Part shown: positions 1 through 64,000 of the stretch, piece by piece
Layout of the letters: each line of letters opens with the position of its first letter
How positions within the stretch are numbered: position 1 is the stretch's first letter
NCBI GenBank assembly: GCA_012735465.1
Contig: JAAYHJ010000050.1
Coordinates: 1 to 64,000 of the forward strand
Length of the DNA stretch: 64,000 nt
Source of the DNA: Clostridiaceae bacterium
Lineage (GTDB): Bacteria > Bacillota > Clostridia > SK-Y3
Direction: 5' to 3'
Made by a program: the position numbers and the translations under genes
The notes under the pieces: model-generated
What the model saw: the letters and a program-made list of their open reading frames with translations, nothing else
The model's database searches: none
What the model was told of the DNA's origin: nothing

Positions 1-1548
1 GGTACGCAGATTGTATTTGCACCGGTAGACTTTAATATACCTGGGGGATTTCTTACAGAACCGCCGCTTGTGCCGGAAACAATAACCATAGAAGTAAAAG
101 AAGATGCCTTTATATGCAGTGCAAAATGGGATACAAATTTTGGTAAAGAAAAAACATTGGAAATAAAAAAGCAGGAGAAAAAGGAGAATAACATTCGTAA
201 GGTATACCTTAAGTTTGATTTAACTGACCTGCAAATTTCTTCAGTGCAAAATGCCAAATTAAAGCTTTACAGCACCGCTGCCGATTCGGTTGACATTGCT
301 GTTTATGAAACCTCCAACAACTGGACGGAAACAACAATAACATGGAATAACGCACCGGCCTTTGGAGTTAAAATAACCAGTGCCACAGCCTCTAAGCAAT
401 ATAGCGAATGGGATATTACACAGTATATAAGAAGCCAGTTGCAAGCCGGTAATAAGATTATCAGCATAGGTATGTATGTGGATGATGACTATAGTGGAAA
501 CAGTTCTAATAAAAAATTTAACAGCAGGGAAGCAGAAGACAACCATCCCCTATTGGAGATTACTGCTGTTATGGGAGACCCCGGCTATAGCTCGGATGAG
601 CTAATTGTAGATAATGATAATGCCAATAATGAAGGCAAGGGTACCTGCTATTTTAGCGATGAATGGGTATCAAGTACCTCGGTAGCGGGACAATATTATT
701 TGAATGACTATGCCCATGATGGAAATGCTGGAGCAGACCCTTCAAAATGGGCAAAATGGGTTCCAATTATTCCTGAGTCAGGTGAATATTATGTTTATAT
801 GATGTGGTCTTCGCACCCCAACAGGCCGGATAATGCGCCGGTTGAGATTAAGTGGGCCAACGGTTTGGATACTTCAATAAGTGTAAACCAGCAGAAAAAC
901 GGCGGGGAATGGGTATATTTAGGCGAGTATTACCTGACCAAGGGTGAGGACTGCTACGTAAAGATACTTGCAAGCGATGAAGGATATACCATAGCCGATG
1001 CGGTTAAATTTGTCAGAGTATCACCGGATGTTCAAAACATAGATCTGAAGGATGGAGTAGGTAGCAATCGGGTATATACCAGTTCGGGTGGCATTAACCT
1101 ATATGTATCGGGAGAAGTGATAACCTATCAATTAAAACTGACAAACAGAAAAGACCTTGAAAACGTTAAACTGGAATTAGAATTTGTGAGCGATAAAGAA
1201 AATTTAAGATTTATTACTTACCGTCCTGATGTAAGCAGTTACTGCTATTTAAGAGCTGAAAACGGAATGAAATATGAGGAAACAACAGCTCCGGCCGTTA
1301 TTAACAATACTTTAAATATATCGGGTTACTGGTATGACCCGTCGGTACCGGGTGTAAAGGTACTGCGTGCAGGGGAACCTTTGCAGCTTATATATAAAAT
1401 CAGGGTAGCTGCAAAAGACAGGCAAAAGGATATAGCACGTCTCACCAATATTATACGGCTAACCTATGATGGGGAAAATGGTGAACGCATCACTATTATT
1501 AAGAAATTACCGGTTAATGTATATATGAGTCTTCCTGGGTTAAGCTAA
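1..1548 (+). CDS. Secreted DNRLRE / golvesin-like domain protein, 3' part
   Basis: The frame is open from base 1, so the gene starts before the window; a GTG at 70 lies inside the coding region and is not a convincing start. About 515 residues are visible. Residues ~33-190 look like a DNRLRE domain, a beta-sandwich found on secreted polysaccharide-active proteins, with the NNWTETTITWNNAP signature. Residues ~200-340 resemble the golvesin/Xly carbohydrate-binding-like domain (WAKWVPIIPESGEYYVYMMW). The last ~165 residues look like another beta-rich module. The catalytic part, if any, is missing. A role in extracellular glycan binding or degradation is inferred from domain type and from the CAZymes elsewhere in the window. 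Confidence 0.75.
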   Translation, partial: GTQIVFAPVDFNIPGGFLTEPPLVPETITIEVKEDAFICSAKWDTNFGKEKTLEIKKQEKKENNIRKVYLKFDLTDLQISSVQNAKLKLYSTAADSVDIAVYETSNNWTETTITWNNAPAFGVKITSATASKQYSEWDITQYIRSQLQAGNKIISIGMYVDDDYSGNSSNKKFNSREAEDNHPLLEITAVMGDPGYSSDELIVDNDNANNEGKGTCYFSDEWVSSTSVAGQYYLNDYAHDGNAGADPSKWAKWVPIIPESGEYYVYMMWSSHPNRPDNAPVEIKWANGLDTSISVNQQKNGGEWVYLGEYYLTKGEDCYVKILASDEGYTIADAVKFVRVSPDVQNIDLKDGVGSNRVYTSSGGINLYVSGEVITYQLKLTNRKDLENVKLELEFVSDKENLRFITYRPDVSSYCYLRAENGMKYEETTAPAVINNTLNISGYWYDPSVPGVKVLRAGEPLQLIYKIRVAAKDRQKDIARLTNIIRLTYDGENGERITIIKKLPVNVYMSLPGLS

Positions 1549-1568
1549 TGCATGTTACCTATAAAGTG

Positions 1569-1619
1569 CGAGGACAGTTATCTTGCCATATTCTTTTGGC
1601 GGCTGGATAATTGTCCTCG
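1569..1619 (+). terminator. Hairpin after the DNRLRE gene
   Basis: Arms CGAGGACAGTTATC (1569-1582) and GATAATTGTCCTCG (1606-1619) pair over 14 bp with one G-U pair. The loop is 23 bases and the following T-tract is weak, so it may be an inefficient terminator or a processing hairpin. Confidence 0.55.
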
Positions 1620-1712
1620 TATTGCATTTTCAGGGCAACTTTTGCATAATATATACAAATTGATATAATTATGATAGAATCGATTTGTAATATAGTAAGG
1701 AGGTATGAGGTT

Positions 1713-1976
1713 ATGCAACTCAAGAATTATATGGAAGAGGTTGTAGCTTCCGTTATAAAAAGGGTACTAAAGGATGCTAACTGTTGTACCTGTGAAAAAT
1801 GTATTAATGATGTTACTGCTATTGCCTTGAATAATTTGCCACCCAGATATATTGTTACGGAGGAGGGGGAGTTGTATTTAAAATTCAGGGAAATACAACA
1901 ACAATATGAAGTGGATGCAATAGCCGCTATACTCCGGGCAGCGGAAATAGTAAAAAAGAATCCAAGGCATGCATAA
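1713..1976 (+). CDS. ComFB-family late competence protein
   Basis: 87 residues. The sequence fits the ComFB family (small helical proteins named after B. subtilis ComFB; molecular role not firmly known). Visible features are an N-terminal MQLKNYMEEVVASVI helix, a Cys cluster CCTCEKC near residues 24-30 that could bind metal, and the LNNLPPRYIVTEEGELY stretch typical of the family. The ATG at 1713 is chosen because AAGGAGG at 1697-1703 sits 9 bases upstream; the in-frame ATG at 1671 has no such site. It lies 18 bases ahead of aroK and is probably co-transcribed with it. Confidence 0.8.
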   Translation: MQLKNYMEEVVASVIKRVLKDANCCTCEKCINDVTAIALNNLPPRYIVTEEGELYLKFREIQQQYEVDAIAAILRAAEIVKKNPRHA

Positions 1977-1994
1977 AGTATGGAGGTTAAAGGT

Positions 1995-2519
1995 TTGAAA
2001 AACATTGTACTTACAGGGTTTATGGGAACAGGAAAATCAACTGTTGGAAAGAAAGTAGCAGGCAAGCTGGGCATGAAATTTATTGATATGGATCAATACA
2101 TTGAAGGCAAGCTTGGAATGTCAATTTCCGATATCTTTTTTCACAAGGGTGAAGCTTATTTCCGTGAAACAGAAAAGGAAGCGGCAGAGGAATTATCCCG
2201 TTTGACAGGGACGGTGATTGCGACCGGCGGAGGTATTGTATTAAATCCTGAAAATGTAAAAAAATTTCGTGAAAATGGGATCATTTTTTGTTTAAAAGCG
2301 GATATAGACACTATTTTGAGGAATATATCCAAAAGCCATGAGAAGCGGCCCTTGTTAAAACAAGGAAATATTAGAAATACAATAGAAAAGCTGCTCGAAT
2401 ATAGGGAACCTTATTATAAAAATAATGATTATGAGGTGGATGTTTCATTGCTGACAGTTGAACAGGCAGCATCAGTCATTGCAGATATTTACATAAGTAC
2501 AACAAAAACGGATTATTAA
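1995..2519 (+). CDS. aroK: Shikimate kinase
   Basis: 174 residues, normal family length. It phosphorylates shikimate at the 3-hydroxyl with ATP in the chorismate pathway, in the cytosol. Visible motifs: Walker A GFMGTGKST (residues 8-16), the shikimate/Mg-binding DMD (31-33), Arg57, the ATGGG loop (76-80) and the RPLL lid arginine near 117. The TTG at 1995 is preferred because GGAGG (1982-1986) lies 8 bases upstream and the protein then begins at the canonical KNIVLTGFMG; the in-frame ATG at 1980 overlaps that ribosome site. Dehydroquinase (aroQ) lies ~1 kb downstream, so two shikimate-pathway genes share this cluster. Confidence 0.95.
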   Translation: MKNIVLTGFMGTGKSTVGKKVAGKLGMKFIDMDQYIEGKLGMSISDIFFHKGEAYFRETEKEAAEELSRLTGTVIATGGGIVLNPENVKKFRENGIIFCLKADIDTILRNISKSHEKRPLLKQGNIRNTIEKLLEYREPYYKNNDYEVDVSLLTVEQAASVIADIYISTTKTDY

Positions 2520-2623
2520 GCTGACATGCAAGTCTGCCTTTATTTTCTGTAACTTATTAATTGTTTGTATTATAAAAGTGCATAATATTCACAGCAGCAT
2601 TATTCTTTTGAAAGGAGAATTGC

Positions 2624-3499
2624 ATGGCAGCTAAATTTGGTCCTTCTGGAAACTCGGATATTTTTTATGAACAGGGTTATAAATCATCCGTTGAAATGCC
2701 GGGATGGTTAAAGGCTATGGGCCTGGATGCTTATGAATACCAGTGCAGCAAGGGAATAAAGATAACGGAAGAAACCGCGGTAAAGATAGGTGAAAATGCC
2801 AAAGAACACGGAATTTACCTAAGTGTACATGCTCCTTACTATATTAATCTGGCAAGTGATGAGCCGGAAAAAAGGGAAAACAGCAAGCGTTATATCCTTT
2901 CAACCATGCGGGTTGCCCGCTGGATGGGGGCCAGTAGGGTTGTGGTGCATCCTGGTTCATGCAGTAAGATGAGTAGAGAAAAAGCACTTGAATTGGCCAA
3001 AAAAACACTTATGGACACAATACTGGAAGCTGACAGGCTGGAGTTGGGAGATATTCATATATGCCCTGAAACATTGGGCAAGATCAACCAATTGGGCACC
3101 CTGGAAGAAGTGCTTGAGCTGTGCCGCTTGGACGAGCGCCTTATTCCCACCATTGATTTTGGACATATACATGCCCGGGGACTGGGCTGTTTGGTAGATA
3201 AAAAGGATTTCGTAAAAGTATTTGATGCAGTTGAAAAGGTATTAGGCATGGATAGGTTAAAAAAACTGCATGTGCATTTTAGCAGGGTTGAATTTACTAC
3301 CGGTGGCGAAAAAAAACACTGGAACTTATCTGATACTCAATATGGTCCTGAATTTGAACCGATTGCAGAGATTCTTTATGAAAAAAACTTGAGTCCTGTA
3401 ATCATTTGTGAATCAAGGGGTACCATGGCAGAAGATGCCTTGGAACTAAAAAAGATATACATGAAAGTGGGGCGGCAAAAAAGAGATGCAGAACACTGA
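2624..3499 (+). CDS. Endonuclease IV-like TIM-barrel protein
   Basis: 291 residues, matching the AP endonuclease family 2 / endonuclease IV fold. In endonuclease IV this barrel holds three zinc ions and cuts DNA at abasic sites. Candidate ligands in the family positions are H69 (SVHAPYY), H109 (VVVHPGS), E149 (CPETLG), D178 and H181 (TIDFGHIHA), H216/H218 (LHVHFS) and E263 (ICESRG). The site corresponding to the Asp-x-His pair of E. coli Nfo is less clear (GGEKKHW). A GAAAGGAG ribosome site precedes the ATG. The 3' end overlaps aroQ by 14 bases, so the two are translationally linked. A sugar isomerase-like role cannot be excluded from sequence alone. Confidence 0.82.
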
Positions 3500-3950
3500 T
3501 ATTAAAGTACTGGTAATTCACGGTCCTAACCTTAACCTGCTGGGTATTAGGGAAAAAGGAATATACGGTACCGAAGATATTGAAAGCATTAACAAAAGGA
3601 TCAGGGAAGAAGCAGAAAAGCTTAATATTGGTGTGGAGATATATCAATCCAATCATGAAGGGGAAATAATAGATATTATTCATTCGGCCATGGGAAAGTA
3701 TAATGGCATTGTAATAAACCCCGGTGCTTACACCCATTATAGCATTGCAATAAGGGATGCAATAAAGGCAGTGGATATTCCGACGGTTGAAGTGCATTTG
3801 TCCAATGTTCACGGTCGGGAAGAATTTCGTGCAAAGTCCGTTATTGCACCCGTATGCCTGGGCCAAATCAGCGGTTTTGGGGGAGACAGCTATTTGCTTG
3901 GCTTAAGGGCTGTTGTGCTTAGGTTAAAGCAGAATAACGCTTTCTGTTAA
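3486..3950 (+). CDS. aroQ: Type II 3-dehydroquinate dehydratase
   Basis: 154 residues, the usual size for the dodecameric type II enzyme that converts 3-dehydroquinate to 3-dehydroshikimate. Visible motifs: [13 protein letters not shown] at the N-terminus, the flexible catalytic loop with Arg/Tyr (GIREKGIYG), the [10 protein letters not shown] segment, [12 protein letters not shown], and [15 protein letters not shown] carrying the catalytic His and substrate-binding Arg. It overlaps the upstream endonuclease-like gene by 14 bases. Together with aroK upstream and aroC near 43.7 kb it accounts for three steps of chorismate synthesis. Confidence 0.95.
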
Positions 3951-3991
3951 GATTAAGTTTACATACATTTTTGAATGAAGGTAGGTAGTTT

Positions 3992-5065
3992 ATGTTCTTA
4001 AAAAGGCGTTTGGAAAATTTACAGAATAATATTAAGGGAAAAAGCCTTGATGCAATGCTTATTACCAATGCGATAAATCTTACCTATATCAGCGGCTTTA
4101 GAGGTACGGCAGGGTATGGTATTGTTACCCGGGAGAGGGCATTTTTGCTCACGGATTTTCGTTATACGCAGCAAGCGCACAAACAAGCCCCTTTCTTTGA
4201 AGTGATCCAGTTTGAAGGGGATGCAATGGATAGCATAAATGATGTGCTGAAAAAGAATAATGTCCGCTCAATGGGTTTTGAAAGCAGGCACTTGAGCTGT
4301 TTAAAGTATGAACAGTTTAAAAGTAAGCTTTGCATTAAGGATTTTTTCCCCGTCACTGATCTGGTGGAAAGCCTGAGAGAAATAAAGGACGAGTCGGAAA
4401 TTGAAAAAATGAGGAAAGCGGCGGAAATAGCCGACTCTGCATTTTACCATATATTGCACCTGATTAAGCCTGGTATAACGGAAAATGAAATAGCTCTTGA
4501 ATTGGAATACTTTATGAAGAAAAACGGGGCAAAGGCATTATCCTTTGACACAATTGTTGCCTCCGGTGTCCGTTCCAGCCTGCCCCATGGACAGCCAAGC
4601 GATAAAAGGATAGAAGCAGGTGACCTTGTGGTACTGGATTTTGGCTGTGTTTATGAAGGGTATTGTTCGGATATGACTAGAACAATAGGGGTCGGAAGCT
4701 TGAACGAAGAACAAAAAAAGATATATAATATTGTGCTGGAGGCTCAGATGAAGGGGCTGAATGTGTTGAAACCCGGCATAACAGGTAAAGAAGTGGACAG
4801 GGCAGCAAGGGATATAATAAGCAGCCATGGTTACGGCCAAAATTTCGGGCATGGCTTAGGGCATGGCGTGGGATGTGAAGTTCATGAAGCACCAAGGCTT
4901 TCCGTTAATGCAGAAGAAGTATTAAAGCCGGGGATGGTGGTTACCGTTGAGCCCGGTATTTATATCAATGATTTTGGGGGAGTAAGGATTGAAGATATGG
5001 TGCTTATTACTTCCGATGGCATAGAAAATTTTACTTCCTCTCCAAAAGAGCTTATAATTGTTTAA
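3992..5065 (+). CDS. Xaa-Pro aminopeptidase-type M24 peptidase
   Basis: 357 residues, cytosolic dinuclear-metal peptidase of the M24B group (Xaa-Pro peptidase, YqhT/PepQ-like). An N-terminal creatinase-like domain spans ~1-130 and the pita-bread catalytic domain ~135-357. All five metal ligands are present: D216 and D227 (LDFGCVYEGYCSDMTRT), H291 (GHGLGHGVG), E320 (VTVEPGIY) and E334 (VRIEDMV); H199 in LPHG is the substrate-binding His. It lies directly upstream of efp, an order common in Firmicutes. The substrate preference (dipeptide or longer peptide) cannot be decided from sequence. Confidence 0.93.
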   Translation: MFLKRRLENLQNNIKGKSLDAMLITNAINLTYISGFRGTAGYGIVTRERAFLLTDFRYTQQAHKQAPFFEVIQFEGDAMDSINDVLKKNNVRSMGFESRHLSCLKYEQFKSKLCIKDFFPVTDLVESLREIKDESEIEKMRKAAEIADSAFYHILHLIKPGITENEIALELEYFMKKNGAKALSFDTIVASGVRSSLPHGQPSDKRIEAGDLVVLDFGCVYEGYCSDMTRTIGVGSLNEEQKKIYNIVLEAQMKGLNVLKPGITGKEVDRAARDIISSHGYGQNFGHGLGHGVGCEVHEAPRLSVNAEEVLKPGMVVTVEPGIYINDFGGVRIEDMVLITSDGIENFTSSPKELIIV

Positions 5066-5083
5066 TTAATAGAAAAAATATCC

Positions 5084-5112
5084 TTGAAATTTATATCGTT
5101 TTAATTTAAACT
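5084..5112 (+). promoter_or_regulatory. Candidate sigma-A promoter upstream of efp
   Basis: TTGAAA (5084-5089) and TAAACT (5107-5112) are separated by 17 bases in the 194-base gap before efp. The leader would be ~140 bases. This rests on hexamer match only. Confidence 0.35.
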
Positions 5113-5259
5113 ATTGTAGATAATACTAAATACGGTGATACTCAGGGAAATAGGCGGATCAAGCTGATGACGCTATTTGAAAACTGTTCTTTGATATTCA
5201 TGAAATATTTGAATTACTGTGATTGGACGTTATAAATTTGATTATGGAGGGAAATACAA

Positions 5260-5817
5260 ATGATATCTGCAGGAGAATTTAGAAATGGTCTGACTTTTGA
5301 AATGGATGGTACTGTTTACCAGGTAGTTGAGTTTCAGCATGTTAAGCCGGGAAAGGGTGCTGCCTTTGTCAGGACAAAACTAAAAAACATCATCACCGGT
5401 GGTATAATTGAAAAGACTTTCAGACCTACAGAAAAATTGCCAAAGGCCCATATTGATAGAAAAGACATGCAATACCTTTATAATGATGGCGGACTTTATT
5501 ATTTTATGGACCAGGAAACCTACGAACAAATTCCCCTGAATGAGAGTCAATTGGGTGATGCTTTGAAATTTGTTAAGGAGAACATGGTAGTAAAAGTCCT
5601 TTCTTATAAAGGGTCCGTATTTGGAGTAGAACCACCAAATTTTGTTGAGTTAGAAGTAGTCCACACGGAGCCTGGAGTGAAGGGCGATACGGCTACTGGC
5701 GCAACAAAACCGGCTACCCTCGAAACCGGTGCAACCATTAATGTTCCATTATTTGTAAACCAGGGTGATATAATTAGAGTGGATACCCGGACCGGTGAGT
5801 ATATGGAAAGAGTTTAA
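5260..5817 (+). CDS. efp: Elongation factor P
   Basis: 185 residues with the three-domain EF-P layout. EF-P enters the ribosomal E site and relieves stalling at polyproline. The KOW-like N-terminal domain carries the loop [12 protein letters not shown], with Lys32 at the position modified in other bacteria. The central OB domain and the C-terminal OB domain follow, ending with the signature [23 protein letters not shown] lies 9 bases before the ATG. The place between an M24 peptidase and the spoIIIA operon is typical of Clostridia and Bacilli. No dedicated modification enzyme is visible in the window. Confidence 0.97.
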
Positions 5818-5870
5818 TGGAGATAATACCATAATAGCTTGGTATAAATAAACGAAAGGAGGAAACTCAA

Positions 5871-6290
5871 ATGGAATACCTGGGTGAAAGAGTTGCGTAT
5901 TTAAGAGGACTTGCAGAAGGTCTGAAGGTGGATGAAAGCACAAATGAAGGAAAATTGCTGAAAAGCATTATTGATGTTCTTGGTGACTTTTCGGAAGCCA
6001 TTGCCGATCTGGAAGATTCACAAACCCAATTGAGTGAGCACCTGGAAGAAATAGATGAGGACCTTGCTCAACTGGAGTCTGAATTTTATGATGACGAAGC
6101 GGACGATTATGATGAAGATGAAATCGATTATTATGAAGTAGAATGTCCTAATTGTCACGAAACGGTTTATCTTGACGGGGATATGTTTGATTCCGAGGAT
6201 GAAGATGAAATCGTATGTCCCAATTGCAAAGAGCCTATAGAAATTGAGTTTGATTGTGATTGTGGACACGATCATCAACATGAAGGATAA
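5871..6290 (+). CDS. CD1247-type acidic zinc-ribbon protein
   Basis: 139 residues. The N-terminal ~60 residues (YLGERVAYLRGLAEGLKVD) match the small domain named after C. difficile CD1247, whose function is not known to me. A coiled-coil acidic stretch follows (~45-85). The C-terminal part carries two CPNC pairs (VECPNCHETV and IVCPNCKEPI) plus CDCGHDH at the end, so a zinc ribbon is likely. GAAAGGAGG precedes the ATG by 8 bases. It sits between efp and spoIIIAA and ends at a strong terminator, so it is probably co-transcribed with efp. Confidence 0.8.
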   Translation: MEYLGERVAYLRGLAEGLKVDESTNEGKLLKSIIDVLGDFSEAIADLEDSQTQLSEHLEEIDEDLAQLESEFYDDEADDYDEDEIDYYEVECPNCHETVYLDGDMFDSEDEDEIVCPNCKEPIEIEFDCDCGHDHQHEG

Positions 6291-6328
6291 TAGGCAAACA
6301 AAATTAAATCAAGATGAATAAGTATCGA

Positions 6329-6362
6329 AGCTATTGAAAAGAAATTTTCGATAGCTTTTTTT
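6329..6362 (+). terminator. Intrinsic terminator after the CD1247-type gene
   Basis: Arms AGCTATTGAAAA (6329-6340) and TTTTCGATAGCT (6345-6356) pair over 12 bp with one G-U and a 4-base loop, followed by a T run. It separates the efp unit from the spoIIIA operon. Confidence 0.9.
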
Positions 6363-6366
6363 ATTT

Positions 6367-6393
6367 GTCATAAAAAAGGACAAAGCATAATAC
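6367..6393 (+). promoter_or_regulatory. Possible sigma-E promoter of the spoIIIA operon
   Basis: GTCATAAA (6367-6374) and CATAATAC (6386-6393) resemble the -35 and -10 elements of mother-cell sigma-E promoters. The spacing of 11 bases is somewhat short, so the match is weak. spoIIIA is known to be sigma-E dependent in B. subtilis, which supports looking here. Confidence 0.35.
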
Positions 6394-6424
6394 TTATTTA
6401 TTAAGAGAGAGGAGGTATAACCAT

Positions 6425-7447
6425 ATGATGATAGCAAATGAAAAAATAAAAAAGATGAGCTGTAAAAGTACAGGGTCAAGGGATACAAAGGATATTATAC
6501 AGGATGATATCATGTTATGTTTATCAAACGGGATAAGGCAAATCTTAAAACGCATTCCATCCCGGTTGCTGCAGCCGGTGGAAGAAATTAGGCTGAGGAC
6601 ATGTCGGCCCCTGATGCTCCATGACAGTACAACAGGATGGTTTGTAACTTATACCGGGGAATTCAGTGATACGGAAGGCAATGCATACATAGTAACACCG
6701 GAGGACATGCAGCAAACCCTTGAGCTGGTAAGCAATAATTCCATATATGCAGTGCAGGAAGAATTGAAGAACGGTTTTATTACCATTCAGGGGGGACACA
6801 GGGTAGGAATTGTTGGGAAAACGGTTGTCAGTGATAATAAGGTTTCTTATATAAAGGATGTTTCCGGGATAAATATTCGCATATCAAAACAAATTATCGG
6901 GGCGGCTGATGACGTGATGAGGCATATTATCCGCAAGAATGGAGACGTATTTAATACATTGATTATTTCTCCCCCTCAATGCGGTAAAACCACCCTGCTG
7001 CGGGATATTGCCCGCCAGTTGAGCTATGGAGTGAAACATTTACAGTTTAAAGGAGTAAAGGTCGGGATAGTGGATGAACGTTCTGAAATTGCAGGGTGTT
7101 TCAAAGGGGTACCGCAAAACGATGTGGGTCCGAGGACGGATGTGTTGGATGCATGCCCTAAGGCAGTGGGTATGCTGATGATGATACGCTCCATGTCGCC
7201 AAATGTTTTAATCACGGACGAAATAGGGACTGAAGAAGACTTGATTGCATTAAGGCAGGTGATGAATGCCGGCGTAAAAATCATCACCTCCATCCATGGA
7301 TACAGCCGTCAGGATATACTGCGGAGGCCATACCTTGGAAAACTGCTTGCGGAAAATATCTTTGAGAAGGTGATTGTGCTTGGCAGGTCTAAAGGCACTG
7401 GGACCATAGAAGAAATATTCGATGGGAAATGCAGGGAGATAGTATGA
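6425..7447 (+). CDS. spoIIIAA: Stage III sporulation protein AA (ATPase)
   Basis: 340 residues. SpoIIIAA is the secretion-type ATPase thought to energise the SpoIIIA-SpoIIQ channel between mother cell and forespore. Visible: Walker A PPQCGKTT (183-190), Walker B NVLITDEIG (~260-269), and GGHRVGIVGK in the N-terminal domain. GGAGG at 6411-6415 precedes the start; ATG codons at 6425 and 6428 are adjacent and either may serve. About 30 residues precede the usual family start, so the exact N-terminus is uncertain. The stop codon overlaps the next ATG (ATGA), the sign of coupled translation. Confidence 0.96.
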   Translation: MMIANEKIKKMSCKSTGSRDTKDIIQDDIMLCLSNGIRQILKRIPSRLLQPVEEIRLRTCRPLMLHDSTTGWFVTYTGEFSDTEGNAYIVTPEDMQQTLELVSNNSIYAVQEELKNGFITIQGGHRVGIVGKTVVSDNKVSYIKDVSGINIRISKQIIGAADDVMRHIIRKNGDVFNTLIISPPQCGKTTLLRDIARQLSYGVKHLQFKGVKVGIVDERSEIAGCFKGVPQNDVGPRTDVLDACPKAVGMLMMIRSMSPNVLITDEIGTEEDLIALRQVMNAGVKIITSIHGYSRQDILRRPYLGKLLAENIFEKVIVLGRSKGTGTIEEIFDGKCREIV

Positions 7448-7965
7448 TTTTAAAAATAATAGGCTGTATATTAATCATTGCATCATCCACTGTTATGGGG
7501 TATTCTGCCGCCTATCGTTTTGCCAGGAGACCGGAAGAACTAAGGGCATTGCAATCAGCCTTGCAGATACTTGAATCGGAAATTGTGTTTTCTGTTAATC
7601 CTCTTGCGGAAGCCTTTGAGAGAATATCAAAAAATACATCCCAAAGCATTGGAATCATATTTAAAAGTACGGCTGACTTATTAAAACAAAAAACGGGTAT
7701 GACTGCGCAGCAGGCCTGGGCAATATCCATAAAAAAATGTGAAAGCCAAATGAATTTGAATAAAGAAGACATTGAAATACTGCTGGCTTTTGGCAGCTCT
7801 TTAGGGTGTTCGGACAAGGACAATCAGGTTAAAAATATCCGCTTAGCCTGCAGCAAACTGGCCATGGAAGAAAAAAAGGCAGAAATATTAAAAGAAAAAA
7901 ATGAAAGGCTGTATAAGAATCTTGGGTTGCTGGGCGGAATGTTAATTTCCCTTTTGTTAATATAG
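7444..7965 (+). CDS. spoIIIAB: Stage III sporulation protein AB
   Basis: 173 residues, matching B. subtilis SpoIIIAB in size. It has an N-terminal membrane segment (ILKIIGCILIIASSTVMGYSAA), a cytosolic helical domain similar to type II secretion GspF-like proteins (RPEELRALQSALQILESEI) and a C-terminal hydrophobic segment (GLLGGMLISLLLI). The start ATG at 7444 overlaps the spoIIIAA stop by 4 bases; an in-frame upstream start at 7429 would only add five residues inside spoIIIAA. Confidence 0.95.
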   Translation: MILKIIGCILIIASSTVMGYSAAYRFARRPEELRALQSALQILESEIVFSVNPLAEAFERISKNTSQSIGIIFKSTADLLKQKTGMTAQQAWAISIKKCESQMNLNKEDIEILLAFGSSLGCSDKDNQVKNIRLACSKLAMEEKKAEILKEKNERLYKNLGLLGGMLISLLLI

Positions 7966-7992
7966 AAACATTGAACAATGGAGGATTGTTTT

Positions 7993-8187
7993 ATGGGGGT
8001 TGATTTAATTTTTAAAATAGCTGCAATAGGAATTTTGGTATCGGTTCTAAATCAGTTGCTTATTCGGTCCGGCAGGGAGGAACAGGCTATGCTGACTACG
8101 CTGGCCGGTTTGATTGTAGTGCTTATGATAATTATAAAGGAAATAAGCAATTTATTTGAAACAGTAAAAACAATGTTCCGGTTATAA
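7993..8187 (+). CDS. spoIIIAC: Stage III sporulation protein AC
   Basis: 64 residues with two membrane segments, the usual size. It starts MGVDLIFKIAAIGIL, which is the family N-terminus; GGAGG at 7980-7984 is 8 bases upstream of this ATG. An in-frame ATG at 7978 overlaps that ribosome site and is rejected. SpoIIIAC is a membrane component of the SpoIIIA channel. Confidence 0.94.
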   Translation: MGVDLIFKIAAIGILVSVLNQLLIRSGREEQAMLTTLAGLIVVLMIIIKEISNLFETVKTMFRL

Positions 8188-8220
8188 TTCTTGTACCCAC
8201 TAAACGACGAGGGTGAGGCT

Positions 8221-8607
8221 ATGGAAATATTACAAGTGGTTGGCATTGGGCTGGTAGCTGCTATTCTTTCAATTGTAATCAAAAGCCAGCGGCCGGAAAT
8301 ATCAATTCAAATAAGCATTCTTACAGGGATTATCATATTCAGCCTTATAGCAGTAAACCTTGCTTCCGTTATCAAGCTGCTGGAAGGGATTGCAGAAAGA
8401 GTGGACTTGGACATGGTATATGTAACAGCTATTATTAAGGTGATTGGCATTGCATATATTTCCCAGTTTGGGGCAGAGGTGTGCAGGGATGCGGGGGAAA
8501 GTGCCATTGCCTCTAAAATAGAGTTTGCAGGCAAGGTTTTAATTATTCTTATTGCTGCACCCATCATACTGGCATTATTAAATTTGATGATTGAAATTTT
8601 ACCATGA
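8221..8607 (+). CDS. spoIIIAD: Stage III sporulation protein AD
   Basis: 128 residues, close to the B. subtilis length (133). Four hydrophobic segments are visible, and the sequence begins MEILQVVGIGLVAAILSIV, the family start. The ATG at 8221 follows GAGGGTGAGG; an in-frame TTG at 8191 lacks a site and would add ten polar residues. It is a membrane component of the channel complex and overlaps nothing upstream but lies 10 bases before spoIIIAE. Confidence 0.94.
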   Translation: MEILQVVGIGLVAAILSIVIKSQRPEISIQISILTGIIIFSLIAVNLASVIKLLEGIAERVDLDMVYVTAIIKVIGIAYISQFGAEVCRDAGESAIASKIEFAGKVLIILIAAPIILALLNLMIEILP

Positions 8608-8617
8608 GGAGAAGGGT

Positions 8618-9784
8618 ATGAAAAAGGTATTACTGCTTATAGTTGTTTTCTTTTTAATTTCTGCTTCTTCCATATTTGCGCAGGAAGATATGGGAAAAAT
8701 TATCCAGGAACAGTATGAGGCATCGGATATGGGTAGCATTAGCAGCATAGCCGATGAAGTGGTGGGCCCGGAAATACGGGAGATCATACCGGAGTTTGAT
8801 ATTGAAAAAGTGACCGGGGACTTAACTCAAGGTAAAATAGAGTTTGATGCAAGGGCGGTTTTTAAAAATATACTGAATCTTTTCATGAAGGAAGTATACT
8901 TAAATATCAGGATAATGCTGCAGCTCATAGTCTTAACCATACTGTGCGGTTTGCTGACCAATCTTCAAAGTGCTTTTGAAAATGAAAGTGTAAGCCAGGT
9001 AGCATTTTTTACATGCTATATTATACTGGTCGGAGTAATGGTGCGGAGTTTTACCTATGCCATAGACCTGGGGAGAAAGGTAATAGAAAACATGGTTATG
9101 TTTATGCAGTCCATGGTACCCACTTTGATGACATTGCTTATATCCACAGGAAACATAACCTCTGCATCCATTTTTCAGCCGGCATTGCTTTTTGCAGTTC
9201 AAATCATAGGTGCTGTCATAAAGAATTTTTTAATACCCGTTCTTTTTTTTGTAACTGCTTTATCCATGGTCAATAATATTTCGGATAAATTTCATGTATC
9301 AAAACTTATTGAATTTTTAAAGCAAACAGGGAAATGGGCATTGGGTATACTGCTTACGGGTTTTGTAGGGGTTGTTACGGTACAGGGCCTTGCTTCTTCA
9401 GTTGTTGACGGGGTAGGCAGTAAAACGGCAAAATTTGCTGTGGGAAATTTCATTCCTGTTGTGGGAGGAATATTATCCGATGCGGTTGATACTGTTATAA
9501 GCTGTTCACTAATTTTGAAAAATGCGGTGGGAATCATGGGGCTTATTGTGATAGTGTTAATATGCGCAGTACCCATAATAAAGATTTTAGCATTGATTGC
9601 CATATACCGCATTACAGGTGCGGTCATTGAACCTGTTTCGGACAAGAGGATAGTGCAGTGTGTGACCGAATTGGGCGATTCACTGACCCTGGTTTTTGCG
9701 CTGGTTGTATCGGTTGCTGTTATATTTTTATTGTCCATTACAATTGTTGTAGGCGCCGGAAATATATCTGCCATGTTCAGGTAG
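8618..9784 (+). CDS. spoIIIAE: Stage III sporulation protein AE
   Basis: 388 residues. A signal sequence (KKVLLLIVVFFLISASSIFAQ) is followed by a ~75-residue outside region and then about eight hydrophobic segments. The glycine- and valine-rich conserved stretch VDGVGSKTAKFAVGNFIPVVGG is typical of the family. The ATG at 8618 follows GAGGAGAAGGG; an in-frame ATG at 8591 would start inside spoIIIAD. SpoIIIAE is the largest membrane subunit of the channel. Confidence 0.95.
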   Translation: MKKVLLLIVVFFLISASSIFAQEDMGKIIQEQYEASDMGSISSIADEVVGPEIREIIPEFDIEKVTGDLTQGKIEFDARAVFKNILNLFMKEVYLNIRIMLQLIVLTILCGLLTNLQSAFENESVSQVAFFTCYIILVGVMVRSFTYAIDLGRKVIENMVMFMQSMVPTLMTLLISTGNITSASIFQPALLFAVQIIGAVIKNFLIPVLFFVTALSMVNNISDKFHVSKLIEFLKQTGKWALGILLTGFVGVVTVQGLASSVVDGVGSKTAKFAVGNFIPVVGGILSDAVDTVISCSLILKNAVGIMGLIVIVLICAVPIIKILALIAIYRITGAVIEPVSDKRIVQCVTELGDSLTLVFALVVSVAVIFLLSITIVVGAGNISAMFR

Positions 9785-9793
9785 GTGAGTTGT

Positions 9794-10453
9794 ATGGAAG
9801 TAATAAGAAACTGGATTATTAATATTATAACCATAGTAATAGTGTCTTTCTTTGCAGAAATGATTATACCCGGCGGCAGTTTTAAAAAATATGCAAAGCT
9901 TGTAATAGGAATTGTTGTTATGATTGCCCTGGTAAAACCCGTTATACAGCTGTCGAACAGTGAACAATTGCTCAGTAAAATGACGGTGGAAGTTTCAAAT
10001 TATGTGGATCGTACGCGAATAGCAGAAAGAAGCAGGTTGTTGGAAGAAAAGCAAAACAGCCAGATTGTAAATATATATCATGAGCAGCTTACCCGTGATA
10101 TTGAACGAAGGGTAAATGCCATAAGCCAAACCTATTATTCTCAGGTAGAAGTCAATATAGACAGGGATATAAAAAGCAGCGGTTTTGGTTCCATTAGAAG
10201 TATAAATATTACATTAATTCCAAGGCAGGAAGAAGGCGGGGATAACATACCTGTGGTAAAACCAGTAAAGATTACCGTTGGCTCAGAGAAAAGCGGGTTT
10301 ATTTCCGAAAGGGCCCAGCAAGAGATGCCCTATGTAAAAGATGTTCTTACAAAAGAAGAAGAAGAGCTGAAATTAAAACTCATTGATCAGTTACAGGCAA
10401 TTTACAATATACCTGGTGATAATATAAAGATTAACATAAAGAAAAAGGAATAG
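9794..10453 (+). CDS. spoIIIAF: Stage III sporulation protein AF
   Basis: 219 residues. Two N-terminal membrane segments (WIINIITIVIVSFFAEMIIPG and YAKLVIGIVVMIALVKPVI) are followed by a soluble ring-building-motif-like domain. The ATG at 9794 follows AGGTGAG; the GTG at 9785 is in frame but part of that site. It begins 9 bases after the spoIIIAE stop. Confidence 0.93.
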   Translation: MEVIRNWIINIITIVIVSFFAEMIIPGGSFKKYAKLVIGIVVMIALVKPVIQLSNSEQLLSKMTVEVSNYVDRTRIAERSRLLEEKQNSQIVNIYHEQLTRDIERRVNAISQTYYSQVEVNIDRDIKSSGFGSIRSINITLIPRQEEGGDNIPVVKPVKITVGSEKSGFISERAQQEMPYVKDVLTKEEEELKLKLIDQLQAIYNIPGDNIKINIKKKE

Positions 10454-10467
10454 GGAGGAGAAGGGGC

Positions 10468-11061
10468 ATGGGTGGATTAAAAGCACAACTGGTAAAATAT
10501 TTTACTAAAAAGGAGAATATTGTAAACTTTGCAATCATATTAATAGTTGGAATTATTATTGTTATCGCAGGAGACAGCCTTTTTGGGAACAAGACGGATA
10601 AAAAAGAAAACAATGCCGTGTCAATTAGTGAAAAAAAAGAGGCAGGTAGGGAAACGGAGGGGGATTCCTACGGTGAACAATTGGAGAAAAGGTTGCAGGA
10701 TATTTTGTCCAGGATAAAAGGTGTAGGTAAGGTATCTGTAATGATTACTTTTGAATCAAGTATTGAAAGAATTCCTGCTTTGGATATAAGCGAGTCACAA
10801 ACAATTACAGAAGAAAGCGACAGCCAGGGGGGCAGCCGTAAAGTTACGCAGCTTGAAAAAGAAAATAAAACAATACTTTTAAACCAACAGGGTAATCAAC
10901 AACCTTTGATTTTAAAAGAACTTCAACCAAAAGTAAAAGGGGTGATCGTTGCGGCAGAAGGGGCATCGGATATCCAGGTGAAGTCGAATATCTGCGAGGC
11001 GGTAAAAACGTCCTTGGGGATACCGGCGCATAAAGTACAGGTTTTTGTTGCGGAAAATTGA
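10468..11061 (+). CDS. spoIIIAG: Stage III sporulation protein AG
   Basis: 197 residues. One membrane segment near residues 17-34 (VNFAIILIVGIIIVIAG) precedes an extracellular domain of the ring-forming type; in B. subtilis SpoIIIAG forms the large ring of the channel. The region after LEKRLQDILSRIKGVGKVSVMITFESS is the conserved ring-building motif, and EGASDIQVKSNICEAVKTSLGIPAHKVQVF the second half. GGGAGGAG precedes the ATG. Confidence 0.95.
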   Translation: MGGLKAQLVKYFTKKENIVNFAIILIVGIIIVIAGDSLFGNKTDKKENNAVSISEKKEAGRETEGDSYGEQLEKRLQDILSRIKGVGKVSVMITFESSIERIPALDISESQTITEESDSQGGSRKVTQLEKENKTILLNQQGNQQPLILKELQPKVKGVIVAAEGASDIQVKSNICEAVKTSLGIPAHKVQVFVAEN

Positions 11062-11119
11062 CCGCTAAAAAACAGGTTATTTTTGTTTTTTATTAATTTG
11101 TAAAAGGGGGGTATCAAAC

Positions 11120-11722
11120 ATGCTTGTTGTAAAAAGGAGACAGATCGTAATCCTTGTACTAATTGTAATGATAATTGTCGCAGGGTACTTAAACTGGTCT
11201 TATAAAAGAAATATGGAATATCTGCCTACCGGAACCGACATCGATGAGACAGAAGATACGGCACAAAAGAATTTGGGAGAAGCCCAATTGGTGGATAATA
11301 CAGTGGATACCGAAGAATCAGAAACTTCTTTGCCTGAAGACAGCAGCAACATTGTAGTGGATACGGGAAGCAGCAATAAATATTTCATTGAAGCCAGGAT
11401 GAACAGAGAACGTTCGCGGAGTGAAGCATTGGAAATTCTCTACGACATCATAAATAACGAGAACTCGCCCGAAGAATCAAAGATTAAGGCACAGGAAGAA
11501 GCAATGAAGGTAGCTAAAATTATGGATACGGAAACCATGATCGAAAACCTGCTTATGGCAAAAGGGTTTGAAGATGCTGTGGTTTTTATCAATGAAGGCA
11601 AAGTAAATGTAGTGGTACAGTCGGAAGGACTGATTCCTTCTCAGGTAGCGCAAATCAAGGATGCTGTGATAACGCATACGGGAGTAACACCTGAAGACAT
11701 AAAGATAGTAGAAATTAAATAG
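11120..11722 (+). CDS. spoIIIAH: Stage III sporulation protein AH
   Basis: 200 residues. A single membrane segment (IVILVLIVMIIVAGYLNWS) is followed by an acidic linker (~35-90) and a YscJ/FliF-like domain starting at YFIEARMNRERSRSEALEIL. In B. subtilis SpoIIIAH binds forespore SpoIIQ across the septum. The 58-base gap after spoIIIAG is larger than the others, and AAAAGGGGGG lies before the ATG. The operon ends at the terminator just downstream. Confidence 0.95.
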   Translation: MLVVKRRQIVILVLIVMIIVAGYLNWSYKRNMEYLPTGTDIDETEDTAQKNLGEAQLVDNTVDTEESETSLPEDSSNIVVDTGSSNKYFIEARMNRERSRSEALEILYDIINNENSPEESKIKAQEEAMKVAKIMDTETMIENLLMAKGFEDAVVFINEGKVNVVVQSEGLIPSQVAQIKDAVITHTGVTPEDIKIVEIK

Positions 11723-11732
11723 TAAAAATAGT

Positions 11733-11764
11733 ATACAGGGGCGGTTATTTAATCGCCCCTGTAT
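11733..11764. terminator. Bidirectional terminator between spoIIIAH and the GGDEF/HD-GYP gene
   Basis: ATACAGGGGCG (11733-11743) and CGCCCCTGTAT (11754-11764) pair perfectly over 11 bp. The stop codon of the minus-strand gene (11745-11747) lies in the loop. The minus-strand side has the better T-rich tail. Confidence 0.88.
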
Positions 11765-14474
11765 TATCATATGCTTTTAGGAAAAATTCCACGATTATCG
11801 GGTCAAAGTTTGTTCCTGATTGCTTTTTTATTACTTCACAAGCTTCATCCTTACTATAACCATATCCGTCAATAGTATCTGTCAATACTTCATAACATTC
11901 TGCCACCGCAATGATTCTTGCCAGTTTTGGAATTTCATTGCCCTTTAGCCCTTTAGGATATCCGGTCCCATTCCACTTTTCATGGTGGGCAAGTACGGGT
12001 TCGGCCAAGTCCATCGTGTCATTAAACAAGCTTAATATCCTGTAGCCTGCAATTACATGCTGTAGAAATTCTTTGTCTTCTTCTTCTGTCAATGTATTTA
12101 TTTTATCTTTTTTGTTCAGAAGCTCTTCTCTTATCACTATTTTCCCGATATCATGGAAAAAACCAGCCTTTTTTAGTTTTACTATTTCTGTTTCCGGTAG
12201 TTTCATTGCGCGACCAATTTTTTGGCATATATCACTTACTCTTATGGAATGCCTTTTTTCCCGGGGACATCTATGGTGCAGTGTATTAATGATTGTTTTC
12301 AGCATATTTGAATCAACTATTTTTCGGTTGAGGGTTTTGTCCTTGTACATGTAATCTTCAGCATTTTTCATTACACTTTCTATGTCCTGGTCTTCTGTTG
12401 TTTTGGTGTCATAGCCCATTGACATATAGCACCTTATTGCACCAATTTGTTCTTTGGAAAGCTCTTTTTTTACTCTGCGGATTATCTTTTCAGCATCTAT
12501 TGCTTTTGTTTTGGGTAAAAGGATGGTGAATTCATCACCACCAACGCGGGCAATAGTATCCTTTTCCCTGCAGGCTTTTTTCAATATTTCCGCTGTTTTT
12601 TTCAAGAGTGCGTCACCGGCAGCATGACCAAATATATCGTTTGTTAGCTTTAATCCGTTAACATCTCCAAAAATAATTGATATGGGAAGATTTTCAGGGG
12701 TATCCACTCTTTCTAATTCTTGGCTTAAAAACATTCGGTTGTATAAACCGGTCAATGAATCGTGATAACTAAGGTATTTTACATAATCCTCATTTTTTTT
12801 GCGTTCAGTATTATCCGTAAAAGTGACAACTGCACCTACAATTTTACCGTCTTTAAATTGGGGATAGGAATGATACTCGACGTTAAAGTATGTGCCGTCT
12901 GCCCTCCAGAAAATCTCATCATTTGCATGGATAGCTTTTCCTTCTTTATATGAACGATATATTTTACATTTTTCTAAAGGCATTGGGGTACCGTCTTTAT
13001 GCCTGTATATTATTGAGTGCATATTTTTTCCAATTAATTCATCAATATGACTGTATCCTAATAATTTCAGGCAACTTGCATTGCAAAAAGTACAATTGCC
13101 ATTAATGTCAACTCCATAAATTGCTACATCGGTGGAGTCAAGAATAAGATGCAGTTGGTCTTTACTTTCTTTTAATGCCCTGATGGTTTCTTCCAGTTCT
13201 TTTGCTCTTTCCTTAACTTTTGATTCAATATTATTTGCAAAGGTACTTATTGTGTGTAACATGTTTTTTAAAAATTTGAAGCGTATTCCAATCCCGTTAT
13301 TTCTCTTATTGATTTCTTTTGGGGATAAATCACCTTGGGCAAATTTTATTGTTGTATCAATCAAATTATCTATAGGTTTTAATATTTTGCTGATTCGTTT
13401 TGAGCAAATTATAATAGACAGAATAAGACATAATACCGTAAGTATAAGCGCAAGCTTTATATTTTCAATAATACCGCTTGCAAGTAGTTTTTCAGGTGTT
13501 GCGATGATAAGTAGCCAGTCCAGTCCGTGATTCTTGTAGTCGAACATAATGTATAGTACATGTTTGTCATTTTTCAACCTGAAAATGTTATCATATGTAA
13601 TCTCATGGTTTTTATAAGCCTTAATTAATGCTTTATTATCTATATCTTCAATCGTAAGTCTTTTTATTGTACCGTCTTCCAGGATCTTATAGTTTTTTGC
13701 GTTAAGGGAATTGGCAATTAATTTGCCGGAGCTTCTTTCAATAATAACTGCAATTGCATTTTTATCCTTTGTTATTTTTCTTAAATAGCTGTCTATTTTA
13801 GCAAGGGTAATATGGCAGGTTAAAACACCACGAAATTCTCCTGTACTATTGTAAACCGGAGTGGATGCAGACAGAACCAGTTCATCTTTTGCAAAATGCT
13901 TATATACAGGAGAAAAAACCGGTTTACCTGCCTCTTTTGCAGATATATACCAATCTCTTGTGCGAGGGTCAAATTTGCCGGCATCAAACAGAAGTTGTCC
14001 TGCCGTTAGATCGTCCGTCACTGAATAGTGCCATGAATGACCATTTGTATCGGTATTGTTTATTATGATTTCAATCTTATTGTTTTCATTTCTTCGGGCA
14101 CCGTAATATTCACCTGTTTCAGTACCATAGGCAAAGCTATCGATATCTTCACTGTTTGTTTTTAATACTTCTACAAAAAACCTTTCACGGTCAGTAGAAT
14201 TATCTAATTTAACAATTTCGTTTTCTATCAGACCATGATTCACTATGTTTATATATAGTGGGATATCTATGAATGTATCCACGAGATTAAATATCTTATT
14301 GTTCATTTCTTTTGCCATGCGTGTGATGACTTTATAGGAGGAAGACAACCAATTTGAAAAAACAATAAAACCTATTGTACCGACCGTTGCTGATGTCAGC
14401 ACAATAAACAATATTATAACAACAGTCTTAATAGAAATGTATTTTTCATCATTCATTTTCCCCATATTTTGCAT
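11745..14474 (-). CDS. Membrane c-di-GMP enzyme: dCache-HAMP-PAS-GGDEF-HD-GYP
   Basis: 909 residues. A first membrane helix (~18-40), an extracellular double-Cache sensor domain (~45-325), a second helix (LALILTVLCLILSIIIC, ~341-358), HAMP (~360-415), PAS (~440-555), GGDEF (~565-720) and HD-GYP (~725-905). The diguanylate cyclase site RVGGDEF is intact and an inhibitory-site RxxD (REKD) sits five residues before it. The phosphodiesterase side keeps FFHDIGK and HHEKWNGTGYP. The Cache domain has the RxWY core (TRDWY) of amino-acid-sensing dCache proteins, but the usual downstream Asp seems to be His (TCHITL). Both activities look possible. Start: ATG at 14474 after AGGA; ATG at 14456 is an alternative. 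Confidence 0.92.
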   Translation of the reverse strand: MQNMGKMNDEKYISIKTVVIILFIVLTSATVGTIGFIVFSNWLSSSYKVITRMAKEMNNKIFNLVDTFIDIPLYINIVNHGLIENEIVKLDNSTDRERFFVEVLKTNSEDIDSFAYGTETGEYYGARRNENNKIEIIINNTDTNGHSWHYSVTDDLTAGQLLFDAGKFDPRTRDWYISAKEAGKPVFSPVYKHFAKDELVLSASTPVYNSTGEFRGVLTCHITLAKIDSYLRKITKDKNAIAVIIERSSGKLIANSLNAKNYKILEDGTIKRLTIEDIDNKALIKAYKNHEITYDNIFRLKNDKHVLYIMFDYKNHGLDWLLIIATPEKLLASGIIENIKLALILTVLCLILSIIICSKRISKILKPIDNLIDTTIKFAQGDLSPKEINKRNNGIGIRFKFLKNMLHTISTFANNIESKVKERAKELEETIRALKESKDQLHLILDSTDVAIYGVDINGNCTFCNASCLKLLGYSHIDELIGKNMHSIIYRHKDGTPMPLEKCKIYRSYKEGKAIHANDEIFWRADGTYFNVEYHSYPQFKDGKIVGAVVTFTDNTERKKNEDYVKYLSYHDSLTGLYNRMFLSQELERVDTPENLPISIIFGDVNGLKLTNDIFGHAAGDALLKKTAEILKKACREKDTIARVGGDEFTILLPKTKAIDAEKIIRRVKKELSKEQIGAIRCYMSMGYDTKTTEDQDIESVMKNAEDYMYKDKTLNRKIVDSNMLKTIINTLHHRCPREKRHSIRVSDICQKIGRAMKLPETEIVKLKKAGFFHDIGKIVIREELLNKKDKINTLTEEEDKEFLQHVIAGYRILSLFNDTMDLAEPVLAHHEKWNGTGYPKGLKGNEIPKLARIIAVAECYEVLTDTIDGYGYSKDEACEVIKKQSGTNFDPIIVEFFLKAYDNTGAIK

Positions 14475-14516
14475 CACGTCCTATATGCCATCGTCCCCTA
14501 TTATTTTTTACATAAA

Positions 14517-14547
14517 TAAAAAAGTTATAGCCCAAAACAGCTACAAC
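14517..14547 (-). terminator. Terminator-like hairpin in the leader of the GGDEF gene
   Basis: On the minus strand GTTGTAGC (14547-14540) pairs with GCTATAAC (14531-14524), one G-U, 8-base loop, followed by a run of T interrupted once by A. It lies only ~43 bases before the start codon of the downstream gene, so it may end read-through from the upstream gene or act as an attenuator. Confidence 0.55.
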
Positions 14548-14816
14548 CCTAAATATCAATCATAGTACAATTATTGCTACCCTGGTGACTAAACCATAAT
14601 TAGCTATAATAATATAATAATATGGTATATTAAAGCTATATTTTGTGTGCTAAACACTTACCAAGCACTCCATTATATAAATTTATCATTTTCATACATT
14701 AAAACATTATATATTTATCTAAATAAAATTTCAATCGTTATTATATATGTGTAAGAATTTGTAATACTTGATAAATAAAGCGAAAAAGTTTTCGTATTTT
14801 TTATTAAGAAGTATAA

Positions 14817-14839
14817 ATGGGGGTTTTTCAGCCCCCCAT
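14817..14839 (-). terminator. GC hairpin after the TIM-barrel gene
   Basis: ATGGGGG (14817-14823) and CCCCCAT (14833-14839) pair over 7 bp, 7 bases after the minus-strand stop codon. The tail is only moderately T-rich on the minus strand. Confidence 0.6.
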
Positions 14840-14845
14840 CTATGA

Positions 14846-15514
14846 TTACAATTCTTCTCTGTATTTATCCATAATACTACTAAATAGTTCACCTGTTGTA
14901 GGAGGAGTATATGTAATTGCATTGGCTCCGGCTTCAATGGTTTTTAGAATCGTATCTTCATTAGGCCCACCAGTAGCAATAATGGGAACATCGGGATAAC
15001 GGTCGCGTATTTTCTTTATTATATTTACTGTGTTAGCTGCACCCGATACATTAAAGATTGAAGCACCTGCTTTAAGCCGTTCACCAAAGTCTACCTTGTC
15101 AGAAACGATAGTAACGATTATGGGAATGTCAATGGTATCTGCAATTTCCTTTATAACCTCATTTGTTGTGGGAGCATTAACAACAACCCCGGCAGCTCCT
15201 TGGAATTCGGCATGGAGTGCAAGATTAATAGCCCGTTTGCCTGTTGTAATTCCACCTCCTACGCCACAGAATACAGGTACATCTGCGGCAGATACAATTG
15301 CCTGAGTAATTATAGGCTGTGGGGTGAATGGGTATACTGCGATAATTGCATCAGCATTTATGTTTTTTATTATTGCAACGTCAGTGGTAAATACGAGAGA
15401 ACGTATTAGTTTTCCATTGATTCTGATTCCGCTTGCCTCATCAATTACAGAGGGCAGCTCGATCATATGCCTCCTTAGAACTCCTTTTACTACAGGAACA
15501 AACTTGTTTTTCAA
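14846..15514 (-). CDS. TIM-barrel protein of the ribulose-phosphate-binding type, reaction unknown
   Basis: 222 residues. The sequence has the beta/alpha barrel look of the ribulose-phosphate-binding superfamily, with a C-terminal phosphate-binding motif (IIATGGPNEDTI) and glycine-rich strands (VFCGVGGGITTGKR; IFNVSGAANTV). I know similar clostridial proteins only under loose names such as hydrolase; no specific substrate can be assigned. Start is TTG at 15514, preceded by GAGGTGGGG with good spacing. It is the first gene of a minus-strand pair with the GGDEF/HD-GYP gene, though two hairpins lie between them. Confidence 0.7.
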   Translation of the reverse strand: MKNKFVPVVKGVLRRHMIELPSVIDEASGIRINGKLIRSLVFTTDVAIIKNINADAIIAVYPFTPQPIITQAIVSAADVPVFCGVGGGITTGKRAINLALHAEFQGAAGVVVNAPTTNEVIKEIADTIDIPIIVTIVSDKVDFGERLKAGASIFNVSGAANTVNIIKKIRDRYPDVPIIATGGPNEDTILKTIEAGANAITYTPPTTGELFSSIMDKYREEL

Positions 15515-15532
15515 GTAGCCCCACCTCTTTCT

Positions 15533-15547
15533 TACTAAATATTAGTA
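15533..15547. promoter_or_regulatory. Inverted repeat upstream of the TIM-barrel gene
   Basis: TACTAA (15533-15538) and TTAGTA (15542-15547) form a dyad with a 3-base spacer, just upstream of the ribosome site of the minus-strand gene. It could be an operator; the arms are short and AT-rich, so chance is possible. Confidence 0.25.
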
Positions 15548-15798
15548 AAGATATTTTAACCTAAAAAAATAATATTTAAAAGGCTTATTTTACTTATTTT
15601 AAAAACCAAAAAATCTATTTTAAGTCTTATAATTCGAATAAAAACATCAATCATATTTTTTATTAATCAATAACCATTTTATGCATTTCATTGTTTTAAT
15701 ATAGGAATAGTGGGTATATAAAGACTATTACTATTAATAGTTTGGCAGTAAACCTCATTTTTAATAGTTATATATAAAATCAGATTGGAGGATGTATT

Positions 15799-17115
15799 AT
15801 GAAACGGTTTTTATCTGCTTTGTTGACCATTATTATGTCCCTTTCTTTATTTAGCGGAATAGCATCTGCAAACGAGATAATTAAATGGAGTAAGCCTAAA
15901 ACGGCTGTGTATGATCAGCTTCACCCTTACACTTTAAACTGGAGTGGGGATGTACTCGATAGGGGTGGCCTTATCTTATCGACTATGGAAAAGACCAGTT
16001 CCAGCTCCCAGGCAGATATTGTTATAAATCAATATGGTGCAATGGGTGCAAATGGAATAATAAAGTTGGGAAATGAAGACCTGGAAGCGGAGACCAATAG
16101 CAATGTTTCCGGGTTTGTGAATTCAGTCACAATAGAAAAGGGTGTTACTTATCTTGTTGTACTACACGACGGTAAATTTGCCAAGATTCGAATCGACCGA
16201 TTTTTACCGGAACAGGGAATATCAGTTAATAAAGTCTTTTTTACATATGTAATTGAAGAAGAACGGATTAAAGAATCTGTTCCCGATAATGTTATTACTA
16301 ATCCGCAGGAACAGTTACAACCAGCCCCTTCAGAAGAAGGATGGACGGATGCTTATGAAGTGCCGTTTTCACTTTACCTGTCTTTGAATAGTAGCTATGC
16401 TACCGTATACAATAAACAAAACGAAAGAACGGAATACAGGTTGCATGCTAATCCGTTCCTGTACGAAGGCAGGACCATGGTTCCACTCCGCTTTATAGCT
16501 GAGGCCCTTGGGGCAGATGTGGAATGGAACGGGGAAGTTCAGTCCATAACCATTATAAATAAGGATACAACCATTATTTTATGGATCAATAAAAAACAGG
16601 CCTATGTAAATGGTCGGCTATATGAGCTGGATGTACCTCCCATGATTAAAGACCAATATACAATGGTGCCCTTACGGTTTATAAGTGAGAATTTTAATAT
16701 GAAGGTGTACTTTAATTCGGGTATGATTTTAATCACTGATACAGAAAATGAATACTTTGAGAACTACGACAATTCTGCATCAATAGTTGAAGAGCCGGAA
16801 ACAACGGCTAACGATACAAGTGTCTTTTACGGTAAATGGAGCTTATGGGTCCCGGGAGCCTTTGTAGCTGATCTGCCGATTTATGTACATGGTGCACAGG
16901 CCGGATGGATTGAAGTCAGTGCAAATGGTACGTACAAATGGATGGATTTAGGGAAGGTGTATGAAGGGAACTGGTATGATTCCGGTACAAAAGGTCAGAT
17001 TATAATACAAAACGGACCATTGGATTCAAACTGGACCATGCGTATGGAAACAGGGGATTCAGTAAAAATATATGCATGGGGCCTCGAATATAAGGGTTCA
17101 CGGGTTATAGACTAA
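15799..17115 (+). CDS. Secreted stalk-domain (copper amine oxidase N-terminal-like) protein
   Basis: 438 residues. A signal peptide (KRFLSALLTIIMSLSLFSGIASA) is clear. Residues ~205-315 carry two halves of the stalk domain found at the N-terminus of copper amine oxidase and in many clostridial surface proteins: GRTMVPLRFIAEALGADVEWNG and QYTMVPLRFISENFNMKVYFNS. Residues ~45-150 are an unassigned beta-rich domain, and the last ~95 residues (from FYGKWSLWVPGA) form another. No enzyme site is seen; a cell-surface or extracellular binding role is inferred. GGAGG precedes the ATG, and a strong terminator follows. Confidence 0.82.
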   Translation: MKRFLSALLTIIMSLSLFSGIASANEIIKWSKPKTAVYDQLHPYTLNWSGDVLDRGGLILSTMEKTSSSSQADIVINQYGAMGANGIIKLGNEDLEAETNSNVSGFVNSVTIEKGVTYLVVLHDGKFAKIRIDRFLPEQGISVNKVFFTYVIEEERIKESVPDNVITNPQEQLQPAPSEEGWTDAYEVPFSLYLSLNSSYATVYNKQNERTEYRLHANPFLYEGRTMVPLRFIAEALGADVEWNGEVQSITIINKDTTIILWINKKQAYVNGRLYELDVPPMIKDQYTMVPLRFISENFNMKVYFNSGMILITDTENEYFENYDNSASIVEEPETTANDTSVFYGKWSLWVPGAFVADLPIYVHGAQAGWIEVSANGTYKWMDLGKVYEGNWYDSGTKGQIIIQNGPLDSNWTMRMETGDSVKIYAWGLEYKGSRVID

Positions 17116-17137
17116 ATATGATTAGTAATAATTAATG

Positions 17138-17162
17138 AAAAAGGGGCTTTTGCCCCTTTTTG
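17138..17162 (+). terminator. Intrinsic terminator after the stalk-domain gene
   Basis: AAAAAGGGGC (17138-17147), TTTT loop, GCCCCTTTTT (17152-17161): a strong stem with a T tail. Confidence 0.92.
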
Positions 17163-17181
17163 TTTATACAAAAATAATTTT

Positions 17182-17214
17182 CTTCATGAAATCTTCATCT
17201 TAAATTGTTATAAT
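17182..17214 (+). promoter_or_regulatory. Direct repeats and -10 box before the DUF2318 gene
   Basis: CTTCAT occurs at 17182-17187 and again at 17193-17198, an 11-base register typical of OmpR-family regulator sites. A perfect TATAAT lies at 17209-17214, so the repeats cover the -35 region. No good -35 hexamer is present, as expected for an activated promoter. The response regulator encoded 560 bases downstream is the obvious candidate binder. Confidence 0.5.
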
Positions 17215-17246
17215 GAAAAAAATAAAAAAACGAGGTGGGTCAAAAG

Positions 17247-17747
17247 ATGAGTAAAAAGATGAATAATAAGAACCAAAGCTCAAAAACAAAATTTATAATG
17301 CTAATGGCGATGGGCTTTGTATTGCTTGCGGCTCTGCTTATATATAAGGGCCTTTCAGGGGAAGATGAAGATAGCGTGGCTGCAAAGGAACTTGTCATAC
17401 CTAAGTCCGAGGTGAGCGAGACAGCCAAGTTTTATCCCTACGAGGTGGGAAACACATACATGGAGGTCATTGCAGTAAAGGCAAAGGATGGTACTATACG
17501 CACTGCCTTAAATACCTGCCAGATTTGTTATGACTCCGGAAGAGGGTACTATGAGCAGCAGGGTGATGAGCTTATATGCTTCAACTGTGGAAACAGGTTT
17601 AGAATTGAGGATTTAGAACAAATCAGGGGCGGCTGTAATCCAATACCGGTACTTAAGGAATACAAGCAGGAAGATGAAGAAAACATAATAATATCGCAGG
17701 AATTCTTGGCAGAAAACGCAGATTACTTTAAAAAATGGAAAAAATAG
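17247..17747 (+). CDS. Membrane-anchored DUF2318 protein
   Basis: 166 residues. One N-terminal membrane helix (FIMLMAMGFVLLAALLIY) anchors an outside domain. The pattern NTCQICYDSGRGYYEQQGDE followed by CFNCGNRFRIEDLEQIRGGCNP is that of DUF2318, a Cys-rich family often described as iron-sulfur containing and found beside iron or copper transport genes. Five cysteines (two CxxC pairs and GGC) could bind metal. ATG at 17247 is chosen since GAGGTGGG lies ~8 bases upstream. It is the first gene of the copper block and is followed after 28 bases by the response regulator. Confidence 0.85.
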   Translation: MSKKMNNKNQSSKTKFIMLMAMGFVLLAALLIYKGLSGEDEDSVAAKELVIPKSEVSETAKFYPYEVGNTYMEVIAVKAKDGTIRTALNTCQICYDSGRGYYEQQGDELICFNCGNRFRIEDLEQIRGGCNPIPVLKEYKQEDEENIIISQEFLAENADYFKKWKK

Positions 17748-17775
17748 TATAAAATGAGAGCATCGGGAGGCAACT

Positions 17776-18474
17776 ATGACCAACGCAAAAAAGATACTTG
17801 TTGTTGATGACGAGCATAAGATTGTGGAAGTGGTTAAATCCTATCTTGAAAACTCAGGGTATGAGGTATGTGAGGCTTATAACGGGAAGGATGCTCTGGA
17901 GCAGTTTGAAAAAAATCATCCGGTCCTTATTATATTGGACCTCATGCTTCCGGATATACCCGGCGATGAAGTGTGCAAAATAATACGAAAAAGGTCAAGG
18001 GTACCGATAATAATGCTTACTGCAAGGGTTGAAGAAGAAGACATACTGAAGGGCCTTGGCATTGGAGCAGATGATTACATTACCAAGCCTTTCAGTCCAA
18101 GGCAATTGGTTGCAAGGGTAAGGGCAGTTTTAAGGAGAGCATTGGATGAACCCATGCCTTTATCCGATATTATTTCTTTTAATGGTGATGATCTGGTTAT
18201 TGATAATTTAAAACATGAAGTTGTAAAAAAAGGTAAGACAATAAACTTAACACCAAATGAATATAAAATATTGCTGACATTGCTCAAATATCCTTCAAAA
18301 ACCTTTAGCAGGGAGGAACTGGTGCGCAGTGCTTTTGGAGATGATTATGATGGGTATAACAGGAACATTGATGCGCATATCAAAAATTTAAGGCACAAGC
18401 TGGAGGATGACAGCAGGAATCCAAAATATATTTTAACGGTGCATGGTGTGGGATACAGGTTTGGTGGTGAATAA
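17776..18474 (+). CDS. OmpR/PhoB-family response regulator
   Basis: 232 residues. Receiver domain ~6-120 with acidic pocket (VVDDE), phospho-acceptor D55 (ILDLMLPD), the conserved Thr/Ala region (MLTAR) and Lys in ITKPFSP; winged-helix DNA-binding domain ~130-232 ending HGVGYRFGGE. It is translationally coupled to the kinase, whose ATG follows its stop after one base. The surrounding genes (copper ATPase, copper chaperone, HMA fusion protein) suggest that the signal is copper or a related metal; this is inference from context. Confidence 0.95.
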   Translation: MTNAKKILVVDDEHKIVEVVKSYLENSGYEVCEAYNGKDALEQFEKNHPVLIILDLMLPDIPGDEVCKIIRKRSRVPIIMLTARVEEEDILKGLGIGADDYITKPFSPRQLVARVRAVLRRALDEPMPLSDIISFNGDDLVIDNLKHEVVKKGKTINLTPNEYKILLTLLKYPSKTFSREELVRSAFGDDYDGYNRNIDAHIKNLRHKLEDDSRNPKYILTVHGVGYRFGGE

Positions 18475-18475
18475 T

Positions 18476-19864
18476 ATGATTTTAAGCATTCGCACAAAGC
18501 TTACCCTGGCTTTTGCTTTTGTTGCCTTTGTACTTATTTTATTAACTGCTTTTTTGGCAAACACTTTCCTGGAATCCCATTTCAGGCAATATATAATAGA
18601 AAAGCAGGAGCAAAGAAATGAGGAATTTGTATCCCTTATTCGCCAGCAATATATTGATAAGGGTTCCTGGAGGATAGACACAATTGAAAATATTGGTGTG
18701 AGCGCTTTGGAACAGGGGCTTATCATAAAGGTTACGGATTCTTCAGGTAAAACTATCTGGGATGCAACAGTACACAATAGCGGATTATGCAGGCAAATGA
18801 TTGAACACATGATAAAGAATATGGTGAGCAGATACCCAGGTTGGAAAGGGCAATATACGATCGATGAATACCCCCTTTGGGTTGACTTTGAAGAAGTAGG
18901 AAAAGTCGAAATAGGGTATTATGGACCTTTTTATTACGACGATTCGGACCTTTATTTTATTAAGACATTGAATACAACCCTAATATGGGTTGCAATTATT
19001 GCATTGCTGATATCTGTTTTTATTGGTGCTTATTTATCCAGAAGGTTAAGCGTTCCCATAACTAAGGCCAGTGAAACAGCGCAGAGGATTGCAAAAGGGG
19101 ATTATAGCCAGAGGAGCAAAGTAAATACAAGCACAAAAGAAATAAGAGAGTTGATTACAGCAGTAAACGATCTTGCAGAAACGCTGGAAAATCAAGAGCA
19201 TTTAAGGAAAAGGCTGACGGCGGATGTATCCCATGAACTGAGAACACCCCTTACGACACTGCAGAGCCACCTGGAAGCAATGATTGACGGAATATGGCAG
19301 CCTACCGCCGAGAGGCTTAAAAGCTGTTATGATGAAATCATCAGGATAAGCAAAATGGTAAATGATTTGCATTTTCTTGCAGAGGTTGAAGGGGAAAGCC
19401 ACAAACTTAATAAAACAAATTTTGACCTGTATGAATTGACGTCAAATATAGTATTGAATTTTCAAAGCCAGTTCAAGAATAAAAATGTTGGTATTGTTTT
19501 GGAAGGCAGCAGACAAGAACTTTATGCCGATAAGGACAAGATAAGCCAAGTTATTATTAACCTGGTTTCAAATGGACTTAAATATACGCCTTCGGGTGGC
19601 TTGGTAAAAGCATGTGTAACCGGTGATAAAAAAACTGTTAAACTTATCATACAGGATAATGGTGAAGGAATTTCAGAAGAGGATGTGCCAAATATTTTTG
19701 AAAGATTTTACCGTGCAGATAAGTCCAGGAACCGGTTAACAGGAGGTTCGGGCATAGGATTGGCTATTGTCAAAGCTATCGTGGAGGTGCATCATGGTTC
19801 GGTGGAAGTGGAAAGCACTGTTGGTGTGGGCACAAGGTTTACGGTTTCTTTGCCAAGGCAATAA
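18476..19864 (+). CDS. Sensor histidine kinase
   Basis: 462 residues. Two membrane helices (~10-30 and ~168-188) flank an outside domain of ~140 residues; HAMP follows (~190-240), then HisKA with the phosphorylated His253 (DVSHELRTPLTTL), and HATPase_c with N box (VINLVSNGLKYTP), G1 (DNGEGIS), F box (NIFERFYRAD) and G2 (GGSGIGLAIVK). ATG at 18476 is chosen because it follows the regulator stop directly with GGTGGTGA upstream; the in-frame start at 18443 lies within the regulator gene. The sensor domain includes one Cys (SGLCRQM) and two Met-containing motifs nearby, compatible with but not proof of metal sensing. Confidence 0.94.
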   Translation: MILSIRTKLTLAFAFVAFVLILLTAFLANTFLESHFRQYIIEKQEQRNEEFVSLIRQQYIDKGSWRIDTIENIGVSALEQGLIIKVTDSSGKTIWDATVHNSGLCRQMIEHMIKNMVSRYPGWKGQYTIDEYPLWVDFEEVGKVEIGYYGPFYYDDSDLYFIKTLNTTLIWVAIIALLISVFIGAYLSRRLSVPITKASETAQRIAKGDYSQRSKVNTSTKEIRELITAVNDLAETLENQEHLRKRLTADVSHELRTPLTTLQSHLEAMIDGIWQPTAERLKSCYDEIIRISKMVNDLHFLAEVEGESHKLNKTNFDLYELTSNIVLNFQSQFKNKNVGIVLEGSRQELYADKDKISQVIINLVSNGLKYTPSGGLVKACVTGDKKTVKLIIQDNGEGISEEDVPNIFERFYRADKSRNRLTGGSGIGLAIVKAIVEVHHGSVEVESTVGVGTRFTVSLPRQ

Positions 19865-19902
19865 AAATTCAAAATCAAATATTTGTTAATTGGGGGTATA
19901 CC

Positions 19903-21702
19903 ATGGCGGGTGATATATCAAAAAAGAGCATTAAGGTAGAGGGCATGACATGTTCAAGCTGCGAGCTCAGAATAGAAAATGCTTTAAAGAAACTGCCGGG
20001 AGTAATTGATGCCAAGGCAAGCTTAAGCAGATCCAGCGTATTTGTTACCTATGATAAAAACAAGGTAAACCTTGATGCTATTGTACGGGCAATAGAAAAG
20101 ATGCATTATTCTGTAAGTTCTAAAACCATGGAAGGATTATCGGGTAAAAAAACATTAAATAAAAGTCAATTGGCAGGGATAGGAATCGTTCTGCTTTCTT
20201 TTTATTTAATCGTTAACAACACCGTAGGATTTAATTTTATTCCAGAAATCAGCCAGTCAATGGGTTATGGTCTGCTTTTTATCGTGGGGCTGCTGACTTC
20301 TTTTCATTGTGTTGCAATGTGCGGGGGCATAAATTTAGCCCAGTGCATTTCGTATAAATATGATGATACCCCAAAGGGCAGGTTTTCCCGGTTGAAGCCA
20401 AGCTTTTTGTACAATGCAGGGAGAGTTGTTTCTTATACGTTTATAGGCGGTATAGTAGGTGCTTTGGGTTCCGTTATAAGTTTTTCCGGTGCCGCAAAAG
20501 GGATTGTATCCATTATTGCAGGAATATTTATGATGGTCATGGGCTTGAACATGTTAAATATTTTCCCATGGCTCAGAAAGTTTTCTGTTAGAATGCCAAA
20601 GATTTTTGGTAATAAGGTTTATAATAACAAGAATCAATACGGACCCTTTTATGTGGGTCTGCTAAATGGTCTTATGCCTTGCGGGCCGCTGCAGTCCATG
20701 CAGATTTATGCCCTTGGCACCGGGAGCTTTACTGCCGGAGCATTGTCCATGTTCTTTTTTAGCGTAGGAACCTTTCCCCTGATGTTTGGATTTGGCGCAT
20801 TGACCTCGTTTGCCAGTGGCAAATTCACAAATAAGCTGATGAAAGCAAGTGCCGTGCTTGTAATGATACTGGGGATAGTTATGATAAACAGGGGACTAAG
20901 CTTGTCAGGTATTGGCATACCTACCGCCCCTTCGGGCATAAGCAGTATTGCAAAAATTGAGGGTGATGTGCAAGTGGTGACAACGGTACTGGAACCCGGA
21001 AGTTATTCCCCCATAATTGTGCAAAAGGGGATACCGGTGCGATGGACCATTAAGGCAAAAGAAGGCAGTTTGAATGGCTGTAATAATCCCGTTACCATAC
21101 CCAAATACAATATAGAAAAGAAAATGGTGGTGGGGGATAATGTTATTGAATTTACACCGGAAGAGGAAGGAAATATACTATATACCTGTTGGATGGGAAT
21201 GATTAGCAGCCATATTAAAGTGGTATCGGATATTTCTGAGGTTACTGAAGAGGATTTGGAGGAGCTGCAGAATACGGATTTATACGATACGGATGATAAT
21301 GCGGTAGCTGATGATGTTGATATCGGGGTTGCAAGGATTACAGGTGACAGCCAGGAAATCATCATTACAGTAAATGAGAAAGGATATTCACCGGCAATAG
21401 TAGTTTTACAAAAAGGTATACAGGCTAAAATCAAGTTTGATGTTCAACAGTTAGATTATTGCAATGCTATAGTAATGTTTCCGGAGTATAATGGCCAGCT
21501 GGACCTTACAGATGGTCAGATTGAAACCCCTTACCTGGTTCCCGAAAATGACTTTACATTCCGGTGTTGGTTGGGTAGATTAGGTGGTTATGTTAGAATT
21601 GTAGAGGACATTAATAATGTGGACCTGGAAAAAGTAAAAGAAGAAGTGCAGAGCTTTATGCCGGCAGGAGGTTTTGGTGGTTTTGCGCCTGCATGTCACT
21701 AA
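19903..21702 (+). CDS. HMA - TauE/SafE-like membrane - double cupredoxin-like fusion protein
   Basis: 599 residues with a rare-looking architecture. HMA metal-binding domain ~7-75 with GMTCSSCE; a membrane domain ~100-350 of the sulfite exporter TauE/SafE (UreH-like) type with the signature LTSFHCVAMCGGINLA and the paired LMPCGPLQSM; then two cupredoxin-like beta domains, ~355-450 and ~475-580. Each beta domain carries a Cys near NGCNNP or DYCNAI and a CW motif (YTCWMGM; FRCWLGR) where copper ligands would sit. A role in moving or delivering copper across the membrane is inferred. It starts 38 bases after the kinase gene and precedes copA, so it is probably in the same operon. Confidence 0.88.
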   Translation: MAGDISKKSIKVEGMTCSSCELRIENALKKLPGVIDAKASLSRSSVFVTYDKNKVNLDAIVRAIEKMHYSVSSKTMEGLSGKKTLNKSQLAGIGIVLLSFYLIVNNTVGFNFIPEISQSMGYGLLFIVGLLTSFHCVAMCGGINLAQCISYKYDDTPKGRFSRLKPSFLYNAGRVVSYTFIGGIVGALGSVISFSGAAKGIVSIIAGIFMMVMGLNMLNIFPWLRKFSVRMPKIFGNKVYNNKNQYGPFYVGLLNGLMPCGPLQSMQIYALGTGSFTAGALSMFFFSVGTFPLMFGFGALTSFASGKFTNKLMKASAVLVMILGIVMINRGLSLSGIGIPTAPSGISSIAKIEGDVQVVTTVLEPGSYSPIIVQKGIPVRWTIKAKEGSLNGCNNPVTIPKYNIEKKMVVGDNVIEFTPEEEGNILYTCWMGMISSHIKVVSDISEVTEEDLEELQNTDLYDTDDNAVADDVDIGVARITGDSQEIIITVNEKGYSPAIVVLQKGIQAKIKFDVQQLDYCNAIVMFPEYNGQLDLTDGQIETPYLVPENDFTFRCWLGRLGGYVRIVEDINNVDLEKVKEEVQSFMPAGGFGGFAPACH

Positions 21703-21757
21703 TATAATAAATATCCTACCTGGCATGGGTTAGGGCTGAATGAAGGTGGTGTGATAT

Positions 21758-24217
21758 ATGGAAAAACAAGTTTTTAATATTACAGGGATGACTTGTGCAG
21801 CTTGTGCAAGGGCAGTGGAAAGAAGTGTTTCTAAACTGCAGGGTATCCAGGTAGCCACTGTAAACCTTGCTACGGAAAAGCTTTTTGTAGAATATGATGA
21901 AAGCAGGGTCAATATTGAAAGCATTAAAGAAGCAGTAGTAAAGGCAGGGTATGGAGCAAAAGAAGAGCAGGAGGAAACAGTCAGGGAAATCAGTATTCCT
22001 ATTGCCGGCATGACCTGTGCGGCCTGTGTAAGGGCCGTGGAAAGGGCTATAAATAAACTTCCGGGTATAAAAGAGGTAAATGTAAACCTTGCAACGGAAA
22101 AGGCAAAGGTGGTTTATGATACTTCCAAAACACGAATATCCCAGATAAAAGATGCAATTGCCAAAGCCGGATATGAACCATTGGAAATAGAAGCCGGTGA
22201 GCAGGTGGATAAGGACAGGGAACGTAAGGAAAAAGAAAGAAAATCCCTATGGATAAAGTTTTGGATAGCAATAATATTTACGGTCCCTCTTTTATATATT
22301 GCAATGGGGCATATGTTAAAGCTGCCTATTCCGGAGATAATAATGCCCAAAATGCATCCTTTGAATTTTGCTTTAATTCAATTGATGCTGGTAATCCCCG
22401 TGATGGTTGCAGGATATAAGTTTTATACGGTTGGTTTTAGCCGGTTGTTCCGCAGGGAACCAAATATGGATTCATTGATAGCTGTAGGAACCAGTGCTGC
22501 ATTTCTTTACGGTATTTATGCCATATACCAAATTATGCAGGGAAATACCGAGTATGCCCACGATTTATATTTTGAAACGGCAGGGGTTATTATTGCATTG
22601 ATATTGCTGGGCAAATATCTTGAGTCCGTCTCAAAGGGCAAAACGTCCGAAGCCATTAAAAAACTGATGAGTTTGGCACCAAAGACGGCGGTTGTAATAC
22701 ATGACGGAAAGGAAGTCGTTATCCCTATCGAAGAAGTTGAAGTTGGGGATATTTTGCTGGTAAAGCCCGGGGAAAAGATTCCCGTGGATGGTGTGGTGAT
22801 AGAAGGAAGGACATCGGTGGATGAGTCCATGCTTACCGGTGAAAGCATTCCGGTGGAAAAAAACCCTGGGAGCAAGGTAACAGGTGCCAGCATCAATAAA
22901 AACGGGACCATAAAGTTTAAAGCCACAAGGGTGGGAAAGGATACGGCATTGTCTCAAATTATCAGGCTGGTGGAAGATGCACAAGGTTCAAAGGCACCTA
23001 TTGCAAAGATGGCAGATATTATTGCAGGGTACTTTGTACCCATAGTAATGGCAATTGCAGTTGCTGCAGGGCTTGCATGGTACTTATCGGGCATGTCGGC
23101 AATATTTTCCCTTACAATCTTTATTTCCGTATTGGTAATAGCATGTCCTTGTGCCCTTGGCCTGGCAACGCCCACGGCTATCATGGTGGGTACAGGAAAG
23201 GGTGCTGAATACGGGGTGCTTATTAAAGGCGGGGAAGCTCTTGAAACTGCCCATAAAATTCAAACAATAGTATTTGACAAGACGGGAACCATTACGGAAG
23301 GCAAGCCAAAGGTAACGGATATCATTGCCATTGACGGTATTGATGAAACAAAGCTGTTGCAGTTGTCCGCTTCGGCTGAAAAAGGTTCCGAACATCCTTT
23401 GGGAGAAGCTATTGTAAACAGGGCTAAGGAATTAAACCTGGAATTTCTGAACATAGAACAATTTGAAGCAATACCGGGACAGGGCATAGAAGTAAAGATT
23501 CAGGGGAAACACATGCTTCTTGGCAATAGGAAACTGATGGAGGACAGGAATATTGAAATTACATTGCAGGAAGAATCGGACAGGCTGGCAGAAGAAGGCA
23601 AGACACCCATGTTTATTGCCATGGACAATAAACTGGCCGGTATTATTGCGGTAGCGGATGTTATGAAGCCAAGCAGTAAAAAAGCCGTTGAAGTGCTGCA
23701 TAAAATGGGTATAAAAGTAGTAATGATAACAGGGGATAACAGGAGGACGGCAGAAGCTATTGCAAGGCAGGTAGGTATTGACAGGGTGCTTGCAGAGGTG
23801 CTGCCTCAGGATAAGGCAAAGGAAATTAAAAAGCTTCAGTCGGAAGGCTTAAAGGTAGCAATGGTAGGAGACGGTATTAATGATGCTCCTGCATTGGCAC
23901 AAGCGGATGTTGGAATTGCCATTGGCTCCGGCACCGATGTAGCCATGGAATCGGCGGATATAGTGCTGATGAGAAGCGATTTGATGGACGTGGCAACGGC
24001 ACTGCAGTTGAGCAAAAGCACTATAAGGAACATAAAGCAAAACTTGTTCTGGGCCTTTGCATATAACAGTGCGGGTATTCCCATTGCTGCAGGGTTGTTG
24101 TATCTGTTTGGCGGGCCATTGCTGAATCCTATGATTGCGGCGGCGGCTATGGCATTTAGTTCCGTTTCTGTGGTGACAAATGCTTTAAGGCTTAGAAGGT
24201 TTAAACCTTTGCATTAA
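21758..24217 (+). CDS. copA: Copper-translocating P1B-type ATPase
   Basis: 819 residues. Two N-terminal HMA domains (GMTCAACAR at ~10-18 and GMTCAACVR at ~84-92), eight membrane segments, the actuator motif TGES (360-363), the transport-site CPC (463-465), phosphorylated Asp in DKTGT (507-511), the SEHPLGEA nucleotide-site His and the hinge [10 protein letters not shown]. The C-terminal [14 protein letters not shown] and [15 protein letters not shown] match Cu(I) exporters of class P1B-1. It pumps Cu(I) out of the cytosol. The next gene, copZ, is 19 bases (to the upstream ATG) further on and would be its chaperone. Confidence 0.97.
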
Positions 24218-24245
24218 AAAATAATATATTGAAAGGATGGTTCAA

Positions 24246-24455
24246 ATGACAAAAAAAATTTATATTGAAGGTATGAGTTGCAATCACTGTGTAAGGCATG
24301 TGGAAGAAGCATTAAAGGATATTGATGGAGTAATGTCTGTCAGTGTTGATTTGCAGAAGAAACTGGCAACGGTGGAACTGGCCCGTGCCATTGAAGATGA
24401 AAAATTCAAGTCAGCCATTTATGAGGCAGGGTATGAGGTGGTAAAAATAGAATAA
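24246..24455 (+). CDS. copZ: Copper chaperone CopZ
   Basis: 69 residues, a single HMA domain with EGMSCNHCVRHVE, the MxCxxC copper site. CopZ hands Cu(I) to CopA. ATG at 24246 is preferred because AAAGGA lies 8 bases upstream; the in-frame ATG at 24237 is part of that site. Last gene of the copper block. Confidence 0.94.
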   Translation: MTKKIYIEGMSCNHCVRHVEEALKDIDGVMSVSVDLQKKLATVELARAIEDEKFKSAIYEAGYEVVKIE

Positions 24456-24577
24456 TAGCCTTGGGCTAATAATTATGTTCATTCATGGCAACTATATATT
24501 ATGTATTATTGAATATTTTTTATCCTGAAGTTTTTACAGAGGAATGTAGTTGACAATTATTGGAAGGAGATAAAATT

Positions 24578-26488
24578 ATGGCAAAAGATAATGTAAAAGG
24601 GCCAGAATTCAAGCCGTTTATCCCTGCTGATAAGGTATTGCCTGAGTTTACTTCAACATCTATTATTCTAGGAATTATATTATCAGTAGTATTTGGCGCT
24701 GCCAATGCATACCTGGGATTAAAAGTAGGTATGACCATAAGTGCCTCAATTCCTGCAGCAGTAATTTCGATGGGCATTATCAGGGGTTTGCTGAAAAGAG
24801 AATCAATACTTGAAAATAATATAGTTCAAACCATTGGTTCAGCCGGAGAGGCCCTGGCAGCAGGAGCCATTTTTACTTTGCCTGCCCTCTTTATATGGAG
24901 CAAAGAATGGAATATGGGAGCTCCAAGTATGATGACGATCACAATAATTTCTTTATGCGGTGGTATTCTTGGTGTCTTGTTTATGATTCCTTTAAGAAAG
25001 GCTTTGATTGTTGATGAACATGAAAACCTTCCGTATCCTGAAGGAACGGCGTGTGCCGAGGTATTACTTGCAGGAGAAGAAGGCGGAGAAAAGGCAAGAA
25101 CCACTTTCCTTGGATTGGGAATAGGGGCCTTATATAAGTTTATAACCGGAGGGCTCAACCTATTTCCCAGCGAGGTTGAAACAAGAATACCCGGTTATAA
25201 GGGTGCTGCCATAGGAGCCGATATATTACCGGCATTGCTGGGTGTAGGTTTTATCATAGGGCCCAAAATTTCAGCATATATGCTGGCCGGAGCAGTAATA
25301 GGATGGTTTGCGTTCATACCCCTTATTACTCATATAGGAAGTATGGGCGAGATTATTATGTATCCTGCCACGGTACCCATCAGCCAACTGGACCATTGGG
25401 GAATTTGGGACAGTTATATAAGGTATGTTGGTGCCGGAGCCGTTGCCTTTGGGGGAATATTCAGCCTAATAAAATCTTTGCCCTTAATAATCAGAACATT
25501 CAGGGACGCTTTGGGCAACTATTCCAGCGGTGTGGGCGGAAATACCAATATAAGAACGGACAGGGATATATCAATTAAAGTTGTACTGATAGGTTCATTG
25601 GCTGTTATTCTGGCAATGGCTATGCTGCCTGTAATTCCTGTAGGCTTTGTAGGAGCGGTGGTAATTGCTGTATTTGGTTTCTTCTTTGCAACCGTGTCAT
25701 CCAGGATAGTTGGCTTGGTTGGTAGCTCGTCCAACCCGGTTTCGGGTATGACAATTGCAACTTTATTAATCACTGCGATAATATTTAAGGCCACAGGGAA
25801 TGACGGACCGGCAGGGATGATAGCAACCTTGAGCGTTGGAGCGGTTATATGTATAATTGCAGCAATAGCCGGTGATACTTCCCAGGATTTAAAGAGCGGA
25901 TTCTTAGTTGGAGCTACGCCTTCAAAACAGCAATATGGTGAGCTCATAGGAGCAGTGGTAGCGGCATTGGCTATAGGAGCGGTGCTCACATTATTGGACA
26001 ATGCATGGGGTTTTGGTTCCAATGAACTGCCTGCACCTCAGGCTACGCTTATGAGGCTTGTTATTGAAGGAGTTATGGGTGGAAACTTACCCTGGGCATT
26101 GGTATTTACCGGCGCGGGTATAGGTATTGCGGTGGAATTATTAGGACTGCCCGTGCTTCCTATAGCAATTGGTTTGTATTTGCCTATTCATTTAAGCACA
26201 CCTATAATGGTGGGTGGTATAATCCGGGGAATACTGGATAAGAAACTGGATAATACAAAGGGCGATGAAAAAAGCCTTAAATATAAAATTGAAACAGGTG
26301 TTCTTTACTCATCCGGTTTGATAGCAGGAGAAGGTTTGGTAGGAATTTTGCTTGCCGTTTTTGCCGTATTAAACCTTGACCTTGGATTGGGGTTGAACTT
26401 TGGACAAATTGGAGGGTTGGTATTCTTTGCATTATTAACCTTTACCCTCATTCAGCAGTCAATACTAAAGAAAAGCAGGATAGGATAG
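24578..26488 (+). CDS. OPT-family oligopeptide or metal-chelate transporter
   Basis: 636 residues with about fifteen hydrophobic segments. The N-terminal NAYLGLKVGMTISASIPAAVISMGI and the NIVQTIGSAGEALAAGAIFTLPAL segment are hallmarks of the OPT (oligopeptide transporter) family, secondary transporters of peptides or metal chelates. ATG at 24578 follows GGAAGGAG; an in-frame ATG at 24560 lacks spacing. It lies 122 bases after copZ with no clear terminator between, so read-through from the copper genes is possible but not shown. The substrate cannot be told. Confidence 0.93.
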   Translation: MAKDNVKGPEFKPFIPADKVLPEFTSTSIILGIILSVVFGAANAYLGLKVGMTISASIPAAVISMGIIRGLLKRESILENNIVQTIGSAGEALAAGAIFTLPALFIWSKEWNMGAPSMMTITIISLCGGILGVLFMIPLRKALIVDEHENLPYPEGTACAEVLLAGEEGGEKARTTFLGLGIGALYKFITGGLNLFPSEVETRIPGYKGAAIGADILPALLGVGFIIGPKISAYMLAGAVIGWFAFIPLITHIGSMGEIIMYPATVPISQLDHWGIWDSYIRYVGAGAVAFGGIFSLIKSLPLIIRTFRDALGNYSSGVGGNTNIRTDRDISIKVVLIGSLAVILAMAMLPVIPVGFVGAVVIAVFGFFFATVSSRIVGLVGSSSNPVSGMTIATLLITAIIFKATGNDGPAGMIATLSVGAVICIIAAIAGDTSQDLKSGFLVGATPSKQQYGELIGAVVAALAIGAVLTLLDNAWGFGSNELPAPQATLMRLVIEGVMGGNLPWALVFTGAGIGIAVELLGLPVLPIAIGLYLPIHLSTPIMVGGIIRGILDKKLDNTKGDEKSLKYKIETGVLYSSGLIAGEGLVGILLAVFAVLNLDLGLGLNFGQIGGLVFFALLTFTLIQQSILKKSRIG

Positions 26489-26584
26489 CAGGTTGCATAA
26501 AAAAAATATTGCAAGCAAGAAAAAAGTTGGTGTTATGTTAAGCTTATAACCGGAGAATATATGAACGCAATTTAGAGGTGTGAA

Positions 26585-26965
26585 ATGGGCAATAAGATAA
26601 AAAGAAAGGATAATATTTTGATGCTTGTACCTAAAAAAAGAGAGGGACAGCAATGGAGAACCAAAGAGGATGGGTTGGTTGAGATAATTATTAGAAGGGA
26701 AAAGCTGTTGGACAGGATTGTCAGGGTGTTTATCCCTACTCCGAGAGTCATGAGGATTCATCTGGACCCAATGGGCAGTTGTGTATGGGAAGCAATAGAT
26801 GGCATTAAAAATGTTAAAGAAATAGGAGAGGTATTAAAAGAAAGGTTCGGCGAAAATGCCGAACCTTTATATGAAAGATTGATAACCTATATCAGTATTT
26901 TAAGGAATAATAAGTTCATTACTCTGGGGAATTATAGTAATAAAATGCCTTCTGATGAAAGATAG
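26585..26965 (+). CDS. PqqD-like (RiPP recognition element) protein
   Basis: 126 residues. The C-terminal ~70 residues (LDPMGSCVWEAIDGIKNVKEIGEVLKERF then YISILRNNKFI) fit the PqqD fold, the winged-helix element that binds precursor peptides in RiPP pathways. A basic N-terminal extension of ~55 residues (KIKRKD; PKKREGQQWR) precedes it. No radical SAM enzyme, precursor peptide or protease is seen nearby, so this is a lone copy; many genomes carry such genes with unknown roles. GAGGTGTG precedes the ATG. It converges with the minus-strand gene ending at 26984. Confidence 0.75.
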   Translation: MGNKIKRKDNILMLVPKKREGQQWRTKEDGLVEIIIRREKLLDRIVRVFIPTPRVMRIHLDPMGSCVWEAIDGIKNVKEIGEVLKERFGENAEPLYERLITYISILRNNKFITLGNYSNKMPSDER

Positions 26966-26983
26966 GTATCTGTTCCTGCAATC

Positions 26984-27685
26984 CTATGCCATTAAATAGA
27001 ATACTTGGTCAGAAAAACTGATGTTTTCCGTATTCCAATCCCTTGACGGACAATCTATTATTTCATACGGGATTCTTAAATCATTAACAAATTGGTTAAA
27101 GTCTTCATCAAACCAGGGAGGAGTCCATGCACCCGACCTGCATATATGAACTGCTGATACTTTTATTTTTTTATCCAGATCATCAAAAGATGGATAGTGT
27201 ATGTTGAAAATACTGTTTATGGTTTTAAAGTATTCCGGTTTTTCAATGGTATAGGGGCTGTAAATGATATTTGCTTCGGTAATTAATTTATCTTTTAATA
27301 GCTTACCAAGCCAGTTGGCGCAATTGACCTCAAAATTTAGAGAAGAAAGTCCGCTGTAACCTAGATCGGCATGGGAGTCGAAAATATATACTGTATTACA
27401 TCCCTGGTCTTTTGCTATATCATAGGATAAAGCATGGGAATCGGATACATAGGCTTTGATACCTTCTTCGAATATAAAATGCTTTTTTATTTTATCCCAG
27501 AAGGTTCTAACTTCTGAAGAAAGCTGGAAAGATTTTTGAATATCCATTCCCCGTGCCTTTGCCTGGATATAACGCTTGTACCAAAGATTTAACATGTTAT
27601 TGGTGTTTTCTATATATGAACCCCAATTTTCTTTTTGTGTATAAATAAAATAATCCCAATCTATTGATAATAAGCACTTATCCAT
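26984..27685 (-). CDS. Arginase/UPF0489-like protein, function unknown
   Basis: 233 residues. The start LLSIDWDYF and the segments KAYVSDSHALSY and YIFDSHADLGY have the D-x-H-x-D look of the arginase/deacetylase-like fold and of UPF0489 proteins. The catalytic role is not known to me. ATG at 27685 has GGGGG 8 bases upstream; a longer frame would run back into groEL and is not credible. The groESL terminator lies between the two genes, so it may be expressed separately or by read-through. Confidence 0.6.
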   Translation of the reverse strand: MDKCLLSIDWDYFIYTQKENWGSYIENTNNMLNLWYKRYIQAKARGMDIQKSFQLSSEVRTFWDKIKKHFIFEEGIKAYVSDSHALSYDIAKDQGCNTVYIFDSHADLGYSGLSSLNFEVNCANWLGKLLKDKLITEANIIYSPYTIEKPEYFKTINSIFNIHYPSFDDLDKKIKVSAVHICRSGAWTPPWFDEDFNQFVNDLRIPYEIIDCPSRDWNTENISFSDQVFYLMA

Positions 27686-27723
27686 TGCATAGACCCCCAA
27701 AAATGGAAGTACAGAATTACAAC

Positions 27724-27755
27724 AATGGCTGTGGGATTTAAATTCCACAGCCATT
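27724..27755 (-). terminator. Terminator after groEL
   Basis: AATGGCTGTGG (27724-27734) and CCACAGCCATT (27745-27755) pair perfectly over 11 bp, 6 bases after the groEL stop on the minus strand. The tail is moderately T-rich. Confidence 0.75.
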
Positions 27756-27761
27756 AGTATC

Positions 27762-29697
<1,936 letters not shown>

Positions 29698-29721
29698 AAT
29701 GCTCAGCTCCTTTTCTATGGT

Positions 29722-29727
29722 ATTATA
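29722..29727 (-). promoter_or_regulatory. -10 box upstream of groES
   Basis: A perfect TATAAT on the minus strand, 25 bases before the groES ATG. The -35 region is poor (CTGTTA-like). It would give a very short leader without a CIRCE element. Confidence 0.3.
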
Positions 29728-29762
29728 TGCAGACTCTTTATTTTAACAGTTTAATCAGCAAG

Positions 29763-30335
29763 TCAAGTCTTGAATATGTGAAGCGGAATACTGATACGAA
29801 CGCGAGATTTTATATGCTTCATGAAGCCGGTTTTTGAAAGGATAACTATTGCTGCATCGGCCAAAAGACCTCCAAGAAGGATGTGCGACATGAATACTTT
29901 CATACCTTCATCTGCAATTTTTACGTGTTGCAGTACTATTGGATGCAGCTTGTAAATCACAAAGTATCCAAGCAATCCCCATGCCAGGGAAAACTTTAAG
30001 CAGATTCGGCCCTTTAAATTGCAAAATTCATTGCTGTAATCCCAGGCTTTCACATTGAATAATGTTTCCAATATGTACCCTGTCATATATTCTAAAATTG
30101 TGGTTAATAGCATGATGGAAACTATATTGGCTAACGGAAGATTGGATTTAAACTTTGAACTAATAAGCAGGATTAAAAGTATTCCAAAACCATAGACAGG
30201 GCAGAGGGGCCCTAATAAGAAACCGCGGTTTATAAACCTTCTTTCCTTGTACCAGGCATATGCAACCTCAAGCAACCAGCCTGAAAAAGAGTAAAACATA
30301 AAATAAATGACCAGGTCATAAAAATTGTCATACAT
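29763..30335 (-). CDS. CmpB-type membrane protein (putative ABC transporter permease)
   Basis: 190 residues with five or so hydrophobic segments. The sequence (SFSGWLLEVAYAWYKERRFINRGFLLGP; EYMTGYILETLFNVKAWDYS) matches the family labelled putative ABC transporter permease (ABC_trans_CmpB), whose function is not well defined. GGGGGG precedes the ATG. It lies between a CIRCE operator with a sigma-A promoter (about 90-150 bases upstream) and groES, so it appears to be the first gene of the HrcA-controlled chaperonin unit. No ATPase partner is adjacent. Confidence 0.8.
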   Translation of the reverse strand: MYDNFYDLVIYFMFYSFSGWLLEVAYAWYKERRFINRGFLLGPLCPVYGFGILLILLISSKFKSNLPLANIVSIMLLTTILEYMTGYILETLFNVKAWDYSNEFCNLKGRICLKFSLAWGLLGYFVIYKLHPIVLQHVKIADEGMKVFMSHILLGGLLADAAIVILSKTGFMKHIKSRVRISIPLHIFKT

Positions 30336-30422
30336 TTTGATGCCCCCCTTTATTATCTATATAAAAGGCTACATTGGTAACTAAAGGCAGGGTTTTACTG
30401 TTAAGCAGAATTTTTTTTTGAA

Positions 30423-30449
30423 TTGGCACTCACCTGAATAGAGTGCTAA
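30423..30449 (-). promoter_or_regulatory. CIRCE element (HrcA operator)
   Basis: TTGGCACTC (30423-30431), 9-base spacer, GAGTGCTAA (30441-30449). This matches the CIRCE consensus TTAGCACTC-N9-GAGTGCTAA with one change. It sits directly after the predicted start point of the minus-strand promoter at 30458-30485, the classical arrangement for HrcA repression. Confidence 0.95.
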
Positions 30450-30457
30450 CAATTATT

Positions 30458-30485
30458 ATTTTATCCTTCTGTATACCAAAGTCAA
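30458..30485 (-). promoter_or_regulatory. Sigma-A promoter of the CmpB-groESL unit
   Basis: On the minus strand TTGACT (30485-30480), 16 bases, TAAAAT (30463-30458). The start point would fall near 30451, immediately before CIRCE. The leader to the first ATG is ~115 bases. Confidence 0.75.
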
Positions 30486-30611
30486 TTTATGAAAAAATTC
30501 ATTTTTGCTGACTTATTAGGATTAATGATTATTTGTTACAAATATACTTAAAATAAGCTGACTTTTTCTAAGATTCTCCCATTATCTCATGAATTCAAGG
30601 AGTAGGATAAA

Positions 30612-30638
30612 ATGGGAAAATTATATCCTTATAAGTAA
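30612..30638 (+). CDS. Possible short leader ORF before the GH95 gene
   Basis: AAGGAG (30597-30602) is followed after 9 bases by an ATG and eight codons encoding MGKLYPYK, then TAA. It lies ~190 bases before the GH95 start. A leader peptide is possible; so is chance. No attenuator hairpin is evident after it. Confidence 0.2.
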   Translation: MGKLYPYK

Positions 30639-30827
30639 TAGTTGAAATTAATTACATAATGTAGTAATATAAATCTAGATTTTATATTAAATTTCATTGC
30701 AGAAGGGTTGGTGATAATAAATCATACTCCTGTGCTTTTAAATTCAGTCAGTTTTGACATAAAGGTTTTTAAAGATTTATCTAGCCTGGCAGCAAAGGAA
30801 AATAAAAAAGCAAAGGAAGGGTGTGAA

Positions 30828-33800
30828 ATGAGGATTAATAAAAAATTTATTATGAAAGTTTGTGCTTTTTTATTAGTGTTTACAATGTTAATTGGAGTTA
30901 ATTTCCCAATTACCGGTTTAGAAGCGTTTGCTGCTTCAAATGATGTTGCCTCTTCGGAAAACATTTTTTCTTCGGATGATGATCTTATACTAAAGTATAA
31001 CACTATGGCCGGAACCAATTTTTCGGGTAATGCCTACGATATAAATGAATCCTTTTATAAAGCACTACCTATTGGAAACGGCCGTATTGGGGCTGCGGTA
31101 TACGGTAATTATCCGGATGAAAGAATTGATTTGAACGAAGCCACTTTTTGGAGCGGCGGACCGAGCAACAATAATAAACAGGGAGCCGCAAATTATCTGG
31201 CGCAGGCGCAAAGCCTTACGCTTCAAGGGAGATACAAGGAAGCGGATGAGCTAATCAGAAATAATATGATCGGCGGCGGAGAAGCAAGGTACCTGCCGAT
31301 TGGTAGTCTAAAATTGGCGTTTGGCCACACTTCTGTTTCTAATTATTCAAGACAGCTGGATATGAATACCGGCGTTGTTTCCTGTGATTACACCTACAAT
31401 GGAGTCAATTATCACCGTGAGTCTTTTGTCAGTTATCCCGATCAAGTTTTGGTAACCAGAATAACGGCAAGTGCACCCGGGGCCGTGTCCTTTACCGCCA
31501 CTTATGAATGTCCCCTGTCAGGTCAATATACCGTTTCCACGTCGGGTTCGGATACCCTGGTCATGAACGGACATGGGGATTCCGATCCAGGTGTGGGTTA
31601 TGCGCTGAGATTTTCAACTCGTTCCAAGATTATTAATACAAATGGAACCGTCTCAGCCGGCACCAACAGCATAACCGTTACCAATGCGGATTCGGTGATT
31701 ATTCTTACCTCTATTCGTACTAATTTTGTAGATTACAAAACCGTGAACGGGGACGAGCAAGGAAAAGCCATTGACGATATTAACAATGCTTCGACAAAAT
31801 CCTATACAACCTTGTACAACAATCATGTATCAGATTACCAGAATTTATTCAAGAGGGTGGATCTGGACCTGGGCGGTAGCGGCAGTGAGAATGGCAAGCC
31901 TATGGGACAGAGGATTGCAGAATTTAGAACTACTAATGATCCTAAATTGGTAAAAGTGCTTTTCCAATATGGAAGGTACCTGATGATTTGTGCTTCCCGT
32001 GATTCGCAGCCTATGAATTTGCAAGGGATTTGGAATAAGTTCCGTAATCCGCCTTGGGACAGTAAATATACGACAAATATCAATTATGAAATGAACTATT
32101 GGCCGGCTTTTACAACCAACCTGGAAGAATGTTTCAGGCCGTTTGTGGAAAAGGCAAAGTCGCTGCAGGAGCGGGGAAATGAAACTGCCCGTGTTCATTA
32201 TAATATAACCAATGGATGGGTACTGCATCATAATACCGATTTGTGGAACCGGACTGCTCCAATAGACGGCGAATGGGGATTCTGGCCGACCGGTGGAGCT
32301 TGGATTTCCAATATGCTATATGATGCCTATAACTTTAATCAGGATATTGATTATTTGAATGAAATATATCCGGTTATAAGAGGTAGCGCCGACTTTTTAC
32401 AAACCTTGATGCAGCCGGTAAATATTGACGGTCAGGAGTATCTGGTAATCAACCCCAGTACTTCACCGGAAGTTGCAACACCTACTAACAGTGGAGGGCA
32501 AGGCGCGTACTGCTGTTACGGAGTAACCATGGATAATGGAATATGCCGCGAGCTTTTTAAAGATGTCATCAAGGCTTCCAATATCTTAGGTATTGATTCC
32601 TCGTTCAGTTCTGTCCTCCAGTCCAAGGTTTCACAAATTAAACCCAATGCCATTGGAAGATGGGGACAGCTTCAGGAATGGGCCTTTGACTGGGACAGTC
32701 CAAATGAGAAAAACCGCCATATATCTCACCTGTACGAACTTTTCCCGGGGTATGAAATAAGTAAAAGAAAAAATGCTGCTATTGCTAATGCGGCAATAAC
32801 ATCGTTAAATGCCCGGGGAGATGAGGGAACCGGTTGGTCCATAGGCTGGAAAATAAATTGTTGGGCAAGGCTGGAAGACGGTGCCCGTGCCTATAATTTA
32901 ATCAGGCTGTTTATTGCCCCTGCCAGCTCAGGCGGCCGTCTCTATGATAATTTGTGGGATGCACATCCACCGTTCCAGATTGACGGTAACTTTGCATTTA
33001 CTTCCGGAATAGCAGAAATGCTATTGCAGAGCCATGATAATGAAATCAATCTTTTGCCGGCACTGCCTGCTCAGTGGCATACGGGCTATGTAAAGGGACT
33101 TAGAGCCCGCGGTAATTTTACAATTACAGAAATGAATTGGTCCAATGGTGTTTTGGAAAGTGTCAGCATCAAGTCCAATTCCGGTAATGTTTGTAATTTG
33201 CGCTATGGCAATAACACTGTTTCTTTCCCGACGGAAGCAGGAAAAACTTACCGGTTAAATGGTGCTTTGCAATTTATAGGTGAGGAAACTGCTCCCATTT
33301 TATCAAATATAGCATTGAATAAGACCGTCACTGCTTCGGGTGAAGCTGCCGGTGAGGAAGCAGCTAAAGCAGTTGATGGCTCAATTGATACCCGATGGTG
33401 TCATGATGCCGGTATGAGCGGTGAGTGGTTAAAAGTTGACCTCGGCGCCGAGTATGATATAAGCCGTTGGGTAGTAAAACAGGCCGGTTTGGTTGATAAT
33501 ATTAAATATAATGCAAGGGATTTTATACTTCAAAAGAGTGATGACGGAGAAAACTGGGTGGATGTGGATGCGGTTTATGGAAATGTACAAAATATAAGTG
33601 ATCGGAATGTACCAACCTTTAAGGCAAGGTATGTACGGTTGTACATCAATACTGCTACTCAGGATAATTCCGGCGGTGCCAGAATCCAAGAATTTGAGCT
33701 CTGGGGTACAAATGAAGCAGAAAACGGCGTATTAGGTGGTAATGCCCAAATCATTACGGATGAGAAAGCTTCCGGAGGCAAGGCCGTAAGACTTTCTTCC

Positions 33801-36008
33801 AAAGGGGATTCGGTGTCTTTTAACGCTTCCGGTACTGTATCGCATATTGCATTCAGGTATTGTAGCGAAAAGGATACGGTAAAGGTTAGCTTGTATGTAA
33901 ACGATACCTATTCTCAGGATATTTCCCTGGAGGGAAATGGCGTTTCGTCCGGGGAATATGCAGTCCAAACCGTTCCGGTAGATATACCGGCAGGTTCAAG
34001 CTTTAAACTGCAGTTGGACGGCGATGATGGTGCAATTACTATTGATACCATTACATTAATGGATTTAAACAGCAAACTGGCTTTGAAGAAACTAGCTGTA
34101 AATAATGAAGCTCCGACACTTATTGCAGGCAGCACCGCCTATTATAAGGTATTTGCAGAGTACATGGATGGAAGTACGGAAGATGTAACTGATAAAGCAA
34201 CATATGATAATCCGTATCCGGAAATTGCAGAGATAGCAAACGGGGTAATAAAGGCTAAGGAAAAAGGTTCAACCAATGTAACCGTAAGCTTTAAAGGAGT
34301 GCTGGGCGATACCGTAACGGCAAAGATTTCCATAACGGTTACATATCTAAATCCGTATGTTATAAATGAAGCAGAAGCATTTACCCAGCAGTCCGGTGTC
34401 CAGACAGAAAGTTGTTCCGAGGGCGGAGAAAATGTAGGCTTTATCGAAAACGGGGACTGGATAATGTTTAGTGGCGTTGACTTTGGCCCGGGGGCAGAAT
34501 CCCTTGATATTAGGGTAGCATCCGCAACCAACGGCGGAAATATTGAAGTTCGTCTTGACAGCCCTACAGGGCCATTGGTGGGAACCTGTAATGTTACCAA
34601 TACCGGGGGGTGGCAGACCTGGACTACAAAGTCTTGCCAAATCAGCGGTGCAACGGGAGTACATGACTTGTACTTTAGATTTAGCGGCGGCAGTGGTTAC
34701 CTGTTAAATGTTAACTGGTGGAAGTTCAACCCTGTAGAAGTAGCCCCCGGAGTATTTCTAAACAAGACATCCCTTGCAATGAAAACAGGTGATAAGGGTA
34801 TATTAATAGCAACCGTATATCCGCTTGATGCAGAAAATAAAACAGTAATCTTTGAATCGGATAATGAAGAGGTGGCTACCGTAACAGGAGCAGTATTTGA
34901 TGAAGCAACAGGTACCACAAGGGTAACGGTCAATGCAATATCTGAAGGTACGGCAATAATAACTGCTACGCCTGCAAACGGAACCAAAGCAGCGGAATGT
35001 GTGGTTACGGTAACAACGAGACCTCCCGAGACGGTGACGAGATATGAAGCCGAAAGCGGTACGACCATAGGCGGTACGAAAAAAAGCAGCGAAGCAAATG
35101 CCTCCGGCGGTATGGTTGTAGACTTTTTCTCAGACCCGGGTGATGGGTTGATAATTTCCAATGTGGTTGAAGGTTCCAAACTCGTTGTGAGGTATTCGAC
35201 GGAAAATGACCCGGGCAAGCTTGCTTTGTATATTAATGGAGTTTATACCATGGACCTCCTTTTACCAACTACCAGGAGTTATCATACTTTTGCAACGGAA
35301 GTGTTCGATGTATACATCCCGGAAGGAGCAGAAATTAAAATTCAGCTGGATGAAGAGGAGATAGAAACAGGAGCAAATATCGATTATATCGAGATAATAA
35401 AAATAAATGTAACAGGTGTAAAACTTAATACCAACAGCCTTAACCTTATAGTAGGAGAAACCGGACAACTGACTGCAACGGTAATACCGGACAATGCAAC
35501 CAATAAGGCTGTAAAGTTCTCATCCAGCAATACCGGCATAGCAACAGTGGATGATGCAGGTAAGGTGACGGCAGTGGCAGAAGGAACGGCAACAATCACG
35601 GTAACGACAGTGGACGGCAGTCTTACTGCTTCATGTGTAGTGAATGTAACGAAAGAAGCTTCCGAAAGTGGATATATTGTCACCACCATCTTTATGCCGG
35701 CTACCCTGCAGGGCAATAAGCTGATTTCGGCAGATGTTAATGTTGAAAACATCGATGCCCCGGATGATCCTGTACTTGCCATTGTAGCCCTTTATGATGC
35801 AAACAACCGGATGATAAATGTATCTTATATTTCCAAAGTAATTGCCAAAGGAAAGGTTGAAAAGCTTTCTGCAGGATTTATCTTACCCGAGGATATTACA
35901 GGGCATTGTGTCAAGGTATTTGTATGGGATGGAGAAACCCCGGCAACATCAGATGGGCGCCCCTTATCAAATGTTGTTTCATTGTCTGCTACCGAGCCGA
36001 CAAATTAG
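30828..36008 (+). CDS. Secreted multidomain GH95 alpha-L-fucosidase-type glycosidase
   Basis: 1726 residues. Signal peptide ~1-36. GH95 module ~55-825 with family hallmarks ALPIGNGRIGAAVYG, TNINYEMNYWP (N417, N419), GQLQEWAFDW (E617, general acid) and PPFQIDGNF (D719), matching the Asn/Glu/Asp set of characterised 1,2-alpha-L-fucosidases. Then F5/8-type CBM ~828-960, a CBM35-like beta domain ~967-1080, Big_2-like ~1083-1172, CBM6-like ~1178-1302, Big_2 ~1308-1396, CBM35-like ~1403-1525, Big_2 ~1527-1608, and a C-terminal module ~1614-1726 shared with the GH10 xylanase. No dockerin or SLH is seen. It likely removes fucose or galactose from plant glycans such as xyloglucan; the exact sugar is unproven. 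ATG at 30828 follows AAGGAAGGG; the frame is open back to 30708 without a ribosome site or signal peptide. Confidence 0.92.
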   Translation: MRINKKFIMKVCAFLLVFTMLIGVNFPITGLEAFAASNDVASSENIFSSDDDLILKYNTMAGTNFSGNAYDINESFYKALPIGNGRIGAAVYGNYPDERIDLNEATFWSGGPSNNNKQGAANYLAQAQSLTLQGRYKEADELIRNNMIGGGEARYLPIGSLKLAFGHTSVSNYSRQLDMNTGVVSCDYTYNGVNYHRESFVSYPDQVLVTRITASAPGAVSFTATYECPLSGQYTVSTSGSDTLVMNGHGDSDPGVGYALRFSTRSKIINTNGTVSAGTNSITVTNADSVIILTSIRTNFVDYKTVNGDEQGKAIDDINNASTKSYTTLYNNHVSDYQNLFKRVDLDLGGSGSENGKPMGQRIAEFRTTNDPKLVKVLFQYGRYLMICASRDSQPMNLQGIWNKFRNPPWDSKYTTNINYEMNYWPAFTTNLEECFRPFVEKAKSLQERGNETARVHYNITNGWVLHHNTDLWNRTAPIDGEWGFWPTGGAWISNMLYDAYNFNQDIDYLNEIYPVIRGSADFLQTLMQPVNIDGQEYLVINPSTSPEVATPTNSGGQGAYCCYGVTMDNGICRELFKDVIKASNILGIDSSFSSVLQSKVSQIKPNAIGRWGQLQEWAFDWDSPNEKNRHISHLYELFPGYEISKRKNAAIANAAITSLNARGDEGTGWSIGWKINCWARLEDGARAYNLIRLFIAPASSGGRLYDNLWDAHPPFQIDGNFAFTSGIAEMLLQSHDNEINLLPALPAQWHTGYVKGLRARGNFTITEMNWSNGVLESVSIKSNSGNVCNLRYGNNTVSFPTEAGKTYRLNGALQFIGEETAPILSNIALNKTVTASGEAAGEEAAKAVDGSIDTRWCHDAGMSGEWLKVDLGAEYDISRWVVKQAGLVDNIKYNARDFILQKSDDGENWVDVDAVYGNVQNISDRNVPTFKARYVRLYINTATQDNSGGARIQEFELWGTNEAENGVLGGNAQIITDEKASGGKAVRLSSKGDSVSFNASGTVSHIAFRYCSEKDTVKVSLYVNDTYSQDISLEGNGVSSGEYAVQTVPVDIPAGSSFKLQLDGDDGAITIDTITLMDLNSKLALKKLAVNNEAPTLIAGSTAYYKVFAEYMDGSTEDVTDKATYDNPYPEIAEIANGVIKAKEKGSTNVTVSFKGVLGDTVTAKISITVTYLNPYVINEAEAFTQQSGVQTESCSEGGENVGFIENGDWIMFSGVDFGPGAESLDIRVASATNGGNIEVRLDSPTGPLVGTCNVTNTGGWQTWTTKSCQISGATGVHDLYFRFSGGSGYLLNVNWWKFNPVEVAPGVFLNKTSLAMKTGDKGILIATVYPLDAENKTVIFESDNEEVATVTGAVFDEATGTTRVTVNAISEGTAIITATPANGTKAAECVVTVTTRPPETVTRYEAESGTTIGGTKKSSEANASGGMVVDFFSDPGDGLIISNVVEGSKLVVRYSTENDPGKLALYINGVYTMDLLLPTTRSYHTFATEVFDVYIPEGAEIKIQLDEEEIETGANIDYIEIIKINVTGVKLNTNSLNLIVGETGQLTATVIPDNATNKAVKFSSSNTGIATVDDAGKVTAVAEGTATITVTTVDGSLTASCVVNVTKEASESGYIVTTIFMPATLQGNKLISADVNVENIDAPDDPVLAIVALYDANNRMINVSYISKVIAKGKVEKLSAGFILPEDITGHCVKVFVWDGETPATSDGRPLSNVVSLSATEPTN

Positions 36009-36055
36009 TATTTGAGTGATGGGCACAAACTCAATATTATCAACCTGAAATAAAG

Positions 36056-36092
36056 AATCACCCCTACAATATTTATTGTGGGGGTGATTTTT
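36056..36092 (+). terminator. Terminator after the GH95 gene
   Basis: AATCACCCCTACAATA (36056-36071) pairs with the following strand to AATC complement at ~36074-36089, about 16 bp with one G-U pair, then TTTTT. Strong intrinsic terminator. Confidence 0.9.
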
Positions 36093-36097
36093 AATTA

Positions 36098-36167
36098 AAA
36101 CTGTAGATAACCTTGCTTCTGCCTCATCACCGGGCGCATACGTGAAAATTTCCCACTGCTTTTTCAT
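36098..36167 (-). pseudogene. Possible gene remnant (DUF2007-like N-terminus)
   Basis: On the minus strand an ATG at 36167 starts KKQWEIFTYAPGDEAEARL, which resembles the N-terminus of small clostridial proteins of the DUF2007-like sort (W-x-x-x-T-A-x-G-x-x-E-A). After ~23 residues the frame runs into the GH95 terminator and the likeness ends. No ribosome site is present. It may be the stump of a deleted gene; the match is short and from memory. Confidence 0.25.
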
Positions 36168-36222
36168 TGCAGAAACGGTTACACAAAAATTATAGCACAA
36201 AGTGGAAAGGATTTCACCTCAC

Positions 36223-36252
36223 TTGACAAGGCATTACCGGTAATGATATTAT
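36223..36252 (+). promoter_or_regulatory. TTGACA promoter with a 14-bp palindrome in the spacer, before livG
   Basis: TTGACA (36223-36228), 18 bases, TATTAT (36247-36252). The spacer contains the perfect palindrome CATTACCGGTAATG (36232-36245). A dyad between -35 and -10 is the arrangement used by MerR-type activators and by repressors that block polymerase. It points toward livG, 225 bases downstream. Confidence 0.65.
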
Positions 36253-36476
36253 AATTTAGTAAAATTTTAGCAAAAAATACATAAACTGTTTTTTCTGCAA
36301 TAATTGATTTTATCCCGGCAAAGAGGCTGAAGTTGCATCAATGTATGTTCTTGCATTTTTAAACTTTTTTTTTAAGTTAAAATTTTTATAGTTAATAATT
36401 TAACAATTTCCAAAACATAATATGAGGCTGATACGGAAGATTATACACATTAGGTAAAGGGGGGCAATGGAGAGTA

Positions 36477-37253
36477 ATGTCTTTTTTGTTGGAAGTGAAC
36501 GACCTTTCCATTAATTTCAAAGCCCTGAAAGCGGTTAGCGGCTTTTCGGCAAAACTGGAAAGAAACAAGATTTACGGACTTATAGGGACGAATGGCGCTG
36601 GGAAAACGACAGTTATAAACATGCTATCAGGACTACTCAAGCCAGCATCAGGAACAATTATTTTTGATGGAAAGGATATAACAGGCTGCCAGCCTGATAA
36701 GATTGCCCGTATGGGAATTTTAAGAACATATCAGAATCTAAGGTTGTTTAAGAAAATTTCAGCCCTTCAGAATGTAATCATCGGTGCGCAAATCCACAAA
36801 TCCTACAACAATTTAGAGGCAATTGTGGGTTCCAAACGGTTTATTGAAGAAGAAAAGCAAATGGAGCAAAAGGCAATGGAAATGCTGCGTATCATGGGTA
36901 TTGAATCCTATGCAAGGGAACAGGCTGATTCATTGCCCTACGGAGCCCAGAGAAAACTTGAAATTGCGCGTATCCTGGCAGCATCGCCGAAACTATTGCT
37001 TCTTGATGAGCCGGCTGCCGGCATGAATCCCCAGGAAAGCATGGAACTTGTGCAGACTATTAAAAAAATCCAGGAAGAATTCGGTCTTACCATTCTCCTC
37101 ATCGAGCACGATATGAAGGTTGTGATGGGACTCTGCGAATATATTTACGTAATGTCAAGCGGCCAGGTTATTGCAGAGGGTGAACCCAAGGCAATCAGAG
37201 ACGACCCGAAAGTCATTGAGGCATACTTGGGGAGGTCGAGAAAAAATGCTTGA
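36477..37253 (+). CDS. livG: Branched-chain amino acid-type ABC transporter ATPase (LivG)
   Basis: 258 residues. Walker A GTNGAGKTT, the Q-loop region RTYQNLRLF, a signature LPYGAQRKLEIARIL (a degenerate form usual for LivG), Walker B LLLLDEPAAGMNP, and switch His in LIEHDMKVVM. One of two ATPases of a hydrophobic amino acid transporter (HAAT) importer. GGAGAG precedes the ATG. It overlaps livF by 8 bases. Confidence 0.95.
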   Translation: MSFLLEVNDLSINFKALKAVSGFSAKLERNKIYGLIGTNGAGKTTVINMLSGLLKPASGTIIFDGKDITGCQPDKIARMGILRTYQNLRLFKKISALQNVIIGAQIHKSYNNLEAIVGSKRFIEEEKQMEQKAMEMLRIMGIESYAREQADSLPYGAQRKLEIARILAASPKLLLLDEPAAGMNPQESMELVQTIKKIQEEFGLTILLIEHDMKVVMGLCEYIYVMSSGQVIAEGEPKAIRDDPKVIEAYLGRSRKNA

Positions 37254-37953
37254 GATAAACAAGTTAAGTGTGAAATACGATAACATACGCGTGCTGCACT
37301 ACATATCCATGCAGATCCGAAAAGGTGAAATGGTTGCCCTGATCGGGGCCAACGGGGCCGGGAAAACCACAGTATTAAGGACAATTTCCGGACTTCTCAA
37401 AGCGGAATCAGGAGAAATCTTATTTGAAGGCAAGGACATTACGAAAATGTCCAGTCACAACATAGTCGCCAGCGGGATTGTCCATGTGCCGGAAGGAAGG
37501 CAAATCTTCACCAAGATGACTATCGAGGAGAATCTTAAGCTGGGTGCTTACCTGCAAAGGGATAAATCAGTGATTAAAAGAAATTTTGAAAAAGTTTTTT
37601 CCCTGTTCCCCATTTTAAAACAAAGACTGCACCAGCAAGCGGGAACTTTATCAGGAGGAGAGCAACAGATGCTTGCAATCGGCAGGGCTTTGCTCGGGAA
37701 TCCGAAACTTCTGTTGCTGGATGAACCCTCCATGGGCTTGTCCCCAATAATGACACAACAGGTTTTCAGTGTGCTGGAATCTTTGAAAAAAGAAGGCATT
37801 ACAATGCTTCTGGTTGAGCAGAACGCTTATGAAGCATTGGAGATATCCGACAGGGCATACATTCTTGAAACAGGTAATATTACGCTGGAAGGAAGAAGCA
37901 GCGATTTGATCCAGGATCCGAATGTAAAGAAAGCTTACCTGGGGGGTGATTGA
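37246..37953 (+). CDS. livF: Branched-chain amino acid-type ABC transporter ATPase (LivF)
   Basis: 235 residues. Walker A GANGAGKTTVLR, signature LSGGEQQMLAIGRALL, Walker B LLLLDEPSMGLSP, switch region LVEQNAYEALEIS. ATG at 37246 overlaps the end of livG by 8 bases (ATGCTTGA), with GGGGAGG upstream. Partner ATPase of livG. Confidence 0.95.
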   Translation: MLEINKLSVKYDNIRVLHYISMQIRKGEMVALIGANGAGKTTVLRTISGLLKAESGEILFEGKDITKMSSHNIVASGIVHVPEGRQIFTKMTIEENLKLGAYLQRDKSVIKRNFEKVFSLFPILKQRLHQQAGTLSGGEQQMLAIGRALLGNPKLLLLDEPSMGLSPIMTQQVFSVLESLKKEGITMLLVEQNAYEALEISDRAYILETGNITLEGRSSDLIQDPNVKKAYLGGD

Positions 37954-37954
37954 T

Positions 37955-38854
37955 ATGGATGGTTTCATATATTTCCTGATCCAGACTGTTAACGGGCTTA
38001 AGCTGGGGAGCGTGTATGCCATAGTGGCCGTCGGGTATTCCATGGTCTATGGGATACTGAGGCTTATCAATTTTGCCCATGGGGATATTATGACGGTTGG
38101 AGTTTATACCATTTTGGTACTGATGACTGCTTTCGGAGTGCCCCTCTGGATTACCGTCCTGTTATCTGTTGTAATAGCAATAGTGGTAGGACTTGCGACG
38201 GAGAGGATTGCCTACCGTCCTTTGCGCACGGCGGGAGAAGAGGCAACTTTGATTTCTTCGCTGGCTGTTTCCATATTTCTGCAAAACTTGATCATGATGT
38301 TATTTTCTCCCCAAAGAAGAGCTTTCCATTTGCCCGAATACTTATCCAGGCTGCATACCATAGGGTTTATCAAGCTGTCAACCATGAACATCATTACTTT
38401 TGCGGCAGTATTTATTATCCTTATTGTATTGTCCCTGGTAATAAAAAAGACCCGTATTGGTATGGCCATGAGAGCATGTTCCGATAACCTGAATGCTTCA
38501 AAATTAATGGGAATCAATATAAATGCTGTTATTGTAACTGCCTTTGCAATTGGTTCAGGGCTTGCTGCCCTTTCCGGACTTATGCTGGCCGGAGAATACA
38601 AGACCATTGACCCCCTGATGGGATTTGTCCCCGGGCTGAAAGCATTTTGTGCTGCGGTTTTAGGCGGCATCGGCAGCTTGAGCGGAGCGGTACTGGGCGG
38701 ATTCATCCTTGGCATTGCAGAAATGCTGTTTGCAGGCCTCATGCCGACGGACTTAACTGCTTACCGTGATGCTTTCGTTTTTGTCCTGTTAATCCTTGTT
38801 CTTCTGGTCAGGCCCTACGGGATTTTAGGTTCAAAAGAGGGGGGTAGAAGCTGA
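37955..38854 (+). CDS. livH: Branched-chain amino acid-type ABC permease (LivH)
   Basis: 299 residues with about eight membrane segments. The family start FLIQTVNGLKLGSVYAIVAVG and LRLINFAHGD are clear, as is the cytoplasmic coupling motif ACSDNLNASKLMGIN. ATG at 37955 follows GGGGGGTGA; the GTG at 37946 overlaps the livF end. Its stop overlaps the livM start (TGATG). Confidence 0.95.
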   Translation: MDGFIYFLIQTVNGLKLGSVYAIVAVGYSMVYGILRLINFAHGDIMTVGVYTILVLMTAFGVPLWITVLLSVVIAIVVGLATERIAYRPLRTAGEEATLISSLAVSIFLQNLIMMLFSPQRRAFHLPEYLSRLHTIGFIKLSTMNIITFAAVFIILIVLSLVIKKTRIGMAMRACSDNLNASKLMGININAVIVTAFAIGSGLAALSGLMLAGEYKTIDPLMGFVPGLKAFCAAVLGGIGSLSGAVLGGFILGIAEMLFAGLMPTDLTAYRDAFVFVLLILVLLVRPYGILGSKEGGRS

Positions 38855-39975
38855 TGAGATTGAGAGATAGCGACCTCTTTAGATTTATCGTATTCGTACT
38901 GATCCCGCTTATAGTGATTGTTATCTGCGGATTTAGCAGCGGTAGTTACTATGCCGGGCTGGTCAATCTGTTCGGCATAAATGTTATCCTTGTTGCAAGC
39001 CTGAACCTGGTCAACGGGTTCTCCGGCATGTTTTCCATGGGCCATGCAGCCTTTATGGCAATAGGTGCCTATGCCGCAGCCATACTGACATTGCCCGCTA
39101 ACCAGAAGCTCATTTCCATGCCGGGACTTCCTGAATGGCTGATTTACATGAAACTGCCCTATCCGGTGGCGCTGATAATAGGAGGTATTCTGGCTGCCAT
39201 TGTTGCTTTGCTGATAGGATTTCCTGTTTTAAGGTTCAAGGGACACTATCTGTCAGTGGCTACCATCGGTCTAATTGTTATTGTCCGTGCTGTGCTTGAC
39301 AACGAGGATCAGCTGACTAACGGGGCAAGAGGCGTAACCGGCCTTCCGAATTACGCTTCCACATGGATCATCTTCGGCACAGCGGTAATTTGCCTGTTTA
39401 TTCTTTACCGCCTTATAAGAAGCTCTTACGGTCGGGGACTAATCGCCATGCGGGATGATTATGTGGCGGCCCAAACCATTGGCATCAATCTGACTACGAA
39501 GAAAATATCAGCTTTCTGCATAAGCGCTTTTATGGCCGGTGTGGCAGGAGGACTTTGGGGCCACATGCAGAGTGTTATTTCCGGTAAATTCTTCTATATT
39601 GATGCCAGTTTTAAAATCGTAGAAACATCAATCATCGGTGGAATGTCATCTTTAAGCGGAGCTGTGGTAGGTTCTTTGCTGATGACTTTCATACCGGAGC
39701 TTTTAGCCCCCCTTGAAACCGGGATAGAGGTATTCGGGATAAGACTGCCGGAACTGTACGGTGCTTCAAACCTGATCATGGCCGCCCTTTTGATCGTGAT
39801 TATCATATTCCGGAGACAGGGTATTATGGGATACAGCGAAATTATCACAGAAAGCCTGTTTTCCGCAAAGACCTACTCAAGCGTATTGAAGAAGTCGGAA
39901 TACAAAAAGCTTTGCGACATTGTTGCATATAAGATTAAAGTATTTAGATCCCGTCTTAAATCAAAAGGTGCATAG
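38854..39975 (+). CDS. livM: Branched-chain amino acid-type ABC permease (LivM)
   Basis: 373 residues with nine or ten membrane segments. Visible: LNLVNGFSGMFSMGHAAFMAIGAYAAA and the coupling motif MRDDYVAAQTIGINLTTKK, both typical of LivM. The C-terminal ~50 residues are a basic cytosolic extension (VLKKSEYKKLCDIVAYKIKV) longer than usual. The start overlaps the livH stop. Confidence 0.94.
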   Translation: MRLRDSDLFRFIVFVLIPLIVIVICGFSSGSYYAGLVNLFGINVILVASLNLVNGFSGMFSMGHAAFMAIGAYAAAILTLPANQKLISMPGLPEWLIYMKLPYPVALIIGGILAAIVALLIGFPVLRFKGHYLSVATIGLIVIVRAVLDNEDQLTNGARGVTGLPNYASTWIIFGTAVICLFILYRLIRSSYGRGLIAMRDDYVAAQTIGINLTTKKISAFCISAFMAGVAGGLWGHMQSVISGKFFYIDASFKIVETSIIGGMSSLSGAVVGSLLMTFIPELLAPLETGIEVFGIRLPELYGASNLIMAALLIVIIIFRRQGIMGYSEIITESLFSAKTYSSVLKKSEYKKLCDIVAYKIKVFRSRLKSKGA

Positions 39976-39995
39976 TTCTCAAATTTATTTGAGAA
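39976..39995 (+). other. Hairpin between livM and livJ
   Basis: TTCTCAAA (39976-39983), TTTA loop, TTTGAGAA (39988-39995). No T run follows, so it is more likely an RNA-processing or stability hairpin than a terminator. Confidence 0.4.
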
Positions 39996-40046
39996 TGGCA
40001 ATAAACAATCAAATATTTAAAATTAAAAAAGAAAGGAGTAGGTAAA

Positions 40047-41210
40047 ATGAGAAAATTACAAAAAGTATTAACTCTTTTACTGATTCTTTCGTTGGCGGCT
40101 TCACTGGCGGCTTGCGGAGGAGGTAAAAAGGCCGACACTATCAACATTGGAGCTATTTATAACGTGACAGGCGGTCAGGCATCACTAGACAAGCCATCCC
40201 TCAATGGTTTCAAGTTGGCAGCGAAAGAAATCAATGAAAAGGGAGGAATAAAAGGCAAAAAGATCAATGTTGTTTCCTATGACGGAAAAACAGACCAGGC
40301 GACCGTTGCCAATAACACTAAAAAGATGATTGACGTGGACAAGTGCGTTGTTGTGGCAGGACTCTCGGATTCCAACTATGCTTTGGCTGCAGGAAATATT
40401 TGCCAGGAAAAAGGAATTCCGTTCATCACATCAGGTGCTACGCTTCCGACACTTCCGGACCAGGTAGGAGAATTCGCGTTCCTTGCTCCTTTTGGAGACA
40501 ATATTCAGGCTTACGCCTGTGCGGACTTTGCAATTAACGATTTAGGCCTGAAAAAGTGCTATTTGTTAATTGACCAGTCCATGGAGTTTACCAAGACGCT
40601 GGCTCACTTCTTCCAGGAAAGATACATAGCCAACGGCGGCGAGATTGTCCTTACTGACAACTACATGAACAAAGACCCCGACTTTTCGGCTCAGATAGAC
40701 AGGTTCCTTGCATCTAACAGCGGCGCTGAAATCATTTTCATATCCGGTGTTCCCGATGACGCGGGTGTTGTTGTAAAACAGTTCAGGGACAAGGGCGTTA
40801 CCCTCCCGATCATCAGCGGTGACGGATTCGATACTCCGCTACTTATTGAAGTGGCAGGGGCAGCTGCCGACAACACTTATGTAGGAACCCATGCTTCCAT
40901 GGAGAACCAGGATCCCAAGGTCCAGCAGTTCATCGAAGCTTATAAGAAAGAATATGGCACCGCTCCTGAAAATGCATTTGCAGGACTTGGATATGATACC
41001 ATGTACCTGATTGCCGATGCGTTGAACCGTGCTACCGATATTAACGATCCCAAAGCTATCCGCGACGCTATTGCTGCTACACAGAACTTGGCAGGCGTCA
41101 CCGGTACGGTAACATATAAAGATGGAAGCCGTGTACCTGTCAAGTCGGTAACCATCAACAAGGTTGAAAACGGCAAGTTTGTATTTATAAAGGAAGTATT
41201 GCCTGAATAA
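40047..41210 (+). CDS. livJ: Substrate-binding lipoprotein of the liv-type transporter
   Basis: 387 residues. Lipoprotein signal with lipobox LAAC (SLAASLAACGGG), then a periplasmic-binding fold of the Leu/Ile/Val type: INIGAIYNVTGGQASLDKPS, GLSDSNYALAAG and the C-terminal TGTVTYKDGSRVPVKSV. It would be anchored outside the membrane and feed LivHM. Substrate may be an amino acid, an amide or a short peptide; the two hydrolase genes downstream hint at an amide. GAAAGGAG precedes the ATG. Confidence 0.93.
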   Translation: MRKLQKVLTLLLILSLAASLAACGGGKKADTINIGAIYNVTGGQASLDKPSLNGFKLAAKEINEKGGIKGKKINVVSYDGKTDQATVANNTKKMIDVDKCVVVAGLSDSNYALAAGNICQEKGIPFITSGATLPTLPDQVGEFAFLAPFGDNIQAYACADFAINDLGLKKCYLLIDQSMEFTKTLAHFFQERYIANGGEIVLTDNYMNKDPDFSAQIDRFLASNSGAEIIFISGVPDDAGVVVKQFRDKGVTLPIISGDGFDTPLLIEVAGAAADNTYVGTHASMENQDPKVQQFIEAYKKEYGTAPENAFAGLGYDTMYLIADALNRATDINDPKAIRDAIAATQNLAGVTGTVTYKDGSRVPVKSVTINKVENGKFVFIKEVLPE

Positions 41211-41273
41211 TAGAACTGCCGTAAAACTAACTAATCAAGCACAATTTCGTGCTCAGAAAGGGTGGGTTGTGAT

Positions 41274-42044
41274 ATGGCTAATCATGAATTACTTAAACTT
41301 ACAGCAAATCAAGTAAAAAAAGGTAACTACAACAAGGCGATTCTGGCTATAGGATCCTGTGAGGCCCATGGACTGCACCTGCCGGAAGGTACGGACACGC
41401 TTGTGGCATATAAGCTGTCCTGCATGGTAGCTGACAGGGTAGAGGGACTGCTTGTTCTGCCACCTATTACTGTTGGCTACAGCGGGCATTATGACACGTT
41501 CCCCTTTACCATTACTTTGTCTTATGATACGGTTACCCAGGTAATCTATGATATCCTGGAATCCGTATTGAGGAACGGAATAAACAGGATTTTCCTGATG
41601 AATGGGCATGACGGGAATATAGCTCCAATTGAAATTGCCTCCCGCAAAATTAAAGAAAAATATCCTGATGCCCGGATTGCGGCCCTGCCCCAGTGGTGGG
41701 TGACAGCAGGGGAACTCCTTCCTCCGGATACCTTTGAGGTATGGAACGGGCTTGGACATGGCGGTGAAGGAGAAACTTCCATTGTATATTACCTGTTCCC
41801 CGAATGGTGTGAAAAGGAGCTTGCTACCTGCGTAGTTCCGGACCACCTTCCTGACAAGATCGAGATAAAATGGGATTTTGCCGAACTTACCAACACCGGG
41901 AATACGGGCGACGCCACAAAAGCCACTGTTGAAAAGGGAGAAAAGATGACCAAGGTATTGGTTGACTGCGTTGTTGATGCAATTAAAAAGCTTGATGCTG
42001 TAAACTGGGACTACAGTTCCACAAATGCAGCGTCCAAGCTGTAA
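41274..42044 (+). CDS. Creatininase-family amidohydrolase
   Basis: 256 residues, the family length. Creatininase-type enzymes hydrolyse cyclic or linear amide bonds using two metals. Ligand candidates: E30 and H32 (GSCEAHG), D41 (EGTDTL), the His in MNGHDGN, and the Glu in GHGGEGETS. ATG at 41274 follows AAAGGGTGGG; an in-frame GTG at 41262 is part of that site. It lies 63 bases after livJ and ends at a strong terminator, so it is the last gene of the liv operon. Other possible activities in the family include N-formyl or guanidino hydrolysis; I cannot choose. Confidence 0.88.
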   Translation: MANHELLKLTANQVKKGNYNKAILAIGSCEAHGLHLPEGTDTLVAYKLSCMVADRVEGLLVLPPITVGYSGHYDTFPFTITLSYDTVTQVIYDILESVLRNGINRIFLMNGHDGNIAPIEIASRKIKEKYPDARIAALPQWWVTAGELLPPDTFEVWNGLGHGGEGETSIVYYLFPEWCEKELATCVVPDHLPDKIEIKWDFAELTNTGNTGDATKATVEKGEKMTKVLVDCVVDAIKKLDAVNWDYSSTNAASKL

Positions 42045-42063
42045 TCGGATGTTCAGCCGAGGG

Positions 42064-42102
42064 AAGGACTGTCTGCATAAGACAGTCCTTTTGTCACTTT
42101 TA
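42064..42102 (+). terminator. Terminator after the creatininase-family gene
   Basis: AAGGACTGTCT (42064-42074), loop GCATA, AGACAGTCCTT (42080-42090), 11 perfect pairs, followed by a T-rich tract. Confidence 0.92.
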
Positions 42103-42207
42103 TAAAAAAAGTGTTTTTAAAACGGCTGTTTTTTGCTGCGGAAACCCATGATGTTTTCTGAAATTTATATTAAGCGATATATGCGGCATAAAGATGGAGT
42201 GAAAATT

Positions 42208-43221
42208 ATGAGAAAAAAAGTCTGTATGATTCATACCGGCGGAACTATCGGAATGGCAAGGACGGAACATGGGTACGCGCCCAAGGAAGGCTTTTTCCGT
42301 TCAGCCCTTTCCAGGATAAGCGAACTGGACCATCCGGAGGTGCCGGAATTCGACCTGGTTGAATACAGCCCCCTGCTGGATTCTTCAAATATTTCCTTGC
42401 AGGAATGGGTGAAAATAGCCAGGGATATTGAAGACAAATACGACCGGTACGACGGATTTGTCATTTTGCATGGAACAGATACCATGGCATATACGGCTTC
42501 AGCCCTTTCCTTCATGTTGGAAGAGCTCACAAAGCCGGTGATTCTGACAGGCTCGCAGATTCCTCTTTGCGAGGTAAGGTCTGATGCCAGGGACAACCTC
42601 ATCACCGCCCTGATGATAGCCGGCAATTATAGGGTTCCTGAGGTCTGCCTGTACTTTAGCAACAGGCTTTTCAGAGGCAACCGCTCCACAAAAGTCAGCG
42701 CCGATGGCCTGATAGCTTTTGATTCGCCGAACTATCCGTCTCTTGCGGATGTTGGCGTCAGAATAACTCTGAACGAGAGACTTATAAGGAAAGCCGGAAG
42801 CGGTCTGAAACTTACCGAGTTCAGTGACCATCAGATTGCTGTGCTGAAGCTGTTCCCGGGGATACAGTATGAAGTGTTTGACAAGATAATTACATCCAAT
42901 TTGAAAGGCCTTGTGATTGAAGCCTTTGGTACAGGGAACATACCGGAAAACCATGGAGCTTTTCTTAAAATACTGGAGAAAGCCAGGGAAAACGGCACTG
43001 TCATTGTGGTATGCTCCCAGTGTCTGAAAGGTTCGGCCATAATCGGAGAATACGCGGCAAGCCGTGACCTGGCCAAAGCAGGCGCCGTAAGCGGGTATGA
43101 TATGACCGTGGAGGCTGCGGTAGCCAAGCTTTATTATCTTTTCAGCAAGGGATATGACCTGGAAACTGTGAAAAAACTAATGGAAACTGATTTGAGAGGG
43201 GAACTGACCAGGCCGCAGTAG
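42208..43221 (+). CDS. ansA: Type I L-asparaginase
   Basis: 337 residues, close to cytosolic type I asparaginases. Both catalytic Thr motifs are present: MIHTGGTIGM at the N-terminus and ILHGTDTMAYTA near residue 90. Also LTGSQIPLCEVRSDARDN and SQCLKGSA. It has no signal peptide. ATG at 42208 follows GATGGAGTG; the frame extends upstream to 42133 without a ribosome site. It is separated from the creatininase-like gene by a terminator but lies in the same GC-rich block, and it ends at its own terminator. Confidence 0.93.
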   Translation: MRKKVCMIHTGGTIGMARTEHGYAPKEGFFRSALSRISELDHPEVPEFDLVEYSPLLDSSNISLQEWVKIARDIEDKYDRYDGFVILHGTDTMAYTASALSFMLEELTKPVILTGSQIPLCEVRSDARDNLITALMIAGNYRVPEVCLYFSNRLFRGNRSTKVSADGLIAFDSPNYPSLADVGVRITLNERLIRKAGSGLKLTEFSDHQIAVLKLFPGIQYEVFDKIITSNLKGLVIEAFGTGNIPENHGAFLKILEKARENGTVIVVCSQCLKGSAIIGEYAASRDLAKAGAVSGYDMTVEAAVAKLYYLFSKGYDLETVKKLMETDLRGELTRPQ

Positions 43222-43256
43222 TGCGGGTCCTTTTGGACTCGCATTTTTCGTTTTTG
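43222..43256 (+). terminator. Terminator after the asparaginase gene
   Basis: TGCGGGTCC (43222-43230), TTTT loop, GGACTCGCA (43235-43243), one G-U, followed by a long T run. Confidence 0.92.
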
Positions 43257-43348
43257 GCCAAATTAAATAAGCTGCCACACAATTACTATTTGTTAATTGT
43301 GCAACAGCATTGATTTTTATTAAAGCTATATGTTTGCGCAAACAGTTC

Positions 43349-43437
43349 TGGTGCCGAAGGCGGGAGTCGAACCCGCACCTGGGGTAAACCAGACTGGATT
43401 TTGAGTCCAGCGCGTCTGCCAATTCCACCACTTCGGC
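43349..43437 (-). tRNA. tRNA-Leu (anticodon CAA)
   Basis: On the minus strand the acceptor arms GCCGAAG and CTTCGGC pair, the discriminator is A and CCA is encoded (43349-43351). The anticodon arm is CTGGA, loop CTCAAAA, TCCAG, giving anticodon CAA. The D arm carries TGGCAGACGCGC, the variable arm is long as in tRNA-Leu, and the T arm has GGTTCGACTCC. Reads UUG codons. Confidence 0.97.
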
Positions 43438-43678
43438 AAATACTTGTGAGAACATTGTTAATTATACAGTATGTGATTAAAAAAAGCAATAGTTTTTTTG
43501 AAAAATGTATTATGTTTTCATTATAAACTAATAAAATTATCATTGAAAATAGAATATTAAATAGTTTTGTAATAAATTTATGTTACAATAACTACAATTT
43601 GTTGTCCGTATTGAAATCATATGAAATAATTGGTAATATATTTTGGAGAATAATTAACTTAGAGGTGATCATTGGAAA

Positions 43679-44824
43679 ATGTTAAGATATCTTACTGCAG
43701 GTGAAACTCATGGAAAATGCTTAGTGGCAATTATAGAAGGGATGCCTTCTAATGTACATATAGATGTAAATAAGATCAATGGCCAGTTAGCCCTCCGGCA
43801 AAGCGGGTATGGACGTGGCGGAAGAATGAAGATTGAGAAGGATGTGGTTGAGATATTGTCGGGGGTAAGAAATTTTAAAACATTAGGAAGTCCGATAGCC
43901 CTGAAGATTGAAAATAAGGATTGGAAGAATTGGGAAAGTATAATGAGTGATAAAGAAATTGTTCATGACAGGATTGTAACCAAGCCAAGACCGGGACATG
44001 CAGATCTTAGCGGATGCTTAAAGTATCAGCATTTGGATATACGAAATGTGCTGGAGCGGGCAAGTGCCCGGGAAACGGCAATCCGGGTTGCAGTTGGCAG
44101 TGTGGCACAGCAATTTATCGAAAACTTTGGTATTAACATAAAGAGTCATGTTGTCTCGATTGGTACCGTTAAATCCTCCGTTACGTATGATTCGGAAAAA
44201 TTTGATGAAGCAGTGGCCAATTCACAGCTCCGTTGTGCCGATCCGGAAGCAGAGGCAAGAATGATTGAGTATATTAATGAGGCTAAACAACAGGGCGATT
44301 CGGTCGGAGGGGTGTTTGAGGTCATTGTAACAGGACTTCCGGTAGGCCTGGGAAGTTATGTGCACTGGGACAGAAGGTTGGACAGTCGTATTGCTGCCGG
44401 TTTGATGAGCATACAGGCAATAAAAGGAGTGGAGTTCGGATTGGGCTTTGAGTGCTCAAAGCTTCCCGGTTCAAAGGTGCACGATGAGATATTTTATTCA
44501 GAAGAAAAGGGATATTACAGGAAAACCAACCATGCCGGAGGAATAGAGGGAGGGATGACCAATGGAGAAGCTTTGGTCGTCCGTGCTGCTATGAAACCAA
44601 TTCCTACTTTATATAAGCCCCTAATGAGCGTAGATATTCACTCAAAAGAGGCATATGAAGCAAGTATAGAAAGGTCCGATACCTGTGCGGTTCCGGCTGC
44701 CAGTGTGGTAGGTCAGGCAGTGGTTGCTTGGGAGATTGCCTTTGCGTTGGTAGAGAAGTTTGGTGGGGACAGCCTGCAGGAAATGCAGCAGAATTACGAA
44801 AATTATATCAGGTTGCTTGGATAA
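43679..44824 (+). CDS. aroC: Chorismate synthase
   Basis: 381 residues. It converts EPSP to chorismate using reduced FMN. The N-terminal LTAGETHGKCLVAIIEGMPSN, RQSGYGRGGRMKIE, RPGHADLSGCLKYQH, RASARETA and the C-terminal TCAVPAASVVGQAV are all family signatures. AGAGGTGA lies 10 bases before the ATG. It is distant from aroK and aroQ; the ECF sigma gene starts 40 bases after it on the same strand. Confidence 0.96.
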   Translation: MLRYLTAGETHGKCLVAIIEGMPSNVHIDVNKINGQLALRQSGYGRGGRMKIEKDVVEILSGVRNFKTLGSPIALKIENKDWKNWESIMSDKEIVHDRIVTKPRPGHADLSGCLKYQHLDIRNVLERASARETAIRVAVGSVAQQFIENFGINIKSHVVSIGTVKSSVTYDSEKFDEAVANSQLRCADPEAEARMIEYINEAKQQGDSVGGVFEVIVTGLPVGLGSYVHWDRRLDSRIAAGLMSIQAIKGVEFGLGFECSKLPGSKVHDEIFYSEEKGYYRKTNHAGGIEGGMTNGEALVVRAAMKPIPTLYKPLMSVDIHSKEAYEASIERSDTCAVPAASVVGQAVVAWEIAFALVEKFGGDSLQEMQQNYENYIRLLG

Positions 44825-44864
44825 GCAATACTATTCAATTCCTAACAAGGGAGTGATCCAGACA

Positions 44865-45458
44865 ATGAGTCACGAGAAATTGTTAATTCAAAAATGTAAA
44901 AATGGTGATGTGGAAGCCTTTGAGCAGCTGATTGAGAGCTATCAAAAGAAGGTTTTTGGTATAGCTTTTAGGATGTTAGGAAATACCGAAGATGCTTCGG
45001 ATGTTGCCCAGGAAGTTTTTCTAAAGGTATTTAAGTCCATCACCAATTTTAAAGAAGAATCTTCCTTATCAACTTGGATTTACAGGATAGCAACAAATGT
45101 ATGTCTGGATGAGATTAGAAAAAGGAAAAAGGCAACGGTTGTGTCCATTAACTCTACCATCCAGTTGGAAGACGGGGAAATTGATATGCAGGTTGAGGAC
45201 CAAGGCCCACACCCTGATGAAATTGTTGAAAGAAAAGAATTAGAGAATGAAGTAAAAAAAGCTATTGAGCGCTTGAATAATGAACATAAAATTGTTATTA
45301 TTTTGAGAGATATTCAAGGATTGTCCTATGATGAGATTGCTGATATTCTTCAATGTTCATTAGGTACTGTAAAATCTCGCATCAACAGGGCCCGGAATTC
45401 TTTAAAAAACATACTATTAAAAAGAAAGGAACTTTTAAATGATTATAACGTCAAATAA
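44865..45458 (+). CDS. ECF-type RNA polymerase sigma factor
   Basis: 198 residues. Sigma region 2 (~10-80: YQKKVFGIAFRMLGNTEDASDVAQEVFLKVF) and region 4 (~130-190: LNNEHKIVIILRDIQGLSYDEIADILQCSLGTVKSRINRARNSL) without region 3, the ECF layout, closest to the SigW/RpoE kind. ATG at 44865 follows AAGGGAGTG. The next gene encodes its likely anti-sigma factor. It may be co-transcribed with aroC upstream. The regulated genes cannot be identified here. Confidence 0.94.
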   Translation: MSHEKLLIQKCKNGDVEAFEQLIESYQKKVFGIAFRMLGNTEDASDVAQEVFLKVFKSITNFKEESSLSTWIYRIATNVCLDEIRKRKKATVVSINSTIQLEDGEIDMQVEDQGPHPDEIVERKELENEVKKAIERLNNEHKIVIILRDIQGLSYDEIADILQCSLGTVKSRINRARNSLKNILLKRKELLNDYNVK

Positions 45459-45477
45459 ATGAAAGGAGGGCTGATTG

Positions 45478-46716
45478 ATGTTTAGTTGTGAACAGGCAAG
45501 GGATAGGATGTCGTTGTATATTGATAAACAACTGCAAGGCATTGAGTTGGCTCAATTTGAAGAGCATATACAGGCATGCGAGCAGTGTAAAAAGGAACTG
45601 GATTTTTTGCAGTCGGTTGTTAAAATATGCAATGACATGGAAGAAATTGAATTACCTGCAAATTTTAAGCAAGAGTTGCATGAGAAACTTGTACAAGTAA
45701 AGCATAAAACACCTCCTTGGTATTTAAACTGGCGAATATACTCTGGGTTGGCGGCAGGAATACTATTGGTATTTTTGTTGAATTTAAAGTTTCTTGCACC
45801 TCTATATAAATATGAAAAGGCTTATGTGAATGATGCTCAGTTAAGTTATGATACGGTCGGGATATTAGCCCAGGAAGCACAGGAGAAGGCTTCGGGGGAT
45901 GCACAGAGTGAGTTGGATGCAGGATACGAGAAAAAGGTTTACAAAGATGAAAAACCGCCGGAAAAAATAAATGATGCCGTAGCCTTTTCAGCGCCTATAT
46001 CGGAAGATGTTGTCAGAGAGGTTGCACCGGAGGAAGTTCCTGATAGGCAGTCTTCTGGGGATGAATCGGTTAGAAATAGGTCCATTGATGGAGCATCGGA
46101 AGAGGAAGCGGTCCAAAGACAAATTGGGCCGACAAGTGAAAGAGCGGCCGCTTTGCCAGATGAACAACCGGATGATGCGGGAATTAAAACTCAAGGATTA
46201 GGTGGACAGGTAAGCCCATCCTTGTATGATGAGAATGCTCAGGTTTGTTGCAGTTTAAATGGAGATAATAAGCCTGTTATTTCATATAAAGCCATTGTAA
46301 AAGTAAAAAAAGAAGAGTTGAATGTATTATGGGAGAAGATTCAAGATAAACTGGCGGAATATGAGGGTCAATACAAGGTTATCAATAAATCGGGTATTCA
46401 GGTAATACGGGTTTCAAAGGAAGTTTATTCCGAATTGGAGCAATATATTAAATCAACGGGTATTAAGTTAACGGTCAAGACCGTGGAACAAGATGAAACG
46501 GATAATTATAAGAACTTGGTTGATAAATCCAATAGACTGGGTGAACAAATATCTGAGATGGAAGAAAAGTTAAATAAAGCTACTACGCAGGAAGAAAAGA
46601 ATGCTATACAAAAACAAATTGCAGAACTTATAAAGCAGCAGGAAAACCTTAAAAATGATATTTGGGAACTGGAAGATTCCAGGGATAAGTATTCAATATA
46701 TTTAGAAACTATTTAA
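45478..46716 (+). CDS. Membrane anti-sigma factor with extracytoplasmic DUF4349-like domain
   Basis: 412 residues. N-terminal zinc-finger anti-sigma domain (HC2 type) with CEQARDRMSLYIDKQL and HIQACEQCKKEL; membrane helix ~85-105 (IYSGLAAGILLVFLLNLKFL); a disordered acidic and proline-rich linker ~120-250; then a domain ~255-412 (YKAIVKVKKEELNVLWEKIQDKL) with a long coiled coil (SEMEEKLNKATTQEEKN) that resembles DUF4349. It would hold the upstream sigma factor at the membrane and release it on an envelope signal; that is inference from the zinc finger and gene order. GAAAGGAGGG precedes the ATG at 45478. Confidence 0.85.
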   Translation: MFSCEQARDRMSLYIDKQLQGIELAQFEEHIQACEQCKKELDFLQSVVKICNDMEEIELPANFKQELHEKLVQVKHKTPPWYLNWRIYSGLAAGILLVFLLNLKFLAPLYKYEKAYVNDAQLSYDTVGILAQEAQEKASGDAQSELDAGYEKKVYKDEKPPEKINDAVAFSAPISEDVVREVAPEEVPDRQSSGDESVRNRSIDGASEEEAVQRQIGPTSERAAALPDEQPDDAGIKTQGLGGQVSPSLYDENAQVCCSLNGDNKPVISYKAIVKVKKEELNVLWEKIQDKLAEYEGQYKVINKSGIQVIRVSKEVYSELEQYIKSTGIKLTVKTVEQDETDNYKNLVDKSNRLGEQISEMEEKLNKATTQEEKNAIQKQIAELIKQQENLKNDIWELEDSRDKYSIYLETI

Positions 46717-46717
46717 A

Positions 46718-46749
46718 AAGGATAAGCCGCAACGGTTTATCCTTTTTTA
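46718..46749 (+). terminator. Terminator after the anti-sigma gene
   Basis: AAGGATAAGCCG (46718-46729) pairs with CGGTTTATCCTT (46733-46744), one G-U, 3-base loop, then TTTT. Confidence 0.92.
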
Positions 46750-46877
46750 TTTAGAAACTTATACAAAAATATGATTATATAGGTTATAATATAAAATGGC
46801 ATGTAAAACATGGACTCATAAAAGCAGAATCGGCTATGCAAGCAGCTTATTTTGATGTATTTTTTACGGAGGTTTAT

Positions 46878-47060
46878 ATGAGTTTTGTTGGTGTTATAGA
46901 TAGGATTGAAGATGGAAATGCCTATATAATCATAGAAAATGGGATGTTTGAAATTTCAGTCCCAATTCAGCTTATACGCGACACGAATTATAAACAAGGT
47001 GATCGTGTAACGGTAAAAATATACAAACATGGTATTGACAATGAAGTAAGTATTTCTTAA
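46878..47060 (+). CDS. Small DUF3006-like protein
   Basis: 60 residues. The pattern FVGVIDRIEDGNAYIIIENG, with the later GDRVTVKI, fits DUF3006, a small beta-rich family of unknown function. GGAGG lies 7 bases before the ATG at 46878; the frame is open further up to 46836 without a ribosome site. It starts the polA unit, 13 bases before the polA ATG. Confidence 0.7.
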   Translation: MSFVGVIDRIEDGNAYIIIENGMFEISVPIQLIRDTNYKQGDRVTVKIYKHGIDNEVSIS

Positions 47061-47073
47061 GGAGATTTTTTTT

Positions 47074-49752
47074 ATGGACAAGAAAAAGCTTATGATTGTG
47101 GATGGCAATAGCATATTGAACAGGGCCTTTTATGGAATCCAGTTTCTATCCAATTCGGAAGGGCTTTATACCAATGCCATATACGGGTTCCTGAACATAT
47201 TGTTTAAATACATGGAAGAAGAAAAACCTGATTATATATGTGTTGCTTTTGATATGAAAGCACCCACCTTCAGGCATAAGGAGTATGAACAGTATAAGGC
47301 GCACAGAAAAAAGATGCCTGATGAACTGGCCGTTCAGCTTCCAATAATGAAGCAGATACTTGCTGCAATGAATATAACAGTTATTGAAAAGGAAGGCTAT
47401 GAAGCCGATGATATCATTGGCACGGTATCGCATAGATGCGAAGAAAATGATATACAATGTATAATTGTAACGGGGGACAGGGATTCCCTGCAGCTTGCGT
47501 CCTGCACAACAAGGATAAAGCTTACCACTACCAGCAAGGGAGTTACAAAAACAGAAGATTATGATGAAGCAGAGGTTTTCAAAAAATATGGTGTAACGCC
47601 CCGGCAGTTCATTGATGTTAAGGGGCTGATGGGGGATCCTTCGGATAATATACCAGGTGTCCCGGGAATTGGGGAAAAAACAGCCTTTTCCCTAATCCAG
47701 CAATACAAGAGCATAGAAAATATTTATGAAAACATAGAAGAACTAAACGGCAGAAAAAAACAGGCTTTAGTGGAAAACCGCGAGATAGCTTTTTTAAGTA
47801 AAAAATTAGCAACCATTGACAGGGATGTTCCCATTGATATCAGGTTTGAGGATTGCCGGATTAAGGACTATAATCGTGAAGAACTGCTCAGCATATTCCG
47901 AAAGCTGGAGTTTAACAGCTTTATAAAAAAGCTTGGGCTGGAAGAAGTCAAAAACATAACAGGGACTGCGGAAGAAGAACATCAGCACATAACATCTATG
48001 GAGATGCTAAAGAAGGTTGTGGAAACAGTTATTCATAAGAAAGAACTAACCTATTTATTATATACCCAAAACATGCAGGCGGATTATCCTGTAATTGCCA
48101 TTTCCATTGCTTTAGGACCAAGTCAGGCAGCATATATTGATTTTAACAGTGATTTAAAACCGGATGAAGCAATGGCTGTATTGAAGCCTATATTTGAAGA
48201 TGAAAACATAAGAAAAATTGGGCACAACATTAAGGATGACATTGTATTGTTAAATCAGCATGGCATTAAACTGAAGGGTATATTCTTTGATACAATGATT
48301 GCATCCTATATCATGAATCCCTCAAGAAGTTCCTATGCCATTGACCAGGTTTTGCGTGAGTGGGTCGGAGAAAATATTCCGTCCATGGAAGATATTTTGG
48401 GCAAAGGCAGAAATAGGATTTCACTGTATGAGATTGATAAAGAAACTGCGGTACATATGGGGTGCCGGCAGGTGCTTGCTTTGCCGAAGGTTTTTAACGC
48501 AATTGATGCCAAGCTGGAGGAATACGGTCAGAAGAAGCTTTATTACGAAGTGGAGCTGCCCCTGGTAGAAGTGCTTGCAGATATGCAGATAATAGGGTTT
48601 AAGGTTGACCGGGAAAAGCTTAGACAGTTTTCCCTTATGTTGGATGAAAGAATAAATGAGGTGACTGGTAAGATATATGCACTGGCAGGGGAAGAATTTA
48701 ATATTAACTCTACAAAGCAATTAGGTGTAATCCTTTTTGATAAACTGGGTTTACCGGTTGTCAAAAAGACAAAAACAGGGTATTCTACCGATGTGGAAGT
48801 ATTGGAAAAGCTAAAAGGAAAGCATGAAATTATAAGCCTTCTTATAGAATACAGGCAGTTGGTAAAGCTAAAATCAACCTATGCCGACGGGCTGTTAAAT
48901 GTAATAAACCCTCAGACGGGTAAAATTCATTCAAGCTTTAATCAAACCGTTACTGTGACAGGAAGGATCAGCAGCACCGAGCCAAATCTTCAAAATATAC
49001 CCATTAAACTGGAACTGGGACGCGAAATACGAAAAATGTTCATAGCTTCCAGTGATGAATATGTGCTGCTGGATGCGGATTACTCTCAAATCGAGTTGAG
49101 GGTGCTGGCCCATATTTCGGATGACCCAAATATGATTGAGGCGTTTAATAAAAATGAAGACATACATAAAAGAACTGCTTCGCAGGTGTTTGGTGTACCC
49201 ATAGAAGAGGTAACTCCGGCCATGAGGGGACGGGCAAAGGCTGTTAACTTTGGGATTGTATATGGGATCGGAGATTTTAGCCTGGCCCAGGACCTTGGAA
49301 TTACCAGAAAAGAAGCAAAACAATACATTGACAATTATTTTTCTAAGTACAGCAAAGTGCATCAATATATGACAGATATTGTGGAACTGGGGAAAAAGCA
49401 AGGATATGTGACCACCTTATTAAACAGAAGGCGGTATATCCCTGAACTGCAGGCAAAAAGCTTTGTCACCCGTTCCTTTGGCGAAAGGATAGCTATGAAT
49501 ACCCCCATACAGGGTACTGCTGCCGATATTATTAAAATTGCCATGGTAAATGTTTACCGTGAACTAAAAAGGAGGAATTTAAAATCAAGGTTAATACTCC
49601 AGGTGCATGATGAATTAATCGTGGAAACCCATAAAAGTGAGCTGGAAGAAGTAAAAGAAATAGTAAGAAAGCAGATGGAGCAGGCAATGCAGCTTAAGGT
49701 CCCTCTGGTAGTGGATTTGAATACGGGTGATAGTTGGTATGATGCAAAATAA
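47074..49752 (+). CDS. polA: DNA polymerase I
   Basis: 892 residues. 5'-3' flap nuclease domain ~1-290 (VDGNSILNRAFYG; GDPSDNIPGVPGIGEKTA), an exonuclease-fold domain ~315-480, and family A polymerase domain ~490-892 with motif A (LLDADYSQIELRVLAHIS), motif B (RGRAKAVNFGIVYG) and motif C (LQVHDELIVE). The first proofreading motif (Asp-x-Glu) is absent (TYLLYTQNM), though GHNIKDD and FDTMIASY remain, so proofreading is probably lost, as in other Firmicutes. TAAGGAG precedes the ATG. coaE overlaps its 3' end by 14 bases. Confidence 0.96.
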   Translation: MDKKKLMIVDGNSILNRAFYGIQFLSNSEGLYTNAIYGFLNILFKYMEEEKPDYICVAFDMKAPTFRHKEYEQYKAHRKKMPDELAVQLPIMKQILAAMNITVIEKEGYEADDIIGTVSHRCEENDIQCIIVTGDRDSLQLASCTTRIKLTTTSKGVTKTEDYDEAEVFKKYGVTPRQFIDVKGLMGDPSDNIPGVPGIGEKTAFSLIQQYKSIENIYENIEELNGRKKQALVENREIAFLSKKLATIDRDVPIDIRFEDCRIKDYNREELLSIFRKLEFNSFIKKLGLEEVKNITGTAEEEHQHITSMEMLKKVVETVIHKKELTYLLYTQNMQADYPVIAISIALGPSQAAYIDFNSDLKPDEAMAVLKPIFEDENIRKIGHNIKDDIVLLNQHGIKLKGIFFDTMIASYIMNPSRSSYAIDQVLREWVGENIPSMEDILGKGRNRISLYEIDKETAVHMGCRQVLALPKVFNAIDAKLEEYGQKKLYYEVELPLVEVLADMQIIGFKVDREKLRQFSLMLDERINEVTGKIYALAGEEFNINSTKQLGVILFDKLGLPVVKKTKTGYSTDVEVLEKLKGKHEIISLLIEYRQLVKLKSTYADGLLNVINPQTGKIHSSFNQTVTVTGRISSTEPNLQNIPIKLELGREIRKMFIASSDEYVLLDADYSQIELRVLAHISDDPNMIEAFNKNEDIHKRTASQVFGVPIEEVTPAMRGRAKAVNFGIVYGIGDFSLAQDLGITRKEAKQYIDNYFSKYSKVHQYMTDIVELGKKQGYVTTLLNRRRYIPELQAKSFVTRSFGERIAMNTPIQGTAADIIKIAMVNVYRELKRRNLKSRLILQVHDELIVETHKSELEEVKEIVRKQMEQAMQLKVPLVVDLNTGDSWYDAK

Positions 49753-50344
49753 TAAAAAACAAGGAGTAAAAATAATTGGTTTGACAGGGGGAACGGGAAG
49801 CGGCAAAAGCACCGTATCTCAAATTGCAAGTCAACTGGGTGTCTATGTGATAGATGCGGATATTGTGGCAAGGGAAGTTGTTAAAAAGGGTAAAAAAGCG
49901 CTGGAGGAAATCATTGATTATTTCGGGCCGGGTATATTGCTGGAAAACGGGGAACTGGACAGGAGAAAACTGGGAAGTATAGTTTTTGCCGATAGGGAAA
50001 AATTAAGAATATTAAATGAAATTACTCATAAATACATTATTGAAGAAATAATTAGAGAAATTAAAATACATGGCAGTACATCTTCCGCCATCCTTATTGA
50101 TGCAGCCATCCTCATAGAAACCGGTCTGTATAAAATGTGTGATGAGGTTTGGGTGGTGAGTGCGGCAGCAGAGCTCAGGAAAAAAAGGATTATGGAGAGG
50201 GACGGGTTATCTGCCCAAGAGGCTGAAAACAGGATAAAATCCCAAATGAGCGAAGATGAGATGAAGCACTATGCATCGGCTATTATAGATAATAATAAGG
50301 ATATGGAACATGTTAGATTACAGGTTATAAAACTATTAAAATAA
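49739..50344 (+). CDS. coaE: Dephospho-CoA kinase
   Basis: 201 residues. Last step of coenzyme A synthesis. P-loop GLTGGTGSGKST, then YVIDADIVAREVV, FADREKLRILNEITHKYI, and IDAAILIETGLYKMCDEVWVV, all typical. ATG at 49739 overlaps the polA end; GGGTGA lies 7 bases upstream. The order polA-coaE is common in Firmicutes. Confidence 0.95.
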   Translation: MMQNNKKQGVKIIGLTGGTGSGKSTVSQIASQLGVYVIDADIVAREVVKKGKKALEEIIDYFGPGILLENGELDRRKLGSIVFADREKLRILNEITHKYIIEEIIREIKIHGSTSSAILIDAAILIETGLYKMCDEVWVVSAAAELRKKRIMERDGLSAQEAENRIKSQMSEDEMKHYASAIIDNNKDMEHVRLQVIKLLK

Positions 50345-50365
50345 AAGGGATTGTTAGGTGATGGT

Positions 50366-50947
50366 GTGTTTTTAGTTGTGAATATTAGAAAATATAAGTA
50401 TTTTTTACTCCTGACGGTTACGGCAGCAATTGTGTGTTTTCTGCTTTTATATCCCCATGCATTGCTGCGCTTTGCTTATCCCATAAAGTACAAAGAACAT
50501 GTAGTAAAGTATGCTGAAGAAAACGGAATTGACCCCTTTATGGTGCTGGCAATAATAAAAGTTGAAAGCAATTTTAAAGCAAATGCCCAGTCCCATAAGG
50601 GGGCCAAGGGTTTGATGCAGATTACCGATCAAACGGCTTTGTGGGGCGCAGAACAGTTGGAATTGCATGATTTTAGTATTGAACAATTGTTCGATCCCGA
50701 GATAAACATCCGTATAGGATGTTGGTATTTGAACAATTTACAAAAAGAGTTCAACGGCGATATATACCTTGTACTTGCGGCATACAATGGCGGCAGCGGT
50801 AACGTTAACCGCTGGCTTCAGGATAAAAGCCTAAGCAAGTCAGGAAAAACTCTGGATAAAATTCCCTTTAAAGAAACCGAGTTATATGTGCGAAAAGTGT
50901 TAAATGAATATAATGTATATAAAAAGCTTTACAAATCTTCTATTTAG
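50366..50947 (+). CDS. SLT-type lytic transglycosylase
   Basis: About 193 residues. An N-terminal membrane anchor (FLLLTVTAAIVCFLLLYPHALL) and a soluble transglycosylase domain: the catalytic Glu is in AIIKVESNFKANAQSHKGAKGLMQIT, and LVLAAYNGGSGNVNRW and EVRK-like TELYVRKVLNEY follow. It cleaves peptidoglycan outside the membrane. The start is uncertain: GTG at 50366 (AGGTG upstream), GTG at 50378, or TTG at 50351. It follows coaE by ~20 bases. Confidence 0.88.
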   Translation: MFLVVNIRKYKYFLLLTVTAAIVCFLLLYPHALLRFAYPIKYKEHVVKYAEENGIDPFMVLAIIKVESNFKANAQSHKGAKGLMQITDQTALWGAEQLELHDFSIEQLFDPEINIRIGCWYLNNLQKEFNGDIYLVLAAYNGGSGNVNRWLQDKSLSKSGKTLDKIPFKETELYVRKVLNEYNVYKKLYKSSI

Positions 50948-51026
50948 GCGGAAAGATTCCGTTTTTTTTTGCTGGGGAGGAACTTTTAATTGTAAAATAC
51001 CGTCTAACCAAAAACAGGGGGTGTAT

Positions 51027-53510
51027 ATGTTGCATTTAAGTAAAGCAATAAATTGGTTTGAAATTATAAAGAGAGGTTTATTAGCTGCATTATTCCTTTT
51101 GATACTTTCCTTCCCTGTTTATGGAGACAGCGGATTGGAGATTACAAGCATTGAAGGTGGTTTTGACGGGGTACATAAGGTCAATGGCTGGGTTCCCTTT
51201 GTTATTACCGTAAAAAATTATGGTGAGGACTTTACCGGTGATATTCAGGTTATTTCAGACAGTTATGGATACGAGTTCAAGTCTGCCTATTCCATGCCTT
51301 TCAACGTGGCAAAGGGAGGAGAAAAGCAGGTTACCATTGTGGCACCTGTTAACAGAACCCGCGCATCGGTGGATGTGCAAATTATTCAGAACAATAAAGT
51401 GATTAAAGAACAAAAATACTACTTTAAAAAATCCTTAAATCCCAATACATTGTTTATAGGGGTACTGACCGACGATGCATCTGGGCTGAGGTATTTGTCG
51501 GGAGGGGATTTCAGCAGTCAAAATATGCCCATACAAAGTGAAATGGCTGCTTTAAATGAAAAGACTTTTCCAAGCAACGAAAAGGTGCTGGAAAATTTCA
51601 ATATACTGCTCATTAATAATTTCGATATGTCCACATTAAGCAGTGAAAAAAAAGAGCTTTTGGTACAATGGGTAGAAAAGGGCGGACTGCTGGTAGTGGG
51701 CACGGGTCCCAATTCTAAAAAAGTATTAAATGCTCTGCCTGAAGAGCTCAAGATGGTGGATGTTGCACCGACAGTTGAATTATCATCTTTTTTAGCCTTT
51801 GAAGATTATACGGGCAAAGAAATGACATCCGGCGGGGTCAGGATGCCGGTTTCAATGCTAAACGTAAAGAAGGGGAGCATCCTGTTGCAGCAGGAGGATA
51901 TTCCGCTAATTACTTCCACACAATTTGGAAAGGGTTTTGTCAGCTTTTTTGCCTTTGATGCTGGATTAGAACCGTTTTCAAGCTGGGATGCCGGTAATCA
52001 GGCTGTTTGGCAGAAACTTGTTTATTCTACCATTGCACCCTATTTCCGGGGGGATGAATTAAATTCTAAAATAGAATACAGCTTTTATCATGCAATGAAT
52101 AACGCACTGCGTTATATTCCATCGATTGAAACACCTTCTTTGATTTTATTAATTTTAATCATAGGTTCCTTTATAATTATTGTAGGGCCGGTTAACTACC
52201 TGGTATTAAAGAAAAGGGACAAAAGGGAATGGTCCTGGATTACAATTCCTGCTATAGTGCTTGTCTTTAGCATTGGTATGTATATTGTTGGTTTTGGTAC
52301 CCGATTTTCGACGGCTGTGGCAAGTATCGTGTCCATTATAGAATATAAAGATGACAGCAAGAGTATAGATGTTTCGGCTCATACGGGGCTGTTTAATCCA
52401 AAAAGGGGTACGGTAAGGATTAAGACTTCAAAAGATGTGGACGTGGATTTTACTGCAAACCCCTATACATCCTATTACTATGGGGGGCCACAGGAAGAAA
52501 GAGATAAAAAAATCATATCAAAATTTATTCTTGGAGACCAACCGGAAGTTGAATTTTATGATAAAGGAATTTGGGATTTCAGCAGTTTCATTATGAAGAA
52601 AAAAGTAGCTTTTTCCGATAGCATAGATAATTCTGTGGTGATTTCCAATAATGTATTAAAAGGAAGTATTAAGAATAATACGGGATTTAAGATAGAGGAT
52701 GCATTTATTGTAATGGGCAACAGCTTTGCAAAAATCGGCGATATTGAAAGAGCCCAGACAATAGAGATTGACCAGCCCCTTGAAAATGTGTACAATGGGA
52801 ATAATGATTATTATGGGTTGATGAACAAAATTTTTGGACAGGATGTATATCAGCCTGTGATAGCAAGGGATGATAAATCGAGGCTAAATCAGCAGAGAAG
52901 ATTAATATTTGAGTATTACAGCATGACAAATCGTTTAAATACCAGTAGCACTTCCACACCCATACTTTTTGGCTGGAACGATGCGGATTTGCAGTTTGAT
53001 GTAATTGTCAATGAAAAAGATGTAAAGAAATATTATCAGAACATGATTGTAATTCCCATGGATTTAAATTTTGTTAAAGGAGAAACAGTGCAGTTGCCCT
53101 ATGGTTTTTTGAAAGGTACGGTGGAATATACGGAAGGGAATGCCAGTGCCAATGCTGATATTTATAATCCGGGAGCGGTAAGCATTGAAGGGGTAGGTAA
53201 TGCTGTCTTCAAATTTAATATACCTTCACAAATAAAAGTAGAAGCCTTTACATTAAACTGGCATTCCATGGATATGAAAATGCAGGGAAATTTTAAGCTT
53301 TTATTGTATAACTTTGCGAAGGACCAGTGGGAGGAAATGACTTCCTTTTATCATGTGGATAATAGTATTGTTTCCGAGTATATATCCCGGCAAAATGAAA
53401 TAAGGGTTATGTTTAATGTTGAAAGCGAAGCAGCTTCCGGTGTTCCGTCAAAAGGTTTTCATGGATGGATTAATTGTCCTGATATAGAACTGGAAGGGGT
53501 GATCCGGTAA
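51027..53510 (+). CDS. Large secreted/membrane protein of the ABC-MoxR cluster
   Basis: 827 residues, no named family recognised. Signal-like helix ~15-32 (LLAALFLLILSFPVYG); beta-rich outside region to ~150; a GATase-1-like segment ~185-240 (NILLINNFDMSTLSSEKKEL; VEKGGLLVVGTG); two membrane helices ~375-425 (SLILLILIIGSFIIIVGPVN and WITIPAIVLVFSIGMYIVGF); a long outside C-terminal region. ATG at 51027 follows CAGGGGGTG. The stop overlaps the next ATG by one base, so it is coupled to the ABC ATPase. An envelope role is inferred. Confidence 0.75.
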   Translation: MLHLSKAINWFEIIKRGLLAALFLLILSFPVYGDSGLEITSIEGGFDGVHKVNGWVPFVITVKNYGEDFTGDIQVISDSYGYEFKSAYSMPFNVAKGGEKQVTIVAPVNRTRASVDVQIIQNNKVIKEQKYYFKKSLNPNTLFIGVLTDDASGLRYLSGGDFSSQNMPIQSEMAALNEKTFPSNEKVLENFNILLINNFDMSTLSSEKKELLVQWVEKGGLLVVGTGPNSKKVLNALPEELKMVDVAPTVELSSFLAFEDYTGKEMTSGGVRMPVSMLNVKKGSILLQQEDIPLITSTQFGKGFVSFFAFDAGLEPFSSWDAGNQAVWQKLVYSTIAPYFRGDELNSKIEYSFYHAMNNALRYIPSIETPSLILLILIIGSFIIIVGPVNYLVLKKRDKREWSWITIPAIVLVFSIGMYIVGFGTRFSTAVASIVSIIEYKDDSKSIDVSAHTGLFNPKRGTVRIKTSKDVDVDFTANPYTSYYYGGPQEERDKKIISKFILGDQPEVEFYDKGIWDFSSFIMKKKVAFSDSIDNSVVISNNVLKGSIKNNTGFKIEDAFIVMGNSFAKIGDIERAQTIEIDQPLENVYNGNNDYYGLMNKIFGQDVYQPVIARDDKSRLNQQRRLIFEYYSMTNRLNTSSTSTPILFGWNDADLQFDVIVNEKDVKKYYQNMIVIPMDLNFVKGETVQLPYGFLKGTVEYTEGNASANADIYNPGAVSIEGVGNAVFKFNIPSQIKVEAFTLNWHSMDMKMQGNFKLLLYNFAKDQWEEMTSFYHVDNSIVSEYISRQNEIRVMFNVESEAASGVPSKGFHGWINCPDIELEGVIR

Positions 53511-54451
53511 TGCTCGTAATTGATAATTTGACAAAGAGATATGGAAAATTTCTGGCGGTAAGTGGATTATCCCTTGAAATACCGAGGGGGGATATATTTG
53601 GATTTGTCGGACCAAACGGGGCTGGGAAGACGACAACCATGAAAATAGTGGCAGGATTGATGCAGCCCACTTCCGGAAGAGTGCTTATAGATGGCGTGGA
53701 CCTGAGTAAAAACATAAAAGAAATAAGGGGAAAGATAGGGTACATGCCCGACTTTTTTGGGGTATATGATGATTTGAAGGTGGATGAGTATTTGGACTTT
53801 TACTGTGCAGCCTATGGGATTGCTTCTTACCAACGTAAAAAGATTATTGACGACCTGCTGGAGCTGGTGGATTTATCCGATAAGAGGGATGCATATGTGG
53901 ATTCCTTATCCCGTGGAATGAAGCAGAGGTTATGCCTTGCCCGCAGCCTGGTGCACGATCCACTGCTTCTTATATTGGATGAACCGGCTTCCGGCCTGGA
54001 TCCCAGGGCAAGGGTTGAGATGAAAGAAATACTGAAGGAATTGAAAAAAATGGGTAAAACCATATTAATAAGTTCGCATATTTTACCCGAATTGGCCGAG
54101 TTATGTACTTCCATAGGTATAATAGAAAAGGGTAAAATGATTGTATCGGGCAGTGTGGATGAAATCATGCTTCAATCCCACGGCACCAGGACTTTCCGCG
54201 TAAAAGTGCTGGGAGACGAGGATACGGCTATACGCATAATCCAGGAACAACCCATGGTGGATGGTATCATCAGAAATACGGACAATATCGAGGTAGGCTT
54301 TAAGGGAAGCGATGAACAGGCATCACTTATGCTGCATGAACTGATAAAAAATGATGTACATGTGGTTTTCTTTGGTGAAGTACAAAGAAATCTTGAGGAT
54401 GTTTTTATGAGGATTACAGAGGGGGTGCTTCAGGATGAAAATAAGAATTAA
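53510..54451 (+). CDS. ABC transporter ATP-binding protein
   Basis: 313 residues. Walker A GPNGAGKTTTMKI, signature SLSRGMKQRLCLARSL, Walker B LLILDEPASGLDP, switch SSHILPEL; C-terminal extension ~220-313 of the multidrug/Gld-type. It starts on the last base of the upstream stop and overlaps the permease gene by 17 bases, so the three form one complex in all likelihood. Confidence 0.93.
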   Translation: MLVIDNLTKRYGKFLAVSGLSLEIPRGDIFGFVGPNGAGKTTTMKIVAGLMQPTSGRVLIDGVDLSKNIKEIRGKIGYMPDFFGVYDDLKVDEYLDFYCAAYGIASYQRKKIIDDLLELVDLSDKRDAYVDSLSRGMKQRLCLARSLVHDPLLLILDEPASGLDPRARVEMKEILKELKKMGKTILISSHILPELAELCTSIGIIEKGKMIVSGSVDEIMLQSHGTRTFRVKVLGDEDTAIRIIQEQPMVDGIIRNTDNIEVGFKGSDEQASLMLHELIKNDVHVVFFGEVQRNLEDVFMRITEGVLQDENKN

Positions 54452-55292
54452 TCCTGTGCTGGAGAAAGAAGCAAAAATAAAGATGAGAGGATGGAAAGCA
54501 CCTGCCTTGCTCACTGCTTATCTGGTGTTATTGGGTGGCGGGGCAATATTGTTTTTTGTGTTAAACAACCTCAGCAGGTATTTAGCAGGTTTTGACCCCA
54601 GAACAGCCCTTGACCTTTATACCTTGCTGGCCATGTTTCAATTGGGACTGCTTCTTTTTATTACCCCTGCAATAACAGCACCTTCTATAAGCGGTGAGAG
54701 GGAAAGGCAGACATTGGATTTGCTTCTTTGTACGCGCCTGTCCTCATGGTCCATCATTATTGGAAAACTTACAGCATCCCTGAGCCATATTATTTTGTTA
54801 ATAATATCGTCCATACCCATATTTAGTATTATTTTTCTGTATGGAGGACTGTCCCCTGTAGATGTTTTAATGATTTTTTTGTTCCAGATTATCACAGCTG
54901 TTTTTCTGGGAAGTGTCGGGATCTTCTTTTCATCCATGTTTAAGAAGACAACGGTTGCAACCATTATGACGTACACCTTTGTTTTGTTCATTACAATAGC
55001 GACACTCATAGGTTTTGCATTTTACGGCTCTTTCACCCATGCTCTTTTTGGGAGGGCACCCGGTACCTGGGAAGCAATTGTTATACTGTGCCCAAACCCG
55101 TTTATTGGTTTAGGTGCCATATTGGATAAGCAGACCGGTTATTTTAGCTTTGTGAGAAGTTTATTTAACATGAGTGGAGGAGGTTTCATTGCAAATCTTC
55201 CCTGGATAATAAATATAGCCTTCAGTATAGTCATGTCTGCAATTTTTTTATGGCTTAGTGCTTTGATCATCAGACCAGTGAAAGAAAGATAA
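54435..55292 (+). CDS. ABC transporter permease
   Basis: 285 residues with six membrane segments (ABC-2 / GldF-like type). The conserved SGERERQTLDLLLCTRLSSW after the second helix is the signature of this permease type. It overlaps the ATPase gene by 17 bases and is followed by the coiled-coil protein. The transported substrate is unknown. Confidence 0.9.
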   Translation: MKIRINPVLEKEAKIKMRGWKAPALLTAYLVLLGGGAILFFVLNNLSRYLAGFDPRTALDLYTLLAMFQLGLLLFITPAITAPSISGERERQTLDLLLCTRLSSWSIIIGKLTASLSHIILLIISSIPIFSIIFLYGGLSPVDVLMIFLFQIITAVFLGSVGIFFSSMFKKTTVATIMTYTFVLFITIATLIGFAFYGSFTHALFGRAPGTWEAIVILCPNPFIGLGAILDKQTGYFSFVRSLFNMSGGGFIANLPWIINIAFSIVMSAIFLWLSALIIRPVKER

Positions 55293-55327
55293 AGAAAGAT
55301 AAGGAAGCCAAAAAAGGGGGGATATGT

Positions 55328-56992
55328 ATGGGTATTATGGAGTTGTTTCGTGTATTGAAACCGCTGCGGAGGCGCATGTTTATAAACCGTGCCCTTGACT
55401 GCATCCTTTGGGGCTTGTGCATAGGCGGAGCGGTTGGTGTCATTGTGGCAACAGCAGCCCTTTTTGTGCCCGTTGCTTTTGCATTAAATAAAGTGTTTTT
55501 ATGCATAGGCATTTCTTTTTTTGCCGCCCTTGTTGCAGCAGTTTTTATGTTTCCCGATTATAAGGCGGTGGCAGTACAGGGGGATAAGCTGGGCCTTAAG
55601 GAAAGACTGGTGACTGCGCTTGAATTAAAAGATGACAATAGCCCCATTGCGCGCATTCAACGCTTTGATGCGGTAAAAGCAGCACGTTCCATAAACTTTA
55701 AAAAAGCATACCCCTTTTATGTTGACCGAAAGAAACTTTTTGGTGCCCTGGGACTTTTTATGGCAATCGCACTTATATTTTTCATACCGTCGGACCAGCG
55801 GGAAATAGCCAGACAAAAAGAAAGAATAAAAAAAGCAATTGATGAACAGGTGGTGCAGGTTAAAAAGGAACAGGAAAAGCTGTCTCAAAACCGGGAGCTT
55901 ACACTGAAAGAGCGGGAAGAATTAAATGAGCAATTAAAAGAGCTGCTAAAGGAGCTGAAAAAGTCAAAAAATGAGCAGGATGCTGTAAAAGCCATTGCAC
56001 GAATGCAGCATAAATTGGACGAAATAAAGCAAAACTCCATGGATAAGGATTTGACCAGGTTGGGAGAAATGCTTTCCCGGCTGGAGGAAACCAAGGAAAT
56101 AGGCAATGCATTAAAAGAAGGAAGGTACGATGAGATTAGAGAAAAAATGGATGCGCTGGCCCGGAAACTTGAGAATATGGATGAAAATGAAGTAAATCAG
56201 TTGGCAGAAGAAATTGAAAAAATAGCCCGAAAAATCAATGAAAATCCTGAGCTGGCAGAAGCTCTGCAACAGCTGGCACAGGCAATGCAAAGCGGACAAT
56301 TTTCTCAGGAATTGGCTAACATGAGCACTGCCATGAGCAAGCTGGCAGGTAATGCGGCAATGCATAAGGCAATGCAAAGCTTGGGAAATGCACTTAGTCA
56401 GGCAAGGGCAAGTCTTGCAAGCGTTAATTCAGATCAGTTAGCCAACCCTATACTTGTATCCAACCTAAAGGGTTCATCACAGCAAGGTGAAACGGATAGC
56501 TCAAATACGGGTGTAAAGGGGCAAGGTTCTGCTGGGATTGCTCAAGGCGTAGGCCAAGGCAATAGTGGCTCAGATTCCCAGGGCGACTCAGGAGAAGGGG
56601 AAGGAAATGGTGGCAACGGAAGCGGAACGGGAGGCAGCGGAGTAGGAGATGGAACCGGAAGCGGAAGAGAGGGAAGCAGCCAAGGTGGCTTGGCGCAGGG
56701 GAACTCGGGTAAGGAACCCGGTGAAAAAAAGGTACGCAATTATGAGGAAATATATGCCTCAAAAAGAATTGACGGAGCCGACCAGGAGTCCTATGTGAGC
56801 GGAACTCAAAGGGATTCGGGTACCGTTGAACAGGTACAGGTGGAAGACGGCCCTGTATTGATGGGCGAGTCGCTTCCGTACAATGAAGTGTTTGAACAGT
56901 ACCGGTATGAAGCAATGAAGAGTTTGGAACGCAGCACAATCCCTGCTGCCATGAAGACATTGGTGGAGGAATATTTTTCTTCATTGGAATAG
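55328..56992 (+). CDS. Membrane coiled-coil, glycine/serine-rich protein
   Basis: 554 residues. Three membrane helices: ~25-48, ~55-75 and ~137-156; a long charged coiled coil ~158-345 (KKEQEKLSQNRELTLKER); a low-complexity Gly/Ser/Gln region ~378-465; and a conserved-looking C-terminal segment ending YRYEAMKSLERSTIPAAMKT. Proteins of this shape are often found beside MoxR ATPases. GGGGGG lies 7 bases before the ATG. It may be the membrane target of the MoxR chaperone; inference. Confidence 0.75.
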   Translation: MGIMELFRVLKPLRRRMFINRALDCILWGLCIGGAVGVIVATAALFVPVAFALNKVFLCIGISFFAALVAAVFMFPDYKAVAVQGDKLGLKERLVTALELKDDNSPIARIQRFDAVKAARSINFKKAYPFYVDRKKLFGALGLFMAIALIFFIPSDQREIARQKERIKKAIDEQVVQVKKEQEKLSQNRELTLKEREELNEQLKELLKELKKSKNEQDAVKAIARMQHKLDEIKQNSMDKDLTRLGEMLSRLEETKEIGNALKEGRYDEIREKMDALARKLENMDENEVNQLAEEIEKIARKINENPELAEALQQLAQAMQSGQFSQELANMSTAMSKLAGNAAMHKAMQSLGNALSQARASLASVNSDQLANPILVSNLKGSSQQGETDSSNTGVKGQGSAGIAQGVGQGNSGSDSQGDSGEGEGNGGNGSGTGGSGVGDGTGSGREGSSQGGLAQGNSGKEPGEKKVRNYEEIYASKRIDGADQESYVSGTQRDSGTVEQVQVEDGPVLMGESLPYNEVFEQYRYEAMKSLERSTIPAAMKTLVEEYFSSLE

Positions 56993-57026
56993 GCACAGTT
57001 TATTTGCAGGATAGGGGGGAATATAC

Positions 57027-58013
57027 ATGAATATAGATGGAAACGACATACAGCAATTTCATGAAGTATTTGGAAAAGTGGAGCAGGAAGTATCAAAACA
57101 TATTATAGGACAAAAAGATGTCATACGGCAGGTTTTAATAAGCATGTTTGCAGGAGGGAATATACTGCTGGAAGGGATGCCGGGACTGGGCAAGACCCAG
57201 CTTGTGAAAACCATTGGCAAAGCAATGGACCTGGGTTTTTCCAGAATACAGTTTACCCCTGATTTAATGCCTGCCGATGTGATTGGAACCAATGTTATTA
57301 CCCGGGGAGAAGACGGCATTAGCCGGTTTAAGTTTGAAAAAGGACCTGTATTTAGCAATATAGTGCTTGCCGATGAAATTAACCGGGCTACACCCAAAAC
57401 CCAAAGCGCCCTTTTGGAAGCTATGCAGGAGCAGACGGTTACGGTGGGAACCAGTACCTATAAACTGCCACAACCTTTTTTTGTACTGGCAACCCAAAAC
57501 CCCATAGAGATGGAAGGAACATATCCTCTGCCGGAAGCACAAATGGACAGGTTTTTGTTTAAGCTGGATGTAGGTTTTCCGTCCCTAGAAGAACTTCATG
57601 ATATCGTGATGCTAACAACTACCTCAGTTGAAAGTGCGGTAGAAAAAGTGACTACAGCTGAAGAAATGCTTAAGATGCGGGCAGTGGCAAGACAGGTACC
57701 CATTGCAAAACCTGTAATGGACTTTGCTTTAAAACTGGTGATGGCTACACATCCCCAATATGAACATTCACCTAAAATAACAAAGGACTATGTGCGCTAT
57801 GGCTCCAGTCCAAGGGGAGCGCAAAGCATAATCAGCGCAGCACGGGTAAGGGCCTTAAGCGAAGGAAGATATAATGTGTCTTTTGATGATATTCGCTATG
57901 TTGCCTTTCCTGCACTAAGGCATAGGATTTTCATGAATTTTGAAGGCCTATCGGAAGGCATCACCTCGGATACGGTAATAAGTCAAATTATTAATTCAAT
58001 GAAAATGGAATAA
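57027..58013 (+). CDS. MoxR-type AAA ATPase
   Basis: 328 residues. Walker A LEGMPGLGKTQLVKT, Walker B FSNIVLADEINRATPKTQSALLEAM, sensor 1 LATQNPIEMEGTYPLPEAQMDRF, and sensor 2 region YGSSPRGAQSII. MoxR ATPases act as chaperones for membrane or metal-dependent complexes. The usual next gene, a DUF58 protein, is absent: a terminator-like hairpin and ~700 noncoding bases follow. Confidence 0.95.
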   Translation: MNIDGNDIQQFHEVFGKVEQEVSKHIIGQKDVIRQVLISMFAGGNILLEGMPGLGKTQLVKTIGKAMDLGFSRIQFTPDLMPADVIGTNVITRGEDGISRFKFEKGPVFSNIVLADEINRATPKTQSALLEAMQEQTVTVGTSTYKLPQPFFVLATQNPIEMEGTYPLPEAQMDRFLFKLDVGFPSLEELHDIVMLTTTSVESAVEKVTTAEEMLKMRAVARQVPIAKPVMDFALKLVMATHPQYEHSPKITKDYVRYGSSPRGAQSIISAARVRALSEGRYNVSFDDIRYVAFPALRHRIFMNFEGLSEGITSDTVISQIINSMKME

Positions 58014-58095
58014 TAGAAAGAAAAATCATCTGAAAAATCTACTTTTACGTTATAAGGCATCTATTGTTATAATAGGTGTCTATATTAATGCCTAT

Positions 58096-58116
58096 AATTC
58101 ATTAGAATTTTTTTTC
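58096..58116 (+). terminator. Probable terminator of the MoxR operon
   Basis: AATTC (58096-58100), ATTA loop, GAATT (58105-58109), then a run of T. The stem is short and AT-rich; a 10-bp hairpin just upstream may add to it. Confidence 0.45.
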
Positions 58117-58527
58117 TACAAATCCTTGATATCCTTGCTGTGTAGTAGCTGCAATAAAGTTTATAATAGTTGAAGCCGAGGTTTTATAACAAAAAAACAG
58201 CCAAATCATCAATAAAAAGTTTCTAATTTTCGGATAATCTGTTATAATTAATACATATGAGACATTTATATCATCCTTTGCTATTGGTGGCCATGACTTA
58301 TACATCGGACGAATATAGGTGTCTTTTTAGCATTTGGAATTTTTTCTATCATCTTTGCTCATTTTATAGAAATGTGAAAAAGATTGGCAAAATGAGATAT
58401 ATCAACAAAGTTTTAAAGCACTTAGAAAATACTATTCTAATATAATCCCATTGATTTCCTATTGGGCAACAAGTTAGCATTATTAGCATCCACCAAAAAT
58501 AAAAATATGTTAGAAAGGAGGGGGTTA

Positions 58528-58563
58528 TTGGACCTTGATACTTGTTATAGATGTGTCCAATAA
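58528..58563 (+). CDS. Possible short leader ORF before the GH10 gene
   Basis: AAGGAGG (58515-58521) is followed after 6 bases by TTG and codons for MDLDTCYRCVQ, then TAA. ATTGGAC (58527-58533) and GTCCAAT (58555-58561) form an inverted repeat around it. Might be a leader peptide or chance. Confidence 0.2.
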   Translation: MDLDTCYRCVQ

Positions 58564-58719
58564 AAATAAGTTATGAATAAGATACGTAGCGTAGGTTAGT
58601 AACTGTATGCTTTTCCCATCTGCGCAAAAAAAGTAAATAGCAGGAATAGTTTTGTTTTAATCAAAAAAGTTTTCTTTTGTATTACTGGAATCATAACAAC
58701 GAAAGGAGGAGATCTACAT

Positions 58720-61053
58720 ATGTTGATTAAACATAAGAAGCTTAGATATAAATCTAGCTTTTCTTTAATAATGTCAATTATCATGATCCTTGGAATATTC
58801 TCTGCGGTTCCCGTATCTGCTGCTAGGCCCAATGCCAATAGATTGTATATGTTTACCTTTACACCTGCTGAAAAGGAGGTACAGGAGTCCTGGTTCAGCC
58901 CGTCGTCAGCATCCGAAATTACCTGGATTAGCGGCAGCGGTATCGGCTTCAATGATGACGATTATGTGCTTCAAGGTAAACATATAGGAACGGACTACAC
59001 CAGTGCAAACAATGCGATTCGTCTTATTCTTCCCGAGCCCCTTCCGGCAGGACAAATTTATAATATCCAGGTATCTTTTTATGTTCCTTCCAGCTATAAC
59101 CAGGGTAAAAGCACTATTACAGGTCCCGGTATCGTGTTAAACGGAGGATACAATAACAGTGCTTATAGGCTGCCCTCATCCGCCGGAACAATTTCAATGA
59201 ACACATGGAAGATCGTAAATGTCAATACACCTCGTATGACAGAAAACATTTGGAGCATTGACTTTCGCTTTGATACCAATACTGCTGCAAATCATCCCGA
59301 TGTCTGGTACATAGACAACATTGTGATAAGCCGGCTGGCATGGGATATAACAATTCCTTCACTGGCTGATGCCTACAAGGAAAACTTTCTTTTAGGCAAT
59401 ATTATTTCGCCAAACCAGATTAATACCGAAACTACCAACATGTTTAAGCACCATTACAATGTTGTGACCGCTGAAAATCATATGAAACCAAGTATGATCA
59501 GCAATGCAAAAGGAGTTTACAACTTCTCAAGTGCCGATTCGATCATATCCTGGGCTCAGCAGAACGACATAAAGGTTCATGGACATACATTGGTTTGGCA
59601 TTCCCAATCTCCGAACTGGCTGTACAGGAATCCGGATAACACACCGCTTACACGCAGTGAAGCCCGCCAGAATATGCAGGATTATATAAATAATGTTGCC
59701 GGGCACTTTGCCGGTAAGGTTATTTCCTGGGATGTTGTCAATGAAGCCTTTGAAGGCGGCTCTCTTCCGGTGACCGATTGGAAGGCAGTCACCAGAAAAA
59801 ATTCACCTTGGTATTTAGCCTATGCTAATGGCGCTGATACAGCAAAAGGTGAAAGCGGTGCTGATTATATCTACGATGCTTTTGTTTTTGCTCGCCTGGC
59901 TGACCCGAATGCAATCCTTGTATACAACGATTATAATGAAACCGATGCCTGGAAGCGGGAAGCCATGGTCCTGATGGTTGAAGACCTTAATGCAAAATGG
60001 CTAAACGACCCGCGCAATACCGACCCTGAACGTAAGCTTATTGAACGCATTGGAATGCAGTCCCACCATTTTACCCAGTACCCACCCGTGTCCTTCGTGG
60101 AAGCTTCTATCCGACGCTTCATTCAAGCCGGCGTAATGATTGATGTGTCTGAGCTTGATATCGGTTATGGTTCTTATAACGGGCCGACAAACCAGACGCT
60201 TAATGATAAGCAGCAGGTAGAGCAGGCCATATACTATGCCCGCCTGTTTGAAATTTACAAAGCTTATGATGCATATATAACGCGTGTAACATTCTGGGGC
60301 CAGGCGGACTCCTTGAGCTGGCGTTCTGATTACAGCCCTCTGGTGTTCGACCGGGCATATGCCCCCAAAGAAGCTTATTATGCAGTTTTGGACCCAAGCG
60401 GTTATCTAATGGAAAAAGGTATTGCACCTCGTTCGCTCCATGACTTGAATATCACGATAGATACCAACACAATTACTGCAGGGCTTCCGGCTAATATTAC
60501 TGTTAAGGCTACTGCTGCTGATTTAGGAAACTATAATGTTATTGCATATCTTGATAAGGACGGCAAGGTATGCAGCGATGAGTTTAGACTCGTTAACGGT
60601 ACCGCACAGGTTGTTATTCCAAGGGCACCTGAAGCCGGCCAGTATAGAATTGTTGTTAAAGCTTATAGTGGTTCCGACTTGTTTGCTGCAAAGGCCGTTC
60701 CGGTGACCATTGTTGACGAGCCAGTGGAAAAGGATTTTACCATTAACGCTACCTATGAACCGGCTGCACTGACAGCAGATAAATTATTTACTGCAAAGGT
60801 GGAAGTAACCAGACATAAATATGAAGACAGTCCGGTGCTGCTCATTGTAGCTCTTTATAACAAGGATAACCGCATGATAAATGTAAGCTATATTTCAAAG
60901 AATTTTGAAAGAGGAACTCCCCAAACTATGGCTGCTGGTTTCAGGCTTCCGTCGGATGTGGAAGGACACAGGGTTAAGTTTTTTGTATGGGATGGTAGCG
61001 ATATGAGTGATACATCAATGACTCCTCTGTCCGATGCAATTACGGTCCAATAG
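58720..61053 (+). CDS. Secreted CBM22-GH10 endo-beta-1,4-xylanase
   Basis: 777 residues. Signal peptide ~1-35; CBM22-like domain ~40-208; GH10 catalytic domain ~212-575 with HGHTLVWHSQSPNW, the acid/base Glu in SWDVVNEAFEGG, IGMQSHHFTQYP and the nucleophile Glu in VMIDVSELDIGYG; an Ig-like domain ~583-665; and a C-terminal module ~670-777 homologous to the end of the GH95 protein. It cuts xylan backbones outside the cell. No dockerin or SLH domain. GAAAGGAGGAG lies before the ATG. Confidence 0.95.
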   Translation: MLIKHKKLRYKSSFSLIMSIIMILGIFSAVPVSAARPNANRLYMFTFTPAEKEVQESWFSPSSASEITWISGSGIGFNDDDYVLQGKHIGTDYTSANNAIRLILPEPLPAGQIYNIQVSFYVPSSYNQGKSTITGPGIVLNGGYNNSAYRLPSSAGTISMNTWKIVNVNTPRMTENIWSIDFRFDTNTAANHPDVWYIDNIVISRLAWDITIPSLADAYKENFLLGNIISPNQINTETTNMFKHHYNVVTAENHMKPSMISNAKGVYNFSSADSIISWAQQNDIKVHGHTLVWHSQSPNWLYRNPDNTPLTRSEARQNMQDYINNVAGHFAGKVISWDVVNEAFEGGSLPVTDWKAVTRKNSPWYLAYANGADTAKGESGADYIYDAFVFARLADPNAILVYNDYNETDAWKREAMVLMVEDLNAKWLNDPRNTDPERKLIERIGMQSHHFTQYPPVSFVEASIRRFIQAGVMIDVSELDIGYGSYNGPTNQTLNDKQQVEQAIYYARLFEIYKAYDAYITRVTFWGQADSLSWRSDYSPLVFDRAYAPKEAYYAVLDPSGYLMEKGIAPRSLHDLNITIDTNTITAGLPANITVKATAADLGNYNVIAYLDKDGKVCSDEFRLVNGTAQVVIPRAPEAGQYRIVVKAYSGSDLFAAKAVPVTIVDEPVEKDFTINATYEPAALTADKLFTAKVEVTRHKYEDSPVLLIVALYNKDNRMINVSYISKNFERGTPQTMAAGFRLPSDVEGHRVKFFVWDGSDMSDTSMTPLSDAITVQ

Positions 61054-61073
61054 CATAAACCAAGAGGTTAAAA

Positions 61074-61113
61074 AAGAAACCGATTCTAAAAAAATGAATC
61101 GGTTTCTTTTTTT
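61074..61113. terminator. Terminator between the GH10 gene and the HisJ-like gene
   Basis: AAGAAACCGATTC (61074-61086) pairs with GAATCGGTTTCTT (61096-61108) over 13 bp, followed by a T run on the plus strand. A-rich flanks give a T run on the minus strand too, so it can serve both convergent genes. Confidence 0.92.
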
Positions 61114-61116
61114 ATC

Positions 61117-61917
61117 TTAATCGATGGGCACATAGATTGGATTTAGCTGTTTAAAATTTGCGATATATCTGAATCCGGCACACCGCAGCATATCCAGCGC
61201 ATAGTCGAAACCGTGTCCGATGTACTCGGGTGAATGGGCATCAGAGCCAATGGTAATCAATTCTCCTCCCAATTCTTTATATTTCTTAAGAATATCCAGG
61301 GTTGGCATAGGTGTCCCAAGACCATAGCGGAATCCGGAAGTATTAATTTCTATTCCATGACCCGATTCAATTATTTTTTTTAATATGCTGTTTAATAGGT
61401 CATCAAATTCACCGGGGCGAAAGAAATTATCGGTATAACCGCCGTACCGGCGAATGAGGTCCAAATGCCCATATACGCTGTACTTGTCAAAAGAAGATAC
61501 CGAGTCATATACCTCTTTCAAATACCTTTCGTAGGATTGCTCACGGGTTTTCCCAGCACAAAAATCGCCCACATGCATATCAAGGTGGTCAATGACATGG
61601 GTGGACAGTATAATAAAGTCAAAGGGATGTTCATTCAAGAGATTGAGAGTTTCCTGGTGTACGTGGGGTTGAAGCCCTATTTCAACGCCAAAAGCAATGG
61701 TCAGTTTGTCCTGGTATTTTTCCCGTACTTTTTGTAAAGCAATCCTGTACTCATGATAATCAATCATAAAAGAATCGTCAAAATTTGGATAGTCAAAGTC
61801 CACATGATCTGTAAAGGCAATATCGGTTAACCCTATGTCTATGGCCTTTTCACAGGCAGCCTCCATGCTCATTTGAGAATCAGTGGAAAAATTTGAATGA
61901 ATATGATAATCATGCAT
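61117..61917 (-). CDS. HisJ-family histidinol-phosphatase (PHP domain)
   Basis: 266 residues. PHP-type metal phosphatase: HxH at residues 5-7 (DYHIHSNFSTDS), AFTDHVDFDYP, ILSTHVIDHLDM, YGHLDLIRRYGGY, EINTSGFRYG and TIGSDAHSPEYIG supply the metal ligands. HisJ removes phosphate from L-histidinol phosphate in histidine synthesis; no other his genes are in the window, so a related phosphatase role is possible. It converges with the xylanase gene. Confidence 0.9.
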   Translation of the reverse strand: MHDYHIHSNFSTDSQMSMEAACEKAIDIGLTDIAFTDHVDFDYPNFDDSFMIDYHEYRIALQKVREKYQDKLTIAFGVEIGLQPHVHQETLNLLNEHPFDFIILSTHVIDHLDMHVGDFCAGKTREQSYERYLKEVYDSVSSFDKYSVYGHLDLIRRYGGYTDNFFRPGEFDDLLNSILKKIIESGHGIEINTSGFRYGLGTPMPTLDILKKYKELGGELITIGSDAHSPEYIGHGFDYALDMLRCAGFRYIANFKQLNPIYVPID

Positions 61918-62114
61918 AGGTAATCAGTCCTTTAAATATATTATAAATGTTTTACTCTTCTATTATTATACAAAAATAATTATAAAACGCAAATATCGGT
62001 GGAATATGTATCACATTGCCGAAAGTTGCTTGAATGATATGTACAAGGGTATAATAATAAACAAGTAAGTAAAAAAATACATAATAGTGGATAGCATAGG
62101 ATGGGAGGATTAGT

Positions 62115-63541
62115 ATGAGTGAACAACAAAAAACACAGGGTCAAGAGCTGTTTGATTCATTAAAGTACGAGGTAAAAAACGGCTGGGAACGCATTTCCCA
62201 GGAAGATGCCCAAAATATATTCGAATTTTGCGAAGGATACAAGGCTTTCCTTGACAAATGTAAGACGGAACGGGAATGTGTGCAGGAAATTATAAAAGTT
62301 GCACGGGCAAAAGGTTTTGTATCCCTTGATGAGATAAAGGAAAACAGGCTGAAAAAGGGGGACAAAGTATATAGTGTAAACAGGGGCAAGGGAGTGGTCC
62401 TGGCAGTTATTGGAGATAAGCCTTTGGAAGAAGGGGTAAATATTGTGGGTGCCCATTTGGATGTGCCCAGGCTTGATTTAAAACAAAACCCCCTATATGA
62501 AGATTCGGAACTGGTACTATTAAAAACCCATTATTACGGGGGGATAAAAAAATACCAGTGGACAACCATACCTCTTTCCATACATGGAGTGGTTATGAAT
62601 AGGGATGGTAAGCGCATAGATATTGCAATAGGTGAAGATGAAAGTGATCCGGTTTTTTGTATTACCGACCTGCTGCCACACCTGGCGCAGGAGCAAATGC
62701 AGAAAAAGATGAGCGAAGGGATTACTGGGGAAGGGCTAAACGTCTTGTTTGGCAGCATTCCTTACAGGGATGAAAAGGTAAAAGAAAAGATAAAGTTAAA
62801 CATATTGAGGGAACTAAATGAAAAATATGGAATACATGAAGAAGATTTTATAAGTGCGGAACTGGAAGTTGTACCTGCATTTAAGGCAAGGGATGTGGGC
62901 CTGGACCGCAGCATGGTTGGTGCCTATGGACAGGATGACCGGGTTTGCAGCTATACAGCATTACAGGCTATTTTAGAGATTGAAAATCCTGAAAGGACTG
63001 CAATTTGTTTATTGGTTGATAAAGAAGAAATTGGAAGCATGGGTAGTACGGGCATGCAATCCCGATTTTTTGAAAACGTATTGGCAGAAATGTGTTACCT
63101 GACTTCAGGGAGTTACAACGACTTGATGTTGCGCAGATGTTTATCAAAATCGAGATGCTTATCGGCCGATGTCAGTGCAGCAGTTGACCCAAATTACGAA
63201 GAAGCACATGACAAAAAAATGCGCCTTTCCTTGGCAGGGGCGTGGTTATAACCAAATATACCGGCTCAAGGGGTAAATCCGGTTCCAGTGATGCAAATGC
63301 TGAATTTGTAGGTTTTGTTAGAAATTTATTTAACAGCAATAACGTATTATGGCAGACAGGAGAATTGGGTAAGGTGGACCAGGGAGGTGGGGGTACCATT
63401 GCCCAGTTTGTTGCAAACCTGGATATGGAGGTTGTAGACTGCGGTGTTGCCCTTTTATCCATGCATGCACCCCTTGAAATTTCCAGCAAGTTAGATGTGT
63501 ACATGGCATTCCGGGCATACAGTGTTTTTTTGAAAGCTTAG
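62115..63541 (+). pseudogene. M18 aminopeptidase gene with a frameshift in an A7 run
   Basis: The first frame (62115-63251, 378 residues) and the second (to 63541) together make one M18 zinc aminopeptidase of ~475 residues. Frame one holds GAHLDVPRLDLK, DKEEIGSMGSTG and DVSAAVDPNYEEAHD; frame two holds VVITKYTGSRGKSGSSDANA, TGELGKVDQGGGGT and the last metal ligand His in LLSMHAPLEIS. The join is at GAC-AAA-AAA-ATG near 63202-63211: one more A in the run restores KKNAPFLGRGVVITKY, the family sequence. It is otherwise undamaged, so a recent mutation, a sequencing error or slippage at the homopolymer are all possible. Confidence 0.88.
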
Positions 63542-63590
63542 TTTTTTACTGTACTTTAAAGGTAAGTTATATTACAATATAAGTATAAGC

Positions 63591-63612
63591 ATGCCAATTG
63601 GCCAATTGGCAT
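63591..63612. promoter_or_regulatory. 22-bp perfect palindrome upstream of the lipoprotein gene
   Basis: ATGCCAATTGG (63591-63601) is followed directly by its exact complement CCAATTGGCAT (63602-63612). It lies 22 bases before the lipoprotein start codon. No T run follows, so an operator is more likely than a terminator. Confidence 0.55.
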
Positions 63613-63634
63613 TATACTAGAAAGAAGGTTTGAT

Positions 63635-64000
63635 ATGGCACGAAAATTTTTCAAAATATTTATTTCACTTCTCACTATAGTTATCATGCTTACTTCTTGT
63701 GCAACGAAAAATGATGTGGAAATGGAAGTACCACGGTTTGAATTGGAAGAAAAAAACAGTGAAACCAAGGAAAAATCAGACTTGCCGGAACAGAAGCAGG
63801 ATGAGCGGAAGGATGAAGATGTACCAAAAGATGAATATGAGCCGAGAGATGTATATGAAAATGAACAAAAAGATGAGTATAGAAATGAGAAAAAGGATGA
63901 ACAAAAAAAAGAACAACAGTTAGAAACTATTGAAGATGTACAAAAAAACGATTCATCAGATAATGCTCAAAGAAATTTACTAAATAATAAGAAATATGGT
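63635..64000 (+). CDS. Charged lipoprotein, 5' part
   Basis: 122 residues are visible and the frame runs off the window. The N-terminus RKFFKIFISLLTIVIMLTSCA is a lipoprotein signal with lipobox LTSC, so the protein would be anchored outside the membrane. What follows is a low-complexity, highly charged Glu/Lys/Asp-rich stretch (DEYEPRDVYENEQKDEYRNE) with loose KDE and KDEY repeats, probably disordered. AAAGAAGG precedes the ATG. The functional domain, if any, lies beyond the window. Confidence 0.75.
   Translation, partial: MARKFFKIFISLLTIVIMLTSCATKNDVEMEVPRFELEEKNSETKEKSDLPEQKQDERKDEDVPKDEYEPRDVYENEQKDEYRNEKKDEQKKEQQLETIEDVQKNDSSDNAQRNLLNNKKYG

Follow-up and report, generated by a model that had tools for sequence, protein, structure and literature searches.

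A single-copy Ig-like module at the ends of secreted hemicellulases in a Clostridiaceae bacterium, with a possible role in retaining enzymes at the cell surface

To our knowledge, the retention of enzymes near the cell in anaerobes without cellulosomes is known for few species, with CBM37 and SLH as the examples. CBM37 of Ruminococcus albus is a module of ~100 residues that is often C-terminal and occurs on dozens of secreted plant-wall enzymes (77, 51 and 102 copies in three R. albus strains), sometimes in tandem and rarely together with dockerins; reports credit it with binding polysaccharides and with attaching enzymes to the cell surface, and describe it as confined to R. albus (PMC4081043, PMC4300822). 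The module that we describe here is likewise a ~100-residue, mostly C-terminal module common to many secreted enzymes of one species, but it is present in a single copy per protein, and members of its superfamily occur widely within the class. The two are not recognizably homologous: hhalign of our 42-member profile against the C-terminus of the R. albus 7 pRUMAL02 GH10 xylanase, a protein listed as ending in CBM37 (PMC4300822), gave a probability of 2.7% over 7 columns. Hence, we reject homology to CBM37, and the module would work like CBM37 at most by analogy.

The module takes the same slot on secreted proteins as SLH (PF00395), with which it is swapped in a paralogue described below. However, the two have no sequence relation, and a run of three repeats of ~44 residues is usual for SLH, whereas the module is one predicted Ig-like domain. 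Dockerins are small calcium-binding helical domains. The module shares with dockerin type I (PF00404) the arrangement of a single terminal module on many enzymes of different families, but there is no sequence match between them and the module is modelled as all-beta but for one short turn. CARDB (PF07705) is an Ig-like sandwich too, usually internal or in tandem, unlike the module, which is not in tandem and not typically internal.

The window, that is, the whole stretch of DNA analysed (64,000 nucleotides), contains two copies of the module, at the ends of a GH95 enzyme and a GH10 xylanase:

30828..36008, forward strand: GH95 enzyme gene, from the likely Met start at 30828 (mechanical ORF from TTG 30708)
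31800..33023, forward strand: GH95 catalytic domain (PF22124, E = 9.3e-158)
34368..34730, forward strand: CBM6 of the GH95 protein (PF03422, E = 2.7e-47)
35409..35642, forward strand: Big_2 Ig-like domain immediately ahead of the GH95 module (PF02368, best stretch 1568-1645)
35655..36005, forward strand: terminal module, copy 1, of the GH95 protein (BLASTP and genome profile search; AlphaFold pLDDT 92.7)
58720..61053, forward strand: GH10 xylanase gene, with signal peptide
59359..60393, forward strand: GH10 catalytic domain (PF00331)
60721..61050, forward strand: terminal module, copy 2, of the GH10 protein (BLASTP and genome profile search)

The GH95 protein is composed, in order, of a signal peptide, the GH95 N-terminal, catalytic and C-terminal domains, F5/8 C, CBM6, two Big_2 domains and the terminal module. 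The initial annotation held that the C-termini of the two enzymes align along their length, and BLASTP confirms this over 108 residues, 48 of them identical (44%), with 0 gaps (100 bits, E = 5e-34). The alignment contains the identical NRMINVSYISK stretch and the VALY and FVWDG motifs that had been pointed out, and the placement of the module at the very end of both proteins holds as well, since a stop codon directly ends both copies. The numbering given for the GH95 copy, residues ~1614-1726, fits the 1726-aa protein read from the likely Met at 30828 (the ORF from TTG 30708 has 1766 aa); the start given for the GH10 copy, 60729, is out of frame and needs correction, the first in-frame codon being 60730. 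The 11-mer NRMINVSYISK is not special to this pair, as NRMVNVSYISK is the family consensus. Silent sites of the two copies agree at 0.37 (19 sites) compared with 0.32 expected from codon usage, which indicates that their likeness reflects shared ancestry under selection and not recent copying. Elsewhere in the window (27762-29393, minus strand), a 543-aa Cpn60/TCP-1 family protein is followed by an overlapping 281-aa ORF without a Pfam match.

The pair belongs to a far larger family than had been noted. Searching the 2.32-Mb genome (98.6% complete) with a profile of both copies gave 46 matches; after removal of fragments, these correspond to 42 modules in 42 ORFs, one per ORF. The module ends 0-8 residues from the stop in 37 of the 42 ORFs and is internal or right behind the signal peptide in 5. 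Contig ends truncate some of these ORFs; where the 5' end of a carrier is present and readable, a signal peptide is seen, as judged by eye and hydrophobicity. According to Pfam, the carriers include GH43 (9, one joined across two contigs), GH127 (4), GH10 (3), GH3 (3), GH95 (2) and GH51-type arabinofuranosidases (2), together with GH67, CE1-type esterase and M14 peptidase proteins; the remaining ones are LamG, Ig-like or unknown proteins. A hemicellulose-active enzyme domain is present in 25/42 carriers, counting the cross-contig GH43. All three GH10 ORFs of the genome have the module, and 8 of its 10 GH43 ORFs carry it outright; the ninth runs from contig C4 into C65, where the ORF terminates in the module, and the tenth is cut at the end of contig C15. 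Among the secreted hemicellulases of this organism, it is the main module held in common. The C4/C65 junction falls within a GH43-CBM6 gene with the module at its end; there, C4:1-118 and C65:1-118 share the same 118 bases, in reverse orientation on one of the contigs.

Many carriers also hold CBM6, CBM35, LamG or F5/8 C domains. In GH95, GH67 and GH43 carriers the module comes after Big_2 domains; in a cohesin protein, Big_2 domains are followed by SLH. A cassette of LamG, Big_4 and module recurs C-terminally (L035:8333-9658, L049, L045:1378-5580, L055 and L047:4057-8442) and once makes up a 442-aa protein of little else. Big_4 also stands ahead of the module where the latter is internal and followed by a catalytic domain (L032, L035:3761 and L050:17361).

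Amino-acid identity is about 0.45-0.46 among the organism's own copies and 0.24 to those of other genomes, and fourfold third bases of the own copies agree at 0.37, compared with 0.32 from codon usage alone. Silent sites near saturation combined with a residue identity of about 0.46 indicate old copies kept alike by selection, and we reject recent duplication as the reason for their likeness. In G016, the next richest genome sampled, identity is 0.20 within and 0.21 between genomes. On a tree of 118 copies, which rests on few columns and has many weak or unresolved forks, the 41 main own copies need 2 changes versus 31.8 in label shuffles. Nine positions are conserved to at least 85% here and to at most 30% elsewhere (L19, N56, Y59, K62, E70, G75, F76, L78 and G94); judged from the alignment, these subfamily-specific positions are candidate ligand-site residues. 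Conservation across genomes is seen at positions that are fold-like in appearance (N33, Y48, P79, F90, W92 and P104).

A few ORFs look like recent duplicates. At L034:4662-6433 (contig C94), two adjacent ORFs have modules that are 64% identical, with a silent-site identity of 0.81; one encodes a signal peptide, the module and a CE1 esterase, and the other is a 124-aa module ORF without signal peptide. This pair is likely a recent partial duplication. Two 5'-truncated 272-aa ORFs at L040 (C29) and L054 (C17), with modules 89% identical, probably go back to a recent duplication that contig ends interrupt, and a 55-aa module remnant lies beside one of them, at C29:4020-4178.

How does the module relate to the known means of anchoring secreted proteins? 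In this genome we counted 57 SLH repeats, spread over 26 real ORFs (a 27th was discounted as an overlapping-frame artefact), and the module profile found no module in any of the 26, even at E = 1. SLH, cohesin and dockerin had no match in the carriers scanned. This separation of SLH and module could partly come from both preferring the same protein end. The hemicellulases use the module while the same genome keeps a small cohesin-dockerin set of 5 cohesins and 6 dockerins. Cohesin-dockerin loci are at C93:52820-55101, C84:4723-5580, C92:19838-20410, C33, C9 and C68. At L042:3194-4590 (contig C16), a cohesin protein has three SLH repeats, and an 82-aa ORF directly upstream of it has a module-like end (FVWDGFSNMNPLSEYYEKGD), yet neither the first strands nor a signal peptide. 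This ORF is possibly a module remnant.

One locus connects the module and SLH directly. Three neighbouring paralogue genes on the minus strand of contig C95 (C95:28431-33480, L177:6432-11481) encode a common N-terminal domain without a Pfam match. The 793-aa paralogue has three SLH repeats at its end. The 370-aa protein is 52% identical to it over 249 residues (E = 1e-77), and its module begins where this homology stops; the 612-aa paralogue has two diverged copies of the N-terminal domain, followed by the module at the end. Judging by sequence, we interpret these paralogues as a case in which the module has taken the place of SLH in nature, and thus as evidence of an exchangeable slot, which does not imply the same ligand; a single swap of this kind was seen. 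Downstream of the trio lie genes for an ABC substrate-binding protein, an HlyD-like protein and a peptidase-ABC exporter.

The proposal that the module sits where a dockerin, SLH or a sorting signal would be is borne out in part. The single copy per protein, the extreme C-terminal position in 37/42 ORFs, the separation from SLH, dockerin and cohesin, the lack of any sortase match and the SLH-bearing paralogue all speak for such a slot, but a strictly C-terminal sorting signal is excluded by the five internal or N-terminal copies. The same five copies led us to reject a type IX-like, strictly C-terminal secretion signal. An LPXTG-type sorting signal was rejected because the module stops without a tail and the genome has no PF04203 (sortase) match.

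Single modules had no family match in Pfam, NCBIfam or PDB sequences, and in these searches no module of assigned function was hit. Against PDB sequences, the 42-member profile found nothing below E = 0.1; the best match, the C-terminal part of 8c8k ('Cell surface protein', E = 0.11), was not used as evidence. Scans of the 42 members and of their profile returned only weak Ig-like matches, most commonly CARDB, which matched weakly and partially in 8/42 members (best E = 0.0027). Such weak partial matches do not place the module in CARDB or the Pfam Ig-like families. SLH (PF00395) had no match in the modules scanned, dockerin (PF00404) had none among the families listed, and cohesin (PF00963) had one marginal match (E = 0.028) in 1/42 members. 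No account of the module emerged from literature searches with descriptive terms; the enzymes described in a paper on a Xylanivirga arabinanase are without signal peptides.

AlphaFold2 on the 42-row alignment gave a model (pLDDT 92.7, pTM 0.84) of seven strands that is all-beta except for one short turn, and the predicted fold is an Ig-like two-sheet, seven-strand sandwich. Its best structural matches (Foldseek, VIA-align) are non-catalytic Ig-like domains of GH2 and GH66 enzymes: a GH2 beta-mannosidase chain (Z about 11, rmsd 2.9 over 103 residues, range 215-414, with the range aligned in GH2 enzymes fitting their central Ig-like domain) and GH66 dextranases (Z about 9-10). A Wzt carbohydrate-binding domain follows with Z 9.5. 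Fold likeness does not tell the function of the module, which is acidic (median pI 4.6).

With the subfamily profile at E <= 1e-9, relatives occur in at least 34/391 genomes of the class and at least 8/398 genomes drawn from the phylum, the own genome included in both counts and a restricted set of candidates scored in each genome. In other genomes the module is last in the protein in 36/44 copies, and its carriers are subtilases, GDSL lipases, prenyltransferase-repeat/DUF4430 proteins and others. A scan of contigs with narrow peptide patterns returned a single relative (Marinisporobacter), a scan of plasmids one distant internal copy (Monoglobus), and a scan of viral sequences no relatives. 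By sequence comparison, the module appears to belong to a wide superfamily that carries no name in the Pfam, NCBIfam or PDB-sequence libraries.

What does the module bind, if it binds anything? We rank a ligand on the cell surface first, followed by a plant polysaccharide and then by an inert cap. Tentatively, and at a little under even confidence, we propose that the module binds a ligand common to all carriers and probably holds the secreted enzymes at the cell surface or matrix. We favour this reading because the module is present in a single copy, occupies a terminal slot interchangeable with SLH and is separated from other anchors, and because it is conserved under selection on carriers of unlike specificity and on non-enzymes. 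Carriers of very different activity, including a peptidase, an esterase and non-enzymes, make it unlikely that the ligand is one substrate. Several points count against retention: an Ig-like sandwich very often serves as no more than an inert spacer; within G016 the wider family, though terminal, is poorly conserved, which would fit a structural cap equally well; and the module is acidic, unlike many wall-binding modules.

The module could instead be a carbohydrate-binding module that targets a shared plant polysaccharide (e.g., arabinoxylan) and has no role at the cell. The 25/42 carriers with a hemicellulose-active enzyme domain, the recurring LamG - Big_4 - module cassette and a beta-sandwich fold typical of carbohydrate-binding modules are all consistent with this, and CBM37 is known to bind both cell and glycan (PMC4081043). 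However, many carriers already possess CBM6, CBM35, LamG or F5/8 C, and the module is also found on an M14 peptidase and non-enzymes (the C95 cluster) and, elsewhere, on subtilases, lipases and prenyltransferase-repeat proteins. We consider this explanation unlikely.

An inert C-terminal cap or spacer of Ig-like fold, serving to protect or stabilise long secreted proteins, is in our view more doubtful still. A generic Ig-like fold suits such a cap, as do the wider family, C-terminal in 36/44 copies on varied secreted proteins with ~20% identity within a genome, and cross-genome conserved positions that resemble fold positions. The nine positions conserved to at least 85% here and rare elsewhere, a pattern that silent-site saturation attributes to selection and not to recency, argue against a cap; moreover, the module comes as one copy per protein, whereas spacer Ig domains of the same proteins are often repeated, and it replaces SLH in a paralogue. 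Docking onto a scaffoldin-like protein receptor, parallel to the small cohesin-dockerin set, is very improbable: the single copy per protein, kept alike across enzymes, and the use of surface scaffolds implied by the cohesin-SLH proteins and few dockerins would fit it, but no receptor candidate was found, and there is no sequence resemblance to dockerin and only a marginal cohesin match in 1/42 copies.

Returning to retention at the cell surface, we hypothesize that the single acidic Ig-like module at the enzyme end would bind one common ligand, most likely on the organism's own surface, such as a wall polysaccharide, the S-layer or a matrix glycan. Xylan- and arabinan-degrading enzymes held at the cell would allow released sugars to be taken up and not lost. 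With some reserve, we extend this to a possible, as yet unnamed enzyme-anchoring system, in which a selected 42-copy Ig-like module ties most secreted hemicellulases to a single surface ligand and other lineages of the class have their own versions. As part of the same reading, and with the same reserve, such anchoring might be an alternative that is non-SLH, non-cellulosomal and sortase-free.

In summary, almost every GH43 or GH10 protein of this one organism carries a module that has relatives across the class. Because it is missing from the Pfam, NCBIfam and PDB-sequence libraries, many secreted proteins of the class have an unlabelled terminal domain. The module might also serve as a tag for enzyme display.
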